Assembly: GCA_021738565.1 (NCBI GenBank)
Contig: JAIPBT010000018.1
Coordinates: 1 to 64,000, forward strand
Source of the DNA: Bacteroidales bacterium
GTDB taxonomy: Bacteria; Bacteroidota; Bacteroidia; Bacteroidales; GCA-2748055
Length of the DNA: 64,000 bases
Direction of reading: 5' to 3'
The notes beneath the pieces are model-generated. The model did no database searches. It saw only the letters and a program-made list of their open reading frames with translations, and was not told the DNA's origin. Positions 1 to 64,000 of this stretch are shown piece after piece (position 1 is the stretch's first letter; each line of letters begins with the position of its first letter). Position numbers and translations under genes: made by a program.

Positions 1-182
1 TGACTGAACCGAGCCATGATCCGCCGGTTGGCGGAACACATATGATTATGATTATAACACTTTATAGGCAAGGAACCTTTGAAAAGCTGTCATGGCGAGC
101 TCCATCTGACAAATTAAAATAAGCAATGACAGATGAAAAGCAGGAGTCCCGATATATTATCGGGATGACTGTTTTGAAGTCA

Positions 183-226
183 AGCATAACGCAGCTATTG
201 ACGTTTTCTTGCAAGCACTAAATAGC
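183..226. repeat. Right end of dispersed palindromic element (type A)
   Basis: This stretch begins AGCATAACGCA and ends GTTTTCTTGCAAGCACTAAATAG. It matches the right end of the complete type A element at 9162-9324, which has the same AGCATAACGCA word and a closely similar GTTTTCTTGCAGCCACTAATTAG end. The matching left end is not visible, so this is a partial copy or one cut by the window edge. Confidence 0.55.
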
Positions 227-237
227 ATCTGATATAT

Positions 238-325
238 CGCATCACTGCATCACCGCAACACTGCATCACTGCAACACTGCATCACCTCAACACTGCATCA
301 CCGCATCACCGCATCACCGCATCAC
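238..325. repeat. Tandem repeat, about 9-bp unit (GCATCACCG)
   Basis: About nine to ten imperfect copies of a 9-bp unit are visible, with variants GCATCACTG, GCATCACCG and GCAACACTG. There are no unique spacers, so this is a minisatellite and not a CRISPR array. It lies between a palindromic element end and the rhomboid promoter. Confidence 0.85.
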
Positions 326-366
326 AATTAAGGCCAGGAGCCAGGGGCCAATTAGCAAAGAACCGC

Positions 367-374
367 TATCTTTG
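367..374 (+). promoter_or_regulatory. Bacteroidota-type -7 box for the rhomboid gene
   Basis: TATCTTTG matches the TAnnTTTG consensus for the main Bacteroidota sigma factor. It ends only 5 nt before the ATG at 380, so transcription would begin at or very near the start codon. No good -33 TTTG is seen at the expected distance. Confidence 0.45.
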
Positions 375-379
375 CCTTT

Positions 380-1036
380 ATGGAAGAAAAACAACGCGTA
401 TTGAACAGCCTCTTTTTTCCCGTGGTGTTTGTTATATTTCTCTGGATCATCAAATTCTTTGAAATAGCCATGGAACTTGATTTTGTTCATGGCGGGGTAT
501 TACCAAGGGAATTGAGCGGACTGAAAGGAATCCTGTTCTCTCCGCTCATACATGGCGACTGGAAACACCTGTTTGACAATTCGATTCCTGTTTTTCTTCT
601 TACTTTTGCCCTGTTCTATTTCTACAGGGGGATCTCCTTTACCATTTTCATTTTTTTGTATTTCATCAGTGGAATACTTTTGTGGATCATCGGCCGGGAT
701 GCCTATCACATTGGCGCCAGCGGCATCATTTACGGGCTGGCCTCCTTTCTTTTCCTGAGCGGTGTGATCAGAAAGGTAAGGCACCTGATGGCCATTTCCC
801 TGTTGGTCGTATTTCTATATGGAAGCCTGATATGGGGCCTGTTGCCTTTTGATTATGAAGTTTCCTGGGAAGGCCACTTAAGCGGGGCCGTAACGGGCGT
901 TGCACTTGCATTGCTTTACCGCGACAAAGGTCCCGAGCCGGAAAAGCACAGCTGGGACGAGGAAGAAGAACAGGAAGAAGATATGCTCGGATATAATGCT
1001 CCGGAGAAAAACGATGAAACGGATGATAATAATTGA
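380..1036 (+). CDS. Rhomboid family intramembrane serine protease
   Basis: This 218-residue polytopic membrane protein would cleave substrate transmembrane segments inside the inner membrane. The catalytic serine is in the GASG motif (Ser114) and the partner histidine is His166 in EGHLSGA, as expected for the Ser-His dyad of the family. About six hydrophobic segments are visible, followed by a highly charged tail rich in Glu and Asp from about residue 184. Family membership is clear from the motifs; the substrate is unknown. It stands alone, read rightward, with a -7 box directly before the start codon. Confidence 0.88.
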   Translation: MEEKQRVLNSLFFPVVFVIFLWIIKFFEIAMELDFVHGGVLPRELSGLKGILFSPLIHGDWKHLFDNSIPVFLLTFALFYFYRGISFTIFIFLYFISGILLWIIGRDAYHIGASGIIYGLASFLFLSGVIRKVRHLMAISLLVVFLYGSLIWGLLPFDYEVSWEGHLSGAVTGVALALLYRDKGPEPEKHSWDEEEEQEEDMLGYNAPEKNDETDDNN

Positions 1037-1091
1037 TCCATTCAGAACTGGAAATGTATTACCGGAAATTTACTAATTTCCATAAGCACAA

Positions 1092-1634
1092 TCAGTTATT
1101 TATTTTCCAGTCATCTTTCAATACAGAATAAATATGTTCATCCAGAAACGCACCTTCTTTTTTCACTGATTTTTTAAAGACTGCCTCTCTTTTAAAACCA
1201 CATTTTTCAAGCACACGCATTGAAGAATAATTCGAACTGAAGACACCGGCAAAAATCCTGATTAAAGAGGTGTTCCTGAAAGCATAATCAACGAGCAGTC
1301 GAACGGCCTCAGTTGTAATGCCCTTTCCCCAGTGCTTTTCAGACAACCAGTAGCCAATTTCCGCATTGAAACGGTATACGTCCTTCATCAAATGCAGGCC
1401 GATCCCGCCGCAGGCCTCCCGGTCAATTTCGATCGCCAGGATCACATCCCGTTTGTTGTCCAGCGCCATTTCGATCCATTCCCTCGCGTCGTCCATTGTA
1501 TAAGGATGGGGAAAACCATCGCGAAGGTTCATGGCAATTTTTTTATTATTGGCATGTCTTACAAGGCTATCCCTGTCTTCATGCAACCAGGGCCTAAGCC
1601 GGAATTGTGAACCTTCAAGCATACATGTTTCCAT
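1092..1634 (-). CDS. GNAT acetyltransferase, RimJ/RimL-like
   Basis: This is a 180-residue acetyl-CoA-dependent N-acetyltransferase. The sequence carries the RimJ/RimL hallmarks: a start of the form LEGSQFRLRPW, a core segment IGYWLSEKHWGKGITTEA that forms the acetyl-CoA pyrophosphate-binding loop, and SMRVLEKCGFKRE near the C-terminus. Length fits the family. The substrate (ribosomal protein N-terminus, amino acid or other small amine) cannot be told from sequence. The gene is convergent with the rhomboid gene and divergent from the YciO/Sua5 gene. A second Met at residue 5 is an alternative start. Confidence 0.85.
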   Translation of the reverse strand: METCMLEGSQFRLRPWLHEDRDSLVRHANNKKIAMNLRDGFPHPYTMDDAREWIEMALDNKRDVILAIEIDREACGGIGLHLMKDVYRFNAEIGYWLSEKHWGKGITTEAVRLLVDYAFRNTSLIRIFAGVFSSNYSSMRVLEKCGFKREAVFKKSVKKEGAFLDEHIYSVLKDDWKINN

Positions 1635-1740
1635 AACAATGATCCCATAAATTTAATAAAATCCTTAAGGTCGTTGATAAATAATAAAGACCGGCAGGAA
1701 AAATCTATTACATTCGTGCCTGTATTTCAGTTATTGTCCT

Positions 1741-2352
1741 ATGATTGTCAAACTTTATGAAATTAATCCGGACCAAAGGGTCATTTCCCAGGTGGTTGAT
1801 GTACTCGAAAAAGGAGGGTTGATCATCTATCCGACCGACACCGTGTACGGAATTGGCTGTGACATTACCAAGGCAAGGGCTGTCGAAAGGGTTGCACGCA
1901 TCAAGAAAGTGAAACCCGAAAAGGCCAATTTTGCATTTATATGCTCCGATCTGAGTCAGCTGTCTGACTATGCGCGCCAGGTTGACAACAATACATTCAA
2001 GCTGATGAAGTCATTCCTGCCGGGACCTTACACCTTTATTCTGAATGCCAACAACAATGTTCCGAAAATCCTTAAACAGAAGAAACAAACAGTTGGTATC
2101 AGGATCCCGGACAACAACATTATTCTGGAAATTGTCAGGCAGCTGGGTCACCCGATTCTGACAACCTCCCTTAAAGAGGATGATAAGATCATTGAATATC
2201 CCACTGATCCGGAGATCATTCATGATGAGTATAAAGACCTTGTAGACCTTGTTATTGACGGAGGATATGGTGGAATTATCCCTTCAACCATCCTTGATTG
2301 TACCGGGTTTGAGCCGATCCTGATAAGGGAAGGGCTGGGGAAGGTAGATTGA
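1741..2352 (+). CDS. YciO/YrdC/Sua5 family protein (threonylcarbamoyl-AMP synthase-like)
   Basis: The 203-residue protein has the YrdC fold signature: PTDTVYGIGCD near residues 31-41, a basic KxxKP stretch near 55-60, PGPYTFIL near 94-101 and a VGIRIPDN segment near 119-126. Family members make threonylcarbamoyl-AMP from threonine, bicarbonate and ATP for the t6A modification of tRNA. The YciO branch resembles this one more closely and is less well characterised, so the call is made at family level. It is a single-domain version without the C-terminal Sua5 domain. The next gene starts about 100 bp downstream on the same strand. Confidence 0.85.
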   Translation: MIVKLYEINPDQRVISQVVDVLEKGGLIIYPTDTVYGIGCDITKARAVERVARIKKVKPEKANFAFICSDLSQLSDYARQVDNNTFKLMKSFLPGPYTFILNANNNVPKILKQKKQTVGIRIPDNNIILEIVRQLGHPILTTSLKEDDKIIEYPTDPEIIHDEYKDLVDLVIDGGYGGIIPSTILDCTGFEPILIREGLGKVD

Positions 2353-2453
2353 TACTGATCCATTCACCGATATTTTACCTACATTCTGCCTGAAAAAAAA
2401 TCCCAGATCCATGAAACGTTGTATCTTACAGGGGCAATCAAAAAAAACCAACC

Positions 2454-2927
2454 ATGGAAATGAACAAAACAATAGATGCATTCCTGGAAAGAAAAGAAAT
2501 AGCAGTGGCCGGGGCATCACCAAAAAAAGGCAACTGGGGCCAGGCACTTGTTAAGGAACTCAGAAAAAAGGGATATGACGTTTTCCCGGTCAATCCAAAA
2601 TACGAGCAAATCGAGGGCATCAAATGTTATCCCAGTGTAACTGAATTGCCGGGAAACGTCGAAAACCTAATCCTTGCAGTCAATCCCGAACGTGCTATGG
2701 AGATCATAGAACAGAGCAGCGGAACGGGAATTAAAAGAATCTGGCTCAACCAGGGAATTGGTGATGGAGCCTATTCTGCAGTAGGATTAGAACTTCTGAA
2801 GAAAAAGAAAATGGAATTTGTGTACGGGTTTTGTCCCATGATGTTCTTTGGAAAAGGGATGCATAAATTCCATTTCTGGATGCGGAAGAACCTGGGCAAA
2901 ACTCCGGTTGAGTATGTAAAGAATTAA
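2454..2927 (+). CDS. CoA-binding domain protein (YccU-like)
   Basis: A 157-residue single-domain Rossmann-fold protein of the CoA_binding type. The N-terminal segment IAVAGASPKKGNWG matches the nucleotide-binding loop, followed by KGYDVFPVNPKYEQIEG, which is diagnostic for this small family. The conserved Trp/Asn/Gln patch (IWLNQGI) comes near residue 100. Proteins of this type bind CoA but most have no proven reaction. The gene ends 5 bp before the convergent trkH. A downstream Met at codon 3 is an alternative start. Confidence 0.85.
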   Translation: MEMNKTIDAFLERKEIAVAGASPKKGNWGQALVKELRKKGYDVFPVNPKYEQIEGIKCYPSVTELPGNVENLILAVNPERAMEIIEQSSGTGIKRIWLNQGIGDGAYSAVGLELLKKKKMEFVYGFCPMMFFGKGMHKFHFWMRKNLGKTPVEYVKN

Positions 2928-2932
2928 AGGGA

Positions 2933-4381
2933 TCACTCTTTCCAGAAAACGGGGGAGAACAAAACGATCACCGTAAACAATTCAAGTCTGCCTACCAGCA
3001 TAAGGAAGGAAAGAAACCATTTACCCGCGTCTGCGATTTCATAAAAATTGGAAGATGGTCCAACCGCACCAATACCCGGACCAATATTGCCCAGTGTGGC
3101 AGCAACAGCTCCAAACGATGTTTCAAAGTCGTTGCCAAGCAATGACATAACAACAACGCTTACTACAGCTATGGCAGCATAAAATGCCAGAAAAGCAAGT
3201 ATATTGGTGACCACTTCATTACTCAGTGCATTCTTATTCAGACGAACCGGAATTATTGCATTGGGGTGGATCAGTCGCTTAAGCTCCTGCGTTGAATTCT
3301 TGATAAGTATCACAATACGCATGATCTTCGGACCACCACCGGTTGAACCGGCAGATCCGCCAAAAAACATCAGAATGAATATCATCATGGTAAGTGCAGG
3401 CATCCAGGTAAGGTAATCGCTTGTTACATAGCCGGTTGTTGTCATAATCGACACAACCTGGAACAATGAATCGCGAAATGCGCTTTCAGGATCACTTCCC
3501 CGTTCATGATACAGACCCAATCCGATCAGCAGCGTGAATAGAGCAATAAATCCCACGTAATACCTGAACTCTTCGTTCCTCCAGACCTTTTGGAATTTAA
3601 GATGGAATCCGAAATAAGAAAGCGTGAAGTTTGTTCCTGCAAGGAACATAAACAAAGTGATCACGTAATGAACATACGCGGAATCCCAATATGCGATGCT
3701 GGCCTGTTTCGTGGAATATCCCCCAGTAGCCATCGTGGTTAGAGCATGACAAACGGCATCGAAAATGTTCATGGGCCCAAGCCATAACAAAAGAATCTCC
3801 GTGCCGGTAAATATGAGATAAATACTCCATAGCCTTTTGGCGGTTTCTTTTATACGGGGATGAAGTTTATCCGGAGTCGGACCCGGTACCTCTGCGATAA
3901 AAAGCTGCATGCCTCCAATCCCAAGTACAGGTAACACAACAAGGGACAATACAATAATCCCCATTCCCCCGAGCCATTGCGTGAGACTTCTCCAGAAAAG
4001 GATACCGTGCGACAATTCCTCAATATTATTTAAGACAGAGGCTCCGGTTGTTGTAAATCCGGATATCGTTTCAAAGAATGCATTTGTAAAATCCGGAATC
4101 GAACCGGTGAAAAGAAATGGCATTGTACCAAAAAAGGAGAATGCCAGCCATCCTGTAGTGACGATTACAAAACCATCCCGTTTCGTCACTTCAAGTTGGG
4201 CTTTCCTTGTAAACAAATATGCAGCAAAGCCCACTGCAATGGTTATGGATCCCGATAGAAAAAAATGAATTGCATCCCCTTCCCCGTAAATAAGTGATAC
4301 CGGGATTGTTAACCACATGAAAAGTCCTTCTATAATGAGAAGGATGCCGAGAATACGTAATGCAGTCTTGGGATTGGGCAT
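2933..4381 (-). CDS. trkH: Trk-type potassium uptake permease TrkH
   Basis: This 482-residue polytopic inner-membrane protein is the ion-conducting subunit of a K+ uptake system. Four pore-loop repeats are visible in order: FTTTGAS, TMATGGYST, TTTGYVT and TLGNIGPGIG, each with the selectivity-filter glycine expected for the TrkH/KtrB family. The length matches TrkH. It lies 9 bp downstream of trkA on the same strand, so the two subunits are co-transcribed, with TrkA gating the channel from the cytoplasmic side. Confidence 0.93.
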   Translation of the reverse strand: MPNPKTALRILGILLIIEGLFMWLTIPVSLIYGEGDAIHFFLSGSITIAVGFAAYLFTRKAQLEVTKRDGFVIVTTGWLAFSFFGTMPFLFTGSIPDFTNAFFETISGFTTTGASVLNNIEELSHGILFWRSLTQWLGGMGIIVLSLVVLPVLGIGGMQLFIAEVPGPTPDKLHPRIKETAKRLWSIYLIFTGTEILLLWLGPMNIFDAVCHALTTMATGGYSTKQASIAYWDSAYVHYVITLFMFLAGTNFTLSYFGFHLKFQKVWRNEEFRYYVGFIALFTLLIGLGLYHERGSDPESAFRDSLFQVVSIMTTTGYVTSDYLTWMPALTMMIFILMFFGGSAGSTGGGPKIMRIVILIKNSTQELKRLIHPNAIIPVRLNKNALSNEVVTNILAFLAFYAAIAVVSVVVMSLLGNDFETSFGAVAATLGNIGPGIGAVGPSSNFYEIADAGKWFLSFLMLVGRLELFTVIVLFSPVFWKE

Positions 4382-4390
4382 TCCTGGAAA

Positions 4391-5734
4391 TCAATTAAAG
4401 AATTTTCCAACCGTGAATATTTCCGATGGCAAAGCAAAAACCACCACCCTGTCGTATGGTTTTATATGGGTATCTCCATGTGCAATAAAACTATTCTTTC
4501 CCCTGATAACCCCACCTATAATGGCTTCATCCGGGAAATCAACATCCTTTAACGGGGCCATAGTTATTTTTGCATTGGGTTTTACAAGGTATTCCATCAC
4601 TTCAGCTTCGGTCCCTGTAAGACATTTTATTGATGATACTTCTTCGCTCATTGTGAACCTGAATATCCTGCTTGCAGTTATTAATTTCTTATTGATGATT
4701 GTATCGACACCAATATTTTCTGCAAGGTGAATGTAGTCAATGTTCTCTACCTCAGCAATGGTTCGTTTAACGCCCAGGTGCTTTGCAAGCAGGCAGGACA
4801 GGATGTTCGTATCCGAATTCCCTGTCACAGCAATAAAGGCATCCATCTTCTCGAGCCCTTCGTCCTTGAGCAATTCCATATTTGTACCATCCCCGTTGAT
4901 AACAAGCGTATTTGAAAGCATACCTGACAAACTGTAACTCTTTTGCTTGTCAATCTCAATCATCTTTACGTAATGTTCATTACCCAGCTGCCTGGCAGTC
5001 TTAATACCGATACGGCTGCCTCCCAGGATCATGATATTGCGGACTTCAAAATTCTGTTTGCCCGAATATTTATACAACTCCTTCAATCCTGCCTGGCTGC
5101 TTATTACATATACCAGGTCGCCCGAATGGAATGTATCATCACCACCCGGTATGATGGTCTGCCCGCCCCTGGTCATTGCAACTGCCCTGAACTCTATCAT
5201 CTTACCTCCAGCAAAACTCAATTCACGTAGTTTCTTGCCTATTATTGGGGCATTCTCATCAAGCCGTACCACGTACATCTGTAATTTTCCACCGGAGAAC
5301 TCCACCACCTCAGTGCTTCCAGTCTGTGCAAGCAATCCTACAATTTCCCTCGCTGCGATCTTTTCAGGATAGATCATGTAGTCAATCCCCAGAGTCCTGA
5401 AAAACTCCTTATTGGCCTGCATGAGGTACTCATCATTGTCAATACGGGCAATGGTCTTTTTGGCGCCAAGCTTTTTGCTTAGGATTGCAGAGTTGATGTT
5501 GACATCCTCTGAAAAAGTGGCCGATATAAACAAATCAGCTTTAGAAACTTTTGACTCCTTAAGGATGCTGATTGAATTTGCATTCCCCTCAAGGGTCATT
5601 ACATCAAGAGACGACCCTATCGCTTTCAAACGCTCCGGATCATTGTCAATGACGATAATGTCGTGGTCTTCATTGCTGAGCATCTTCACAAGATGCGATC
5701 CTACCTCTCCTGCTCCTGCGAGAATAATTCTCAT
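4391..5734 (-). CDS. trkA: Trk system NAD-binding regulatory subunit TrkA
   Basis: The 447-residue cytoplasmic protein has two RCK units in tandem. The first opens at the N-terminus with GAGEVGSHLVK and the acidic VIDND end of the second beta strand. The second opens near residue 235 with GGSRIGIKTAR. Each is followed by a TrkA_C domain (around 145-225 and 370-447). TrkA binds NAD(H) or ATP and controls the TrkH channel. It is the first gene of the trkA-trkH operon. A TAAGTTTG box ends 4 nt before the ATG, which suggests a leaderless or nearly leaderless message. Confidence 0.93.
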   Translation of the reverse strand: MRIILAGAGEVGSHLVKMLSNEDHDIIVIDNDPERLKAIGSSLDVMTLEGNANSISILKESKVSKADLFISATFSEDVNINSAILSKKLGAKKTIARIDNDEYLMQANKEFFRTLGIDYMIYPEKIAAREIVGLLAQTGSTEVVEFSGGKLQMYVVRLDENAPIIGKKLRELSFAGGKMIEFRAVAMTRGGQTIIPGGDDTFHSGDLVYVISSQAGLKELYKYSGKQNFEVRNIMILGGSRIGIKTARQLGNEHYVKMIEIDKQKSYSLSGMLSNTLVINGDGTNMELLKDEGLEKMDAFIAVTGNSDTNILSCLLAKHLGVKRTIAEVENIDYIHLAENIGVDTIINKKLITASRIFRFTMSEEVSSIKCLTGTEAEVMEYLVKPNAKITMAPLKDVDFPDEAIIGGVIRGKNSFIAHGDTHIKPYDRVVVFALPSEIFTVGKFFN

Positions 5735-5738
5735 ATAT

Positions 5739-5746
5739 CAAACTTA
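5739..5746 (-). promoter_or_regulatory. -7 box for trkA
   Basis: Read on the minus strand this is TAAGTTTG, a full TAnnTTTG match. Only ATAT separates it from the trkA ATG. The -33 position has a T-rich stretch but no clear TTTG. Confidence 0.45.
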
Positions 5747-5915
5747 TCAAGAAATGACGGTGTAAAATAACAGATTATCTTCCAATTTGTCCAAACCTTC
5801 GATCGTTTTTTTTACCAATCTTCCAATTCAAGGCAATTAATCAACCCTATTGTTCCTTTAATGCTTTGTATGCGGGGGTTACAGAATCATAAATCTTTAC
5901 AACAACTCCCGTTCC

Positions 5916-8063
5916 CTATTCTGTATGACTGCGCCATAACTTCCGGTATGCGCCTTCGCTTCTGCATATATAAACTTCAGGTATCATCCGGGCCATCTGT
6001 AATGTTTCATAATGACTCAATGTTCCGTCACAGATCATGGTGCATTCTTTACCGATAGAAGGAAACTCCCACACAATGTTGAGAGACCCCTTGCGGAAAA
6101 TGAGCATCGACCAATCCCGGCAGGCAAGGGCATATTTAAATTTGTCCGGATCACAATTACCGGCAATGAGTATGGAAATTGTGTCCATCTCAATGGCCCA
6201 CAGTTGATCTGACAATACCACAATGCCCTCATGATCCTCTTTGCTGAAAACATTCGTTTCTACAATCCTGTTTTTAGCCAGGGTAACAGGCTCAATGGCA
6301 AGTGATTCTGTATACATTATGGCATAAGGATCATTGACAGTGTCGCTGTAGATACAACACGTATATCGTGCTAGGCCGGCCCTTAGAGAAATTGTTGTAG
6401 AATTGCTGAAATTACCAATTTCAATTGAACGATAACATTTTGCCAGATGGACCTTGTAGGCAGAAAACAGCAATCCCATTGAAACAAGTAGCAAAGCAAT
6501 TAAAAACAACCTGATGTCCCTGTAATACAAGAACAATATCACCATTATCATGATCCCAAGCATGACAAGCGACAGTGGCATGCTTACGGCAACCTTACCC
6601 GTAACGGAATGCGGTAATTCAGAGATCCAACCTACTGTTTGATTCAGCCAGTGGGTCATTGTAAGAAGGATCTTGTGTAAAATTAAAAATCCGGGAGTCA
6701 CAAAATAAAAAGGAACAGATATGATAAAAAAGAACATGATCAAGCTGACTATGGGAATGGCTACCAGGTTGGTCAGCAGGGACCAGACCGGAAACTGATT
6801 GAAATAATGAAGCACAAGGGGCAATGTTGCAAATTGTGCTGAAATACTGACAGCAGTGATATCATATATCCATTTGACCAGCTTATTTGGTGGAGTATAT
6901 AAGGATCTCAGCAATGGATGAACGGCTACAATGCCAAAGACAGCCAAATAGGAAAGTTGAAAACCAGTATCAAATATTCTCCTGGGATCGACAACCAGCA
7001 AAATAAATGCAGAGAGAAGAAGAACGTTGTAAATATTGGCAGACCTTTGTAATGTTTTAGACAAAGTAACCAGTGAAAACATGGTTACAGACCTGGTTAC
7101 AGATCCGGAAAATCCCGTAATGGCCGCATAGGCCCACAGGATGATACATATGGCCATTGCCTTGAGTACCTGCCAGCCTTTTCTTTTGGGCAGCCTGAGG
7201 ATCATGTCAAGGATATACCATATTGTACCGATATGCAGACCGGAAACTGCCAGCAGGTGCATTGCCCCTGCTTTTGAAAATGCTCCCTTCGTCTCCCTGT
7301 CAAGAGCCGACCTGTAACCAAGCGTCAGAGCACAAAGGACCGATTCGTCCGGATCGGAAAGGTCTCGATTGGCCAGCAGACGTTGCCTGATCCGTTCGGG
7401 AAGGTACCTAAGGGAAGGTGGATCGCTGTTTGAATTTCCACCGGTTGTTACCTTATCAGCAAAAAGAATAAAATGGCAATTGCGCCTTTTCATGTATGAC
7501 TCATAATCAAATTCACCGGTATTGCCCCTGTTCTTTACCGGAAGCAGCAAACCATAAAAAACCCGTTTTTCACCGGGCAATAATGAACAAACTGCACTGT
7601 CACGATTTAAATAGACGACCATGTTTTGCCTGGTTTTGATCACAGTATCCATTAACATCAGGTATTTGACCCGAAGAGTAAGCCGCCTGTATTTTTCGGT
7701 TCCTGACATCTCATTTTTTATAACTCCTGCCACAATTGTCTTTTTTTCATCAAGATCAGGAATTTTCTGACGCACAGAGGTGTGGTAAGAAAAAATGCCT
7801 GCTGAAATAAAAAACAAGAAAACTAAAATCGCCATAAAGATCCTGATGATGTGACCGGAGGATGGTGCAGCCAGAAAATGCACACCTATGATAAGCATCA
7901 TAAAAATTACAGGTATGAACCCGGGATCCGCATCCATGTTAAAAATAGGTGCAATGAGAATCCCCGTAAGAAATGGGAATAATACCCTGATCACGGGTAT
8001 TTTTCTTAAATCATTTGTTAACTTCAGCAACTGTTTTTTAAGGTTCATGTGGTTTGCCCGCAT
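5916..8063 (-). CDS. ComEC/Rec2-family DNA uptake channel protein
   Basis: A 715-residue polytopic membrane protein. The N-terminal part (about 20-210) has membrane segments and a DUF4131-like soluble region. The Competence domain (about 235-510) has the signature HLLAVSGLHIG near residue 270 and a dense set of transmembrane helices. ComEC forms the inner-membrane channel for single-stranded DNA in natural transformation. The C-terminal 190 residues show no HxHxDH metal motif, so the metallo-beta-lactamase nuclease domain found in many ComEC proteins is absent, as in shorter homologues. The codon-6 ATG at 8048 is an alternative start. Other competence genes are not in the window. Confidence 0.87.
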   Translation of the reverse strand: MRANHMNLKKQLLKLTNDLRKIPVIRVLFPFLTGILIAPIFNMDADPGFIPVIFMMLIIGVHFLAAPSSGHIIRIFMAILVFLFFISAGIFSYHTSVRQKIPDLDEKKTIVAGVIKNEMSGTEKYRRLTLRVKYLMLMDTVIKTRQNMVVYLNRDSAVCSLLPGEKRVFYGLLLPVKNRGNTGEFDYESYMKRRNCHFILFADKVTTGGNSNSDPPSLRYLPERIRQRLLANRDLSDPDESVLCALTLGYRSALDRETKGAFSKAGAMHLLAVSGLHIGTIWYILDMILRLPKRKGWQVLKAMAICIILWAYAAITGFSGSVTRSVTMFSLVTLSKTLQRSANIYNVLLLSAFILLVVDPRRIFDTGFQLSYLAVFGIVAVHPLLRSLYTPPNKLVKWIYDITAVSISAQFATLPLVLHYFNQFPVWSLLTNLVAIPIVSLIMFFFIISVPFYFVTPGFLILHKILLTMTHWLNQTVGWISELPHSVTGKVAVSMPLSLVMLGIMIMVILFLYYRDIRLFLIALLLVSMGLLFSAYKVHLAKCYRSIEIGNFSNSTTISLRAGLARYTCCIYSDTVNDPYAIMYTESLAIEPVTLAKNRIVETNVFSKEDHEGIVVLSDQLWAIEMDTISILIAGNCDPDKFKYALACRDWSMLIFRKGSLNIVWEFPSIGKECTMICDGTLSHYETLQMARMIPEVYICRSEGAYRKLWRSHTE

Positions 8064-8155
8064 TTTATCGGGATTTTAGCTGGAAAAAATGAACCTTTTT
8101 TGCAAAGTAGTGGTTTAACAGATATATTTAAGAAAAATTTAACCCCTGAAAAAAC

Positions 8156-9163
8156 ATGGCAAATCTAACAACCAAACACATGGGTCTTTCTTTAAAAAAC
8201 CCGATCATGCTGGGAGCAAGTAACCTGGTTGGAAATACCGACAATCTTAAAAAAGCAGAGGATGCTGGCATAGCCGCAATCGTCTACAGGTCTCTTTTTG
8301 AGGAGCAAATTCAGCTCGAGGACTATGACTTAGGTAATCAGCTGGAAGCATACGATGAACGGCATGCAGAAATGATCAACCTGTTTCCGAATCTTGAGCA
8401 TGCTGGTCCCAAGGAGTACCTGTATAATTTAAGAAAAGCCAAGGAAAGTGTCAGCGTTCCCCTGATTGCAAGCATCAATGCAGTATATAAGGAAACCTGG
8501 GTTGATTATGCAAAGCAGATTGAAGAGACAGGTGTGGACGGACTGGAGCTGAACTTTTTTGCGATCCCGCGTGACATTGATAAATCAGGACATGATATCA
8601 TTCAACATCAGGTTGAGACACTCAAAGCAGTTAAGGGATCTGTAAAAATCCCTGTCAGTGTTAAGTTAAGTTCATTTTACACCAATATTCTAAAAACAGT
8701 CTCAGACATGGACCAGGCCGGTGCTGACGGATTTGTATTATTCAACCGTTTATTTGAACCGGATATAGATGTAGAGGCTGAAAAGCACGCTGCTCCCTGG
8801 AATCTCAGCTCTCCCAGTGATCACAGGCTTGTAATCAGGCACATCGGCTTATTGTACGATAACATCAAAGGATCGCTGGTGGCCAACAACGGTATTTACG
8901 AAGGAACCGATGTATTGAAGATGATCCTTGCCGGGGCCAATGCTGTTGAATCGGTTTCAACATTTTATCACAATGGCATCAAGCACATCAGCAATATGCT
9001 CAAAGAGATCGAGGAATGGATGGACCGCAAAGAATACAAATCCCTTGATGATTTCAGGGGAAACCTTTCAAGCAAGTCTATCAACGATCCTTTCGTATAC
9101 AAGCGCGCACAATACATTGATATGATCCTGAAGTCAGAGGAATATTTCAATCCCATTGTTTAA
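8156..9163 (+). CDS. Dihydroorotate dehydrogenase-like FMN-dependent protein
   Basis: The 335-residue protein has the TIM-barrel pattern of class 1 dihydroorotate dehydrogenases: an opening LTTKHMGLSLKNPIMLGAS, an internal VPLIASINAV strand, PVSVKLSSFYTN, a VLFNRL segment and a late ANNGIYEGTDVLKMILAGANAV phosphate-binding part. The usual PyrD asparagine-rich loop (N-x-S-C-P-N type) is replaced here by ELNFFAIPRD, so it is probably not the pyrimidine enzyme itself but a related flavin oxidoreductase. The substrate is unknown. The stop codon abuts a palindromic repeat element. Confidence 0.8.
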   Translation: MANLTTKHMGLSLKNPIMLGASNLVGNTDNLKKAEDAGIAAIVYRSLFEEQIQLEDYDLGNQLEAYDERHAEMINLFPNLEHAGPKEYLYNLRKAKESVSVPLIASINAVYKETWVDYAKQIEETGVDGLELNFFAIPRDIDKSGHDIIQHQVETLKAVKGSVKIPVSVKLSSFYTNILKTVSDMDQAGADGFVLFNRLFEPDIDVEAEKHAAPWNLSSPSDHRLVIRHIGLLYDNIKGSLVANNGIYEGTDVLKMILAGANAVESVSTFYHNGIKHISNMLKEIEEWMDRKEYKSLDDFRGNLSSKSINDPFVYKRAQYIDMILKSEEYFNPIV

Positions 9164-9324
9164 TTAGTGCTTGAAAGAAAACTACGTAATTTAACAAGTG
9201 GCTTGCTAGAAAGCTTCATTTTCAATGCTTGCGAAGTCTGAAAATGAGGAGTTTACTGAGCGTAAATGACGAGTTTTTAGACGAGCATAACGCAAAAAAT
9301 GGAGTTTTCTTGCAGCCACTAATT
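9162..9324. repeat. Palindromic element with inverted ends (type A)
   Basis: The left end AATTAGTGCTTGAAAGAAAACT (9162-9183) and the reverse complement of the right end (9303-9324) agree at 19 of 22 positions. The interior has further self-complementary words, such as CATTTTCA against TGAAAATG. It contains no coding frame and starts at the last bases of the preceding stop codon. This looks like a non-autonomous miniature element or a large bacterial interspersed palindrome. A partial copy lies at 183-226. Confidence 0.65.
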
Positions 9325-9345
9325 AGTGTCTGTCCATAATGTCTG
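9321..9345. repeat. End of a type B palindromic element, joined to type A
   Basis: AATTAGTGTCTGTCCATAATGTC closely matches the right end of the complete type B element at 32217-32370 when that end is read on the minus strand (TTAGTGTCTGTCCATAAAGTC). It shares its TTAG with the right end of the type A element, so the two are fused or nested. Confidence 0.55.
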
Positions 9346-9663
9346 ATACTGCCCCGATGATTTCCTTTGTAATGTCTTTGTACACGTATTCTTCCATCAC
9401 ATTAATAATTTGGATTATCAGCAAAATTCTGCTTTACTGTATTAATATGAAAAGTAAAAATATCGTATGTATTGAAAAATATCTGACGCATCACGGTCCC
9501 ATCTGACGCATCACGGTTCAGACAATATTGCAACAGGAAATTCCAGTTTTAGCTTGGGATTTGGAGGGCAAACAACATGAACCACGGTTTTTTATTTTTC
9601 AATCACCGTGTCCGGTTAAACGGATGGTCGTTCTTCGAAATTTCAGGAAATCGGAATGAAGAA
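9346..9663. other. Spacer with a possible broken small ORF
   Basis: No supported gene is present. A small rightward frame starts at an ATG at 9447 and ends after 19 codons, at a stop inside the second copy of a 17-bp direct repeat (9481-9497 and 9501-9517). If one 20-bp repeat period is removed, the frame reads on for 37 codons to a TGA at 9578-9580. A CACGGT/ACCGTG inverted repeat with a 16-base loop lies near 9593-9620 but has no T-run on either side. Confidence 0.4.
9481..9517. repeat. Direct repeat of 17 bp, period 20
   Basis: ATCTGACGCATCACGGT occurs at 9481-9497 and again at 9501-9517, separated by CCC. It resembles the GCATCACCG minisatellite at 238-325 in its GCATCAC core. Confidence 0.8.
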
Positions 9664-10224
9664 TTACCTCTTTGGATAGATGATCCTGTAATCACACTCT
9701 GCTTTGCCTTTTGATATTGCCCTCAACCTGGGAGCTATAAGTTTTTTACGCAACGGGTTGATCTTATCGGTAAACAGAATGCCTTCAAGGTGATCATATT
9801 CATGTTGAATGATCCTTGCCTTGACACCACCCAGTTCTTCCACCTTAAGATTCCAGTTTTCATCGTAGTATTCAACCTTTATGTTAGAAGGGCGAGGCAC
9901 CTCCTCCCTTATATTCGGGATGCTGAGACATCCTTCTGAGAAACTCCATATGTCACCCCATTCTTCAATAATAACAGGATTGATCAGTGTACGCCTGAAA
10001 TCCTTTAAATCCGGCTCCTCATCAACCTCCATCCTGCTTGCGTTTATTACGATCAAACGTATCGACTGACCGATCTGCGGAGCTGCAAGCCCCACTCCTT
10101 CACTTGCAAACATGGTTTCATACATATTCGCGATCAATTCATCCAGACCTTCATGGTCCCTGTTAATTTCTATTGCCACTTTCCGGAGAACCGACATTCC
10201 ATACACATATACCGGCAAAACCAT
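9664..10224 (-). CDS. def: Peptide deformylase
   Basis: This 186-residue cytoplasmic metalloenzyme removes the formyl group from the initiator methionine of nascent proteins. All three signature motifs are present: GVGLAAPQIG at residues 43-52, EGCLSIP at 97-103 with metal ligand Cys99, and HEYDH at 141-145 with two histidine ligands and the catalytic glutamate. Length is normal. It lies 39 bp downstream of ruvX on the same strand and is probably co-transcribed with it. Confidence 0.95.
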   Translation of the reverse strand: MVLPVYVYGMSVLRKVAIEINRDHEGLDELIANMYETMFASEGVGLAAPQIGQSIRLIVINASRMEVDEEPDLKDFRRTLINPVIIEEWGDIWSFSEGCLSIPNIREEVPRPSNIKVEYYDENWNLKVEELGGVKARIIQHEYDHLEGILFTDKINPLRKKLIAPRLRAISKGKAECDYRIIYPKR

Positions 10225-10263
10225 AATAAAATAATTAAAAACTGAATATATCTCTAACAGATA

Positions 10264-10686
10264 TTACACCTGATTGTTTTCTCTGTCAAGAAACGACTGA
10301 AGAATGATTGCAGCACTGATGCTGTCAATATTTTCTTTTTTTCGTCTTTCTGATCTTTTAACGCCACCTTCCACCATGGCACGCGAAGCCATTTTTGAAG
10401 AATATCGCTCATCCTCCCAGGCAATTCTGATACCTGGAAACCTTTTTTTAAATGCGTTCACAAATCTCTCAACAAGCAGAAAGGAATCACTTGGGGTATT
10501 GTCGTTTTTCAGGGGTTTCCCAAAGACCACGCAGTCAATCTCATCCCTGCTGATACAATCCCCGAGATAGTTCATCAATTCATGCGAAGGAACCGTTTTT
10601 ACAGTTCCTGTAATCATCCTTGTGGGATCACTGATAGCGATCCCGCATCTTTTGCTTCCGTAATCTATTGCAAGGTATCTTCCCAT
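10264..10686 (-). CDS. ruvX: Pre-16S rRNA nuclease / putative Holliday junction resolvase YqgF
   Basis: The 140-residue RNase H-fold protein opens with LAIDYGSKRCGIAISD, which holds the first catalytic aspartate, and has WEDERYSS near residue 90 and an ENIDSISAAIILQ segment near 120-130 with the last acidic residues. YqgF proteins process the 5' end of 16S rRNA and were earlier proposed to resolve Holliday junctions. It is the first gene of a two-gene unit with def. A TATTTTTG box lies 16 nt before the ATG. Confidence 0.92.
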   Translation of the reverse strand: MGRYLAIDYGSKRCGIAISDPTRMITGTVKTVPSHELMNYLGDCISRDEIDCVVFGKPLKNDNTPSDSFLLVERFVNAFKKRFPGIRIAWEDERYSSKMASRAMVEGGVKRSERRKKENIDSISAAIILQSFLDRENNQV

Positions 10687-10702
10687 GAATTTGTTTCGTG
10701 CA

Positions 10703-10710
10703 CAAAAATA
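10703..10710 (-). promoter_or_regulatory. -7 box for ruvX-def
   Basis: On the minus strand this reads TATTTTTG, a full TAnnTTTG match. The 16-nt gap to the ruvX ATG allows a short leader. No clear -33 element was seen. Confidence 0.4.
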
Positions 10711-10822
10711 ATCATTAATCAGGAATATTGACCAGGAATGTCGCAGATCAGGTTAACCGGGGCATCACCGGTCCGTTTCATTATCCACTGTCATAATTCA
10801 ACCATTCGCAGTAAATAAAAAA

Positions 10823-10857
10823 GAGCGGGAAACCCTATATTTTCAGGGTTCCCGCTT
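10823..10857 (-). terminator. Intrinsic terminator of nifJ, probably bidirectional
   Basis: Arms AGCGGGAAACCCT and AGGGTTCCCGCT form a stem of about 12 bp with a one-base imperfection and an 8-10-base AT-rich loop. On the minus strand, which is downstream of nifJ, it is followed by a CTTTTTTATTT run. On the plus strand it is followed by CTCTTTTTTT. It lies about 60 bp beyond the nifJ stop. Confidence 0.85.
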
Positions 10858-10917
10858 CTCTTTTTTTAAGATTTAAAGTTTGCTTTACAAGACAGCTTTC
10901 ATATTGTTAAGAGACAA

Positions 10918-13900
10918 CTATGCCTGTTCACTTTTTGAAAAGTCCATCGCAGCCAACCTGACGTAACTGTCGTATCTCCAATTGGCGTTCTCCTGGGCAG
11001 CCTTGAATAATTTATCTGCCTCTTCAGGGAATGACTTCTGCAATGAACTATAACGGACCTCCGACTTCAGGAAGCTCTGGAACTGGTCCCATTGCGGCTC
11101 TTTTGAATCGAGTACAAAAGGGTTCTTTCCTTCCTTTTCCAATGCAGGATTGTACCGGTAGAGGTGCCAGTAACCAGAAGTTACTGCAAATTTACCCTGG
11201 GCCTGGGTCTGACCCATTCCATTGCGCAATCCATGGTTTATACATGGAGAATAGGCAATGATCAGCGATGGTCCTTTATACGCTTCGGCCTCGCGAATCG
11301 TTTTAAGATACTGAGACTGGGAAGCACCCATGGAGACCTGAGCTACATATACATAACCGTATGACATAGCCATCACTCCCAGATCTTTTTTCCGGATCTT
11401 TTTACCTGAAGCCGCAAATTTGGCTACCGCACCGATTGGTGTTGCCTTCGATGATTGTCCACCGGTATTTGAATACACTTCCGTATCCAGCACCAGCACA
11501 TTCACATCCTCACCAGATGCAAGCACATGGTCGAGTCCTCCATATCCGATATCATATGCCCATCCGTCACCTCCAAAGATCCAAACAGATTTCTTCACGA
11601 GGTACTGCTTCATATCAAGAATCTCTTTTCCAACACCATTCTTTTCTTTCTCCAGGGCTGCAACAACCTGCTTCGAAGCCTCTTTCGAGGTATCCATATC
11701 GTCTGCTGCCATCCAGGCATCAAATGCTTCAGCAGTAGCTTTTGCCACCTTATCTTTACTTGCAGTCATGTGCATTGCAATGCGCTCACGGTTTTTATTG
11801 ATACCAAGAGCCATTCCATACCCGTATTCCGCATTGTCCTCAAACAATGAATTTGCCCACGCGGGACCATGCCCTTCACTATTCATACAATATGGTGTAG
11901 AGGGAGCAGAACCCCCGTAGATGGATGAGCATCCGGTGGCATTCGCAACGATCATCTGGTCACCGTAAAGCTGGGTGATCAGCTTGATGTAAGGAGTCTC
12001 TCCACAGCCGGCACATGCGCCTGAAAATTCAAACAGGGGTTTTGCAAACTGTGAATTTTTAACGGTCTGCTTCTTATCAACCAGCGTCTCCTTGTATGTA
12101 ACATTCTTTGTTATATGATCCCAGTTGTCATTTTCATGCAGTTGAGTCTCCAGCGGCTGCATCACGAGGGCCTTCTCTTTCGACGGACAAACATCCGCGC
12201 AGTTACCGCAACCGGTACAGTCGAGCACCGAAACCTGGATCCTGAATTGGTATCCAGAAACGCCTTTCCCTTTGGAATCAATCGTTTCAACACCCTCAGG
12301 CAAAGCAGCAGTCTCCTTATCATCAAGCAGGAATGGACGGATACATGCATGCGGACATACATATGCACACTGGTTGCACTGAATACAGTTATCGGGAATC
12401 CACCCGGGAACGTCAACTGCAATCCCTCGTTTTTCATATTCGGTGGTCCCGGCAGGGAAGGTTCCGTCCTCGCGGCCCACAAATGCACTTACCGGCAGAT
12501 CATCTCCCATCAGTGAATTTATCGGCTCTACCACATCGGTAATAAATGCAGGCTTGGATGTATCCTTCTTAATATCTTTTACCTCCAGTTTAGCCCATTC
12601 AGACGGAACATCAACTTTAATCACATCACCTCCTTTTTCTACAGCAGCAAAGTTCATTTTCACTACCTCCTCGCCCTTTCTCCCAAAACTCTTTACGATG
12701 AATTTCCTCATCTCTTCAACAGCCTGATCGTATGGAATGATTTTCGCAATCTTGAAGAATGCCGACTGCATGATGGTATTTGTACGGTTTCCGAGCCCGA
12801 TCTCCTGTGCCAGTTTGGTCGCATTGATAATATAAAAATTGATCTTATGGTCTGCCAGGTATTTCTTCATTGAATTGGGCAGGTGCTCCGGGGTCTCCTT
12901 CTCATCCCAGATGGAGTTCAGCAGGAAAGTGCCACCATCTTTCAGCCCTTTTAACATGTCATATTTATTCAGGTATGAAGGAACGTGACAAGCAACAAAA
13001 TCGGGAGTTCCCACGAGATAAGGCGCCTTGATCTTATTGTCTCCAAACCTCAAATGTGATGTGGTAATACCACCCGATTTCTTTGAGTCGTAGGCAAAAT
13101 AAGCCTGACAATATTTATCGGTCGACTCACCTATGATCTTAATTGAGTTTTTATTGGCTCCCACGGTCCCATCTGAACCCAGGCCATAGAATTTGCCTTC
13201 AAACGTACCCTCCTTCACAACAGAAATATCGGGAAGCAAAGGAAGTGAAAGGAATGTCACATCATCAACAATCCCCACGGTAAAGTGGTTTTTCGGTTCT
13301 TTGAGCTTCAGGTTCTCATATACCGATTGAATCATGGCAGGTGTGGTATCCTTTGACGAGAGTCCGTAGCGTCCACCCACTACCAATGGGGCATTCTCCT
13401 TTCCGTAAAAGATATCCTTCACATCGAGGTAGAGCGGTTCTCCATTGGCTCCCGGCTCTTTGGTCCGGTCAAGCACAGCAATGCGCTTCACACTCTTCGG
13501 CAGTACTTTTCTGAAATATTTCTCTGAGAAAGGCCTGTAAAGGTGCACGGTGATGAGCCCCACTTTCTCCCCTTTCGCCACCAGGTAATCGATCACCTCC
13601 TGTATCGTCTCGGTAACGGATCCCATTGCAACAATTATATTCTCAGCATCGGACGCGCCATAATAGGTAAATGGATGGTATTCTCGTCCGGTTTTCCTGG
13701 AAATCTGCTGCATGTATTCCTCAACGATATCAGGAACCACATCATAGAATTTATTAGCTGCTTCCCTCGACTGGAAATAGATGTCGGGATTTTGTGCAGT
13801 ACCGCGTGTCACCGGATTCTCCGGGTTCAGCGCATTATTGCGAAATGCCTGGAGCGCATCCATATCGATCATATCGACAAAGTCTTCATTGGAGGGCGCT

Positions 13901-14457
13901 TCCACTTTTTGTATTTCATGGGAAGTTCTGAATCCATCGAAAAAATGCAGGAAAGGAATCCTTGTTTTAATTGATGCCAGGTGTGCAACAGCAGCAATGT
14001 CCATGATTTCCTGAACACTCCCTGTGGCAATCATTGCAAAGCCCGTATTCCTGGTTGCCATCACGTCGCTGTGATCTCCAAAGATAGAAAGTGCCTGGGC
14101 AGCCAGACTTCTTGCTGACACATGAAATACAGCAGGGAGCAACTCACCGGATATCTTGTACATATTCGGGATCATCAGAAGCAATCCCTGAGAAGCAGTA
14201 AAAGTACTTGTAAGTGCACCAGACTGAAGTGATCCATGCACTGCGCCTGATGCCCCGCCTTCTGATTGCATTTCTGTAACCTGGACAGTTTGTCCAAATA
14301 TGTTTTTTCTTCCGTAGGCTGCCCACTCATCAACATTTTCTGCCATATTGGAAGATGGGGTAATCGGATAGATGGCAGCAACTTCACTGAACATATACGC
14401 AATATGCGAAGCAGCATAATTACCATCACAGGTGATAAAATTCTTTTTCTTATCCAT
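10918..14457 (-). CDS. nifJ: Pyruvate:ferredoxin (flavodoxin) oxidoreductase
   Basis: The 1179-residue single-chain enzyme oxidatively decarboxylates pyruvate to acetyl-CoA and CO2 and passes electrons to ferredoxin. Domains in order are: the N-terminal pyrimidine-binding part with YPITPSSNMAE near residue 35, the transketolase-like and CoA-binding parts, two [4Fe-4S] motifs (CIQCNQCAYVC near 688 and CTGCGNCADVC near 746), CAGCGETPY near 812 for the proximal cluster, and the thiamine diphosphate motif GGDGWAYDIGYGG near 960. Length is typical. It stands alone with its own -7 box and a strong terminator. It would feed reduced ferredoxin to the Rnf complex encoded at 35-40 kb. Confidence 0.96.
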   Translation of the reverse strand: MDKKKNFITCDGNYAASHIAYMFSEVAAIYPITPSSNMAENVDEWAAYGRKNIFGQTVQVTEMQSEGGASGAVHGSLQSGALTSTFTASQGLLLMIPNMYKISGELLPAVFHVSARSLAAQALSIFGDHSDVMATRNTGFAMIATGSVQEIMDIAAVAHLASIKTRIPFLHFFDGFRTSHEIQKVEAPSNEDFVDMIDMDALQAFRNNALNPENPVTRGTAQNPDIYFQSREAANKFYDVVPDIVEEYMQQISRKTGREYHPFTYYGASDAENIIVAMGSVTETIQEVIDYLVAKGEKVGLITVHLYRPFSEKYFRKVLPKSVKRIAVLDRTKEPGANGEPLYLDVKDIFYGKENAPLVVGGRYGLSSKDTTPAMIQSVYENLKLKEPKNHFTVGIVDDVTFLSLPLLPDISVVKEGTFEGKFYGLGSDGTVGANKNSIKIIGESTDKYCQAYFAYDSKKSGGITTSHLRFGDNKIKAPYLVGTPDFVACHVPSYLNKYDMLKGLKDGGTFLLNSIWDEKETPEHLPNSMKKYLADHKINFYIINATKLAQEIGLGNRTNTIMQSAFFKIAKIIPYDQAVEEMRKFIVKSFGRKGEEVVKMNFAAVEKGGDVIKVDVPSEWAKLEVKDIKKDTSKPAFITDVVEPINSLMGDDLPVSAFVGREDGTFPAGTTEYEKRGIAVDVPGWIPDNCIQCNQCAYVCPHACIRPFLLDDKETAALPEGVETIDSKGKGVSGYQFRIQVSVLDCTGCGNCADVCPSKEKALVMQPLETQLHENDNWDHITKNVTYKETLVDKKQTVKNSQFAKPLFEFSGACAGCGETPYIKLITQLYGDQMIVANATGCSSIYGGSAPSTPYCMNSEGHGPAWANSLFEDNAEYGYGMALGINKNRERIAMHMTASKDKVAKATAEAFDAWMAADDMDTSKEASKQVVAALEKEKNGVGKEILDMKQYLVKKSVWIFGGDGWAYDIGYGGLDHVLASGEDVNVLVLDTEVYSNTGGQSSKATPIGAVAKFAASGKKIRKKDLGVMAMSYGYVYVAQVSMGASQSQYLKTIREAEAYKGPSLIIAYSPCINHGLRNGMGQTQAQGKFAVTSGYWHLYRYNPALEKEGKNPFVLDSKEPQWDQFQSFLKSEVRYSSLQKSFPEEADKLFKAAQENANWRYDSYVRLAAMDFSKSEQA

Positions 14458-14514
14458 ATTGTAAATCTTAAGTATTTAAAAAACAACTATTTATGCGAAG
14501 TAATCAGGGACTAA

Positions 14515-14522
14515 CAAAATTA
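14515..14522 (-). promoter_or_regulatory. -7 box for nifJ
   Basis: On the minus strand this reads TAATTTTG, a full TAnnTTTG match, about 57 nt before the nifJ ATG. No TTTG was found at the -33 position. Confidence 0.45.
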
Positions 14523-14714
14523 TAATTTTTGCTTGGATTTGCAGGTGGATTTTGCTAATATAAAATGATTACAAATAGCAACAATTCCCAGTACTTCAAC
14601 CGGCACAGAATAAGCATTCCAAGCTGTTATTAGAACAGATGTAACTGAAGTCCCGGCTGGAAGAAAAAATTCCCGGATCAGAAGAAAAAATATGTTTTCG
14701 TAAGCAGACTGCCG

Positions 14715-16532
14715 CTACTGGCTGTTCATTGAAATAAGGAATTCCTCGTTACTTGCTGTCTTGTTCATGTGGTCCCTCAGGAATTCCATTGCCTCTACCG
14801 GGTTCATATCGGCCAGGTAGTTCCTGAGTATCCATATCTTATTCATCATGGGCTTATCAAGAAGAAGGTCCTCGCGGCGGGTACTGGACATATTCGGATC
14901 AACAGCGGGCCATACACGCTTGTTGGCAAGCTTGCGGTCAAGTTGCAATTCCATGTTACCGGTTCCCTTAAACTCTTCAAATATAACTTCATCCATTTTT
15001 GAACCTGTTTCAGTAAGGGCCGTTGCAAGGATGGTAAGTGAGCCTCCTCCTTCTATGTTTCTTGCGGCGCCGAAAAACCTCTTGGGCTTGTGCAGGGCAT
15101 TTGCATCCACTCCTCCGGAAAGCACTTTTCCGGATGCTGGAGATACTGTGTTGTATGCCCTTGCAAGTCGTGTAATGGAATCCAGCAGGATCATAACATC
15201 GTGTCCGCATTCAACCAGTCTTTTGGCTTTTTCAAGTACGATACTTGCCACCCTGACATGTCTTTCCGCGGGCTCGTCAAATGTTGATGAAATAACTTCT
15301 GCATCCACATTCCTGGCCATGTCCGTAACTTCCTCCGGCCTTTCATCCACCAGAAGAACCATCATATATACCTCCGGATGATTTGTAGCAATTGCATTGG
15401 CAATGCTTTTCAGCAGAACTGTTTTTCCTGTTTTGGGCTGTGCCACGATCAGACCGCGCTGACCTTTTCCTATTGGCGCAAACATGTCCACTACACGGGC
15501 AGAGAGATCACTGTAACCCTTTCCCACCAGTGTAAATTTTTCATCCGGGAACAACGGTGTAAGGTAATCGAATGGTACCCTGTCGCGAATATAATCAGGG
15601 CTTCTGCCATTGATCTCCTCTACCTTGATCAGTGGAAAATATTTTTCACCTTCCTTAGGGGGGCGGATCGATCCCATTACAGTGTCACCGGTTTTAAGTC
15701 CGAAAAGCTTTATCTGGCTTTGGGATACATATATATCATCGGGAGAATTCAGGTAATTGTAGTCAGCTGATCTAAGGAATCCATAGCCATCCGGCATAAT
15801 TTCCAATACGCCTGAATTTACAATGAGTCCTTCAAAATCATATTTATCTACAGCCCGTCTTTCCTGCTTGTGGTCATAATTTCTGTCCTGCCTTTCGCTA
15901 TGCCTGTCATTGCGTTCCACCTTGCTGTAGGGCTGCTTTCTCTGGTTGTCCCGATCATGGGGTTGGTTCTTCCTGGCCTCATGGTCATTCCTTGGCCTGT
16001 CATCCCTTCTTTCAGACCGTGTATCTTTTTGCTGCTGTTTATTGGCATCCGATTGCTGTTGCTTTTGCTTTTGCGGTTGCGGTTGCGGTTGCGGTTGTTG
16101 TTGCTGTTGCGGTTGCTTTTTTATTTCCTTATGCTGAGCTTTTGGAGTTGATTGCTTTGGTTCCATGCTTTTTGGTTGTACATCAGGCTTTTCCACTGAA
16201 TCGGGATTTACCTGAGTGGAAGTTGCTGAAACATCCACCTTTTCGGCCCTTTTTCCTTCCCGTTTTGAAGTCCTGGCCCTTTTTCCCGATTTGTCATAAG
16301 ATTTGCCGGAAGTTGCATTCCCGGCTGCTTCTGCCTGAGATGCCTTTCCCTTTGATGAAACTTCATTTTTCCTTGTTGATTTTGATTCTGATGCAACTAT
16401 TGCCTGGGTATCAAGAATTTTATAGACCAAATCCTGCTTGCGATAGGATTCAACCCTCTTGATTTTCAATTCCTTAGCAATTTCCCGCAATTCAGCAAGA
16501 AGCTTTTTGTTTAATTCAAGAATATCGTACAT
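14715..16532 (-). CDS. rho: Transcription termination factor Rho with long low-complexity insert
   Basis: This 605-residue hexameric RNA helicase terminates transcription. The Rho N-terminal helical domain (residues 5-45) is followed by about 185 residues of charged, Gln/Pro-rich low complexity (45-230), then the RNA-binding cold-shock-like domain (232-300) and the ATPase core. The core has Walker A AQPKTGKT at 364-371, [10 protein letters not shown] at 393-402 and [14 protein letters not shown] at 447-460. Escherichia coli Rho has about 419 residues, so the insert explains the extra length; similar inserts occur in Bacteroidota Rho. Part of it is a [13 protein letters not shown] tract at 142-154, encoded by a hexanucleotide repeat. 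Confidence 0.95.
16071..16112. repeat. TTGCGG hexanucleotide microsatellite inside rho
   Basis: Four perfect copies of TTGCGG (16071-16094) run into related TTG/CTG triplets. They encode the Gln-Pro tract of the Rho insert on the opposite strand. The unit is a multiple of three, so copy-number change would alter length without breaking the frame. Confidence 0.85.
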
Positions 16533-16918
16533 ATAGAGTAATTAAAATAAAATTGGATGTTGTTTCGAAAAAGGAAATTCTTTTGAAAAGTTTCAGAAAT
16601 ATTTACTTCTGGAAATTCATTGCAATATTACTGAAATAAATAATACTACCAAAATGATTACATGATTCTTTTTAATGAATTTTATGCCTAACCTCTTCAT
16701 TCTGAGTTAATCACAAGAAGTAATTTTGTATATAATTGATGTAATAACCTGATTTTTAATGTCATATAATAAAGAAGGCTGTTACACATCAATTTGACTA
16801 ATTATCGATAAAGATTGTTCCAGTGGTATTTTAAAATAGTGAATTTAATGTACTTTTTTACAATCTTACCAATATTTTAAGTATAATTGGGATGCTTAAT
16901 CCTAATCATTCCTGACAA
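16533..16918. other. AT-rich divergent control region between rho and rpoD
   Basis: No gene is visible in these 386 bases. The stretch is very AT-rich and must hold the divergent promoters of rho and rpoD. A full TAnnTTTG match, TAATTTTG, lies on the plus strand at 16731-16738. A one-mismatch match (TATAATTG, near 16882) lies closer to the rpoD start. No tRNA-like or strong hairpin structure was recognised. Confidence 0.5.
16731..16738 (+). promoter_or_regulatory. Possible -7 box upstream of rpoD
   Basis: TAATTTTG is a full consensus match but lies 180 nt before the rpoD ATG and has no clear -33 TTTG, so it is only a candidate for a distal rpoD promoter. Confidence 0.3.
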
Positions 16919-17782
16919 ATGAGACAGCTCAAGATCATCAAGCAGGTTACCAACAGGGAGACTCCCTCTCTTGATAAGTATTTGCATGAGATCGGTAAGG
17001 TGGATCTCATCACTGCTGAGGAAGAAGTGGAACTGGCGCGCAGGATCAAGAAGGGAGATACACAGGCAATGGAAAAACTGATAAAGGCAAATCTCCGCTT
17101 TGTTGTTTCAGTATCCAAACAATATCAAAATCAAGGACTTAGTCTTCCTGACCTGATCAATGAGGGGAATCTTGGGCTGATCAAGGCAGCGCAGCGCTTT
17201 GATGAAACCAGGGGATTCAAATTCATTTCCTATGCTGTCTGGTGGATCAGGCAATCAATATTGCAGGCACTGGCAGAGCAAGCCAGGATCGTAAGACTTC
17301 CGCTCAATAAGATAGGATCAATAAATAAGATCAATAAGACGTTTGCAGAACTGGAACAGAAATTTGAAAGGGAGCCAACCATCCTTGAGATCGCCAAAGT
17401 GCTTGAAATAGCGCCGGAAGATGTAAAGGAGGCCATTCGCAGCTCCGGAAGGCATGTGTCAATGGATGCACCATTGCTGGAAGGCGAAGATGGCAACATG
17501 TATGATGTGCTTCTGAATGGAGATACCCCCAGTCCTGACAAAGGGCTGTTAAATGATTCCCTCAGGAAAGAAATAGAAAGGGCACTTTCCACATTAACTT
17601 ACCGGGAAGCGAGTATCATCAGGTTGTACTTCGGTTTGAACGGAAAACACCAGCATACGCTTGAAGAAATTGGCGAAGAATTCAACCTGACAAGGGAAAG
17701 GGTCAGGCAGATCAAGGAAAAAGCCATCAAACGGTTAAAACACACCAGCAGAAGTAAGATCCTTAAAAGTTACCTCGGGTGA
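16919..17782 (+). CDS. rpoD: Primary sigma-70 factor of RNA polymerase (Bacteroidota type)
   Basis: The 287-residue protein is the short form of the housekeeping sigma factor found across Bacteroidota, without the large region 1.1 and non-conserved insert of Proteobacterial RpoD. Visible parts are region 1.2 ([14 protein letters not shown], about 16-29), region 2 with [21 protein letters not shown] and [15 protein letters not shown] (about 77-120), region 3, and region 4.2 with [24 protein letters not shown] near 245-270. This sigma recognises TAnnTTTG -7 boxes with a TTTG at -33. It is convergent with the DUF2807 gene, the two stop codons abutting. Confidence 0.95.
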
Positions 17783-18499
17783 TCATTTTTTAATGATGCT
17801 GCCCGCACTGCTCGTATGGCTCTTTCTTACAACCCCGTCCCCCTTGTAATAGATGTTGCCGGCACTGGAGGCTGTCATTTCAATCTCTTTTTCAGATGTG
17901 ACCCTTGCATCCCCTGCGCTTGAAACTTTCACGTAAACGTAATCGGCCAACAGGTCAAAAGCATTCAGATCTCCGGCGCTTGAAAGGCGTGCATCAAGCA
18001 CTCCGGTAATGCCCCAAATGTCACAATCACCACTTGAACTGATGGAGATTGTGATCTCATCTGCTTCCACTCCAAGTTTCAGGTCTCCTGCACTGCTGAT
18101 CTCAATGTCAAGATCATCACACTGAAATTCATTCTCTGCACGGATATCACCTGCACTGCTTATGCGGATCTGTTTTAATTCCGGCAGACTCACATTGACG
18201 ACTTTCGAATCGGCCCTGTAAATGCTTCTCTCAGATCCGATCTTCAGATTGTTCCCATCTCTTTCCACCGTGATAAATTCATGCAGATTTTCATCGGCCA
18301 CTACTTCAACATGATAATCGCCCTGAGAAATATTCACATCAATTCCAGAACTTGCATGAACCCCGGTAAACCCTGTAACATCGACGGTCTGTGTAACAAC
18401 ATTTCCATTTCCGGAAACACCATTATCCCAGTCTCCGTATATGCATGACTGCATCAGTGCAATCGGGACAAGGATCAAATAAACCAATGTTCTTTTCAT
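17783..18499 (-). CDS. DUF2807 (GIN domain) lipoprotein
   Basis: The 238-residue protein begins with a lipoprotein signal peptide ending in a Cys lipobox (ALMQSC), so it is probably anchored in a cell-envelope membrane. The rest is a repetitive beta-helix-like DUF2807 domain: phrases of the type ISSAGDL recur about every 20-30 residues (IRISSAGDI, IEISSAGDL, ARLSSAGDL, VKVSSAGDA, TASSAGN). The domain is widespread in Bacteroidota and has no known reaction. The start at 18499 is chosen because an upstream ATG at 18508 lies inside the -7 box. Shares no operon with rpoD, which it faces tail to tail. Confidence 0.85.
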   Translation of the reverse strand: MKRTLVYLILVPIALMQSCIYGDWDNGVSGNGNVVTQTVDVTGFTGVHASSGIDVNISQGDYHVEVVADENLHEFITVERDGNNLKIGSERSIYRADSKVVNVSLPELKQIRISSAGDIRAENEFQCDDLDIEISSAGDLKLGVEADEITISISSSGDCDIWGITGVLDARLSSAGDLNAFDLLADYVYVKVSSAGDARVTSEKEIEMTASSAGNIYYKGDGVVRKSHTSSAGSIIKK

Positions 18500-18505
18500 A
18501 ATATA

Positions 18506-18513
18506 CAAATTTA
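18506..18513 (-). promoter_or_regulatory. -7 box for the DUF2807 gene
   Basis: On the minus strand this reads TAAATTTG, a full TAnnTTTG match, 6 nt before the ATG at 18499. Its position argues for that start codon over the upstream one at 18508. Confidence 0.45.
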
Positions 18514-18568
18514 GATATCTATTTTATAAAGGACGATTGATCTGAACAAATGTTACAACATCTTCTCA

Positions 18569-19756
18569 TCAATCTATTTTCAGTACCAGCCCTTTCAGAT
18601 ATTCCCCCTCGGGATGGTAAAGGCTCACAGGATGGTCTGAAGGCTGTGTAAGCTGATAAAGGATCCTTGCATCCCTGCCTGTATTTGCAGCTGCTGCAAA
18701 AACAGACTTTCTGAAGTTCTCTTTGCTCACAGCCTGAGAACAGCTGAAAGTGAACAACTCCCCTCCCTTGCGAATTTTACCGATCGCCTTTTGGTTCAGC
18801 CTTTTGTAACCCTGGAGTGCATTGTTCAATACCCGTTGATGCTTTGCAAAAGCCGGCGGGTCAAGAATGATGAGATCATATTGATCATCCCTGTCGTCCA
18901 GGAAACCGAAGGCATCTGTACAAAAGGAACTGTGCTTGTCAGAACCAGGAAAATTGAGAGCAACATTACTGTTGGTGAGTTCGATGGCATGTTCCGAACT
19001 GTCGACACTGTGAACCAGTTCGGCGCCTCCTCTCAAAGCATATACACTGAATCCACCCGTGTAGCAAAACATATTCAGCACCTTTCTTCCTGCAGCATAC
19101 CTTTCCAGCAGCAGCCGGTTCTCACGCTGGTCAAGGAAAAAACCTGTTTTCTGCCCCTTCTCCCAATTTACGGTGAAACCATTTCCGTTCTCAAGAATTT
19201 CTCCATGCATCCGCTTCCCGGATAAAGGTCCATCCACAACGGAAATTTCCGGATAATTGACCAGGGAATTCCTGCTTTTGTTATACAGCGTATCAATCGC
19301 CAATCCTTCAAGGTTATTCAGCGCTTCAGAAATAAGGGTAAGGTTTTTAAACATGCCGGCTGAATGCATCTGTATGACAGCACAACCGTTGTAATAATCA
19401 ACGATAAGACCGGGAAGCAAATCCCCTTCAGCATTGACCAGGCGAAATGCATTCGTTTTATCCGGTTGAAAAACACCTTCCTCCTTGCGGTGATTCCAGG
19501 CCTGTTCAATACGCCGTTTCCAGAAATTCCCATCAATCCTCTCATTCCCGAAAACCAGCATTCTCACAGCGATTGTCCCAACCTGGAAATGACCGGCCCC
19601 CAGCCTTTCATCCTTGTTGTCGTATACCTCTACAACATCGCCGGTTGCAGGATTGCCATAAATTTTCTTAATGGCCCCTGAAAAAATCCAGGGGTGTCTT
19701 CTCCTGGCTGATTGGTCTTTGCCCGATTTCAGGACAATGCAGGGTAATTCTCTCAT
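18569..19756 (-). CDS. Class I rRNA methyltransferase, RlmI-like (PUA + SAM domains)
   Basis: The 395-residue protein has an N-terminal PUA RNA-binding domain (RRRHPWIFSGAIKK near residues 18-31), a central EEHD-like region, and a C-terminal SAM-binding Rossmann domain with LNMFCYTGGFSVYALRGGA near 225-243 and the catalytic-pocket motif ILDPPAFAK near 295. This arrangement matches the RlmI/YccW family that makes 5-methylcytosine in 23S rRNA. The exact target base cannot be told. Its start overlaps the stop of the upstream exonuclease gene by 4 bp, so the two are translationally coupled. Confidence 0.88.
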   Translation of the reverse strand: MRELPCIVLKSGKDQSARRRHPWIFSGAIKKIYGNPATGDVVEVYDNKDERLGAGHFQVGTIAVRMLVFGNERIDGNFWKRRIEQAWNHRKEEGVFQPDKTNAFRLVNAEGDLLPGLIVDYYNGCAVIQMHSAGMFKNLTLISEALNNLEGLAIDTLYNKSRNSLVNYPEISVVDGPLSGKRMHGEILENGNGFTVNWEKGQKTGFFLDQRENRLLLERYAAGRKVLNMFCYTGGFSVYALRGGAELVHSVDSSEHAIELTNSNVALNFPGSDKHSSFCTDAFGFLDDRDDQYDLIILDPPAFAKHQRVLNNALQGYKRLNQKAIGKIRKGGELFTFSCSQAVSKENFRKSVFAAAANTGRDARILYQLTQPSDHPVSLYHPEGEYLKGLVLKID

Positions 19757-20340
19757 TGAAGATTTTTTAATGAACTCTTCAGCTTGTTGTACACCATGAG
19801 CGACACCCAGGCATCAGTAGCAGCATACCTGATCTGCTTGTCAGACAGTTCTTTTGCTTCCCAGTTTGAAATTTGCTGTGACTTGGAGATTTTGTAGCCA
19901 AGCACAATGGCAACGAGTTTCTTCAGGCTTTTTGATTCAATATTGAAAGCTTCAACGTATTTCTGAAGTTCCAGGAATCCTGCCGGATTAAAAGAGGCAA
20001 GTTGTCTCATTTTTCGCATATCATCCTTGAGCCCAACTCCAATCTTGAGAAAACGATCACTTTCGAACAATTTCAAAAGTGCGGGAGGCATGCCGATCTT
20101 GTTGACCCTGAAGAGCCAGGCAACATCTTCGTTGGAAAGTTGAATCAACGCGATGTCATTCACCTCTCCCTTCCTGAAAGCAGGCCTGGTTTCCGTATCA
20201 AAACCAAGGTAAGAATGATGCCGGATCTCTTCCATGGCTTTGTTATATGAGTGCATGTCATCAATGATCCTGATCTCTCCTTCAAACTGACGCACTTCCA
20301 TCCTGTTGATTTCCTCTTTTGCTATCTCCGGTCTGAACAT
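19753..20340 (-). CDS. 3'-5' exonuclease, RNase D-like DnaQ fold
   Basis: The 195-residue protein is a stand-alone DEDDy exonuclease domain. The first motif is YLGFDTETRP near residue 44 (Asp and Glu), the second includes KIGVGLKDDMRKMRQ near 97-111, and the third is YAATDAWVSLMVY near 171-183, which has the Tyr-x3-Asp arrangement of the DEDDy branch. Members trim RNA or DNA 3' ends. Its last bases overlap the start of the rRNA methyltransferase, and its start touches the stop of the DUF5063 gene, so all three probably form one transcription unit. Confidence 0.88.
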   Translation of the reverse strand: MFRPEIAKEEINRMEVRQFEGEIRIIDDMHSYNKAMEEIRHHSYLGFDTETRPAFRKGEVNDIALIQLSNEDVAWLFRVNKIGMPPALLKLFESDRFLKIGVGLKDDMRKMRQLASFNPAGFLELQKYVEAFNIESKSLKKLVAIVLGYKISKSQQISNWEAKELSDKQIRYAATDAWVSLMVYNKLKSSLKNLQ

Positions 20341-20960
20341 CAGTCGTCCTCCTCATTTTCATCCTGAAAGCGTGTAAAGAATGAACTGTCGTAAGTTGGC
20401 CTGTTGCCTTCATCCATTTCCGTGTCAGGATCAATCTTACTGATAAATAATTTATTTAGCGCCAACAATGCATTGAGAAGTTTCACACTCCAGTAGTTTT
20501 CAAAACTGACCATCACCTCATAAACTGCATCATTCATTATTTCCTCAACACCCTGTCGGTATTGCAGTGTAAAATCCTTCAGATCCTGGTAGACATCTGC
20601 AAGGTCTTCAGAAATATTCTGTGAAACCAGTTCCGAGCGGTCAAATTCATCATCATCAGCGATGCGTAAATAAGAATTATGACTCCCCAGAAGGGTCAGC
20701 ACCTTTTTATAGACCAGCGACCAATCCTCTTCTGTAACATATTTTTCATTACCCGATTCAAGCAGCGGTTCTGTTTGCCCAAGCTTCACGGCACAGGAAT
20801 AAACATCCGATAAAACTTTCACAGATTTTTGTATAAAATCACTGCCTTTCATTTGATCAGCACCTTCGAGGAATTCACAGTAATGGTTTGAAGACCTCAC
20901 AAATTCAAGTATTTCCGGTTCATATACTCCCGGAAAATCCGTATTGCTTGTTTCTGACAT
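20340..20960 (-). CDS. DUF5063 domain protein
   Basis: This 206-residue, acidic, helical protein belongs to DUF5063, a Bacteroidota family of unknown function. Features are an N-terminal helix with FVRSSNHYCEFLEG and aromatic/acidic segments such as WSLVYKKVLTLLGSHNSYL. There is no signal peptide or membrane segment, so it is cytoplasmic. Its stop overlaps the exonuclease start by 1 bp. The constant company of a DEDDy exonuclease and an rRNA methyltransferase suggests an RNA-related role, but this is inference. A TACATTTG box sits 4 nt before its ATG. Confidence 0.75.
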   Translation of the reverse strand: MSETSNTDFPGVYEPEILEFVRSSNHYCEFLEGADQMKGSDFIQKSVKVLSDVYSCAVKLGQTEPLLESGNEKYVTEEDWSLVYKKVLTLLGSHNSYLRIADDDEFDRSELVSQNISEDLADVYQDLKDFTLQYRQGVEEIMNDAVYEVMVSFENYWSVKLLNALLALNKLFISKIDPDTEMDEGNRPTYDSSFFTRFQDENEEDD

Positions 20961-20964
20961 GGTA

Positions 20965-20972
20965 CAAATGTA
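20965..20972 (-). promoter_or_regulatory. -7 box for the DUF5063-exonuclease-methyltransferase unit
   Basis: On the minus strand this reads TACATTTG, a full TAnnTTTG match, with only TACC before the ATG. It lies in the 23-bp gap after recQ, so this unit may be transcribed separately from recQ. Confidence 0.45.
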
Positions 20973-20983
20973 TAAAGAAAAAA

Positions 20984-22891
20984 TTAGCTGTCGCTCAATT
21001 GAAAATTCATATCTTCTCCTCTGAAGATCTTCCCTTCATCCATCATCCTTTCAAGAATTCCACTCAATTTTTCAGCTTCAATCCCCAATTTATCGCTGAT
21101 CATTGCAACATCCCCCGGTTGATTTGTTAAAAGCGGGATAATCTCCTTTTCATATTTTTCATATTCATTTCGGGAAAGCTTTTGCTTGCGGTTACCGATG
21201 CAAACATCGCATTTTCCGCAAGCCTTCGTATTCCTTTCTCCAAAATAGGTTAGCAGAAAACGGCTCCTGCAGACATTTTCATTCCCGGCATATTCCTTCA
21301 TTACATTCAAGCGATCAACAAACCTTGCCTTTCGAAAACGGTAACTTTCAGTTGAGATGTAAATGTTCCTTTCATCCAACCGCTCCTCCAGCAAAGTGAT
21401 CACCGGGTTTTGTTTTTTGGGTATATATTTGATCACGTGCATCCCCGATAATTTGACAAGGTATTTGTAGACCTCATCCCTACTCAAACCGGTCCTGACT
21501 GCAAGCGTGTGCTCATCAAATGCAACATATTGCGAAAACAACCCTGTATAAGAGCGCAGGATCACTTTGATAAAATTGTCGAAGGCCGGATTCTTAACCT
21601 GGAATTTGTACAGGTCATCACGCCGGATGATAAAATGGATCCTGGAAGGATTGTTTATTTCATCAGTGATCTCGAAATAGCCCTCCCTGCTCAGTATATT
21701 CAATGCACTGGTTACAGTAAGTGCACTCCATGAATATTGCGAGAGAAATTCTCCAAGGATAAAATCAAATGTATTGCCCTTACCTCCTCCCACAGGAACC
21801 TGCAGGTAGTTGAAAAGCGCTATGTAGATAGCACGCAAAGTGCTGAAATCCGGAAAATTAACCTCCACCCTTTTCTCGGCCTGCTGAAGGTCAGAAGGAC
21901 TGTGCAAAAGAATGGCCCAGGCTGGTTGCTCATCACGGCCGGCCCTTCCGGCTTCCTGGAAATATGTTTCAGGGGAATCGGGCAGGTCAAAATGAATTAC
22001 AAACCTGACATCGGCTTTATCGATGCCCATACCGAATGCATTTGTCGCCACCATTATCCTTGCGGTGTTGCTCCGCCATTGATCCTGCTTTTCGGTCCGC
22101 AAATCATGTTTCAGCCCTGCATGGTAATTGTCTGCCCTGATCCCGTTTTTCAGTAAAAACTCTGTTATATCTCTTGTTTTCTTCCGGTTTCGCACATATA
22201 TAATACCTGAACCGTTGATCCTGCCTGTGATTTTTATCAACTCCTTAAATTTGTCCTCCGTTTTTCTCACCACATATACCAGGTTTTCTCTCCTGAAGCT
22301 TTTTTGAAGCATATGCTCGCTTCCAAAAGCGAGTTTTTCCATAATGTCCTTAGCCACTTCTTTCGTGGCCGTGGCAGTCAGTGCAAGGACAGGAACGCCG
22401 GGCAGCAATTCCCTCAGCCCGGAGATCTTGAGATAAGATGGCCTGAAATCATACCCCCATTGTGATATGCAGTGGGCTTCATCCACCGCAATAAGGTTCA
22501 CATTCATTTTCTGAACCCTGACCCGGAAAATCTCGGTGGCAAGTCGTTCCGGCGACACATAGAGAAATTTAAAATCCCCGTAAACGCAGTTATCAAGTGC
22601 AACAGCGATTTCCTCCCTCGTCATACCGCTATGCAGTGCCATTGCCTTAATTTTTCTAGCTTTCAGATTCTCAACCTGGTCCCTCATCAGGGCAATAAGG
22701 GGAGTTATCACAAGACATATTCCCTCTGATGCCAGTGCGGGTACCTGAAAAGTAAGGGATTTACCCCCGCCTGTTGGCATCAATGCCAGGGTATCCCTGC
22801 CCTCTGCAACCGATTTAACAATATCCTCCTGCAGGGGGCGAAAAGAATTGAAACCCCAGTATTGTTTGAGAATATCGTGGTAATTACACAT
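20984..22891 (-). CDS. recQ: RecQ-type ATP-dependent DNA helicase
   Basis: The 635-residue protein unwinds DNA 3' to 5' in repair and recombination. Helicase motifs are in order: MPTGGGKSLTFQVP (Walker A, near 39-52), ITPLIALMRDQVENL, AVDEAHCISQWGYDFR (DEAH box, near 135), LALTATAT, and GRAGRDEQP (motif VI, near 317). A zinc-binding cluster, CRSRFLLTYFG followed by CGKCDVC, sits near 540-565, and a short winged-helix part follows. No HRDC domain is evident at the C-terminus. It lies upstream of the DUF5063 gene by 23 bp on the same strand. Confidence 0.93.
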   Translation of the reverse strand: MCNYHDILKQYWGFNSFRPLQEDIVKSVAEGRDTLALMPTGGGKSLTFQVPALASEGICLVITPLIALMRDQVENLKARKIKAMALHSGMTREEIAVALDNCVYGDFKFLYVSPERLATEIFRVRVQKMNVNLIAVDEAHCISQWGYDFRPSYLKISGLRELLPGVPVLALTATATKEVAKDIMEKLAFGSEHMLQKSFRRENLVYVVRKTEDKFKELIKITGRINGSGIIYVRNRKKTRDITEFLLKNGIRADNYHAGLKHDLRTEKQDQWRSNTARIMVATNAFGMGIDKADVRFVIHFDLPDSPETYFQEAGRAGRDEQPAWAILLHSPSDLQQAEKRVEVNFPDFSTLRAIYIALFNYLQVPVGGGKGNTFDFILGEFLSQYSWSALTVTSALNILSREGYFEITDEINNPSRIHFIIRRDDLYKFQVKNPAFDNFIKVILRSYTGLFSQYVAFDEHTLAVRTGLSRDEVYKYLVKLSGMHVIKYIPKKQNPVITLLEERLDERNIYISTESYRFRKARFVDRLNVMKEYAGNENVCRSRFLLTYFGERNTKACGKCDVCIGNRKQKLSRNEYEKYEKEIIPLLTNQPGDVAMISDKLGIEAEKLSGILERMMDEGKIFRGEDMNFQLSDS

Positions 22892-22955
22892 AAATTATTG
22901 GATAAGAATATTTTATATAATATTTGTTAACAATTCTTAAAGGAATGATAAGTAG

Positions 22956-24488
<1,533 letters not shown>

Positions 24489-24537
24489 TAAGCATACAAC
24501 AAAATCGTTTTACTATAGATAAATAAACAGAGCAGAT

Positions 24538-26508
24538 ATGAGCAAGAAATTGAGATCAATCCTGGTAGTTATGGTAATTTCTTTGTTTTTCAACGGGATA
24601 TTCGCCCAGGACATCCTGATGACAATAGGAGATAAGGAAATCAGTGTTGATGAATTTGAAAGGATTTACAACAAGAACAACAACAGCATTACCGACAACC
24701 AGCAAACTCCGGAAGAGTACCTGGAATTGTTTATAAATTTCAAACTTAAGGTGCTCGAAGCAGAGAACCTTGGAATGGATACTACAAAAAAATTCCTCAG
24801 GGAATTCAACAGTTATAAGGAACAGCTCGCCCAGCCCTACCTGACAGATGAAGAAACAAAAGAATACCTGATGAAGCAAGCCTATGAAAGGATGAAATAT
24901 GACGTGCATGTCAGCCATATACTGCTTGGAATGGGCAGCCAGCTTTCTCCGGAAGATACGCTGATAAGGTACAACAGGGCCATGGATATAAGGCAACGGA
25001 TAATTGACGGTGAAGATTTCGCAACCGTTGCAAAAGCAACATCCGACGATCCCGGGGCAAGGATCAACGGCGGGGACCTTGGCTACTTCACGGTTTTCCA
25101 GATGCTTTATCCTTTTGAATCTGCGGCATATGAACTTGAAGATGGTGAAGTATCCATGCCTGTAAGAACACTTCACGGTTACCACATTATTAAGAAACAT
25201 GATACAAGACCGGCGGTGGGCCAGGTAAAAGTGGCACATATCTTCCTGGCCGTTCCTGAGGGCTCATCCCATGAGGAGCAGGTCAAAGCCCGGTCGGACA
25301 TTATGGCCATCAGGGACAGCATAGACCGGAGAGCCGATTTCGGAGCGCTTGCTAAAAGGCACAGTGATGATAAGAACAGCGCTGCCAACGGGGGAGAACT
25401 TCCGTGGTTCGGAACCTCCCGCATGATCAAGGAATTTGAGAATGCTGCATTCAGCCTTGAGAAACCGGGAGATGTCAGCAGGGCCTTTAGATCATATTAT
25501 GGCTGGCACATTGTCAAACTGATCGACAAGAAAGAAGTCGGCACTTACGAGGAAATGGAATCCGAACTGCAGTCCAAAGCGCTTAAAGGAGACCGTGAAC
25601 GGGTCAGAAGAAAGATTCAACTGGATAAGCTTAAAGAAAAGTACAATTACGAGCTGAACAGTGAACTTTATAAAAAACTTTACACACTGGTCGATAGTTC
25701 AATATTTTTTGGCGAATGGGATCCCTATAAGAACACCAACCAGTTTGAAGATTACCTGTTCACCATGGATGGTGGGTTCAGTGTCACTCTTGGCAGGTTC
25801 GTGGCTTACCTTGACAGCATTCAGAAAAGAAGGGGCAAAATACCCGTTGAGAATTTTGTGGACATCATGTTCAACAGGTTCACCGAGGAATACATTATGA
25901 ATATTGAAATGGCAAGTCTGCCTGAGCGATTCCCTGAATACAGATACATCTTACAGGAATACCACGACGGAATACTTCTTTTCGACCTCATGAATGAGAA
26001 GGTATGGAACAAGGCCGTCCAGGATACCGCGGGACTTGAAAAATTCTTCAACAGTCACAGGGACGATTATATGTGGAGCGAACGCACCGAAGCAATCCTG
26101 GTGTCATGCGACAGTGCAACGGATGTGGAAGCAATCAGGAAAAAATCCAGGAAAATTGAGGCCGGAAGATGGGATGAGAAGAAGCTTAATAAAAAATTCT
26201 GTGATAGCGATACATTGAAATGCATTACACTTGATACAATACTGGCAGAGCCCGGTGAAAATGAGCTCCTGGATGCACTTCAAAATGACGGGGACACGGG
26301 GGAAATTTTCAGTGAAGAAGGAAAACTCAAATTCATGATCCGCAAAGGAACGGTCGCCCCGATGCATAAACAACTTGATGAAGTGAGGGGGCAGGCCACT
26401 TCCGATTACCAGGATGATATAGAAAAACAGTGGATAAAGAAACTCCGGGAGAAATACAAGGTTGTTGTAAACGAAGAACTCCTGTCTAAAGTAGAACGTA
26501 AATCTTGA
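24538..26508 (+). CDS. Periplasmic peptidyl-prolyl isomerase with two parvulin domains
   Basis: The 656-residue protein starts with a signal peptide (hydrophobic to about residue 23, ending FAQ). After an N-terminal chaperone-like helical part, two parvulin rotamase domains follow, at about 120-222 (VSHILLGMGS to GYHIIKK) and 229-327 (VAHIFLAVPE to GWHIVKL), each with the GGDLGYF/GGELPWF type loop. The C-terminal 320 residues are unassigned. It would catalyse prolyl isomerisation and assist folding of outer-membrane and secreted proteins. It overlaps the next gene by 4 bp, in a chain of four envelope-biogenesis genes. Confidence 0.88.
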   Translation: MSKKLRSILVVMVISLFFNGIFAQDILMTIGDKEISVDEFERIYNKNNNSITDNQQTPEEYLELFINFKLKVLEAENLGMDTTKKFLREFNSYKEQLAQPYLTDEETKEYLMKQAYERMKYDVHVSHILLGMGSQLSPEDTLIRYNRAMDIRQRIIDGEDFATVAKATSDDPGARINGGDLGYFTVFQMLYPFESAAYELEDGEVSMPVRTLHGYHIIKKHDTRPAVGQVKVAHIFLAVPEGSSHEEQVKARSDIMAIRDSIDRRADFGALAKRHSDDKNSAANGGELPWFGTSRMIKEFENAAFSLEKPGDVSRAFRSYYGWHIVKLIDKKEVGTYEEMESELQSKALKGDRERVRRKIQLDKLKEKYNYELNSELYKKLYTLVDSSIFFGEWDPYKNTNQFEDYLFTMDGGFSVTLGRFVAYLDSIQKRRGKIPVENFVDIMFNRFTEEYIMNIEMASLPERFPEYRYILQEYHDGILLFDLMNEKVWNKAVQDTAGLEKFFNSHRDDYMWSERTEAILVSCDSATDVEAIRKKSRKIEAGRWDEKKLNKKFCDSDTLKCITLDTILAEPGENELLDALQNDGDTGEIFSEEGKLKFMIRKGTVAPMHKQLDEVRGQATSDYQDDIEKQWIKKLREKYKVVVNEELLSKVERKS

Positions 26509-27368
26509 AACCTCTAAAAATTAAAATATCAATTTACCTTATTCCCCTGCTCTTTTTGATGCATGGGTGTTCCCTGCTGGAGAATCCGAAAAAGGAAGAG
26601 GCCGTTGCAAGGGTTTTTGACACGTATCTTTATATGTCGGAAGTTAAAGGTGCAATTCCTGAAGGTACATCTTCCAAAGATTCAACAATAATCGCCCGAA
26701 ATTACATCGACACCTGGGTACGCAAACAATTAATGCTTAACAGGGCAGAAATTGCACTTTCAGAGGAGCAAAAGGACTTTGAGAAAAAACTTGAAGAATA
26801 CAGGTCATCGTTACTGATTTACTCATACAGGCAAAAGCTCCTCCAGCAAAAAATTGATACCACAGTGCATGATGAGGAGATCCTGGAGTATTACGAAAAC
26901 AACATCAATAACTTTATCCTCTCGGATGAAGTGGTAATGGCAATATTTGTAAAATTGCCCCTTGATGCCCCTGATATAAGTAGTGTAAGAAACTGGACAA
27001 GGTCAGCTGCAAACTCAGATATTGATAATTTGGAGAAGTACTCTGTGAATTATGCAGAGAAATTTGATATGTTCAACAACTCATGGATATACTTCAGTGA
27101 CCTGATGAAGCAAGTGCCTTTGTCCATAGAACAACCGTCCAGGTTCCTTAGGTACAACGACTATTTTGAAACCAGCGATTCCCTCTACCATTATTTCATT
27201 CATATCATTGATCACAAATCGGAGGGCAACGTTACACCGCTATCACTTATTAAAATGGATATTAAGAGCATATTGCTCAATAAAAGAAAAATAGAATTTT
27301 ATAAGAACCTTGAACAGCAGGTCTATAATGAAGGTCTGAATAAGAACCAGTTTGAAATCTTCAGGTAA
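26505..27368 (+). CDS. Foldase-associated lipoprotein
   Basis: The 287-residue protein starts with a lipoprotein signal peptide ending in the lipobox LMHGC near residue 22. No complete parvulin domain is seen; the organisation (helical N-terminal part with YIDTWVRKQLMLNRAEIAL, a coiled region to about 130, and a less conserved C-terminal part) resembles the chaperone portion of SurA/PrsA-like proteins. It overlaps the upstream foldase by 4 bp and abuts the downstream SurA-like gene with no gap. It may be a chaperone subunit for the two active isomerases; this is inference from position. Confidence 0.7.
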   Translation: MKPLKIKISIYLIPLLFLMHGCSLLENPKKEEAVARVFDTYLYMSEVKGAIPEGTSSKDSTIIARNYIDTWVRKQLMLNRAEIALSEEQKDFEKKLEEYRSSLLIYSYRQKLLQQKIDTTVHDEEILEYYENNINNFILSDEVVMAIFVKLPLDAPDISSVRNWTRSAANSDIDNLEKYSVNYAEKFDMFNNSWIYFSDLMKQVPLSIEQPSRFLRYNDYFETSDSLYHYFIHIIDHKSEGNVTPLSLIKMDIKSILLNKRKIEFYKNLEQQVYNEGLNKNQFEIFR

Positions 27369-28736
27369 ATGAAACGAATGAAAAATATCATATATATAAT
27401 TATCACCTTCGGGTTAATGATCAATTATCAACAAGCTTCCGGGCAGGACGAGGCATATATCATTGACAGGGTTGTTGCGGTTGTAGGTGATTTTCACGTC
27501 CTTCAATCAGACATTGAGCAGCAATACCTGCAGCTGAAAATGAGTCAGCCCTACATTCCGGAAGGCATAAAATGCGATATCCTCAATTACCTTATTGAAC
27601 AGAAACTTCTTATGACCCAGGCAAAAATTGACAGTATTGAAGTTTCCGCCAGCCAGGTTGAACTCTCAATGGAAGCAAGATTGAACAACTTTGTCAGCCA
27701 ATTCGGAAGTGAAGAGGAAATGGAAGCGTATTTTAACAAATCCATATATGATATTCGGGATGACCTGAGGAAAACCATGAGGGAAATGATGATCACACAA
27801 CAGGTACAGCAATCCATTGTTGGTGACCTAAAAATCACGCCCTCCGAAGTAAAGCATTATTATAGCCAAATAGAGAAAGACAGCATCCCTTACATCGACT
27901 CAGAGGTGAAAATTGCAGAAATTGTTGCTTATCCCCCTCTTGAAGACGATGCAGTCTTTGATGTTAGGGAAAGGTTGCTTGAACTCAGGAAAAGGATCAT
28001 TGAAGGAGAAAGTATGTCGACACTTGCCATTCTTTATTCCGATGATCCCTCTGCAACATCAAATTTTGGAGAGATAGGTTTTAGAAACAAGAATGAACTT
28101 GATCCCGCTTATGCCGATGCGGCATGGGCCCTCAAGGAGGGACAGCTGTCAAAAATTGTGGAATCATCATTCGGCTTCCATATCATACAATGTGTTGAAA
28201 GAAGAGGAGAAAGGGTAAACACACGGCACATCCTTTTAAAACCTAAAATAAGTGCAACTGCAAAAGGTAAGGCATTGGAAAAACTGGATTCAATAAGGAC
28301 CAGGATACTTGAAGATTCGCTTACATTTCAGATTGCAGCCATTGTTCATTCAGAGGATGAAGATACCAGGGCAAACGGGGGACTTGTTGTCAATCCCATG
28401 GATCAGGCGCCGACATTTAAATTCGATGAGCTTGAAACAAAAGATTATTATACCGTCCGCGAAATGAAAGTTGGTGATATTTCTTTGCCATATGAAACTA
28501 CAGACGATAACGGCCAATTGTGCTATAAGATATTAAAACTTATCTCAAAGACAGAGCCCCACAGGGCCAACCTTAAACAGGATTACCTGCTTCTCCAGAA
28601 CATGGCATTATCAAAAAAGCAGAACGATGCAATGAACAGCTGGTATGCACAGAAAAAAAAGAGAACCTACATCAGGATAGATAATTCATTCGAAGATTGT
28701 GATATGCTGAATAATGAGCTCACTGAAATTCAATGA
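27369..28736 (+). CDS. SurA-like periplasmic peptidyl-prolyl isomerase
   Basis: The 455-residue protein has a signal peptide (to about residue 25, ASGQ), a SurA N-terminal chaperone domain (about 30-175) with IDRVVAVVGDFHVLQSDIE, and two parvulin domains (about 180-278 and 283-390). The first contains the FGEIGFRNKNELDP loop. SurA escorts unfolded outer-membrane proteins to the Bam machinery. It is the third gene of the envelope chain and overlaps the OstA-like gene by 4 bp. Confidence 0.88.
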   Translation: MKRMKNIIYIIITFGLMINYQQASGQDEAYIIDRVVAVVGDFHVLQSDIEQQYLQLKMSQPYIPEGIKCDILNYLIEQKLLMTQAKIDSIEVSASQVELSMEARLNNFVSQFGSEEEMEAYFNKSIYDIRDDLRKTMREMMITQQVQQSIVGDLKITPSEVKHYYSQIEKDSIPYIDSEVKIAEIVAYPPLEDDAVFDVRERLLELRKRIIEGESMSTLAILYSDDPSATSNFGEIGFRNKNELDPAYADAAWALKEGQLSKIVESSFGFHIIQCVERRGERVNTRHILLKPKISATAKGKALEKLDSIRTRILEDSLTFQIAAIVHSEDEDTRANGGLVVNPMDQAPTFKFDELETKDYYTVREMKVGDISLPYETTDDNGQLCYKILKLISKTEPHRANLKQDYLLLQNMALSKKQNDAMNSWYAQKKKRTYIRIDNSFEDCDMLNNELTEIQ

Positions 28737-30268
28737 TACGTTACATTATACCGCTCACATGGAAGCACTTCATATTTGTCTTCGTTTCAATTGTAATTCC
28801 ATATGCTGAATTAACTGCGCAAAATGTAACTGAAATAGAGATCCTGAACGCAGATATCATTAAATCCGATAAAACCCTTGGCAAAGGCGCCCAAAAGCTG
28901 CTGGGGAATGTTCAATTCAGGCATGAAGAAGCCACCATGACCTGTGATTCTGCCTATTTCTATTCTGATTCATACTCGATGGATGCTTTCAGCAATGTGA
29001 AATTTGAACAGGGAGACACCCTTTTTCTCTACGGGGACAGGGTCCATTACGAAGGAGAAACAAAAATAGTCCAGGTTCGTTCAAATGTTAAACTCATCGA
29101 CAAAGAGACGGTTCTGCGCACCGAATACCTTGATTACAACCGGGAAACAGAAATAGCATATTACCTGAATGGCGGCGTTATTACCGAGGGTGACAATAAA
29201 CTTACCAGTGAACAGGGACATTACTACGCTTCCACAGAAATATTTCACTTCAAGGACAGCGTGGTTATAATCAACCCGGATTACACAATATATTCGGATA
29301 CCATTAAGTACAACACGATAACAAGTGTTGCATATTTTTACGGCCCTACAGAGATCATAGGTGATGAAAACTATATCTATTGTGAAAGCGGGTGGTACGA
29401 TACTGAGAACAACATCTCCCTTGTGGATAAGAATGCATACTTTAAAAGGGAAGGCCGCACCCTTGTCGGCGACACATTGTATTACGAACGCGAAACAGGG
29501 TTTGGTAAGGCAACTTCCAATGTTGAATTGCATGATTCGGCCCAGAATATCGTTCTAAAGGGCAATCATGGGATCTATTATGAAGTAGACCAACGAGCGA
29601 CGCTTACTGACAGTGCCTTGATGATACAGATCGAGGATACCGATTCGCTGTTCATCCATGCAGACACCCTGCGGTCTGTGTCGGATACCAGTACAATTGA
29701 TGATACACGCATTTTACTTGCATATCATCACGTGAAGTTCTACAGGTACGACATCCAGGGAATGTGTGATTCCCTTGCCTATATTGAAAAAGACAGTATT
29801 TTTCATATGTATGGCAATCCGGTGATCTGGTCTGATGAGAACCAGATCACAGCCTCAAAAATTGAGCTGAAAACCAGGGACCAGCAGCTTTACCGCTTGT
29901 ATCTGAGGGATATCGCATTGCTCATTTCCCAGGAAGACAGTGTAAAATACAACCAGATCAGGGGGAAAAGCATGACCGGGTATTTCAACAATAACGACCT
30001 TGTAAAGCTTGATGTCAACGGAAACGGACAGACGATCTATTATGCAGAAGACCAGGGAGAGATCATTGGTGCGATCCGTGCCGAATGTTCAGACCTGGTG
30101 ATCTATTTAACGGACAATAAGGTCAGTAAGGTAAATTACCTTGTAAAACCCAGCGGCAAATATTACCCGCTCTCCATGTTTCCAGATAATCAGTATTACC
30201 TGGATGGATTTTCATGGAATGACAAATGGAGGCCATTAAATTTCATTGATATTTTCACATGGAAATAA
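28733..30268 (+). CDS. OstA-like (LptA/LptD N-terminal type) outer-membrane biogenesis protein
   Basis: The 511-residue protein has an N-terminal signal sequence and then a long beta-jellyroll repeat of the OstA type: phrases such as KLLGNVQFRHEEATMTCDSAYFYSD and repeated ADTLRSVSD/GDTLFLYGDRVHYEG pairs follow at about 20-25-residue spacing. OstA domains shuttle lipopolysaccharide between membranes in the Lpt system. Bacteroidota carry long OstA-like proteins with unclear division of labour from LptA and LptD. It ends the chain begun by the two-domain foldase. Confidence 0.82.
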   Translation: MIRYIIPLTWKHFIFVFVSIVIPYAELTAQNVTEIEILNADIIKSDKTLGKGAQKLLGNVQFRHEEATMTCDSAYFYSDSYSMDAFSNVKFEQGDTLFLYGDRVHYEGETKIVQVRSNVKLIDKETVLRTEYLDYNRETEIAYYLNGGVITEGDNKLTSEQGHYYASTEIFHFKDSVVIINPDYTIYSDTIKYNTITSVAYFYGPTEIIGDENYIYCESGWYDTENNISLVDKNAYFKREGRTLVGDTLYYERETGFGKATSNVELHDSAQNIVLKGNHGIYYEVDQRATLTDSALMIQIEDTDSLFIHADTLRSVSDTSTIDDTRILLAYHHVKFYRYDIQGMCDSLAYIEKDSIFHMYGNPVIWSDENQITASKIELKTRDQQLYRLYLRDIALLISQEDSVKYNQIRGKSMTGYFNNNDLVKLDVNGNGQTIYYAEDQGEIIGAIRAECSDLVIYLTDNKVSKVNYLVKPSGKYYPLSMFPDNQYYLDGFSWNDKWRPLNFIDIFTWK

Positions 30269-30293
30269 AAAAGAGTCCTGACCGGCCCCTTAT

Positions 30294-30515
30294 CTAATAT
30301 TCATCTTCATTAAAGAAAAAGTCGTCCTTGCTGGGATAGTCGGGCCAGATATCCTCAATGCTCTCATATATCTCTCCCTCATCCTCTATCTCTTGCAAAT
30401 TTTCGATAACTTCAAGAGGCGCTCCTGACCTGATAGCAAAATCTATCAGTTCATCCTTACTTGCAGGCCAGGGTGCATCTTCCAGTTTCGAAGCCAGTTC
30501 CAATGTCCAATACAT
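30294..30515 (-). CDS. Small acidic DUF2795 protein
   Basis: The 73-residue protein matches the DUF2795 family common in Bacteroidota. It opens MYWTLELASKLEDAPWPASKDELIDFAIRSG-like, with a helical core and an acidic C-terminal tail ending FFFNEDEY. It is cytoplasmic and has no known role. A full -7 box lies about 47 nt before the ATG, which supports this as a real gene despite its size. Confidence 0.8.
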   Translation of the reverse strand: MYWTLELASKLEDAPWPASKDELIDFAIRSGAPLEVIENLQEIEDEGEIYESIEDIWPDYPSKDDFFFNEDEY

Positions 30516-30562
30516 ATCTCGAGCAATTACTTTACAGGTTGTACTACCTCTTTTATAAGCCG

Positions 30563-30570
30563 CAAATATA
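30563..30570 (-). promoter_or_regulatory. -7 box for the DUF2795 gene
   Basis: On the minus strand this reads TATATTTG, a full TAnnTTTG match, leaving a leader of about 40 nt before the ATG at 30515. Confidence 0.45.
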
Positions 30571-30592
30571 GAATTTTTTTTTGTTAAAGCAA

Positions 30593-31153
30593 TTAAGGTT
30601 TCCAGCGTAATTCACCGGATCCCGAAGCATGCGCTAACTTTCTGGCTAACAGGAAGTAATAATCAGATAACCTGTTAAAGTATTTGATAAGAATCTCCTC
30701 TACATCCTCCTCTTCCGCAAGTCGGAGTATAATTCTTTCGGCCCGCCTGCAAATTGTACGCGCAATGTGAGCCTGCGAAGCGGCGACTCCGCCACCGGGT
30801 ATAATAAATGATGTCAATGCCGGTAAACTGTCATCCATCACATCAATAATCTTTTCCAGGTAGGTTACATCGTTTTCCGTAACGACAGGCATATTTTCAG
30901 GAAGGTTGTCGCCATCGGCAGCGAGAATCGATGCAGAGGACATCAGTTTATCCAGGATCTCCAGCAACTGTTTGCGAAGGTCATCTTCATCAACCAAGTC
31001 CCGGAGCAAGGCGGTATTGGCCATCAACTCATCAACGGTTCCGTAGGTTTCTATCTTAATGTGATTTTTTGGAACCCTTCTGCCTCCAAGAAGTGATGTC
31101 TGCCCCTTGTCTCCCCCCCTGGTATAAATATTGGATTGTTTAATTTTCTTCAT
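30593..31153 (-). CDS. Cob(I)alamin adenosyltransferase, PduO type
   Basis: The 186-residue enzyme transfers the adenosyl group of ATP to cob(I)alamin, making coenzyme B12. The N-terminal motif IYTRGGDKGQTSLLGGRRVPK is diagnostic for the PduO/CobA2 family, followed by VDELMANTALLRD and, near the C-terminus, ARTICRRAERIIL and FNRLSDYYFLLARKLAH. The frame is open to 31234, but the start at 31153 is chosen because homologues begin just before the TRGGDKG motif. No B12 riboswitch was seen before it. A B12-dependent enzyme is not in the window. Confidence 0.92.
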   Translation of the reverse strand: MKKIKQSNIYTRGGDKGQTSLLGGRRVPKNHIKIETYGTVDELMANTALLRDLVDEDDLRKQLLEILDKLMSSASILAADGDNLPENMPVVTENDVTYLEKIIDVMDDSLPALTSFIIPGGGVAASQAHIARTICRRAERIILRLAEEEDVEEILIKYFNRLSDYYFLLARKLAHASGSGELRWKP

Positions 31154-31311
31154 TTTAAAATCTGTTGATTTCTGAATATTAAAAAATTTCTGCAAATTCA
31201 GGAACCCACATAACGCATATTTGTTAGGTTTCAAACCCTTCAGAATACTTTTTGTTTAATAGAATGGGTTGAATTATTAAACAAATAATTCTTGATAAGG
31301 GGACGAACCAA

Positions 31312-32010
31312 TTATTCTATTGGTTGTTTGTTAACCTCATCCTTTTCCACCTCACCATCGATCAACCTGATGATCCTGTGGGCTTGGCGTGCAATGCCCT
31401 CTTCATGGGTAACAAGAATGATGGTATTTCCGGCAGCATGAATATCATCCAGGAGTTTCATGATGTCAAGGGAGGTTTTTGAATCAAGGTTTCCCGTTGG
31501 CTCATCTGCAAGGATTATTGAAGGATTGTTGATAAGCGCCCTGGCAATCGCCACGCGCTGGCGCTGCCCCCCGGAAAGTTCATTCGGCTTGTGGTCCATC
31601 CTGTCGGTTAATTGTACATCCTCAATAACCTTCCCGGCCCTGTCGAGCCTGGTTTGTTTCCCTACACCGGCATAGACCATTGGTAACATCACATTTTCCA
31701 GCGCTGTATACCGGGGAAGAAGATTAAAGGTCTGAAATACAAAACCGATTTCACTGTTGCGTATCTCTGCCAGCTGGTTGTCCTCCATTTTACTGACATC
31801 CGTACCATTGAGCACATAATTGCCTCCGGTAGCAGTATCCAGGCATCCGATCAGATTCATCAATGTAGATTTACCGGATCCCGATGGTCCCATTATGGCA
31901 ACATATTCATTGGGCCGTATGTTGATCGATACCGATCTTAAAGCATTTACAACTATGGTTCCGACGTAATAGTCCTTAACTATATTCTTTAATTCAATGA
32001 TGTATTTCAT
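31312..32010 (-). CDS. ABC transporter ATP-binding protein, MacB/LolD type
   Basis: The 232-residue ATPase has Walker [13 protein letters not shown] near residues 40-51, the Q-loop in [18 protein letters not shown], the signature [15 protein letters not shown] near 140-154, Walker [13 protein letters not shown] near 161-172 and a switch histidine in ILVTHEE. This pattern belongs to the LolD/MacB/FtsE group that works on lipoproteins, efflux or cell-division substrates. No permease gene is adjacent, so its partner must be encoded elsewhere. The upstream side opens on an AT-rich spacer and a palindromic element. Confidence 0.9.
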
Positions 32011-32216
32011 GGTAAAATCAAATTGATCACTAAAGTAGCTATTATAAGGTATATTGCGGTCAAAATTTTTAAATTATTCATATAAAATATTGTATTATGC
32101 ATTAGATTTAAGAATTTCAGCAAAAAAACAAAATAATTGTTCTTAAAAAATGCAAAGTTTTCTGCATATATGAATGAAAAACCTTGTATTTTATAATTAG
32201 TGCATGGCTTCTTTAA
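32011..32216. other. AT-rich spacer between the ABC ATPase and the palindromic element
   Basis: No gene is seen. The stretch is AT-rich, presumably contains the ABC ATPase promoter reading left, and has an extra TTAGTG word at 32197-32202, the same word that begins the nearby palindromic element. Together with that element it makes a gene-free stretch of 366 bases. Confidence 0.5.
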
Positions 32217-32370
32217 CTAGTGTTTGTCAATAAAGTCGAGTGGCTGGATCATAAAGTTCGAGAGCAAAGCGCGCAAAAATCTTAAACCGCAGTATCCGCC
32301 GACGGATGGATTCGAGGATTTAAGATTTTTGCAGCAATGCAGCTATCGGACTTTATGGACAGACACTAAC
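32217..32370. repeat. Complete palindromic element with inverted ends (type B)
   Basis: The left end CTAGTGTTTGTCAATAAAGTC (32217-32237) and the reverse complement of 32349-32369 agree at 18 of 21 positions. An inner perfect 13-bp inverted repeat lies at 32274-32286 and 32319-32331, and a central small hairpin (ATCCG against CGGAT) at 32294-32307. The whole 154 bp can fold into one long interrupted hairpin. It has no coding frame. Partial copies are at 9321-9345 and 58966-59002, and a likely minimal relative is at 50832-50863. It ends a few bases before the recG start codon. Confidence 0.7.
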
Positions 32371-32376
32371 TAAGCA

Positions 32377-34479
32377 ATGGAAAACTTTCTAAAACAGGAC
32401 ATCCAGTTTTTGACCGGTGTTGGGCCGGTAAGGGGGGAAATACTCAGGAAGGAGATCAGCGTTCACACATTTGAAGATCTTTTATATTACTTCCCGTTCA
32501 GGTATATAGATAAAAGCAAATTTTACAAGGTCAGGGAGATCCATCCTGACCTGCCATACATACAAATCAAGGGCAGTATAAAAAAATACAGCAAAATCGG
32601 CAGCGGCCGTGGGAAGAGGATTGTAGCTGCCTTTGGCGATGAAACAGGTACGGTGGAACTGGTCTGGTTCAAAGGGGCCAAATGGATCCCTGAAAACTAT
32701 CCGCCCGGAAAAGAGATCGTCATTTTCGGGAAGCCGTCAGCATACAACCGGAAACTTAATATTGTGCATCCCGAGATAGAGGATCCATCCAAAATAAAGA
32801 AGGTCCGTTCTAATCTTCAGGCCGTATATTCCACAACTGAAAAAATGAAGGATAACTATCTTACTTCAAAAGCAATAAGCAAACTTCAGGCAAATTTACT
32901 GGAGATGCTGCCGGCCAAATTCAGTGAGACCCTTCCCTACTGGTTGCTGCAGGATCTGAAACTGGTTACACTTGACCTGGCGCTGAAGCAGATCCATTTT
33001 CCGGATTCAGTCAGGGATTACAAAAATGCAGAGCTTCGCCTAAAATTTGAAGAGCTCTTTTATATTCAATTAAATATCCTTCAAAAGAAAACAGTCCGCA
33101 AAACTGAATTCAGGGGAAATAAATTCAGCTCGGTCGGAGATTACTTAAATTCCTTTTACAAGAAAAAACTTCCCTTTGAACTCACAGACGCACAAAAAAA
33201 AGTACTCAGGGAGATCCGGGCAGACCTGGGTTCGGGAATACAAATGAACCGGCTTTTGCAGGGGGACGTTGGGAGCGGAAAGACCCTTGTAGCATTGATG
33301 TCAATGTTGATCGCCCTGGACAACAACTACCAGGCATGTCTGATGGCCCCGACTGAAATACTGGCAAACCAGCATTTCATGAGCATCAGCAATATGCTGA
33401 AAGGAATGGATGTAAAAGTGGACCTGCTAACCGGTTCAACAAAAAAGAGGCAGCGGGACAGTATCCATGAAGATCTTGAGAATGGATCCATGCAGATACT
33501 TATAGGCACACATGCATTGCTGGAAGATGTGGTCCAATTCAGTAACCTGGGACTGGTCATTATTGATGAACAACATCGCTTCGGGGTGGCACAGCGGGCC
33601 AGGTTATGGAAAAAAAGTAAAGTTCTGCCTCATGTACTTGTAATGACCGCAACACCCATACCCAGAACCCTTTCAATGACACTTTACGGAGACCTTGATG
33701 TATCAGTGATCGACGAGCTGCCACCGGGAAGGAAACCAATCATTACAAAGCGCTTCCATGACAACCAGCGTCTGAAGGTCTTTGGATTTTTAAAAAAGGA
33801 GATTTCTGTTGGAAGGCAGGTCTATATAGTATATCCGCTGATCAAAGAATCAGAAAAAATGGATTACAAGGACCTGGAAGACGGATTGGAAAGCATTGCA
33901 CGGGCTTTTCCCCCTCCTGATTACCAGATAAGTGTTGTCCATGGTAAAATGAAATCAGAGGAAAAAGAGATTTCCATGCGGCATTTTGTGGAGGGCCGGA
34001 CCAATATTATGGTTTCTACCACTGTAATTGAAGTGGGGGTTGATGTAGCAAATGCGTCGATCATGGTGATTGAAAGTGCCGAAAGATTTGGCCTCTCCCA
34101 GCTCCACCAGTTAAGGGGCCGCGTGGGAAGGGGTGCTGAACAATCCTACTGTATCCTCATGTCGGGGTACAAATTATCGGATGACGGGCGCAAGAGGCTG
34201 GAAACCATGGTATCAACAAATGATGGTTTTGAAATAGCCGAAGTGGACCTGAAATTGCGCGGTCCGGGAGACCTGGAGGGCACACAGCAAAGTGGGATCC
34301 CCTTCAATCTTAAAATTGCCCACCTTGGTAAAGACCAGCAGATCCTGACCCTTGCAAGGGATGTCGCGGATAAGGTTCTTGAAGAGGACCCCAATCTCGG
34401 GATGGAAAAGAATTTCATTTTCAGGAAATACCTTAAAAAAGGCTCGCCTAATCAGGTGAAGTGGGAATATATATCATAA
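32377..34479 (+). CDS. recG: ATP-dependent DNA helicase RecG
   Basis: The 700-residue helicase rescues stalled replication forks by branch migration. The N-terminal wedge/OB domain (about 1-160) includes DIQFLTGVGPVRGEIL. The helicase core starts near 270 with LTDAQKKVLREI and has Walker A LLQGDVGSGKT near 290-300, MAPTEILANQH, DEQHRFGVAQR (DEAH-type box, near 395), VMTATPIPRTL and QLRGRVGRG. A RecG wedge-linked C-terminal part contains GLSQLHQLRGRVGRGAEQS and LKLRGPGDLEGTQQSG. The type B palindromic element ends 6 bp before the ATG, so any promoter must lie in or before the repeat. Confidence 0.95.
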   Translation: MENFLKQDIQFLTGVGPVRGEILRKEISVHTFEDLLYYFPFRYIDKSKFYKVREIHPDLPYIQIKGSIKKYSKIGSGRGKRIVAAFGDETGTVELVWFKGAKWIPENYPPGKEIVIFGKPSAYNRKLNIVHPEIEDPSKIKKVRSNLQAVYSTTEKMKDNYLTSKAISKLQANLLEMLPAKFSETLPYWLLQDLKLVTLDLALKQIHFPDSVRDYKNAELRLKFEELFYIQLNILQKKTVRKTEFRGNKFSSVGDYLNSFYKKKLPFELTDAQKKVLREIRADLGSGIQMNRLLQGDVGSGKTLVALMSMLIALDNNYQACLMAPTEILANQHFMSISNMLKGMDVKVDLLTGSTKKRQRDSIHEDLENGSMQILIGTHALLEDVVQFSNLGLVIIDEQHRFGVAQRARLWKKSKVLPHVLVMTATPIPRTLSMTLYGDLDVSVIDELPPGRKPIITKRFHDNQRLKVFGFLKKEISVGRQVYIVYPLIKESEKMDYKDLEDGLESIARAFPPPDYQISVVHGKMKSEEKEISMRHFVEGRTNIMVSTTVIEVGVDVANASIMVIESAERFGLSQLHQLRGRVGRGAEQSYCILMSGYKLSDDGRKRLETMVSTNDGFEIAEVDLKLRGPGDLEGTQQSGIPFNLKIAHLGKDQQILTLARDVADKVLEEDPNLGMEKNFIFRKYLKKGSPNQVKWEYIS

Positions 34480-34490
34480 TACGCCTTTAC

Positions 34491-35138
34491 TTACAACCTG
34501 CCTTCCCATTCACCCAGGAATCGATTGACATAATCAACCATATAGATGTGGCGTTCCTCTGCCAGTTTTTTACCTGCTTTGGTATTCATAAGATCCCTGA
34601 GCAGAAATAATTTCTCATAAAAATGATTCAGAGTGGGTGAAGCGGAATTCATGTAAGTCTGCGTATCTGTGTATTCCTTCACTGGGACATCCGGATCGTA
34701 CAATGGCCTGTTCCTAAAGCCACCATAATTGAATGTCCTTGCAATTCCTATGGCCCCCATGGCATCCAGCCGATCGGCATCCTGTACTATCATGAACTCA
34801 ATAGAATTGATCTCAGATTTTACCGCATGTTTTTTGAAAGAAATATTGTTGATGATCTCCCGGACATGACCAGCCTTGTTGCCAGGAAACCCATTCATGG
34901 TTAAAAAATCATATGCGATATTGCCACCGTCTGATTCAGAGCCTTCATGGAATTTTGTATCGGCAATGTCATGCAATATAGCAGCCAATTCAATAACATC
35001 GGTATCGCCCGTTGATTCTTCACTTTGGATCCTCCTTGCCAGGTTCAGCACCCTTTCGGTGTGACTCCAGTCGTGCCCAGCGTCAAACGATCTTAATCTT
35101 TCTTTTGCAAAAGCGATTGCTGCAGTTTGTATTTTCAT
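34491..35138 (-). CDS. HD-domain phosphohydrolase, YedJ-like
   Basis: The 215-residue cytoplasmic protein carries the HD metal motif set: HDWSHTERVLNLARRI near residues 22-37, LAAILHDIADTKFHEG near 67-82 (His-Asp) and IVQDADRLDAMGAIGIARTF near 122-141. This arrangement matches YedJ-like HD hydrolases, which act on phosphate esters of unknown identity. It begins 5 bp after the rnfA stop on the same strand and is probably read as the last gene of the rnf operon, though no functional link is known. Confidence 0.85.
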   Translation of the reverse strand: MKIQTAAIAFAKERLRSFDAGHDWSHTERVLNLARRIQSEESTGDTDVIELAAILHDIADTKFHEGSESDGGNIAYDFLTMNGFPGNKAGHVREIINNISFKKHAVKSEINSIEFMIVQDADRLDAMGAIGIARTFNYGGFRNRPLYDPDVPVKEYTDTQTYMNSASPTLNHFYEKLFLLRDLMNTKAGKKLAEERHIYMVDYVNRFLGEWEGRL

Positions 35139-35143
35139 CTATC

Positions 35144-35716
35144 CTATACGATGCCTGTAAAACCCATAAATGCAAGTGCCATTAATCCGGCAACGATGAA
35201 TGCAATGGGAACGCCTTTCATCGGTTTTGGAACATCCATCAAGTCAAGATGCTCACGGATACCTGAAAATGTTACAAGAGCCAATCCGAATCCGATGGCA
35301 TTACCGATGGCAAATACCGCACTTTCCAGCAGGTTGAAATCTTTTTGCACGGCCAGCACAGCAACGCCCAGTACAGCACAATTTGTTGTGATCAAAGGAA
35401 GAAAGATTCCCAGTGCCTGGTAAAGCGGCGGACTGATTTTTTTCAGCATAATCTCCACCATTTGGACAAGGGAAGCGATCACCAGGATGAATGTAATGGT
35501 CCTGAGGTAGGTCAGTTCGAGCGGAACCAGCACAAACTGAAATATAAGGTAGGTAAATATGGTTGCGATCACCATTACAAAAGTAACGGCCCCGGTCATG
35601 CCAACTGCTGTATCAACCTTGTTGGAAACCCCGATAAAAGGGCATATCCCCAAAAACTGGTTCAAAACGATATTGCTGACAAAAACAGCTCCGATTATGA
35701 TCAGTACATATTCCAT
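35144..35716 (-). CDS. rnfA: Rnf electron transport complex subunit RnfA
   Basis: The 190-residue polytopic membrane subunit has about six transmembrane helices. It has the family pattern FVSNIVLNQFLGICPFIGVS near residue 13 and CAVLGVAVL near 113, with one Cys in each of the two half-repeats; these cysteines hold a membrane [2Fe-2S] cluster in current structures. Rnf moves electrons between ferredoxin and NAD+ while pumping Na+ or H+. It is the last subunit gene of the operon, 2 bp after rnfE. Confidence 0.95.
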   Translation of the reverse strand: MEYVLIIIGAVFVSNIVLNQFLGICPFIGVSNKVDTAVGMTGAVTFVMVIATIFTYLIFQFVLVPLELTYLRTITFILVIASLVQMVEIMLKKISPPLYQALGIFLPLITTNCAVLGVAVLAVQKDFNLLESAVFAIGNAIGFGLALVTFSGIREHLDLMDVPKPMKGVPIAFIVAGLMALAFMGFTGIV

Positions 35717-35718
35717 GA

Positions 35719-36306
35719 TTAAGCAGTTTTTTCTTTTAACTTATTGGCAATAACAATCAGATATCCCAATGCTATAAAGGCACCGGGAGGAAGTATGAAA
35801 AGGAGCATGCCATCTCCTCTTATGAATGACAATCCAAAGATCGCCCCACTGCCAAGTATTTCCCTGACGGCGCCAAGAGAGGTAAGGGCCAGCGCAAATC
35901 CGATGCCCAATCCAAGACCGTCAACAATGGAAGAAATGATGTTATTTTTTGATGCAAATGCTTCTGCACGTCCCAAAACAAGGCAGTTTACCACGATCAG
36001 AGGAATAAAAAGACCCAATGCATCGAAAAGTGCCGGAAGATATGCCTTCATTACCATTTCAACCACGGTGACAAAGGTTGCAATAATTACAATGAAGGCA
36101 GGTATCCTTACCTTATCGGGGATCTGGTTTTTGATCAGGGATACCACGAAGTTTGACATTAAAAGAACAAACGTGGTTGCAAGTCCCATACCCAGTCCGT
36201 TGACAGCAGAGGTGGTAACCCCGAGGGTCGGACATAATCCCAGGAACATAACAAAAACCGCATTTTCCCTGAGCAGTCCTTTGCTGAAATTTTTCCACTG
36301 GTTCAT
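35719..36306 (-). CDS. rnfE: Rnf complex subunit RnfE
   Basis: The 195-residue membrane subunit is the homologue of RnfA in the complex. The N-terminal part MNQWKNFSKGLLRENAVFV leads to GLCPTLGVT and, in the second half, IVVNCLVLGRAEAF with its conserved Cys. The open frame extends to 36429, but the start at 36306 is chosen because it begins at the family-typical N-terminus and the longer frame would overlap rnfG. About six transmembrane helices are visible. Confidence 0.94.
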   Translation of the reverse strand: MNQWKNFSKGLLRENAVFVMFLGLCPTLGVTTSAVNGLGMGLATTFVLLMSNFVVSLIKNQIPDKVRIPAFIVIIATFVTVVEMVMKAYLPALFDALGLFIPLIVVNCLVLGRAEAFASKNNIISSIVDGLGLGIGFALALTSLGAVREILGSGAIFGLSFIRGDGMLLFILPPGAFIALGYLIVIANKLKEKTA

Positions 36307-36331
36307 ATCTGAGTTTGTTTGGTGGTTATAA

Positions 36332-36910
36332 TTAATTTTTTTTGCTTTCCATGTAAGCATCATAGGCGCGCTGAACAGCCTCACAATATGCTCTTGATGA
36401 AATCGTAGAGGCTGTGATGGCATCAACATCCCCCCGGTCCTTTGCTACCCTGAGTCTGAATTCATCAGGATGCTTTCCCATGAACTGAACATGAAAGTCT
36501 GATTTGGCTTGTTCCATTTTATCTCCAAGGCCGGGTGTTTCTGCATGACTGACAACTGCTACATCGATGATCGCGCCGGTTGTATCAAAACCCACCATCA
36601 GTTTAAATTCCCCGCTGAAGCCATTGTTGGTAAATGTCTCCACAGCGGTAGCAATCTCCTTTCCGTCAACTTTAACTGAGTACAAGGTCACTGAGTCACC
36701 ATCGATACCAAGCTTTTTAAAATCTTCAGAAGGAGTGTTATTGAATTCCGGAACTACCGCTTCTATGGCTTCATTCTTTTTCCTAAGTTCAGCAAGCCTG
36801 ATGGGTTCCTTTGTAAGTGCATAAACACTTCCCAGTAACCCTGCAGCCATAAGTGCAACGATTGAAAGGGTCGTAAGCATACTGGTAAAATTTGATTCCT
36901 TTTTAGCCAT
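36332..36910 (-). CDS. rnfG: Rnf complex subunit RnfG, FMN-binding
   Basis: The 192-residue subunit has one N-terminal transmembrane helix (about residues 10-32) and a periplasmic FMN-binding domain. The covalent flavin attachment motif is near the C-terminus in DAITASTISSRAYCEAV, where the second Thr is the expected site. VAVVSHAETPGLGDKM near 120 is also typical. The start at 36910 is preferred over 36928 because an AGGAGG sequence lies directly before it; this ribosome site lies inside the end of rnfD, which it overlaps by 8 bp. Confidence 0.93.
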   Translation of the reverse strand: MAKKESNFTSMLTTLSIVALMAAGLLGSVYALTKEPIRLAELRKKNEAIEAVVPEFNNTPSEDFKKLGIDGDSVTLYSVKVDGKEIATAVETFTNNGFSGEFKLMVGFDTTGAIIDVAVVSHAETPGLGDKMEQAKSDFHVQFMGKHPDEFRLRVAKDRGDVDAITASTISSRAYCEAVQRAYDAYMESKKN

Positions 36911-37895
36911 GTTGAACCTCCTTTCCAAATCTCCTGGGTTTGAAATATTTATTCAAAAGCGGAACAAATGCATTCATGATCAATATTGCAAATTGAACAC
37001 CCTCCGGATAAGCTCCCAAAATCCTAATAATCACGGTAAGGATACCGATCAGAACACCATAGATCAACATCCCTTTTTTTGTCATGGGCGAAGTCACATA
37101 GTCTGTGGCCATGTAAATTGCACCCAGCATCAATCCACCGGTAAGCAAGTGAAATAAGGGATCTGCAAATTGTTGGGGATTGATCAGCCAAAGAAAACCG
37201 GTAAAAACGGCTACAGTACCGAGGATGCTTACCGGGATATGCCATGTAATGATCCTCCTTACCAGCATGTATCCCAATCCAAGCAACAGGGCAATCGCCG
37301 CAACTTCACCGGCCGACCCCATCATCTTACCTATGAACAGGTCCATGTACCCGGGAGCCTGTCCGACCAGTTCAGTGGCAGTATGGTTACCAATCCCTTC
37401 TTTAAGAATGCCCAGCGGTGTGGCGCCGGTAACTGCATCCATATAAGTAAGCCATTGACCCGGCTCAGGATAACTGGTCATAGCTGCAGGAAAGGAGACA
37501 AAAAGGAAAACCCGGCCAACCAGTGCGGGATTAAAAATATTGTTTCCCAGTCCGCCGAAGGTCATTTTCCCTATTCCAATCGCCACAATGGCCCCGATCA
37601 TGATCATCCAGAATGGAATATTTGCCGGAAGGCAGAATGCCAGCAGCAGTCCTGTAAGAAAAGCCGACCCGTCCAGGTGTGTTGGCTTTACCTTCAGCAT
37701 GTATTTCTGAATAAGGTATTCAAAGGCGATGCAGGAAAAAATGGATACTGCCGTAACAATGATCATCCCCATACCGAAAAAGTATATCGATACGGCAAAT
37801 GCAGGAAGCATTGAGATAATAACCCCGTACATGAGCCGGGGAACGTTTTCCTGTGTATGTGCGTGCGGTGACGGAGATACAATTAGTTTATTCAT
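36903..37895 (-). CDS. rnfD: Rnf complex subunit RnfD, FMN-binding membrane subunit
   Basis: The 330-residue polytopic subunit has about nine or ten hydrophobic segments. The covalent FMN motif is in MDAVTGATPLGIL near residues 153-166, with the Thr of GAT as the attachment site. FGGLGNNIFNPALVGRVFL near 113-131 is another family hallmark. It carries electrons across the membrane together with RnfG. The gene lies 25 bp after rnfC and overlaps rnfG. Confidence 0.94.
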   Translation of the reverse strand: MNKLIVSPSPHAHTQENVPRLMYGVIISMLPAFAVSIYFFGMGMIIVTAVSIFSCIAFEYLIQKYMLKVKPTHLDGSAFLTGLLLAFCLPANIPFWMIMIGAIVAIGIGKMTFGGLGNNIFNPALVGRVFLFVSFPAAMTSYPEPGQWLTYMDAVTGATPLGILKEGIGNHTATELVGQAPGYMDLFIGKMMGSAGEVAAIALLLGLGYMLVRRIITWHIPVSILGTVAVFTGFLWLINPQQFADPLFHLLTGGLMLGAIYMATDYVTSPMTKKGMLIYGVLIGILTVIIRILGAYPEGVQFAILIMNAFVPLLNKYFKPRRFGKEVQHG

Positions 37896-37920
37896 AAATG
37901 ATATTATTGTCTGGGTTGCA

Positions 37921-39258
37921 CTAAACTGCCTTTCTGGATCTCATTATTTTTCCAACCTCCGCTTTTCCAAGTCTGATATAATCAAGTAACGGGCGCGATG
38001 ACGGACAGGTGTAACTGCAACTTCCGCATTCAATGCAATCCATAACCTTATCTTTTTCAAGGTCTTCATACATGCCCTTTTCCGCCTGGGCCATCAGCAG
38101 GTAAGGTTCAAGACCCATGGGACATACCGAAACACACTTTGTACACCTGATACATGGTTTGACTGCATCCCTTGCTGACTCCTCCTTTCTGATGATCAAA
38201 ATGCCCGAACTTCCTTTGACAATGGGGATATCCAGGTTCGAAACCGCTTTCCCCATCATGGGTCCGCCGTTTATCACTTTTGCTGTATCCTCGGGCAAAC
38301 CTCCTGCTTTTTCAATAATATATGAAGCCGGAGTACCAATACGCACCAGGAAATTTGAAGGATTGGAAACTGATTTACCCGTAACTGTTACCACCCTTTC
38401 TATAAGGGGCCTGTTTTTCTGAACAGCATTGTAAGAAGCATAAGCTGTGCCTACATTGAACACCACAACTCCCACATCCACAGGCAGTCCGCCGGAAGGA
38501 ACTTCCCGGTTCAGGATGGCTTTTATCAATTGTTTTTCCCCTCCCTGCGGATATTTCACCTGTAAGGCCTGTACACTGATCCCCGGGTCTCCGCTTACAG
38601 CCTCTTCCATGACCCTGATGGCGTCCGGTTTGTTGTTTTCAATACCAATGATCGCCTTATCAACACCAAGTCCTTTCATCAGTATCTTTGTTCCTATAGC
38701 CAGTTCCCTGCTCTTTTCCAGCATCAGGGCATGGTCGGCTGTTAGGTAAGGTTCGCATTCCGCACCGTTGATCAAAAGGTGGTCTGCTTTCTTTCCCTTC
38801 GGGGTCGTAAGCTTCACATGGGACGGGAAGGTTGCCCCTCCGAGTCCCACGATCCCTGCTTTCAGAATTTTATCCCGTATCTCTTCCGATGTGTATTCAA
38901 TTGAAGTGATCAATTCATCACCGGTATCTGCACCTTCAACCCATTCATCGCCTTCCACCTGTATCTGAACGGCCATTTTTCTGTAACCAGAGGTGTCAGG
39001 GAAAGCATCCACCTTCAATACCTTGCCGGTCACAGATGAGTGTATGTTTGTTGAAACAAATCCACTGGATTCAGCGATCACCTGCCCGGTCTTCACCTCA
39101 TCTCCCTTTTTTACAAGGACTTTTGAAGGAGCGCCAAGATGCTGTGAGACAGGAATAATTACCTGTTCAGGCAGGCCTGCAAATTCAATTTTCTTACCTG
39201 CTGAGATCTTATTTTCCGCCGGATGTATCCCTCCTCTGGAGAATGTCAATAACCCCAT
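37921..39258 (-). CDS. rnfC: Rnf complex subunit RnfC, NADH- and Fe-S-binding
   Basis: The 445-residue peripheral subunit starts with the family N-terminus TFSRGGIHPAENK. The Rossmann-like NADH/FMN domain is at about 130-290, with ILKAGIVGLGGATFPSHVKL, and an SLBB part follows. Two [4Fe-4S] motifs close the protein: CIRCTKCVSVCPMG near 363 and CIECGSCSYTCPSS near 402. The open frame runs on to 39429, but this extension lies inside rnfB and is not conserved, so the start at 39258 is used, 1 bp after the rnfB stop. Confidence 0.95.
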   Translation of the reverse strand: MGLLTFSRGGIHPAENKISAGKKIEFAGLPEQVIIPVSQHLGAPSKVLVKKGDEVKTGQVIAESSGFVSTNIHSSVTGKVLKVDAFPDTSGYRKMAVQIQVEGDEWVEGADTGDELITSIEYTSEEIRDKILKAGIVGLGGATFPSHVKLTTPKGKKADHLLINGAECEPYLTADHALMLEKSRELAIGTKILMKGLGVDKAIIGIENNKPDAIRVMEEAVSGDPGISVQALQVKYPQGGEKQLIKAILNREVPSGGLPVDVGVVVFNVGTAYASYNAVQKNRPLIERVVTVTGKSVSNPSNFLVRIGTPASYIIEKAGGLPEDTAKVINGGPMMGKAVSNLDIPIVKGSSGILIIRKEESARDAVKPCIRCTKCVSVCPMGLEPYLLMAQAEKGMYEDLEKDKVMDCIECGSCSYTCPSSRPLLDYIRLGKAEVGKIMRSRKAV

Positions 39259-39259
39259 T

Positions 39260-40165
39260 TTATGAATTTTTATTGGTTTTTTCAGTACCTCCTGAATCTG
39301 TTGTTTCTGATGCTGTTTCAACTTTTTCTTTTGATTTATCCCTTGGGGGCGGAAAGTTGATCTCCAGGATTGCATCAGTGGGGCACTCAGGCACACATTT
39401 CCTGCAGAGCCTGCATTTGACCGGATCAATGTATGCCAGGTTGTTGTTCATGGTTATTGCATCGAACGGACAAACATTGAAACACTTGCTGCAACCGATG
39501 CAGGCAACACTGCAATTCTTCCTGGCCACTCCCCCTTTCTCCTCATTGATGCATGAAACAAAAATCTTCCGGTCTTTTTTATTTTTCTTTCGAAGTTCGA
39601 TGATATCGCGTGGACAAGCAGTAACACAGGCTCCACATGCAGTGCATTTATCATCGATCACCTCCGGCAACCCGGTAACAGGATTCATGTGAATTGCGTC
39701 AAAATCGCAAACAACCACGCAATCTCCCTCACCAAGACAACCGTGAGGACATCCGCCTTCACCAGTGTAAAGACTGTGTGCCACTGCACAGGAACCGGCT
39801 CCGTCATAAATGTTTGTCCTGGGTCTGAACTCCGGGGTGCCGTTGCACCTTATGACTGCAACCTGCTCATCCTGCTCAACAGCCTCACGGCCAAGGATGG
39901 TGGCAACAGCTCCCATTACTTCATTTCCCCCCACCGGACAAAACAAGTCATCAAAGGATTCTGACTTCACAAGCGCTTCTGCAAAATTCCGGCACCCGGC
40001 AAATCCACATCCTCCACAATTGGCAGCGGGCAATGCCTCTTCAACCTGATCGATCCGTGGATCTTCATACACTTTGAACTTCTGTGCCACCAGGTACAGG
40101 ATAATTGCAGCCACAGCTCCTATGGCCACCAGGGTAATAATTGTGTATAGTATAATCTGACTCAT
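39260..40165 (-). CDS. rnfB: Rnf complex subunit RnfB, ferredoxin-accepting
   Basis: The 301-residue subunit has one N-terminal transmembrane helix and is otherwise cytoplasmic. A [4Fe-4S] domain of the form ANCGGCGFAGC with a later Cys (FCPVGG) is near residues 48-80. Several further [4Fe-4S] motifs follow: CTACGACVTACP, CIGCSKCFNVCP and CRLCRKCVPECP. A charged Lys/Glu-rich tail ends the protein. RnfB is the likely entry point for ferredoxin electrons. The start at 40165 overlaps the stop of rseC by 4 bp. Confidence 0.95.
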   Translation of the reverse strand: MSQIILYTIITLVAIGAVAAIILYLVAQKFKVYEDPRIDQVEEALPAANCGGCGFAGCRNFAEALVKSESFDDLFCPVGGNEVMGAVATILGREAVEQDEQVAVIRCNGTPEFRPRTNIYDGAGSCAVAHSLYTGEGGCPHGCLGEGDCVVVCDFDAIHMNPVTGLPEVIDDKCTACGACVTACPRDIIELRKKNKKDRKIFVSCINEEKGGVARKNCSVACIGCSKCFNVCPFDAITMNNNLAYIDPVKCRLCRKCVPECPTDAILEINFPPPRDKSKEKVETASETTDSGGTEKTNKNS

Positions 40166-40593
40166 ACGTTGTTTAATAATTTCTCCAACCTGAAAGTAAA
40201 TGCCTGACTTATGCGATTCCTTAATAAGAAAACAGTCAGGTAATATGGTACCAATGAGGCAAGTGACCACATTCCGGCACTCAGTTCACCTGCTCCTGCC
40301 GCCGTAAGTATGATCAATACAATCATCAGAAGGAAGAACGGATAGACATATCCGATGGCCACAGCCCTTAAACCAGTTCTTTTTGCAATCAGCACCCTGA
40401 CCCGCTCTCCGGGCTTAACACTCCGGCCCCCAACAGGTACCGTTATAGATTTTTCCGATTGATCGGCAGCAGTGCATGCGCCCTTTGCATGACAGGAGGC
40501 ACAGGCCGACTGGCTATTGATCCTTACCCTTGCTTTCCGGTCGTCAACCGAGTCCACAAAACCTATATGATCTATGGTATGCTGATCTGACAT
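40162..40593 (-). CDS. rseC: RseC/MucC-family protein, first gene of the rnf operon
   Basis: The 143-residue membrane protein has an N-terminal cysteine cluster (CASCHAKGACTAADQ near residues 31-45) and two transmembrane helices at about 80-122. This is the RseC pattern, a family first linked to sigma-E control and to SoxR reduction together with Rnf/Rsx. In Bacteroidota it commonly precedes rnfBCDGEA, as here. Its exact task in this complex is unknown; a role in assembling or reducing the complex is inference. Confidence 0.88.
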   Translation of the reverse strand: MSDQHTIDHIGFVDSVDDRKARVRINSQSACASCHAKGACTAADQSEKSITVPVGGRSVKPGERVRVLIAKRTGLRAVAIGYVYPFFLLMIVLIILTAAGAGELSAGMWSLASLVPYYLTVFLLRNRISQAFTFRLEKLLNNV

Positions 40594-40615
40594 AATTTTT
40601 TCGTAAATCAGGATA

Positions 40616-40623
40616 CAAAATTA
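40616..40623 (-). promoter_or_regulatory. -7 box for the rseC-rnf operon
   Basis: On the minus strand this reads TAATTTTG, a full TAnnTTTG match, 22 nt before the rseC ATG. It is identical in its 8 bases to the nifJ box. No TTTG is found at -33. Confidence 0.45.
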
Positions 40624-40845
40624 TTGATGTTAGATTCTTAAATATCGCTACAGGACATATTTCGATGCCGGGAAGTCTTATTTATTTTGTTTTTAAATAA
40701 ACAGACCCGGGTGCCGGCTCTGTCTTAACCGGATTTCTGCTATTATCTTCCTGGAAATACTCTTCAGATCTTCCTGTAACTGACTGTTAATATCCTGCAT
40801 GCTTTACAACCAGTCTATACCGTCAAAATTGTCTGGTTTATAAAA

Positions 40846-42198
40846 CTAATACAGGAAGTTCAGACCGATATACAAGCCTGTATTCCCATCGGCCTTTTTG
40901 GCAGCGAATCCAAAATCAACCGTTACAATGAAATTTTCGTTCAGGACAATATGAAGCCCACCTCCATAACCAAGGTGCGGAACTTCTTTTGCATTGAGAT
41001 CAACGACCGGCACATCCGAATCTGGTAGTGTAAGAGCCGCTGCAGTGGCAGGGTATTCAAACTTCTGGGTTACCATTCCTGCATCAAGGAAAGCAGAAAG
41101 TGCAATGTACCAGTTCTGGTTAAGGAAGTTGAATTTCACGACCTTTCCCCTGAGTTCAAGATTACCATAGGCTATTCCTTCTCCAACAAGTCTGTTTCTC
41201 AAAATTCCCCTTACCGTTTTGGAGCCGCCCACACCGTCAGATGTCATCTGAGGAGCTGTATTGAACAAGTAAGGCATCATGTAGAACGGCATCTCACCGG
41301 TTAATTTTCCCTGGAAAGACAGCCGGTAAGCTACATTCATCCAGTCAGGAATGATGGTAAAATATTGCCTGTGTGTAAGCGCATACCGGGAATAGCCGTA
41401 TTTTGTCGTACTGAGAAAAGAGGGCACATAATGTAATTGCATTTCTGTCCAGATTCCTTTAAAAGGATTGGGCTCGTTGTCCCTTGTATCATATACCAGA
41501 CCTGCCTTCAGGAGGGTATGCCCACCGCCGTTCGCCTGGTCTGCAGGAATGATCTTTTCATCTACATACAATCCGTAAATGCTGTTCCTGGATAGCAGAT
41601 AACTGGTTTTTCCTTCATTCTGAGCATCAATATCAACGGAATCTATCACATTGTCATAATAGCCCACACCCAAAAGCCAGCGAAATTTGTTGCCAATGAT
41701 CTTACCCTGGAAATCTGCATTTATCCTTAGAAGTTTTCTTGAATGCCTGTAATAGTAGCTATTCCTTAAATCCTCCAAAGTTGTATCGGTTTCAAAATCT
41801 GAATTATACAGCGCCTGGGCGCCATTGAATCCATAAAAATCAAGTGCCTGCTCGGTGCGGTAACTCACTTCAAGAAAAGAACGAATTCCAGGTATCAGTT
41901 TATCTGTATCCCAGGTAAACTGGTTGATTCCGCTTCCCTTTGTAGTGCGCGACCATTCGAGGTAAATGGAATGATCGTACATTGGATACCTCTTGCCGTC
42001 GCCGTAATCGTAAAGATTAACAAGGGCACCGTATTTGAAGCCGATATCAGAATCAAACGCCACGACGGGCACACCCCCGAAGGACCAGCCGGATTTTGAG
42101 TCCGGAGCTTTGTCACCGGAAGTTGCTTCCTCAGATTCCTGGGCCGCTAAAGACAAAGATATGATCGCAAAAAGGAATGCAAAAAATGATCTTTTCAT
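40846..42198 (-). CDS. Outer-membrane beta-barrel protein, BamA/TamA-like (surface antigen D15 type)
   Basis: The 450-residue protein starts with a signal peptide (to about residue 18, SLAAQ) followed by a short acidic linker. The rest is built of alternating amphipathic strands and ends in a C-terminal aromatic strand (LYIGLNFLY), the outer-membrane insertion signal. Middle strands such as YDTRDNEPNPFKGIWTEMQLHY and the late GGLHIVLNENFIVTVDFGF fit an Omp85-type barrel without POTRA domains. The substrate or function is unknown. It stands alone, with about 250 bp of spacer on one side and 290 bp on the other. Confidence 0.8.
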   Translation of the reverse strand: MKRSFFAFLFAIISLSLAAQESEEATSGDKAPDSKSGWSFGGVPVVAFDSDIGFKYGALVNLYDYGDGKRYPMYDHSIYLEWSRTTKGSGINQFTWDTDKLIPGIRSFLEVSYRTEQALDFYGFNGAQALYNSDFETDTTLEDLRNSYYYRHSRKLLRINADFQGKIIGNKFRWLLGVGYYDNVIDSVDIDAQNEGKTSYLLSRNSIYGLYVDEKIIPADQANGGGHTLLKAGLVYDTRDNEPNPFKGIWTEMQLHYVPSFLSTTKYGYSRYALTHRQYFTIIPDWMNVAYRLSFQGKLTGEMPFYMMPYLFNTAPQMTSDGVGGSKTVRGILRNRLVGEGIAYGNLELRGKVVKFNFLNQNWYIALSAFLDAGMVTQKFEYPATAAALTLPDSDVPVVDLNAKEVPHLGYGGGLHIVLNENFIVTVDFGFAAKKADGNTGLYIGLNFLY

Positions 42199-42489
42199 GA
42201 GAGTCAGGTTTTGGTTACCCGCACAATTTAGAAATTATTTCGAAAAATGCCAGCCGCCAATTACAAACAAAATATTTATTTATCCCCGGAATTTCTTAAT
42301 TTTATTCAAAATATCCTGAAAATGCACGTTCTGAAACCTGCCTTGAAAAACATTTTTAATAGTTTCCGGAAAATTACTGTGTTCAATCATACTCCCGAAT
42401 ATAAATCATATTTATTGTCAGAAAGAAAACTAATATATTAAACTGTGCTTGATAAGAAAACGACAAGCACCAATTAAAAAAATTGCCTT

Positions 42490-44895
42490 ATGAAAATATT
42501 TAGACGCATCCTGCTTGTTGTTATTGTTGTGATCACTGTGGCAGCCATTGCCGGCATGCTTTTCATCAACAATATGAAAAAAAGGGCCATACCTGACTAT
42601 TCCGTGGATGTGGACCTTGAAAATATGATCGATGAAGTGACGGTTATCCGGGATTCACTTGCCATTCCACATGTTTATGCAAAAAATGAAGAAGATCTTT
42701 ACAGGGTTGTAGGATACCTATCGGCCCAGGACCGGCTTTGGCAAATGGATCTTTTAAGAAGAATAACACTGGGCAGGCTTTCCGAGATCTTCGGCGCCGA
42801 TATGCTGGGCGCCGATCAGTTGTTTCGCGCTTTTGATTTTTCAAAAAAATCAGCGGAGGTACTTCAGCAAACAGACCCTGAAATATTGAAATGCCTCATG
42901 GCATATACCGATGGCGTGAACCAGTTCATCACCAATAATCAGAAAAAATTGCCATTTGAATTTGGACTGCTGGGATACAAACCTGATGAGTGGACCATCG
43001 TACATACGACAAATTTAATCGGCTATATGGCCTGGGACCTCACATCGGGCTGGTCGGCCGATATGGCGATGTTTAAAATTGAAAATGCAGCAGGCGATTC
43101 ACTGGTGAAAGAGTTGATGCCATGGGACAATGATTTCAAAACCAGGTTTGTTTACCCCGATTATATTGAAAAGCACCCTGAACTTGTGATGAATACAACC
43201 ATTGAACAGGCCGTGAATGCAATCAGCAAACTCGGGATCCAGGTTTTTGAGGCATCCAACAACTGGGCTGTTTCCGGTGAAAGGAGTGAAACCGGCATGC
43301 CATTGCTTGCCAACGACATGCATCTTGGGTTCATGTCTCCCGGGATCTGGTACCAGATGCACCAGGTGGTGGAAGGAAAACTGAATGTCACCGGCGTCGT
43401 TTTACCGGGTCAGCCCTATGTGATCTGCGGACACAATGAAAATATTGCATGGGGGATGACCAACCTCACAGTCGATAACCTTGATTTCTATCTGGAAACT
43501 GTGAATCCGTCAGATACCAACCAATACAAACTGAACGGACGGTGGGTCGACATGCGCATCACCGAAGAAGCAATTCAGGTGAAAGGCGAAGACGAACCGG
43601 TTATTCGCAATAACCGATATACGCACAGGGGGCCTGTGGTAAGCACCTTCAAAGGAGTCAGTGACAAGACCATAACAGCCCGCTGGATCGGAACCGATTA
43701 CAGCAACGAACTCCGGTCTGTACACCTTTTCAACCGTGCATCCAACTGGGATGAATTCAGGGATGCAGCAAAAACTTTCATCGCTGTAAGTCAAAATGTT
43801 GTGTATGCCGACAGGGAGGGAAATATCGGTCTGCAGGCAGCAGGCGGTGTTCCTGTCAGAAAAGGGGACCATGTAATGGTCTATCCGGGCGATACGACAT
43901 TATACGACTGGGGCGAGAATGATATTGTTCCCTTTGAACAACTGCCCTACTCATACAATCCTGAAAATGGAGTTGTATCAAGTGCCAACAATAAAACCGT
44001 AAACGAGGAATACCCATATTATATCGGAACATGGTTCTCGCTTCCCAATAGAATTGACCGCATCAGGGAATTGCTTGATGCAAAGGAAAAACATTCCATC
44101 AGCAGTTTCCGGGAAATGCATTCAGACCAGGTTTCGGTATTTGCCAGAAGAATGGTTCCCGTTTACATTGATGTTTTGGATGGAAAGGTCGAAGGCATTG
44201 AAAACGAAGCACTCTTAATCCTGAAGCAATGGGATTACCACATGGGTATGAATGAAGCGGCACCTTTGATCTTTGAACAAATGTATGCAGAGCTCATCCG
44301 CACGCTTTATAAGGACGAACTGGGTGACGAAGTATTTCCTCAGATCATGGGCAACGATATTATTGCCCGCTATCACATCTATACACTTGCTGAAACCTTG
44401 GAATCGGCATGGTGCGATGATGTTAACACACCAGGTCATACCGAAACATTCAGCGATAATATCTTGAGGGCATTTAAAACAACCGTTGATACCCTTGTTT
44501 CAATTGCCGGCAATGACCCGGGCGCCTGGAGGTATGGTGACATCCACACCATTACCATCGAACACCCCATGGGTGGTGTTGACCTGGTGGTAAAACTCTT
44601 TGATCCCAACCTGGGACCATATGCCGCGGGAGGAAGTTTTCATACCGTTTCACCATTCAGCTATACGGTGGGATCAAGCTATGAAGTCGATCATGGTGCA
44701 TCACAGCGACATATTTTCTCCCTGGAAAACTGGGATCACTCAAAAACGGTCATCCCCACGGGCACCTCGGGAATACCTGCCTCCCCATACTATGGCAATC
44801 AAACAGAATTGTACATGAACTATAAATACCATGATGATCCTTTCAGCCGGCAAGCTGTTGAATTGAAAAAGAAATACAAAGCTGTATACAGGTAA
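42490..44895 (+). CDS. Penicillin acylase-family Ntn hydrolase
   Basis: The 801-residue precursor has an N-terminal signal anchor (about residues 7-27), so it is exported. Family features are IPHVYAKNEEDLYRVVGYLSAQDRLWQMDLLRR near 59-91 and an autocleavage site in EASNNWAVSG, where Ser256 is the expected N-terminal nucleophile of the beta chain after self-processing. Most family members have Gly just before that Ser; here it is Ala. Known members hydrolyse amides such as penicillins or acyl-homoserine lactones; the substrate here is not known. Confidence 0.88.
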   Translation: MKIFRRILLVVIVVITVAAIAGMLFINNMKKRAIPDYSVDVDLENMIDEVTVIRDSLAIPHVYAKNEEDLYRVVGYLSAQDRLWQMDLLRRITLGRLSEIFGADMLGADQLFRAFDFSKKSAEVLQQTDPEILKCLMAYTDGVNQFITNNQKKLPFEFGLLGYKPDEWTIVHTTNLIGYMAWDLTSGWSADMAMFKIENAAGDSLVKELMPWDNDFKTRFVYPDYIEKHPELVMNTTIEQAVNAISKLGIQVFEASNNWAVSGERSETGMPLLANDMHLGFMSPGIWYQMHQVVEGKLNVTGVVLPGQPYVICGHNENIAWGMTNLTVDNLDFYLETVNPSDTNQYKLNGRWVDMRITEEAIQVKGEDEPVIRNNRYTHRGPVVSTFKGVSDKTITARWIGTDYSNELRSVHLFNRASNWDEFRDAAKTFIAVSQNVVYADREGNIGLQAAGGVPVRKGDHVMVYPGDTTLYDWGENDIVPFEQLPYSYNPENGVVSSANNKTVNEEYPYYIGTWFSLPNRIDRIRELLDAKEKHSISSFREMHSDQVSVFARRMVPVYIDVLDGKVEGIENEALLILKQWDYHMGMNEAAPLIFEQMYAELIRTLYKDELGDEVFPQIMGNDIIARYHIYTLAETLESAWCDDVNTPGHTETFSDNILRAFKTTVDTLVSIAGNDPGAWRYGDIHTITIEHPMGGVDLVVKLFDPNLGPYAAGGSFHTVSPFSYTVGSSYEVDHGASQRHIFSLENWDHSKTVIPTGTSGIPASPYYGNQTELYMNYKYHDDPFSRQAVELKKKYKAVYR

Positions 44896-45120
44896 TCCCG
44901 GCATTCGCATCATCCATATTGATATCAGTACATATCGGGGTGTTTGTTAGAAGAAAAAAAATCAATTGGAAAAATACTTTTGATGGAATGTTTTTCCGTT
45001 TGAAAAAATTATAATTTTATCTCCGATCTGATGCACGCTTCCTGCATTGACAGATGACATTAGGTTAGCTTATAAATATCTTATTATCAATTATTTAATT
45101 AGTAATTTCACAACCGTACA

Positions 45121-45894
45121 ATGAAATTAAAAAAAATACTCGGCATTGATATTGGAGGCTCAGGTGTAAAAGGAGCCATTGTACATACCAAAAAAGGCAA
45201 ACTTATCACCAAACGGTTCAGGATCCCGACACCCCAGCCTGCAACTCCGGATGCGGTTGCAGATGTAATCAGGGAAATTGCAGATCATTTTGACTGGAAA
45301 GGACCGGTTGGCGTGGGATTCCCGGGTGTTATCCAGCAGGGTTTTGCAAGAACAGCAGCAAATGTTGATGACAGCTGGATTGATGTTAACCTGAATGCGT
45401 TGTTCAGTAAAAAGACCGGATGCAAAGTCCATGTTGTAAACGATGCTGATGCTGCCGGTATGGCAGAGATGAAATTCGGATCAGGAAAGAATTTTCGTGG
45501 AGTAGCGCTTCTTATCACCGTTGGAACAGGACTGGGAACTGTTGTTTTTACAAATGGTGTATTGATGCCTAACATTGAAATGGGACACATCCTGTTACAT
45601 GGAGATGATGCTGAAAAGTATGCATCTGATGCTGCAAGGAAGGCAGATGAATTGTCATGGGAAGATTGGGCAGGAAGGTTCGGGGAATACCTGAAAAGAA
45701 TGGAGGACCTGTTGTGGCCGGACCTGATCATAATCGGGGGTGGTGCCAGTAAAAAAGATGACAAATTCCTGCAACATCTCAATACCAGGGCAAAAGTTGT
45801 CCCGGCAACATTATTAAATGAAGCAGGGATCATAGGAGCAGCCCTTACAAGCAAGTACTACAACAAACTTGAAAAGGCTGCAAAGAAGGATTAG
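45121..45894 (+). CDS. ROK-family sugar kinase, polyphosphate glucokinase-like
   Basis: The 257-residue cytoplasmic protein starts with the ATP-binding phosphate-1 motif [14 protein letters not shown] near residues 8-21. GVGFPGVI near 64-71 and the phosphate-2 part [15 protein letters not shown] near 138-152 follow. The [22 protein letters not shown] segment near 160-182 resembles polyphosphate glucokinases, which phosphorylate glucose using polyphosphate and ATP. The zinc-binding CxCGxxGC site common in other ROK proteins is absent, as expected for this branch. It is convergent with the VWA gene. Confidence 0.85.
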
Positions 45895-45933
45895 AAGAAG
45901 AAATAAGCATCACCCTGCTTCATGTTTACAGTT

Positions 45934-47835
45934 TTATTGCCGGGCGGTCAGCAAACTTTTGCTTGTACCAACCAGCCTGATGAATTCACCCCTGTATCCT
46001 TCATCATCACTTCCCCTTGCATTTCGCGCAATCGCGAGCACATCTTCAATGCTTCCCTCATGCAGGTAAGAAGAATTTCTCAGGATCATGCCGAATTCAG
46101 CCACAGCAGCAGAGAACCTGAAATTATCGGTTGTTTTTTCAAATTTGGTTGCTTTGCCCTGTATCGGAATTTCCATCTTAATACTGTTATCTTCATCAGG
46201 TAATTTATAACGGACCTTGATGGTCAGCAGTTCATTGGAATATTTCTCATGAATCCCATCTACTTCTGAATCATGGGGCTGGTACTTTAACGGATCTATG
46301 TCCACAGTTTCCTCACCGGAGCCTGCCGGTATTAACTCATAGAGCACAGTAACGGTGTGACCCGCCCCCATTTCTCCCGCATCCTTTGTATCATCATTGA
46401 AATCCTCATCATTCAGCAAGCGGTTTTCATATCCCACAAGACGGTATGCCTTAACCCTGGCAGGGTTGAATTCAATCTGGAATTTAACATCTTTCGCGAT
46501 CGTGTACAAAGTACCCCCGAATTCACTTACAAGGACCTTGTTGGCCTCCTGGATGTTATCAATGTAAGCATAGTTCCCGTTGCCCTTGTCTGCAATGGTT
46601 TCCATTTTACTGTCCTTGTAATTTCCCATTCCAAACCCGAGCACCGTAATGAATACTCCTTCATTTCTTTTTGTTTCTATCAACCGTTCCATTTCGGCAT
46701 CACTTGACTGGCCAATATTAAAATCTCCATCGGTCGCCAGGATGATCCGGTTGTTGCCTCCTTCAATGAAATTGTCTCCTGCAATTTTATATGCCAGTTT
46801 TATCCCCTCTCCCCCTGCTGTGGATCCTCCTGCCTGCAGACTGTCAAGAGACGAGAGTATCCCTGATTTCTCTTTTCCAGGAGTGGATTTCAAAACAACA
46901 CCAGCGGCTCCGGCATAGACAACTATAGCCACACGATCCTCCGGGCGCAATTCGTTTACCAGCAACCGGAAAGCAGATTTCAACAAAGGAAGCTTGTTTG
47001 GTGTCCTCATTGAACCGGAGACGTCCAGAAGAAAGACAAGATTGGATGGGGGCAGGTTCTCCTTGTTGATCTCTTTTCCCTGCAGACCGACATGAAGCAG
47101 CTGATGTGTTTTGTTCCATGGACATTCTGAAAGTTCGGTGCTGACGGAAAAAGGATGTTCGTTTCCAGGTTGGGGATAATCATATGAAAAATAATTGATC
47201 ATTTCTTCGATCCTGACAGCATCAACAGGAGGAATTTTTCCCATATTCACAAACCTGCGTACATTGGAATACGATGCCCTGTCCACATCAATTGAAAAAG
47301 TGGAAAGGGGTGCAAAGACAACATTCTTGAAGCCGTTCTCATGTATGGTCGAATAGGATTCTGTGTTCCAGTCCTGTTGCGGCATAAAATGACCCCCTGA
47401 AACATAAGCAGCATCATATGCCATCGCTTTCTTTCCCTGGCCCGGCTGATAACCAGGTTTCGTATTGTTTCCCGAAACGATGTTACTGAGCGCTGATTCC
47501 CGTGCCGCCCTCTCATCCTCCACAAAATGGATTTCATGTTTGGCAGGTGCCATCTGAACATGAATAATTATTGCTGAATCGACGGTTATTTCCTGGGTTT
47601 TCATGCCATTTAATGAAAATACAAGCACTGAAGTATCAGAGGCAATATAAATAGAATACTTACCAAATTGATCAGTATATACACTGTTCATAGTACCCTT
47701 CTCAGTAACTGTGACTCCCTGCAATACTTTTCCGTCATTTGCGATAACCGTTCCGGTTATTTTGCGGGCTTGAGTAGCTGACATTAAGAAAACAGACAAA
47801 ATGCTGATAATAATGATTGATGTTATTGGTTTCAT
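45934..47835 (-). CDS. VWA-domain protein with CarboxypepD_reg-like and DUF3520 parts
   Basis: The 633-residue exported protein has a signal peptide (hydrophobic to about residue 22, SATQA), a carboxypeptidase regulatory-like beta domain (about 25-95), a vWA N-terminal domain (YSNVRRFVNMGKIPPVDAVRIEEMINYF near 215-242), a VWA domain with the metal-binding DVSGSM near 295, and a DUF3520 C-terminal domain. It is of the YfbK type. VWA domains bind protein partners. The frame is open to 47976; 47835 is chosen because it places the signal peptide at the N-terminus, with 47871 as alternative. It is divergent from the ECF sigma gene. Confidence 0.85.
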   Translation of the reverse strand: MKPITSIIIISILSVFLMSATQARKITGTVIANDGKVLQGVTVTEKGTMNSVYTDQFGKYSIYIASDTSVLVFSLNGMKTQEITVDSAIIIHVQMAPAKHEIHFVEDERAARESALSNIVSGNNTKPGYQPGQGKKAMAYDAAYVSGGHFMPQQDWNTESYSTIHENGFKNVVFAPLSTFSIDVDRASYSNVRRFVNMGKIPPVDAVRIEEMINYFSYDYPQPGNEHPFSVSTELSECPWNKTHQLLHVGLQGKEINKENLPPSNLVFLLDVSGSMRTPNKLPLLKSAFRLLVNELRPEDRVAIVVYAGAAGVVLKSTPGKEKSGILSSLDSLQAGGSTAGGEGIKLAYKIAGDNFIEGGNNRIILATDGDFNIGQSSDAEMERLIETKRNEGVFITVLGFGMGNYKDSKMETIADKGNGNYAYIDNIQEANKVLVSEFGGTLYTIAKDVKFQIEFNPARVKAYRLVGYENRLLNDEDFNDDTKDAGEMGAGHTVTVLYELIPAGSGEETVDIDPLKYQPHDSEVDGIHEKYSNELLTIKVRYKLPDEDNSIKMEIPIQGKATKFEKTTDNFRFSAAVAEFGMILRNSSYLHEGSIEDVLAIARNARGSDDEGYRGEFIRLVGTSKSLLTARQ

Positions 47836-47907
47836 GATCCTGGATTTTGATTCATAATATTTGCTTTTCATTTTAAGGATGCAGGAAAGTGAAAGATTCC
47901 ATAAAAG

Positions 47908-47939
47908 GGTCAGTGAGACAGTGGGTCGGTGAGACAGTG
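47908..47939. repeat. Tandem repeat, 16-bp unit x2
   Basis: GGTCAGTGAGACAGTG and GGTCGGTGAGACAGTG follow one another, with a decayed third unit after them. The repeat falls in the gap between the VWA gene and the sigma gene, inside the unlikely N-terminal extension of the VWA frame. Confidence 0.8.
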
Positions 47940-48018
47940 AGGCGGTGGACAAAGCCAGCAATCTCCCGGATACCATTTCCTTCTTTCAATTTTTACTAAA
48001 TTGTAGCCTCTAAAAATT

Positions 48019-48624
48019 ATTGAGCTGAAAGTAACCTGGAAGAAATATAATGAACTGCCGGATGAAGATCTGCTGAATAAATTCAAAAATTCCGGTGACC
48101 TCAATATACTTGGTGCTTTGTATGATCGGTACATGCATCTTGTATACGGGGTTTGTCTGAAATACTTCAAAAACAGGGAAGATGCCAAAGATGGCGCTGC
48201 TGCAATTTTTGAAAAGCTGATCATTGAAACACAAAAACACGATATTGAGCAGTTTAAAACCTGGTTGTATGTGCTGACAAAGAACTTCTGTCTTATGAAG
48301 ATCAGGGCCGAAAAGTCAACTAAACAAAAAAAAGTAAAATGGGAAATTGAGCAGGATGCTTTTGTGGAATCTTCGTATGAAATGCATCCTTTAGATGAAG
48401 TGAACAGGTCAGTTGACAATATCCTCATGGATTGTATTGATAAGTTAAAGAAGGAGCAACAGGAGTGCATACGGCTGTTCTATTTTAAGAGTAAATCATA
48501 CAGGGAAATATCAAAACTGACAGGTGCAAAAGAAAAGAAAGTGAAAAGCTGTATTCAAAACGGGAAAAGAAATCTGAAGATCTGTATAGAAAAAACAAAT
48601 GAAGAAGAAGAAAAACAAACATAA
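48019..48624 (+). CDS. ECF-type RNA polymerase sigma factor with non-canonical start
   Basis: The protein carries sigma regions 2 and 4: LNILGALYDRYMHLVYGVCLKYF with REDAKDG, an IFEKLI helix and WLYVLTKNFCLMKIR (region 2), then KLKKEQQECIRLFYFKSKSYREISKLTG (region 4). The first usable TTG at 48118 would remove the conserved start of region 2. The frame continues upstream with PDEDLLNKFKNSGD-like residues to a TAG at 48004, with no ATG, GTG or TTG. An ATT at 48019 (or 48016) is the likeliest start, giving 201 residues. It overlaps its partner gene by 26 bp. Confidence 0.82.
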   Translation: MELKVTWKKYNELPDEDLLNKFKNSGDLNILGALYDRYMHLVYGVCLKYFKNREDAKDGAAAIFEKLIIETQKHDIEQFKTWLYVLTKNFCLMKIRAEKSTKQKKVKWEIEQDAFVESSYEMHPLDEVNRSVDNILMDCIDKLKKEQQECIRLFYFKSKSYREISKLTGAKEKKVKSCIQNGKRNLKICIEKTNEEEEKQT

Positions 48625-49843
48625 CTGGTCGGTACTATCTGATTTCTTCGATTATTCGGAGGGCAATCTCAGGGAGCAGGATCGAAACGCATTTGAAAGG
48701 CGGATGCAGAAAGACCCGTTTGAGTCTGAAGCACTCGAAGGTTTTTCCGGGATCTCAAGGGAAGAATCAGACGAGGACCTTTTTATTCTTAAGGAAAAAA
48801 TTCACAAACGGATCAACCGTAAAAGAAGGATTGTCTGGTACAGCGCCGCCGCAGCAGCCGCTTCCATCCTCATTGTCACAACCCTATTTATCAATATAAG
48901 TGATAGCGGATTTAAAAAATATGAAACAATTCCTGAATTCAGTGAGGAAGCGGCAGAAAAGCCCGTTCCCGATTATTCATTAGAAGAAGAGATTGCTGAT
49001 GAAAGATCTGCTGCAATAGAAAAACAGGAGATCACGGGCGAAAAAGAAACAATGGATGAAGAAAAAAGATCGCAAATTGAACGCGAGAGGGCAAAAAGTA
49101 AATCTTCAGATAAAGAGGAAAGCAGCTTTGCCGCCATTGCAGAAATGGAGAAGAAAATAATGGAAACAAAAAGTGCCGCCGGTGGCAGTGAAGGTATGCA
49201 GGAAAAAACCGGGGCCGTGGAAGCAGAAACCACATCAGATGTGACTGGAACAACACACCTAATGGCCGAATCGGAAGATGAATTCGCCCCCGAAGAAGTG
49301 CAGCCCCCTGCTGAGGCTTTTGAAAGCATTACAGTGATTGATGATGCTGAGGAGATAGTCAGTGATACAGAGGTAGCATTTTCAGGGAATCAGGTTGCGA
49401 AAAAAGGGACACAGAAAATAATCACTTTCAAATATGATAAATCAGATGATGTCACAGCTATGACACCTTATGGCAATAACGAAACAATATCAGCCAATGC
49501 CATAAGGAGGGTGAGCCTTTCTTCGCTCGAAGAATCTAAATCGTATCCTGCCATGCCCGCTGAAGGAATTGAAGCCTATACTGCCTATATGGATTCTGCC
49601 ATCGCATTTCCTGCCGGATATGAGGATACAGACAGTGCAATGGTAGAACTACAATTCTACATTTCACAGGAGGGCCGCCCATTTGATGTCACCACCATAC
49701 AATCACCTGATGATCTGTTTTCTGAGGAAGCCACCAGGATCATCCTCGAAGGACCGGATTGGAAACCTGCATCTGAAAACGGGGCCTATAAGAATGATCC
49801 TGTCAGGATGCATGTATGCTTCGTGAGGAAACCAAACAAATAA
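48599..49843 (+). CDS. Membrane partner of the ECF sigma factor with TonB-like C-terminus
   Basis: The 414-residue protein has an N-terminal cytoplasmic part (about 1-78) with the FDYSEGNLREQDRNAFERRMQKDPFESEALEGF pattern that follows ECF sigma genes in Bacteroidota and is probably the sigma-binding part. One transmembrane helix (about 79-100) comes next, then an acidic Glu/Ser/Ala-rich region (about 105-260). The C-terminal domain (about 325-414) ends in a VELQFYISQEGRPFDVTTIQSP segment resembling TonB C-terminal domains. Likely an anti-sigma factor; function is inferred from position and layout. Confidence 0.75.
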   Translation: MKKKKNKHNWSVLSDFFDYSEGNLREQDRNAFERRMQKDPFESEALEGFSGISREESDEDLFILKEKIHKRINRKRRIVWYSAAAAAASILIVTTLFINISDSGFKKYETIPEFSEEAAEKPVPDYSLEEEIADERSAAIEKQEITGEKETMDEEKRSQIERERAKSKSSDKEESSFAAIAEMEKKIMETKSAAGGSEGMQEKTGAVEAETTSDVTGTTHLMAESEDEFAPEEVQPPAEAFESITVIDDAEEIVSDTEVAFSGNQVAKKGTQKIITFKYDKSDDVTAMTPYGNNETISANAIRRVSLSSLEESKSYPAMPAEGIEAYTAYMDSAIAFPAGYEDTDSAMVELQFYISQEGRPFDVTTIQSPDDLFSEEATRIILEGPDWKPASENGAYKNDPVRMHVCFVRKPNK

Positions 49844-49931
49844 TCAAGGCATCCCCCTGAATTCGCACCTATAGAATCGCAATTATTTGCCTTTAAAGTT
49901 ATTCCTATATTTATCCTTTAAAACCATCAGC

Positions 49932-50834
49932 ATGAAATTAATTCTGTCCTACTGTTTGGCGATATTCTGTATTGCATTGACCTCCTGCAGTTCAGATTCA
50001 AATGTTATTTCCGACTGGGATACATACATGTCTGAGCATGAGGAGTGGGAAAAAAACAGGATCAGTAGGCTCAGATCAGAAAACGGGTGGCTCAATCTTG
50101 CCGGATTGTTCTGGTTGCGCCAGGGTGAAAACACTTTCGGATCGGATCCATCCAATTCAATCGTGTTTCCTGAAAAATTTCCTGCATATGGAGGCAGTAT
50201 CATACTTGAGGATTCAATTGCCAGGCTGAATTCTAATCCTGAGGCAGGCATCACAATAGATGATGATCCTGTTGGTTCGGTCATTTTAAGAAATGATCAC
50301 CAGGACAGCACTTCAATCATGGAAACCGGCAGCTTTAGGTGGTTTGTTATAAAAAGAGGGAGCCAATACGGGATCAGGCTGCGAAACCTCGAACACCCAA
50401 GAATAAAGGAACTGAAAAATATACCTTCCTATCCCTTCAATAAAAAATGGGTCGTTGAAGCGACCTTCACACCTTATGATTCCTTAAAGACCCTGCAGGT
50501 CCCAACAGTGATTCCCGGTTTTTATGAATACTATAAGGTACCGGGTGAATTGACATTCAGTATCAAAGACAAAGAGCAAACCCTGCTGCCATTTGCATCG
50601 CGATCAGGTTACTTTCTCATTGTGGGAGACGCCACCAATGGCCTGGAGACCTATGGTGCCGGAAGGTTCCTGTATACAGATATGGTCGACGGAGATCATG
50701 TGATCCTGGATTTTAACAAGGCATACAATCCTCCCTGCGCCTTCAGTCCGTTTGCCACCTGTCCCCTGCCCCCTCCGGAAAATATATTGGATATTGAGAT
50801 TGAGGCAGGAGAGAAAGCTGTTCATTTTGAATAG
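49932..50834 (+). CDS. DUF1684 lipoprotein
   Basis: The 300-residue protein starts with a lipoprotein signal peptide with lipobox ALTSC near residue 18. The body matches DUF1684: WLNLAGLFWLRQGENTFGSDPSN near the N-terminus, a central FRWFVIKRGSQYGIRLRN and, near the C-terminus, LDFNKAYNPPCAFSPFATCPLPPPEN. The family has no proven reaction. The start at 49932 is preferred to 49887 because it opens directly with the signal peptide. The stop TAG is part of a short TAGTG repeat. Confidence 0.85.
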   Translation: MKLILSYCLAIFCIALTSCSSDSNVISDWDTYMSEHEEWEKNRISRLRSENGWLNLAGLFWLRQGENTFGSDPSNSIVFPEKFPAYGGSIILEDSIARLNSNPEAGITIDDDPVGSVILRNDHQDSTSIMETGSFRWFVIKRGSQYGIRLRNLEHPRIKELKNIPSYPFNKKWVVEATFTPYDSLKTLQVPTVIPGFYEYYKVPGELTFSIKDKEQTLLPFASRSGYFLIVGDATNGLETYGAGRFLYTDMVDGDHVILDFNKAYNPPCAFSPFATCPLPPPENILDIEIEAGEKAVHFE

Positions 50835-50863
50835 TGTCTGTCTAGAATAGACTTTTGCACTAA
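50832..50863. repeat. Small TAGTG-ended inverted repeat
   Basis: The 32-bp stretch begins TAGTGTCTGTC, identical to the end word of the type B palindromic element, and ends GCACTAA. A perfect inner inverted repeat (GTCTA against TAGAC) lies at 50840-50852. It begins in the stop codon of the DUF1684 gene and may be a minimal or decayed copy. Confidence 0.4.
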
Positions 50864-50913
50864 GGTTTCAATCCCGGGACTGTGCCGTCAGATACCACTG
50901 CTTGAAAGTGATG

Positions 50914-51675
50914 CTACAAAATAAAAGGGATCAATGCTTTTCTATTCTCTGGATATTCGGGGAATTCTTTCCTGTACCATTTGTGATGGTCCAGCGCCCT
51001 GGGAGCCAGGTTGAAAAATGTCCACAATACAAATACCAGTGCTGCAGGACTCCATGTCATGATGGCAAAGCCGGTCCATTGAATTATTTCTCCAAGGAAA
51101 TTGGGACATGATACATACCTGAACAATCCTCCCCTGGGTATTTTATAGCCATTTGAAGGAGCGCTTCGCAAACGAAGTAGTTTCTGATCGGATATTTGAT
51201 TGGTTATCAAGCCCGTGATTAATACCACGCTTCCCAATATAAACCGGATATCCCAGAGCCATTCCAGTGGATATTCCCTGGAAAATTCAGAGAAATACAT
51301 TCCGTTCAGTGAACCATTCATAAGGTTGAATATTATAGCAAAAAGGGCGATGATCATTGGCATTTTCTTTCCTTTGGTCCTTGTTCTGAAAGGAAAAATC
51401 AACGACCTGTTGATGTAATGTAATGTCCAAATGGCAAAAAATATCCAGGCAACGGGATAGGGGTCTGAGGAACCAAAAAGAAAGAAATACCCGAAAAGAA
51501 TTAAGGAAGGAAGTTCCATTACAATCCATCCAAGCTTATTGGGAATGGTCGGCCCCCAACCCTTTCTTGAATGACGGCCATAGGGGGCAGAAACAAATAG
51601 CAGCACAATAAAAATAACCAGCCCGAAAAGTGTCCATCCGATAATTATACAGTTGAATGTTTCCTTGCTTATCAT
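50914..51675 (-). CDS. Steroid 5-alpha-reductase-like membrane protein
   Basis: The 253-residue polytopic membrane protein matches the C-terminal half of the 3-oxo-5-alpha-steroid 4-dehydrogenase family: YKIPRGGLFRYVSCPNFLGEIIQWTGFA near residues 175-202 and LAPRALDHHKWYRKEFPEYPENRKALIPF at the C-terminus, the NADPH-binding region of the family. About six or seven transmembrane helices are visible. It would reduce an enone-type double bond in a lipid; the substrate is unknown. It begins 15 bp after the PhoD-like gene and is probably co-transcribed with it. Confidence 0.85.
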   Translation of the reverse strand: MISKETFNCIIIGWTLFGLVIFIVLLFVSAPYGRHSRKGWGPTIPNKLGWIVMELPSLILFGYFFLFGSSDPYPVAWIFFAIWTLHYINRSLIFPFRTRTKGKKMPMIIALFAIIFNLMNGSLNGMYFSEFSREYPLEWLWDIRFILGSVVLITGLITNQISDQKLLRLRSAPSNGYKIPRGGLFRYVSCPNFLGEIIQWTGFAIMTWSPAALVFVLWTFFNLAPRALDHHKWYRKEFPEYPENRKALIPFIL

Positions 51676-51690
51676 AATTGGTTCAATAGA

Positions 51691-53175
51691 TTAGTTGTTA
51701 ATGGTGCGTCTCCTGGTAATCTCATAACCCGGTTCCCCGTATTTATTCCTGAAACTGAATTTGAGATAAGACTGATCATCGGACATCTGGAGCGATACCA
51801 GTAAAAATCCTCCTCCCCAGTCATTGGTCTGCACGTATGGCATGGTTAATTCAGCATCCGGATCCGTTGAGAGAGGATCGCCGGGAAGCCTGCCTGCACG
51901 TGAATTCTGATCAATGAATGCACCGCAGGAAAATTCCTCTAGGCCATTGGGTGCTATGGAATGGTATTGCCAGTGACGGTCACCGCATATAATGTAAAAT
52001 CCATTACCGATCAGCCCGTTTTCTTTCAAAAAACAGAAAAACTCATCTCTTTCAGTCCTGAATCCACCGGGATTGGTATGGTTGTCTTTTTTATAAGCAT
52101 CATCAGGTCCGACCATTGGAGTCGGGGAAATCATTATCTTGTAGGTTGCATCGCTTTCCAGGAGGCCTTGCATCAGCCAGTTCTTCTGCTCTTCTCCCCA
52201 AATGGTTTTCCCGATAGTGTCTTTGATGCTGTTTGGACTCCTGTAATCGCGCCCTTCCATGAACCATACCTGCAGATGCTTTCCCATTCTTATGGTCCGG
52301 TATGTTTTTGCATTCTCATCCAGCGGATCTGTGACAGGAACCTGCTGTTTAAAAACCTCAATACCAAGTTTGCTGGAAGGTTCACTTCCACGTTCGTCGG
52401 TTGTGTCACAATCGTTGTAACGGTGATCGTGGTCATCTTTCAGAAAATAAACTGGCACTTCAAGGCACATTTCCCTGTTCCTGGGCATGGAAAAATAGCG
52501 ATGCCATTTTGCCTGCATTTCTTCCATCGACCTTGCCCACATTTCAGGATCTGAAGATGGCTTGTCATAATAAACCACATCGCCGTTGGCTATGAAAAAA
52601 TCGGGGCTGATCTTCATAACCGTTTCAAAAGCTTCAAATCCGAAAATACTATCTTCGCCAACAGCTCCAAGCATGCGTGGCTCGTGCCTGAATTGCCTGT
52701 TCCTGGAGGTATCCAAACCATAATAATGTTCATAGTTGAATCCCGTGGCTATTGCAAACCTTATTTCTTTCTCCGCATCAAAAAGTGGTAAAGTCCTGAA
52801 TAACCCGGTCCTTGAATATTCAATAGTTCCATCTGGTATTACAGCCTTTGCTCTGTAAAAATATCTTCTGTCCGGGTCCAGACCCAGTACTCTTTTCCTA
52901 ATAATAAAATCATTTGATTCTGTAACTTGGAAAGGTCCGAAAACAGACCGGTTCCGAAACAAAGAATCCGGGGAAATCTCAAAATAGCCTTTGCAATCAA
53001 CTCCTGGCATATCATATCCGATCAATGTATCGGAAGCTGCAAATCTGCATTGCAAAATTGCCCCTTCAGATGTCAGTTCCCCTGCCAGAAGAACAAACGC
53101 AGGTTCAATTTCTTCATTGCTGCTGCAGGAGAAACTTGCCAGCAGATAAAAAGCCCAAATTACATACTTTCTCAT
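51691..53175 (-). CDS. PhoD-like alkaline phosphatase/phosphodiesterase lipoprotein
   Basis: The 494-residue protein starts with a lipoprotein signal peptide with lipobox ASFSC near residue 17. An N-terminal fibronectin-like part (about 30-125) is followed by a metallophosphatase core: IANGDVVYYDKPSSD near 197-209, FLKDDHDHRYNDCD near 247-260 and ICGDRHWQYHS near 396-406, which hold the Asp, Asn and His metal ligands of the PhoD type. It would hydrolyse phosphomonoesters or diesters outside the inner membrane. It is upstream of, and probably in one unit with, the 5-alpha-reductase-like gene. Confidence 0.87.
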   Translation of the reverse strand: MRKYVIWAFYLLASFSCSSNEEIEPAFVLLAGELTSEGAILQCRFAASDTLIGYDMPGVDCKGYFEISPDSLFRNRSVFGPFQVTESNDFIIRKRVLGLDPDRRYFYRAKAVIPDGTIEYSRTGLFRTLPLFDAEKEIRFAIATGFNYEHYYGLDTSRNRQFRHEPRMLGAVGEDSIFGFEAFETVMKISPDFFIANGDVVYYDKPSSDPEMWARSMEEMQAKWHRYFSMPRNREMCLEVPVYFLKDDHDHRYNDCDTTDERGSEPSSKLGIEVFKQQVPVTDPLDENAKTYRTIRMGKHLQVWFMEGRDYRSPNSIKDTIGKTIWGEEQKNWLMQGLLESDATYKIMISPTPMVGPDDAYKKDNHTNPGGFRTERDEFFCFLKENGLIGNGFYIICGDRHWQYHSIAPNGLEEFSCGAFIDQNSRAGRLPGDPLSTDPDAELTMPYVQTNDWGGGFLLVSLQMSDDQSYLKFSFRNKYGEPGYEITRRRTINN

Positions 53176-53258
53176 TTTGCAGATTGTTGTAAAATTTAAA
53201 ATCTCTTCTTTTTTTCAGCCCCGGCAAATAAAAACCCAGGTCACCAGCCTCAAAAGAA

Positions 53259-53789
53259 TTAACCCTTTAATTCCATTCGCATTAAAATATCCCTTTGAGG
53301 TTGTTTTCCCATCATAAAAACATGGTCGCTGAATTCCTCAAAACCATATTTCCTGTAAAATTTCAATGCCCTGTGATTTTCCTCGTGCACACCCAGCCAG
53401 ATATATTTTTTCCCCAATTTCTTTGCATACTTTTTGGCATGCTCCATAAGTTCCGATCCAACCCCTGTGCCATGATATTTTTTCAACACGTAGATCCTTT
53501 CCACTTCTAAACCATCTGTTTCCTTTAATTCTGTTTGTGCTTCCGCGGTATTTACCTTAAGATACCCTGCAAGTTCCTGCCCATAATTAATAAACCAAAA
53601 ACGTGAGTCGGGAACTTTCATCTCATTTTCCAGCCTTTCCAGGTTAAAACTACGGGCAAAATAATGTTCCATATTTTCCTTGCTGTTGGTGGATGAAAAA
53701 GTTTCATCGAATGTTCGAATGGCAATTTCCCGGAGTTGCTCCAGCTGTTCATGGTCAATTTCGTATATCAGGAAAGGTAAATCCGCCAT
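53259..53789 (-). CDS. GNAT family N-acetyltransferase
   Basis: The 176-residue protein has the GNAT acetyl-CoA motif in VERIYVLKKYHGTGVGSELMEHAKKYAKK near residues 94-122, preceded by ELAGYLKVN and followed by WLGVHEENHRALKFYRKYGFEEFSDH. The pattern is that of small-molecule or protein amine acetyltransferases. Substrate unknown. It is the first of four GNAT or GNAT-like genes on the minus strand between 53 and 60 kb, and lies about 115 bp downstream of the glycyl radical enzyme gene. Confidence 0.87.
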   Translation of the reverse strand: MADLPFLIYEIDHEQLEQLREIAIRTFDETFSSTNSKENMEHYFARSFNLERLENEMKVPDSRFWFINYGQELAGYLKVNTAEAQTELKETDGLEVERIYVLKKYHGTGVGSELMEHAKKYAKKLGKKYIWLGVHEENHRALKFYRKYGFEEFSDHVFMMGKQPQRDILMRMELKG

Positions 53790-53903
53790 GCCCCTAAAAT
53801 AATAAAATAGTTATCAAATGTATTCCATGGGCACTCACTTTGAACTATTCAGTAAAAACTTGTTGCTGAACCTTGACTTCTGCTTTGCTGTTAGTGGCCA
53901 TGG

Positions 53904-56261
53904 TCAAATATCCTGTTCCGTTCTTCTTATGATCTCATTTTGCAACGGCAGACCCAGATCGTTGAAATAATCGCTGTAACCTGCCACACGCACAATGAGG
54001 TCCCGGTGCTTTTCCGGGTGCTTTTGCGCATCGCGCAGGGTATCAGCCGAAACAACGTTGAATTGAATGTGATGGCCCGACATCCTGAAATAGCCCCTGA
54101 TCAGTTGTGTGATCTTTCTAATTGAATCATCATTTCTGAAAAAATCCGGGGTAAATTTCTGATTCAGCAATGTCCCTCCGGTTTTCAGATGATCAATCTT
54201 TGCCGCTGAGCGCAATACGGCTGTGGGCCCTTTTGTATCCATTCCCTGGAAGGGAGAGATCCCTTCAGAAAGCGGTTCACCGGCGTGCCTTCCATCCGGT
54301 GTGGCACCAATTACACTTCCAAAATAAACATGTGAAGTTGTGGGAAGCATATTGATCCTGTGCACGCCACCCCTGTAATTCGGCTTTCCGTTCACTGCTT
54401 TGTAGAATTCCCCGAACACCCATGTGGCATGCTGATCGGCCCCGTCATTGTCATTCCCGTACTTAGGGGAATGATAGATCAGATCTGCACGTATCTCTTC
54501 TTGCCCGCCAAAATCCTCCGCCATGACCTTCAGTAAAGCCGGCAGTAGGATCTTTTTCTCATCATACACGTTGTATTTTAAAGATGCAAGCATATCTGTC
54601 ACTGATCCCAGTCCAACCCCCTGTACATAACTGGTGTTATACCGAGCGCCCCCTGCATTGTAATCCTTTGCATTTTTTATGCAGTCATCAATGAAAAGTG
54701 AGAGAAAAGGTACGGGCAGGTGCCTGGCAAATAATTCCTCGATCTTCACGTTTCCTTTGATCTTGATATCGATCAGGTAATTCAGCTGGCTGGAAAAAGC
54801 CTCCTGCAGCAATCCGAAGTCAGTGAACATTTCAGGATCCCCTGTTTCCATGCCCACCTGCTTGCCGGTCCGGGGATCCTTTCCATTGTTCAATGTGAGT
54901 TCCAGAACCTTCAGCAGGTTGAAATACCCGGTCAGGAAATATGCTTCCGTTCCGAATGCCCCTGTTTCAACACATCCTGAGGCCCCTCCGTTCCTGGCAT
55001 CAATAATATTCTTCCCCTGGTTAAGCAGCTCCCGGACGATGGCATCGGTGTTAAAAACAGATGGCTGTCCGAACCCGGTTTTAATGATCTTTACAGCACG
55101 ATCGAAAAATTCATCCGGGTTTTCCCTGCTCACCTGTATCATGGAGGATGGTTGCAGCAAACGCATCTCTTCAATGATATCAAGCAAAAGATAAGACACT
55201 TCATTGACTGCATCGCTGCCGTCTTCCTTCAGTCCTCCCAGGTTGATCAGGCAAAAATCCGTATAGGTACTGCTCTCCTCTGCTGTAACACCAATTTTTG
55301 GCGGTGAAGGATGGTTGTTGAATTTTATCCAGAAAGACTGCAGCAATTCCCTTGCCGCATCTTCCGTTAACCTGCCCTGCACAATATCGTTCTCGTAGAA
55401 GGGATAAAGATGCTGGTCAAGCCTGCCTGGATTGAACGAATCCCAGGGATTCAGTTCACTGATAACCCCGATGTGTACGAACCAGTAATACTGGAGCGCT
55501 TCGTGCATGGTTTCAGGAGCATTTGCCGGAACCTTCCTGCAGATCGTTGCCATCTCCATCAATTCTTTCCGCCTATGTGCATCTGACTCTTCTGCTGCAA
55601 TCTCCTCCAGGTAATCGGCATTTCTGCCTGCATACATGATCATTGCCCGTGCAGCGATCTCCATGGCTTCCAATTCTGCAAGCCTTTCGCCTCCATCCCC
55701 TTCATGCCCATAATTCTTTTTGATGTTTTGAATACCATCTATGGCATCCAGCAATCCCTGCTTGTATATCTTTTTACCGAGTACCGTATGCCCCGGAGCT
55801 CGTTGCTCCTGGAATTCAGTAAAAACACCTGCATCATAAGCGTTGTGCCATTCCTCAGTCATCAAACCGAACAGGCGGTCGCGGTTGGTCCTGCCTTTCC
55901 AGAATGGAATGATCTTTTTCTCATAGAGATCCCGGGTTTCCTGATCTACACTGAAGGAAACCTTTTCACGGTTGTGAAGCAGATCAAGGTCTTCGAGGGA
56001 ATGCAGACATATTTCAGGATACGTTGGAGTTGCTTTAGGCTGCGGACCGCGCTCACCCACGATCAGCTCTCCGGGATTGATACACAGTTGCTTATTCCGT
56101 AACAAATATTCAAATGCCCCGGCACGGTAAACAGGAGCCGGATCGTTGCCTGCAGGATGGTCCCTGTAGAAATCCGTTATGATCAATGCCCGCTCGGCAC
56201 TTAAACGGTTTACGGCATTGAGGCTCATATTCCTCAATTGTTGTATGCGCTTCGTCATCAT
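53904..56261 (-). CDS. hypD: Glycyl radical enzyme, trans-4-hydroxy-L-proline dehydratase-like (HypD)
   Basis: The 785-residue enzyme has the active-site loop SGCVETG (Cys430, Glu432) and the glycyl radical loop VRVAGYSDYF (Gly761). From memory of the characterised Clostridioides HypD, its Cys434, Glu436 and Gly765 keep the same spacing, and Asp278, Tyr450 and Thr645 correspond to Asp274, Tyr446 and Thr641 here. HypD removes water from trans-4-hydroxyproline to give pyrroline-5-carboxylate. The start at 56261 is chosen because a GGAGG lies 8 nt upstream, inside the stop region of the activase gene. No pyrroline-5-carboxylate reductase is adjacent. Confidence 0.85.
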   Translation of the reverse strand: MMTKRIQQLRNMSLNAVNRLSAERALIITDFYRDHPAGNDPAPVYRAGAFEYLLRNKQLCINPGELIVGERGPQPKATPTYPEICLHSLEDLDLLHNREKVSFSVDQETRDLYEKKIIPFWKGRTNRDRLFGLMTEEWHNAYDAGVFTEFQEQRAPGHTVLGKKIYKQGLLDAIDGIQNIKKNYGHEGDGGERLAELEAMEIAARAMIMYAGRNADYLEEIAAEESDAHRRKELMEMATICRKVPANAPETMHEALQYYWFVHIGVISELNPWDSFNPGRLDQHLYPFYENDIVQGRLTEDAARELLQSFWIKFNNHPSPPKIGVTAEESSTYTDFCLINLGGLKEDGSDAVNEVSYLLLDIIEEMRLLQPSSMIQVSRENPDEFFDRAVKIIKTGFGQPSVFNTDAIVRELLNQGKNIIDARNGGASGCVETGAFGTEAYFLTGYFNLLKVLELTLNNGKDPRTGKQVGMETGDPEMFTDFGLLQEAFSSQLNYLIDIKIKGNVKIEELFARHLPVPFLSLFIDDCIKNAKDYNAGGARYNTSYVQGVGLGSVTDMLASLKYNVYDEKKILLPALLKVMAEDFGGQEEIRADLIYHSPKYGNDNDGADQHATWVFGEFYKAVNGKPNYRGGVHRINMLPTTSHVYFGSVIGATPDGRHAGEPLSEGISPFQGMDTKGPTAVLRSAAKIDHLKTGGTLLNQKFTPDFFRNDDSIRKITQLIRGYFRMSGHHIQFNVVSADTLRDAQKHPEKHRDLIVRVAGYSDYFNDLGLPLQNEIIRRTEQDI

Positions 56262-56265
56262 TGCG

Positions 56266-57060
56266 TTAACCTCCAATTTTAACATTGCAACCGCATGCTT
56301 CAAGCCGGGTCTTTATTTCATTCATCTTTTTTTCATCAGGGGCATTGACGGAATGCATTTCATATTCCACATCAAGCTTTTTGTATTTATTTGAGCCTGT
56401 TTTGTGGTATGGCAGCAAATGCAATTCCAATATGCGATCGCTTCTCTTTTGAAAAAAATTCAAAAATTCACCAGTGTCTGCTTCAGAATCATTGATCCCG
56501 GGGATCACAGGAATTCGAAAAACTACATTGTGTCCTCCTTCCAGCAACAGGTCTGCGTTGTTTATGATCAATTCATTATCAGCTCCTGTTAATTCTTTAT
56601 GTTTATTGGGGTTTATTATTTTAAGATCATACAGGAAAAGATCGGTATGCGCTGCGATTTCAAGGATTTTTTCTGCCGGTGCATATCCAGATGTGTCCAC
56701 TGCCCTGTGAATTCCCTTGTTGCCAAGCTCCTGCAGCAATTCCAGCAGGGCGTCGAACTGCATCAATGGCTCACCACCAGAGATGGTTGCGCCTCCGCCG
56801 GACTCTTCATAAAATACACGGTCCAGCAACATTTCTTCAACAAGTTCATTCAGATCGACTCTTTTGCCGTAAATTTTAGCCATGATTATCTCTTTTCCGT
56901 CAATGATCATCGTCTCATTGTATGCTTCAATATGTGTATCATGACTTTCCGGATTGTGGCACCATGGGCAGCGCAGCGGACAACCTTTGAAAAATACTGT
57001 GGTCCTGATGCCCGGTCCGTCATGCAATGCAAATCTTTTTATATCAAAAATTACTGGCAT
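56266..57060 (-). CDS. Glycyl radical enzyme activase (radical SAM), short form
   Basis: The 264-residue radical SAM protein opens with DGPGIRTTVFFKGCPLRCPWCHNPE, with the cluster cysteines Cys27, Cys31 and Cys34. It has the ISGGEP SAM-binding motif near residue 95 and a HLLPYHKTGSNKY segment near 215. It would generate the glycyl radical on the adjacent HypD-like enzyme. Most activases of the non-PFL type carry an inserted ferredoxin-like domain with two extra clusters; the only other cysteines here are Cys256 and Cys258, so that domain is absent. Its stop codon overlaps the ribosome site of the dehydratase gene. Confidence 0.9.
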   Translation of the reverse strand: MPVIFDIKRFALHDGPGIRTTVFFKGCPLRCPWCHNPESHDTHIEAYNETMIIDGKEIIMAKIYGKRVDLNELVEEMLLDRVFYEESGGGATISGGEPLMQFDALLELLQELGNKGIHRAVDTSGYAPAEKILEIAAHTDLFLYDLKIINPNKHKELTGADNELIINNADLLLEGGHNVVFRIPVIPGINDSEADTGEFLNFFQKRSDRILELHLLPYHKTGSNKYKKLDVEYEMHSVNAPDEKKMNEIKTRLEACGCNVKIGG

Positions 57061-57110
57061 AGATTGTGATCCTGGTAAGAATGAAGTGATGAAAAGCTTT
57101 TTGGTAATTT

Positions 57111-57132
57111 CCTGTATTACAAAACTTACAGG
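57111..57132. promoter_or_regulatory. Palindrome upstream of the activase-dehydratase operon
   Basis: CCTGTA and TACAGG flank a 10-base spacer, giving a 22-bp dyad about 50-70 bp before the activase ATG. Size and position fit an operator for a dimeric regulator, for example of the Crp/Fnr type, but this is inference. It could also be a chance hairpin. Confidence 0.3.
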
Positions 57133-57245
57133 ATGTGATCGAGAGAAAGAATCTATGAGATTAATTGATCAGGCATTGAAACAATCCCTGCCCGTTCCAG
57201 GTATGGAGAACAATATATAAAACAGCTCTCATAACAAAATGCAAT

Positions 57246-58388
57246 TTAATGTTTTTCATTCAAATGCAATGCCCTTTTAAATATCCTGTATCGTTTATAA
57301 ACCCTTCCTCCCATGTACTCCATCTCAGCCCGCACCTTTGTATTCGATTCCATCTCCAGGTGACTGTCCATATGGGTCTTGCCAGCTTTGCGGGCGGATT
57401 CAAGCATTGAAGTTCCCAGGATGGTATCCAGTCCTTTGTTCTGGTAGTCGGGCCTGATGGCTCCCAGCATAAGATTCAGCTGACGGCTCCTTCGACCGGA
57501 AAGCAATATTGGAATGAAACCTATGGGGAACAGATAACCACATGATTTCTTGATTCCCCGGCTGATATCAGGCATGCCGACGATAAAGGCGATAATCTCC
57601 TTGTTTTTATTCTCAATGGCTTTGATGAATCGCGGGTCAAGCACAAAAATATACCTGTTTGCAAAATCATCCATCTCCTCAGGTGTAAAGGGAGTGAACC
57701 CGTATATTTCTGTAAATGTATCATTTACAAGTGAAAGAATGGGACGGATATATTTTCTGAGCTGCCTCCTTGTATTGAACTCAACCAGTGAAAGGTCCTT
57801 GTTGTTGTTGCGTGTGCGTTCGGCAATTTTCAGGTACAGATCGGGTGTTTTTTCAGGAACCGGGACGTGATAAACCACCAAGTCAAGCTCCTTTTCGAAA
57901 TTCAGTGCCTGAAGATGGTCCGTGATGTACTTAAAATTACAGTGAGAAGCGATAACCATCGGTTCATCAAACCCTTCCACCAAATATCCCTGGGGATCCT
58001 TATCAGAGAATGCAAGCGGACCAACAAGTTTTTCCATGCCCCTATCCCGGGCCCATTCATCAACTGCATTGATCAATGCCTCAATCACTTCCCGGTCGTC
58101 CCATGCCTCAAGAAAATTGAACCGCGCATTTTTTTCGTTTTTCTTCCTGTTGTAATCATGATGGATGATGCCCATGATCCGGCCAACAAGTTCCCTGTCT
58201 CTGTAGGCAAGAAGTAAGATGGTATCACAATGGGAAAAAGACTTGTTTTTCTTTTCGTTGAAAAAACCCCATTCATCTCCATATAAAGGAGGGATCCAGT
58301 TTTCATGGTCCTTGTGGATCTTCGCGGGCAGATGGATAAACCGCTTCATATCCTTCCGGGAATTGACGGTTTTAATAAATAAGGCCAT
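57246..58388 (-). CDS. YghO-like GNAT-fold protein
   Basis: The 380-residue protein has two acyltransferase-like halves. The first includes RFIHLPAKIHKDHENWIPPL near residue 16 and LLLAYRDRELVGRIMGIIHHDYN near 58-80. The second includes PDYQNKGLDTILGTSMLESARKAG near 316-339 and MDSHLEMESNTKVRAEMEYMGGRVYKRYRIF near 342-372. This order resembles the uncharacterised YghO family. No signal peptide or membrane helix is seen. It lies about 185 bp upstream of the activase gene on the same strand. Confidence 0.75.
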   Translation of the reverse strand: MALFIKTVNSRKDMKRFIHLPAKIHKDHENWIPPLYGDEWGFFNEKKNKSFSHCDTILLLAYRDRELVGRIMGIIHHDYNRKKNEKNARFNFLEAWDDREVIEALINAVDEWARDRGMEKLVGPLAFSDKDPQGYLVEGFDEPMVIASHCNFKYITDHLQALNFEKELDLVVYHVPVPEKTPDLYLKIAERTRNNNKDLSLVEFNTRRQLRKYIRPILSLVNDTFTEIYGFTPFTPEEMDDFANRYIFVLDPRFIKAIENKNKEIIAFIVGMPDISRGIKKSCGYLFPIGFIPILLSGRRSRQLNLMLGAIRPDYQNKGLDTILGTSMLESARKAGKTHMDSHLEMESNTKVRAEMEYMGGRVYKRYRIFKRALHLNEKH

Positions 58389-58439
58389 TTGGAAATTTAA
58401 CAGTTCACCGGTGTAATGTATAAATTTTTTATAAACTGA

Positions 58440-58940
58440 TCAAAACATCTCTGCGAGCCGCTCAATGCCTTCCCCGTCAATCCGTGTAATGATCCACTCT
58501 TTCATCTGTTTTGCGCCCAGAGAGTTATAAAAATCAATGGCAGGCTTGTTCCAGTCGAGTACCACCCATTCGAACCTTCCGCAATCTCGTTCACCGGCAA
58601 TCCTTGCAAGGTAGAGCAAAAGGGCCTTCCCATAGCCTTTCCCCCTGTATTCTTCAAAGACAAACAGGTCTTCAAGATACAATCCGGGCCGTCCTGTAAA
58701 AGTGGAGAAGTTATGGAAGAATAGGGCAAAACCAACGGGTGTCTCTTTTTCATATCCGATCACGACTTCGGCATACCTGTTTTGTCCGAAAAGATTCTTT
58801 TTTAACAACTCCTCTGTTGCAACCACTTCGTGGGAAAGCTTTTCATAGGCCGCAATGCCCTTTATAAGATCGAGGATTATTAGCACATCCTTCTCTTCAG
58901 CGTGTTTTAAATAAAAACCGGGTATTGATGTTGAAATCAT
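58440..58940 (-). CDS. GNAT acetyltransferase, diamine acetyltransferase-like
   Basis: The 166-residue protein has the spermidine/diamine acetyltransferase pattern: DLIKGIAAYEKLSHEVVATEELL near the N-terminus, YLEDLFVFEEYRGKGYGKALLLYLA near 88-112 as the acetyl-CoA loop and WVVLDWNKPAIDFYNSLGAK near 124-143. Likely substrates are polyamines or other diamines. The frame is open to 59054, but the start at 58940 is chosen because the extension is translated from a palindromic repeat end at 58966-59002. Confidence 0.87.
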   Translation of the reverse strand: MISTSIPGFYLKHAEEKDVLIILDLIKGIAAYEKLSHEVVATEELLKKNLFGQNRYAEVVIGYEKETPVGFALFFHNFSTFTGRPGLYLEDLFVFEEYRGKGYGKALLLYLARIAGERDCGRFEWVVLDWNKPAIDFYNSLGAKQMKEWIITRIDGEGIERLAEMF

Positions 58941-58965
58941 GGTGTTGTATTTTACAGTTCTAAGA

Positions 58966-59002
58966 TAGTGTTTGTCAATAAAGTCGAGTGGCTGAACCAT
59001 AA
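58966..59002. repeat. Left end of a type B palindromic element
   Basis: The first 29 bases, from TAGTGTTTGTCAATAAAG onward, are identical to 32218-32246, the left end of the complete type B element, and the match runs to 37 bases with two differences. The matching right end is not present; the sequence runs instead into short tandem repeats. Confidence 0.75.
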
Positions 59003-59040
59003 CGGTCGGGATCATGAGCTCTTTGCCGCGGCGAATCGGT

Positions 59041-59170
59041 TCGACATTCGACATTCGACATTCCTCCGCGATCCTCCGCGTAACTTATCCCTCGTAGTAT
59101 TTTGCAACTCCTTTGTACCCTGGCCCTCCCAGTCTCCCTTTCTCCCCCTCTCCCAGTCTCCCAGTCCTGC
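59041..59170. repeat. Cluster of short tandem repeats
   Basis: Three different short repeats follow one another. CGACATT occurs three times in tandem (59042-59062), TCCTCCGCG-type 9-10-bp units occur twice (59062-59080) and CCCAGTCTCC-type units recur within 59126-59170. No coding frame is supported. The cluster lies between a palindromic element end and the tail of the next gene. Confidence 0.8.
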
Positions 59171-59188
59171 CCCCTGGCTCCGCCACGT

Positions 59189-60319
59189 CTATGTATTGTC
59201 GTAAATGGAAATATATGCCGGTCTGCTGCACACCTCCTGCTTTTCTTCCTCCGGAAATGAAAAGAATTTCGCGTAAATATCCGCGTTGAATGATCCCAGG
59301 AAAAAATTGACGGGGCCCAGTTTTTTCATTTTCCTGAAGGCATTGTATTCGGGAGAGCGCACATCCAGTATCATTAAAGCGAGGTATTGATCCATGAGTC
59401 CCAGTACACCCTCAAGTAAGTGATAAAGAGATTTTTCATCTCCTTCCCTGAAGTAGATCCCTTCAACACCAAGGAAACGCATCTCCTCATACCTGAAGCG
59501 CTTGCCAATAAACGGAATGCGCGTCAGAACTCTTATGATGCGGTCGAGGAATTTGTTTCCAACGGTCCTGACCTCCCAGCTTTCGGGGTTGGCCTGCAGC
59601 CCTGCAACAATTTCCCCGTCTTTACGGATCACAAAGTATTGATCATTTAAAAACAAATTCTCAGTAAAATAAAAAGCATGCCCATGGTAAAATGTATCGA
59701 GCAGTTGCTTCATCTTTGGAATTTCCCGCGCTTTCAGCCTTTCAACCTTATGATGATCTCTCTTCCTCAGGCAACTGAAAATAAAGGATTCAAGTTGTCC
59801 GATTTTTGAAAACCCTCCAATTTCAGCAAAATTGCGGGACCTTTCATTCTCCTTTTCAACAATAGCATAGATGATGGCCTTCGGGATATGAGAGATATCA
59901 AAATCCACCAGCCGCTCAGGATTGTTATGGAATATGTGTGTGACATCCTTGAGCATGGATGCGGACCGCTCCGCGATGGATCTCTTTTTTATTTTCTTTT
60001 TTGAGGTACGGTCTGTACGCAGCGGTGCTTTTGCCGACATGTATCGTATCAGCCAACTCCTGTATGTGTTATCCCCGGCCCGGGTATCACGAAGCACATA
60101 TCCGATCGAACCCAGCATTTTTCCCGATCTTCTTAAAAGAACGAAATAACAGTTCTTTATGTTCCTCAACTTCTCAATACCTGAAGTATGATGGTATTGC
60201 AAACCTCCCGGTGTCCCCAGGTATGTATTTTCGATATGCCCGATCAGCTCCGGGGGTGGTTCTCTTTCCAGGGTCATTGAAATGGAGCCTTGCTGCATTA
60301 CTGTTCTCACACCAGACAT
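59189..60319 (-). CDS. Uncharacterised protein with GNAT-like features
   Basis: The 376-residue protein has no family I can name with confidence. The N-terminal part has CYFVLLRRSGKMLGSIGYVLRDTRAGDN, and the C-terminal half has YFVIRKDGEIVAGLQANPESWEV, both reminiscent of the central strands of acetyltransferase folds. A basic Lys/Arg-rich stretch (SKKKIKKRS) is near residue 105. No signal peptide is visible. It is divergent from glpK and follows three other acetyltransferase-like genes on the same strand. An alternative start is at codon 8 (MQQGS) or codon 15 (MTLER). Confidence 0.6.
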   Translation of the reverse strand: MSGVRTVMQQGSISMTLEREPPPELIGHIENTYLGTPGGLQYHHTSGIEKLRNIKNCYFVLLRRSGKMLGSIGYVLRDTRAGDNTYRSWLIRYMSAKAPLRTDRTSKKKIKKRSIAERSASMLKDVTHIFHNNPERLVDFDISHIPKAIIYAIVEKENERSRNFAEIGGFSKIGQLESFIFSCLRKRDHHKVERLKAREIPKMKQLLDTFYHGHAFYFTENLFLNDQYFVIRKDGEIVAGLQANPESWEVRTVGNKFLDRIIRVLTRIPFIGKRFRYEEMRFLGVEGIYFREGDEKSLYHLLEGVLGLMDQYLALMILDVRSPEYNAFRKMKKLGPVNFFLGSFNADIYAKFFSFPEEEKQEVCSRPAYISIYDNT

Positions 60320-60405
60320 GTTCTATAGTATGTTTTTAAAAAATCACAGATATTTCATTCAAAGATCGTTGCAAATTTGTATTTTCAAAAATAAATCTTT
60401 CCCGA

Positions 60406-61917
60406 ATGCACCAGAAAAAATTTATTCTTGCCCTCGATCAGGGCACAACAAGTTCAAGGGCCATTTTATTCAACCATCAAGGTGAAATAATCGCCCAGGC
60501 CCAAAAGGAGTTCAAACAATATTTCCCCCAGCCAGGGTGGGTTGAACATGACCCTGAAGAGATATGGTCCAGCCAGTCATCCGTAACGGCAGAGGTAATT
60601 GCCCGATCAGGGATTGTAACTGAAAGCATTGCCTCCATTGGGATCACCAACCAGCGTGAGACCGCGGTTGTGTGGGACAGGAACACCGGAAAACCGGTCC
60701 ACAATGCCATTGTCTGGCAGGACAGGCGGACTGCGGACATGTGCAGTAAGCTCATTGCCAATGGGAAATCAGGCATGGTACGGGATAAAACGGGTTTGAT
60801 CATAGACGCCTATTTTTCTGCAACAAAAGTGGCCTGGATACTGGACAATGTAACAGGAGCCCGCGACAAGGCAGAGAAAGGAGAATTGTGTTTCGGTACC
60901 ATCGACAGCTGGTTGATTTGGAAATTCACCAGGGGCAAAGTGCATGTCACCGATGTAACAAATGCCAGCAGAACAATGCTCTACAATATCTATTCTGATC
61001 AATGGGATGAGGAGCTCCTGGAATTATTCAATATCCCTGCATCCATGCTTCCTGAAGTAAAGGGATCATCGGAATTGTTTGCCGAAACCTCCGGCGACAC
61101 AACAGGGTTCAACCTCCCTATCATGGGGGTTGCGGGCGACCAGCAGGCGGCCCTGTTCGGACAATTGTGCCTCGAACCCGGAATGGTAAAGAATACCTAT
61201 GGTACCGGATGTTTTATGATCATGAACCTGGGCTCCGAACCGGTAAGCTCAGGTTCAAAATTACTGACTACCATTGCATGGAAGCTGGACGGCAAGATCA
61301 CCTATGCCCTTGAAGGCAGTATTTTCATTGCCGGAGCGATCATACAATGGATCAGGGATGAACTTGGACTTATTAAATCAGCGACTGAAACCGAAACCCT
61401 TGCAGCCTCTGTAAGTGACAACGGAGGTGTGTACCTCGTGCCTGCATTTACCGGCCTCGGCGCCCCTCACTGGGATCAGTTTGCACGCGGAACGATCATC
61501 GGTATCACCAGGGGTACCGGCAAGAAACATATTGTCAGGGCCGCACTGGAGGGAATTGCCTTCCAGGTGGCAGATGTGCTGGATGCCATGCAAAAAGATT
61601 ATGGTAAAAAAATAAAGGAATTGAGGGTGGACGGCGGAGCCTCGGCAAACAATTTCCTGATGCAGTTCCAGGCCGATATCCTGAATACCCGGGTAACAAG
61701 ACCTGAAATAATGGAGACTACCGCCCTCGGCGCTGCATACCTTGCCGGACTGGCTTCGGGGTTCTGGAAAAACACCGGTGAGCTAAGGGAGCAATGGAAA
61801 ATAGGCAGGAGCTATGTTCCGGAGATGGATGAACAAATCCGCACGGCAGAGATGAAGAGCTGGCACCGTGCCCTGGAGAGGTCGCTTTCATGGATAGAAA
61901 ATGGGTCCGGACGATGA
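60406..61917 (+). CDS. glpK: Glycerol kinase
   Basis: The 503-residue kinase phosphorylates glycerol to glycerol-3-phosphate with ATP. It starts with the phosphate-1 motif [15 protein letters not shown] near residues 7-21. [29 protein letters not shown] near 82-110 carries the glycerol-binding residues and the FGGY signatures are in [27 protein letters not shown] near 401-427. Length is typical. It overlaps glpD in an ATGA arrangement. No glycerol facilitator gene is visible in the window. Confidence 0.96.
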
Positions 61918-63476
61918 AAAACAGGGATGAAATAATTCAGGAAGCCACCAGCGCCGGTGGATTCGATGTGGTTGTTGTAGGTGGAGGCGCTTCAGGCATA
62001 GGAGCAGCACTGGAGGCTTCTTTGAGAGGATTCAAAACGCTTCTTTTGGAGAAGCATGACTTTACCAAAGGAACTTCAAGTAAAAGTACGAAACTGATAC
62101 ATGGCGGAGTCAGGTACCTGGCACAGGGTGATATAAAGATGGTCAGGGAAGCGCTGAAGGAGAGAGGATACCTTGTCAAAAATGCACCCCACTTGGTCCA
62201 TGATCAACCATTCATCATACCGGCCTATAAATGGTGGGAAGGAATTTTCTACACCACGGGACTTACTTTATATGATATCCTTGCAGGAAAATACAGCCTG
62301 GGAAGATCAAAATTCCTTGGCAGGGAAAAGGTGATCCGCAAATTGCCCGGTCTGTCAGGTAAGGGACTGAGGGGAGGAATATTGTACCACGACGGACAGT
62401 TTGACGATTCCCGGCTGGCCATGGATATGCTGCATGAATTTTTCAGAAACGGTGGTCTTGCCCTGAATTATTTTGAAGTATATGATATCCTGAAAAATGA
62501 TGGTGACAGAATAACGGGTGTCAGGGCAAAAAATGTCACGAACGATCAATCCTTTGAATTCAAAGCAAAAACTGTGATCAATGCAACCGGTGTGTGGGCA
62601 GATGATGTTATGCAAATGGATGACCCGGGACATAAAAAAATGATCCGGCCCAGCCAGGGCATACATATAGTGATCAGTAAAAATTTTATGAAAGGGGACC
62701 ATGCCCTTATGATCCCGAAAACAAGTGACGGCAGGGTGCTGTTCGCCGTTCCATGGCACGATCACCTGGTGGTTGGCACAACGGATACGCCCGTGGACAG
62801 TATCGATGATGAACCTGTGCCCCTGGAAGATGAGGTCCGTTTCATACTTGATACAGCCTCCGGCTACCTGATCAAAAAAGTGGAACGGTCCGATGTACTA
62901 TCGGTATTTACAGGACTCAGACCCCTTGCAGCGCCCACGGGTGACCGGACTGAAACCAGGGAGATAAGCCGCAACCACAAAGTACTGGTATCAAAAAGCA
63001 AACTCATTACAGTCGTTGGAGGAAAGTGGACCACCTACAGAAAAATGGGACAGGATATGATCGATGCTGCCATCAAACAAAAACTTCTACCGCAACGTGC
63101 GAGCCGGACAAAAAATTACAAATTATCAGAATCAACAGGCATTGATGTAAAGGACCAGTTTGCAATCTACGGAAGGAATGCAATGGAAATCAGAAAAATG
63201 ATTGCGAACAACCGCGAGTTAAATGCATCCATTTGCGAAGAGCTGCCCTATTCGAGGGCTGAAATAGAATGGTTGTGCAGGAATGAGATGGTTGTGCATC
63301 TCGAGGACCTCATGGCAAGAAGGACGAGGGCATTGCTGTTGAATGCAAAGGCCGCTTACAATGCAGCGGAGAAAGTTGCCCGGGATATAGCTCCTTTGCT
63401 CAACTGGGATAAGAAGAAGGTTGAAGAAGAAGTACTTTCTTTCAGGGAGATGGCAAAAAAATACATCCTGAATTAA
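61914..63476 (+). CDS. glpD: FAD-dependent glycerol-3-phosphate dehydrogenase
   Basis: The 520-residue flavoenzyme oxidises glycerol-3-phosphate to dihydroxyacetone phosphate at the membrane and passes electrons to quinone. The FAD dinucleotide fold is [21 protein letters not shown] near residues 17-37, followed by [16 protein letters not shown] near 53-68 and [10 protein letters not shown] near 282. [14 protein letters not shown] near 343 and [16 protein letters not shown] near 364 match the family. The start at 61914 is chosen because its ATG overlaps the glpK stop (ATGA), which is usual for coupled genes; an upstream ATG at 61890 lies within glpK. Confidence 0.94.
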
Positions 63477-63546
63477 AACCGGTATAAAATCATCACTCCA
63501 AGGAATAACTATGAATCTGTATTTCTTTTGTAAAATACCATGGGTA

Positions 63547-63577
63547 TTTGTCTATTAATCACAATCCATTAATTTTG
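63547..63577 (+). promoter_or_regulatory. Complete Bacteroidota-type promoter for the oxidoreductase gene
   Basis: A -33 TTTG at 63547-63550 and a -7 TAATTTTG at 63570-63577 are separated by 19 bp, the expected spacing. This is the best promoter match in the window. It predicts a leader of about 40 nt before the ATG at 63624. Confidence 0.7.
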
Positions 63578-63623
63578 TTGGGGCATCAGTTCAGAATATT
63601 CAACAAATAAATAAATCAAAAAA

Positions 63624-64000
63624 ATGAGCAAGAGAAACACATTTTCAAGGAGAACTTTCCTGGGCACATCATTGTTGGGTGTGGCAGGTTTGACCCTGAT
63701 CCCGGGCTGTAAAACTGCAGCTCCATCCGATACTTTGAGAATCGGATTTATCGGTCTGGGGCGCCAGGCCATGTACCTGATGAGCAGCTTCATCAAAGTA
63801 GATGGTGTGAAGGTCGTTGCCGGATCCGATGTTTACGGCCGGAAGAACGAGCGTTTTGAACAGCGCGTAAAAGCCTTTTACGAGGAAGCAGGAGAAAAGA
63901 CTGATGTAAAAACGTATGGGGATTACAGAAAGCTCCTGGACAGAAAAGATATTGATGCTGTGGTCATTGCCTCGCCCGACCACTGGCACTATCACATTGC
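63624..64000 (+). CDS. Gfo/Idh/MocA-family oxidoreductase, secreted, 3' end cut by the window
   Basis: The first 125 residues are visible and the frame runs open to the window edge. The N-terminus has a twin-arginine signal (SRRTFLGTSLLGVAG) followed by PGCK, a possible lipobox. The NAD(P)-binding start is LRIGFIGLGRQA near residues 38-49, and VVIASPDHWHYHI near 113-125 is the typical early catalytic-domain motif. Members of this exported Bacteroidota group act on sugars or their oxidised derivatives. The substrate is not known. A full promoter lies just upstream, so it is separate from the glp operon. Confidence 0.88.
   Translation, partial: MSKRNTFSRRTFLGTSLLGVAGLTLIPGCKTAAPSDTLRIGFIGLGRQAMYLMSSFIKVDGVKVVAGSDVYGRKNERFEQRVKAFYEEAGEKTDVKTYGDYRKLLDRKDIDAVVIASPDHWHYHI

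Follow-up and report, generated by a model that had tools for sequence, protein, structure and literature searches.

The window, the whole 64,000-nucleotide stretch of Bacteroidales DNA that was analyzed, carries recG at 32377-34479 (+ strand; 700 aa; Pfam RecG_wedge, DEAD, Helicase_C and RecG_dom3_C). Upstream of recG, which is its neighbor and not part of it, lies a 147-bp element of type B, subtype B1 (32220-32366, + strand); its other neighbor is an ABC-transporter-like ATPase gene (31312-32010, - strand), identified by eye from the translation. Reading of the flanks placed a target-site duplication, TAACTA, at 32214-32219 and 32367-32372 (no strand assigned). The terminal inverted repeats (TIRs), read directly and recovered in end-pattern searches, are GTGTTTGTCAATAAAGTC on the left (32220-32237, + strand) and GTGTCTGTCCATAAAGTC on the right (32349-32366, - strand); taken as 20-base ends, TAGTGTTTGTCAATAAAGTC (32218-32237, +) and TAGTGTCTGTCCATAAAGTC (32349-32368, -) are identical at 18 of 20 positions. 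A second, internal TIR-like repeat, GTGGCTGGATCATAAAGTTCGA, was read at 32240-32261 (+ strand) and offers the right end a second possible partner, as the alternative pairings of the MFE and centroid DNA folds illustrate. Further in, GCAAAAATCTTAAA (32273-32286, +) and TTTAAGATTTTTGC (32319-32332, +), both read directly, form the arms of a perfect 14-bp inner stem, giving the stretch the overall shape of an imperfect palindrome. The element holds no ORF of 80 aa or more and lacks a transposase gene.

A preliminary description had recognized the inverted ends and a perfect inner repeat here, and both stand; its 154-bp extent with 21-bp ends (18 matches) gives way to a transposed unit of 147 bp between the TAACTA copies, and its 13-bp inner repeat proved to be 14 bp long. 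The gap of 6 bp it gave before recG shifts with these bounds: the element ends 10 bp, and the duplication 4 bp, before the ATG. Its proposal of one long hairpin is borne out by folding, since the recG-side stretch reached -34 kcal/mol as DNA (z -6.6) and -63.3 kcal/mol as RNA (z -8.2), with 0 of 200 shuffles as good in either case.

The degenerate 20-mer end, allowing up to three mismatches, occurs at four sites in the window against 0.03 expected from shuffles. At 58966-59014 (+ strand) a sequence match and the end-pattern search located a type B element represented by its left part, for which no right end turned up; as had been noted earlier, the 29 bases beginning at 32218 recur exactly at 58966-58994, and identity is 88% over 49 bases. 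The superfamily is also represented by a 153-bp type A element (9167-9319, + strand), which is flanked by TAATTA at 9161-9166 and 9320-9325 and has a core matched by model R1 at 9223-9292 (84.9 bits). It abuts a lone type B end found by the end-pattern search (9326-9343, + strand), so that 9161-9343 is one spot with two insertions. The right part of another type A element, with distal stem GTCCCGATATATTATCGGGAT, occupies 124-218 (+ strand; R1 match 124-191, 33.1 bits; right end at 218 counted by eye). Octamer tandem repeats lie directly after this partial element (224-333, CATCACTG / CAACACTG type) and near the truncated type B copy (59126-59173, CTCCCAGT type). A small palindrome, TCCCGAT..ATCGGGA, forms the distal hairpin in elements of both types (124-191 and loci L109, L156 and L115) and appears elsewhere in stems as well, as though small palindromes were swapped into hairpins.

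We searched the genome that carries the window (G000; 3.98 Mb in 83 contigs) with the element as query and obtained at least 57 matches (40 of 160 candidates scored). At least 32 places, the recG copy included, were near-complete (at least 118 of 167 query bases, 83-100% identity), a count that is a lower bound for the same reason and omits two opposite-strand palindromic hits on copies already counted. The 20-base end pattern, at up to two mismatches, matched 206 sites genome-wide against a single site for a reversed control pattern, and both inverted ends were present by pattern match in 28 of 30 loci fetched from the element search (exceptions, L014 and L018). The earlier label of a complete type B element is consistent with this genome-wide family; the preliminary description had named a lack of other full copies, or copies without inverted ends, as what would speak against it, and the copies found are numerous and nearly all doubly ended.

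From 86 fetched loci plus the window, 57 distinct elements were extracted by their paired ends, and 34 of these had a perfect 6-bp duplication, compared with a mean of 7.3 when left and right flanks were randomly re-paired; as both ends were required for entry, this set is uninformative on how many copies are missing an end. When duplication lengths from 3 to 11 were tried, none besides 6 bp gave more than two matching flanks. The commonest duplications were TATTTA (13), TAATTA (8) and TAAATA (4), and across the 57 elements the target site is TANNTA-like. By a crude ORF call, 54 of the 57 lie outside ORFs; seven of the 54 have no neighbor on one side, and the other 47 showed no clear orientation preference, as in the genome's count relative to neighbors of 18 sense and 13 antisense (no bias). 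Short length, TIRs, target-site duplication, many copies and an autonomous element with like ends (below) were thus all found, and copy number, paired inverted ends and the 6-bp duplication identify the 147-bp element as a MITE, a classification of which we are all but certain.

Among the fetched loci of this genome, elements with different centers have common ends. Three shortened elements (L125:510-596, L108:524 and L040:2711) have lost the inner stems of the core and retain their ends, with 6-bp duplications still present at the last two. Three contigs, one at its end (C1) and two at their start (C38 and C73), stop inside such elements, the assembly having been broken by the repeats.

A transposase gene with like ends, which the preliminary description had suggested looking for, is present in the same genome. 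At G000:C32:3121-4762, type B ends about 1.6 kb apart enclose a 443-aa DDE transposase that matches NCBIfam NF033593 (ISNCY family) at 372.6 bits, above the cut-off of 325, as well as Pfam DDE_Tnp_1. The ends of this intact insertion sequence are GAGTCTGTCAATAGAGT and GAGTTTGTCTATAAAGTC, with TAATTA on both sides, and a search of the genome with the transposase returned one match only, this copy. The MITE resembles it in its ends and duplication type and differs from it in lacking the transposase. Like ends also stand beside related transposases or fragments in five relatives (G002, G007, G024, G031 and G048); in the first of these the transposase gene is split over two frames and the flanking 6-mers differ between the two sides. 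From the like ends and the duplication, mobilization in trans by the ISNCY-type enzyme is plausible, and we somewhat favor it. The insertion sequence may belong to the ISDol1 group of ISNCY. The ends read GAG or GTG and the duplication is 6 bp. ISDol1 and IS1202 are both named as ISNCY subfamilies (PMC8147514); the IS1202 family was ruled out as the mover by its published definition, which gives duplications of 3-5, more than 15 or 0 bp and, for the ISAjo2 type, ends of 5'-TGT/ACA-3' (PMC10132070).

The interior of these elements follows a common plan that is shared across two end types. Type A elements have other ends (GTGCYTGAAAGAAAACT) and the same central plan as type B; twelve of 152-153 bp were collected, and by our own count nine are flanked by a perfect 6-bp repeat. 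Proceeding inward, a long outer stem of variable sequence leads to a junction in which AAGG faces AACG; two further stems follow, both variable and the first the shorter, and beyond a tandem G-A junction the structure is capped by the conserved apical hairpin GTTTAC/GTAAAT. Alignment A1 comprises 20 cores of both types (17 of 28 distinct cores and three others) over a 13-pair structure. Cells with a change on both sides numbered 29, compared with 10.8 after shuffling (0/500 as high). Covariation was 0.366 against 0.161 when shuffled (0/500), and sliding gave no more than 0.182; two of the five measures, pairs with both-side change (158/500) and further pair types (102/500), did not exceed shuffles. 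Within subtypes, two different Watson-Crick pairs occurred at four (B1), five (B2) and five (A) predicted pairs, with B15 left out of the B1 alignment, B24 and B39 of the B2 and L156 of the A alignment before counting.

Alignment A3 extends the comparison to 28 trimmed sequences, namely 27 of 54 non-redundant segments chosen by eye for motif resemblance plus L220. Over its 19 pairs, 123 cells had changed on both sides against 41.6 in shuffles (0/500), and 91.2% of cells were paired against at most 44.3% when slid; again pairs with both-side change (258/500) and further pair types (329/500), two of five measures, were not above shuffles. The apical hairpin is invariant here, its eight pairs hardly varying, because the search pattern fixed it. 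A blind scan of all column pairs in the same alignment ranked the outer, short and long stems at the top, as nested helices whose covariation reached 0.72 (five permutations never exceeded 0.27), and some non-nested pairs also scored (for example 17-83, 0.40). In a clostridial genome (G080), three copies (L320, L327 and L336) have outer stems unrelated in sequence yet self-complementary. We are highly confident that the core is a real, covarying fold of the superfamily.

The recG copy stands at the edge of this family. In its B1 subtype the long stem and apical hairpin are replaced by AAAAATCTTAAA/TTTAAGATTTTT and a GTATCC..GGATTC hairpin, and the element keeps the ends, junction-like CAAAGC/AATGC and the plan of the core. 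Covariance model R2 matches it at 32257-32350 (+ strand) with 20.5 bits, an E of 1.8e-5 for the 301 bases searched with filters off that scales to about 0.2 for 4 Mb and makes the match weak on its own. Near relatives of the same subtype score 36.9 bits (L026) and 38.2 bits (L030); at default filters 4 of 15 B1-type loci match and 11 do not. The copy very probably descends from the structured core, as a diverged and weakly scoring member.

Of 80 relatives, 20 had matches to model R1; the matches fall in 12 of the order's families (f1 and 11 others) and number at least 63 in the window's own genome, at least 63 in G071 and 53 in G077. The apical motif, GGAGTTTAC-N3-6-GTAAATGACTG, was found in at least 119 stretches of the named genome collection. 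The 80 titles listed among them are mostly Bacteroidota (including Prolixibacteraceae, Draconibacterium, Marinilabilia, Dysgonomonas, Cryomorpha, Saprospiraceae, Alistipes and Coprenecus) and also bear labels of Clostridia, Mucispirillum, Oligoflexales and Chlorobiota; labels of metagenome-assembled genomes are as deposited, and mis-binning is possible. As a 20-base pattern also matches by chance, all 109 segments that had 75 bases on each side were fold-tested without further selection. Their median fold z was -6.1 against arm shuffles, 100 of 109 falling below -2, and the helix next to the motif averaged 7.46 pairs against 4.33 with permuted partners (largest 4.76). R2 gave 4 to 70 matches each in eight genomes picked for having a hit, whereas in a phylum draw 30 of 296 genomes had a match, 28 of the 30 in one family (f70), so that the distribution is patchy. 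Among 2.9 million viral contigs, a single stretch contained the apical motif (L314, IMGVR_UViG_3300029905_000198). Three of the broad-set loci (L264, L270 and L273) have tRNA genes at a distance of about 0.5 kb or less from the element.

The two strands of the core are not equivalent. In 107 of the 109 segments the strand bearing the motif folded better than its complement, by a median of 14 kcal/mol, and swapping the apical motif for a neutral loop left it ahead in 97 of 109. In the genome of the window the asymmetry held for 19 of 23 B1, 33 of 34 other type B and 12 of 12 type A elements. Since the sequences are related, p-values for this asymmetry overstate independence, though its direction does not change from phylum to phylum. 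Such asymmetry points to a single-stranded form, and because the difference lies in G-U pairs and G-A junctions, RNA would be likelier than DNA; we judge the chances that the core acts as RNA to be evenly balanced. In the broad set the folding strand was antisense to its neighbors in 38 cases and co-directional in 15 (p 0.002), and the downstream gene was antisense in 53 of 77 (p 0.001). Of the 109 segments, 26 at edges, five far from genes and one inside an ORF were left out of this orientation count. The antisense excess does not fit a simple mRNA-leader role; it would also be expected if strong sense-oriented hairpins were selected against.

Taken together, we consider one composite explanation likely. 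A short non-autonomous DNA element would insert at TANNTA-like sites with a 6-bp duplication, its movement probably supplied in trans by the DDE transposase of the ISNCY-type insertion sequence with like ends. Its interior would have diverged from a structured hairpin core whose stems covary within the genome, within Bacteroidota and in other phyla, and that core most likely acts single-stranded, probably as transcribed RNA, and would be kept by selection on the element. Counting against this account, the window's genome has only one intact ISNCY copy and 25 other genomes examined had no match above the cut-off, so that this transposase family does not account for the wide spread of the core. 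The fold is retained while the sequence, and even the transposon ends, change within one genome and between phyla. Should the core work as RNA, a sizeable structured family would be missing from Rfam 15, raising the questions of which protein recognizes it and by what route it passes between phyla; alignments A1 and A3 give a ready covariance model for testing that role.

A bolder reading reverses the roles of element and core, making the MITE the vehicle and the core the replicating unit: a structured RNA family mobile across several phyla, read by a host or element protein through the tandem G-A junctions and having no fixed mover, would ride between transposon ends, of types A and B here and of other kinds in gut Bacteroidota and Clostridia. 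We regard this reading as possible, with odds clearly below even.

A plainer account, in which the element is an ordinary MITE and nothing more, treats the hairpin as a by-product of the inverted ends and the matched changes in its arms as template switching that corrects palindromes, with no selection on the folded strand. Palindromes are known to self-correct, and small perfect palindromes of the TCCCGAT..ATCGGGA kind enter and leave the stems of both types of element. Correction would, however, erase the unpaired AAGG/AACG junctions and tandem G-A, which are kept across phyla while the stems change, and it is strand-neutral, whereas one strand folds better in nearly every segment of the broad set. 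We find it improbable.

That the stretch is a cis-regulatory element belonging to recG, as leader, attenuator or promoter, is suggested by its position 10 bp before the start codon and its fold of -63 kcal/mol. Against this, dozens of copies lie beside other genes, and across 25 recG loci from relatives, the window's included, a detectable copy was present only at the window's own (none at the other 24; best other E 0.56). Nor were signals above chance found at the element: two sigma-70-like matches compared with 2.0 in shuffles, no occurrence of the Bacteroidota promoter pattern TTG-N17-25-TAnnTTTG even at one mismatch, and no terminator-like site (GC-rich stem plus T run) within 32000-32500; a terminator or promoter role was dropped on these grounds. 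That the element belongs to recG in this way is very unlikely. The suggestion in the preliminary description that it may supply or block recG expression gains no support from these searches and is not contradicted by them.

The composite explanation instead makes any influence on recG a side effect. No element was found upstream of recG in two congeners whose RecG is 81% identical, and the insertion appears lineage-specific as far as can be seen, an exact empty site not being demonstrable because the congeners' upstream DNA is too diverged. In a transcript begun upstream, a highly stable hairpin would stand 10 nt ahead of the recG start codon, and modest damping of recG would be expected; we put a measurable effect at slightly under an even chance. 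For recG, the locus is a naturally occurring insertion with a strong hairpin set in front of a DNA-repair gene. Carriage by phage or plasmid was also considered and dropped, the recG element having no match in either the phage or the plasmid collection; the thought of an integron attC site was likewise set aside.

Least probable is a REPIN-like element whose hairpin a Y1 (RAYT) transposase recognizes as single-stranded DNA: REPIN hairpins with compensatory changes have been described (PMC3116915) and our genome has one Y1_Tnp match (G000:C71:79588-79947, with an internal stop), but TIRs and a 6-bp duplication fit a DDE enzyme, and Y1_Tnp was not found in four many-copy genomes (G071, G082, G083 and G086) and was found in 5 of 12 control genomes without core matches (G030, G034, G044, G050 and G055), so that Y1 mobilization was dropped, as gene presence does not track element copy number.

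Rfam 15 had no match at the window; for seven element loci at E up to 5 it had nothing at the element (two matches elsewhere in L049), and for 16 broad-set loci it returned seven tRNAs only. In the open-access literature, judged by titles and the beginnings of abstracts, no such repeat family was recognized, the relevant items being reviews and REPIN work, and no paper linking MITEs to ISNCY in Bacteroidetes was found. Like the present elements, REPINs are hairpins that occur in many copies, mostly between genes, and carry compensatory changes (PMC3116915); unlike them, the element has TIRs and a target duplication, and conservation is found in its core, not its ends. Similar in size, hairpin form and phylum are palindromic candidate structured RNAs from human-microbiome Bacteroidetes, for example HMP2_4078 (109 bp) and HMP2_4205 (132 bp), compared here by description; they could be the same thing as the core, and the main text presenting them has no words beginning "transpos" or "mobile" (PMC8040213). 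Bacterial MITEs such as Correia/NEMIS, ERIC and the Porphyromonas BrickBuilt elements are short, geneless, mostly intergenic and IS-derived, with TIRs and direct repeats, and their transcripts are predicted to form stable stem-loops (PMC10969869), all of which the present element recalls; that review names Porphyromonas, with ISNCY and words beginning "Bacteroid" absent from it. As a MITE, then, the element is of a known kind, and as far as our searches reach the cross-phylum structured core is undescribed, unless it coincides with the HMP2 candidates. MITE interiors have usually been treated as leftover DNA; what sets this element apart from other bacterial MITEs is that conservation resides in the interior, where a core that covaries across phyla is enclosed by two different types of ends.
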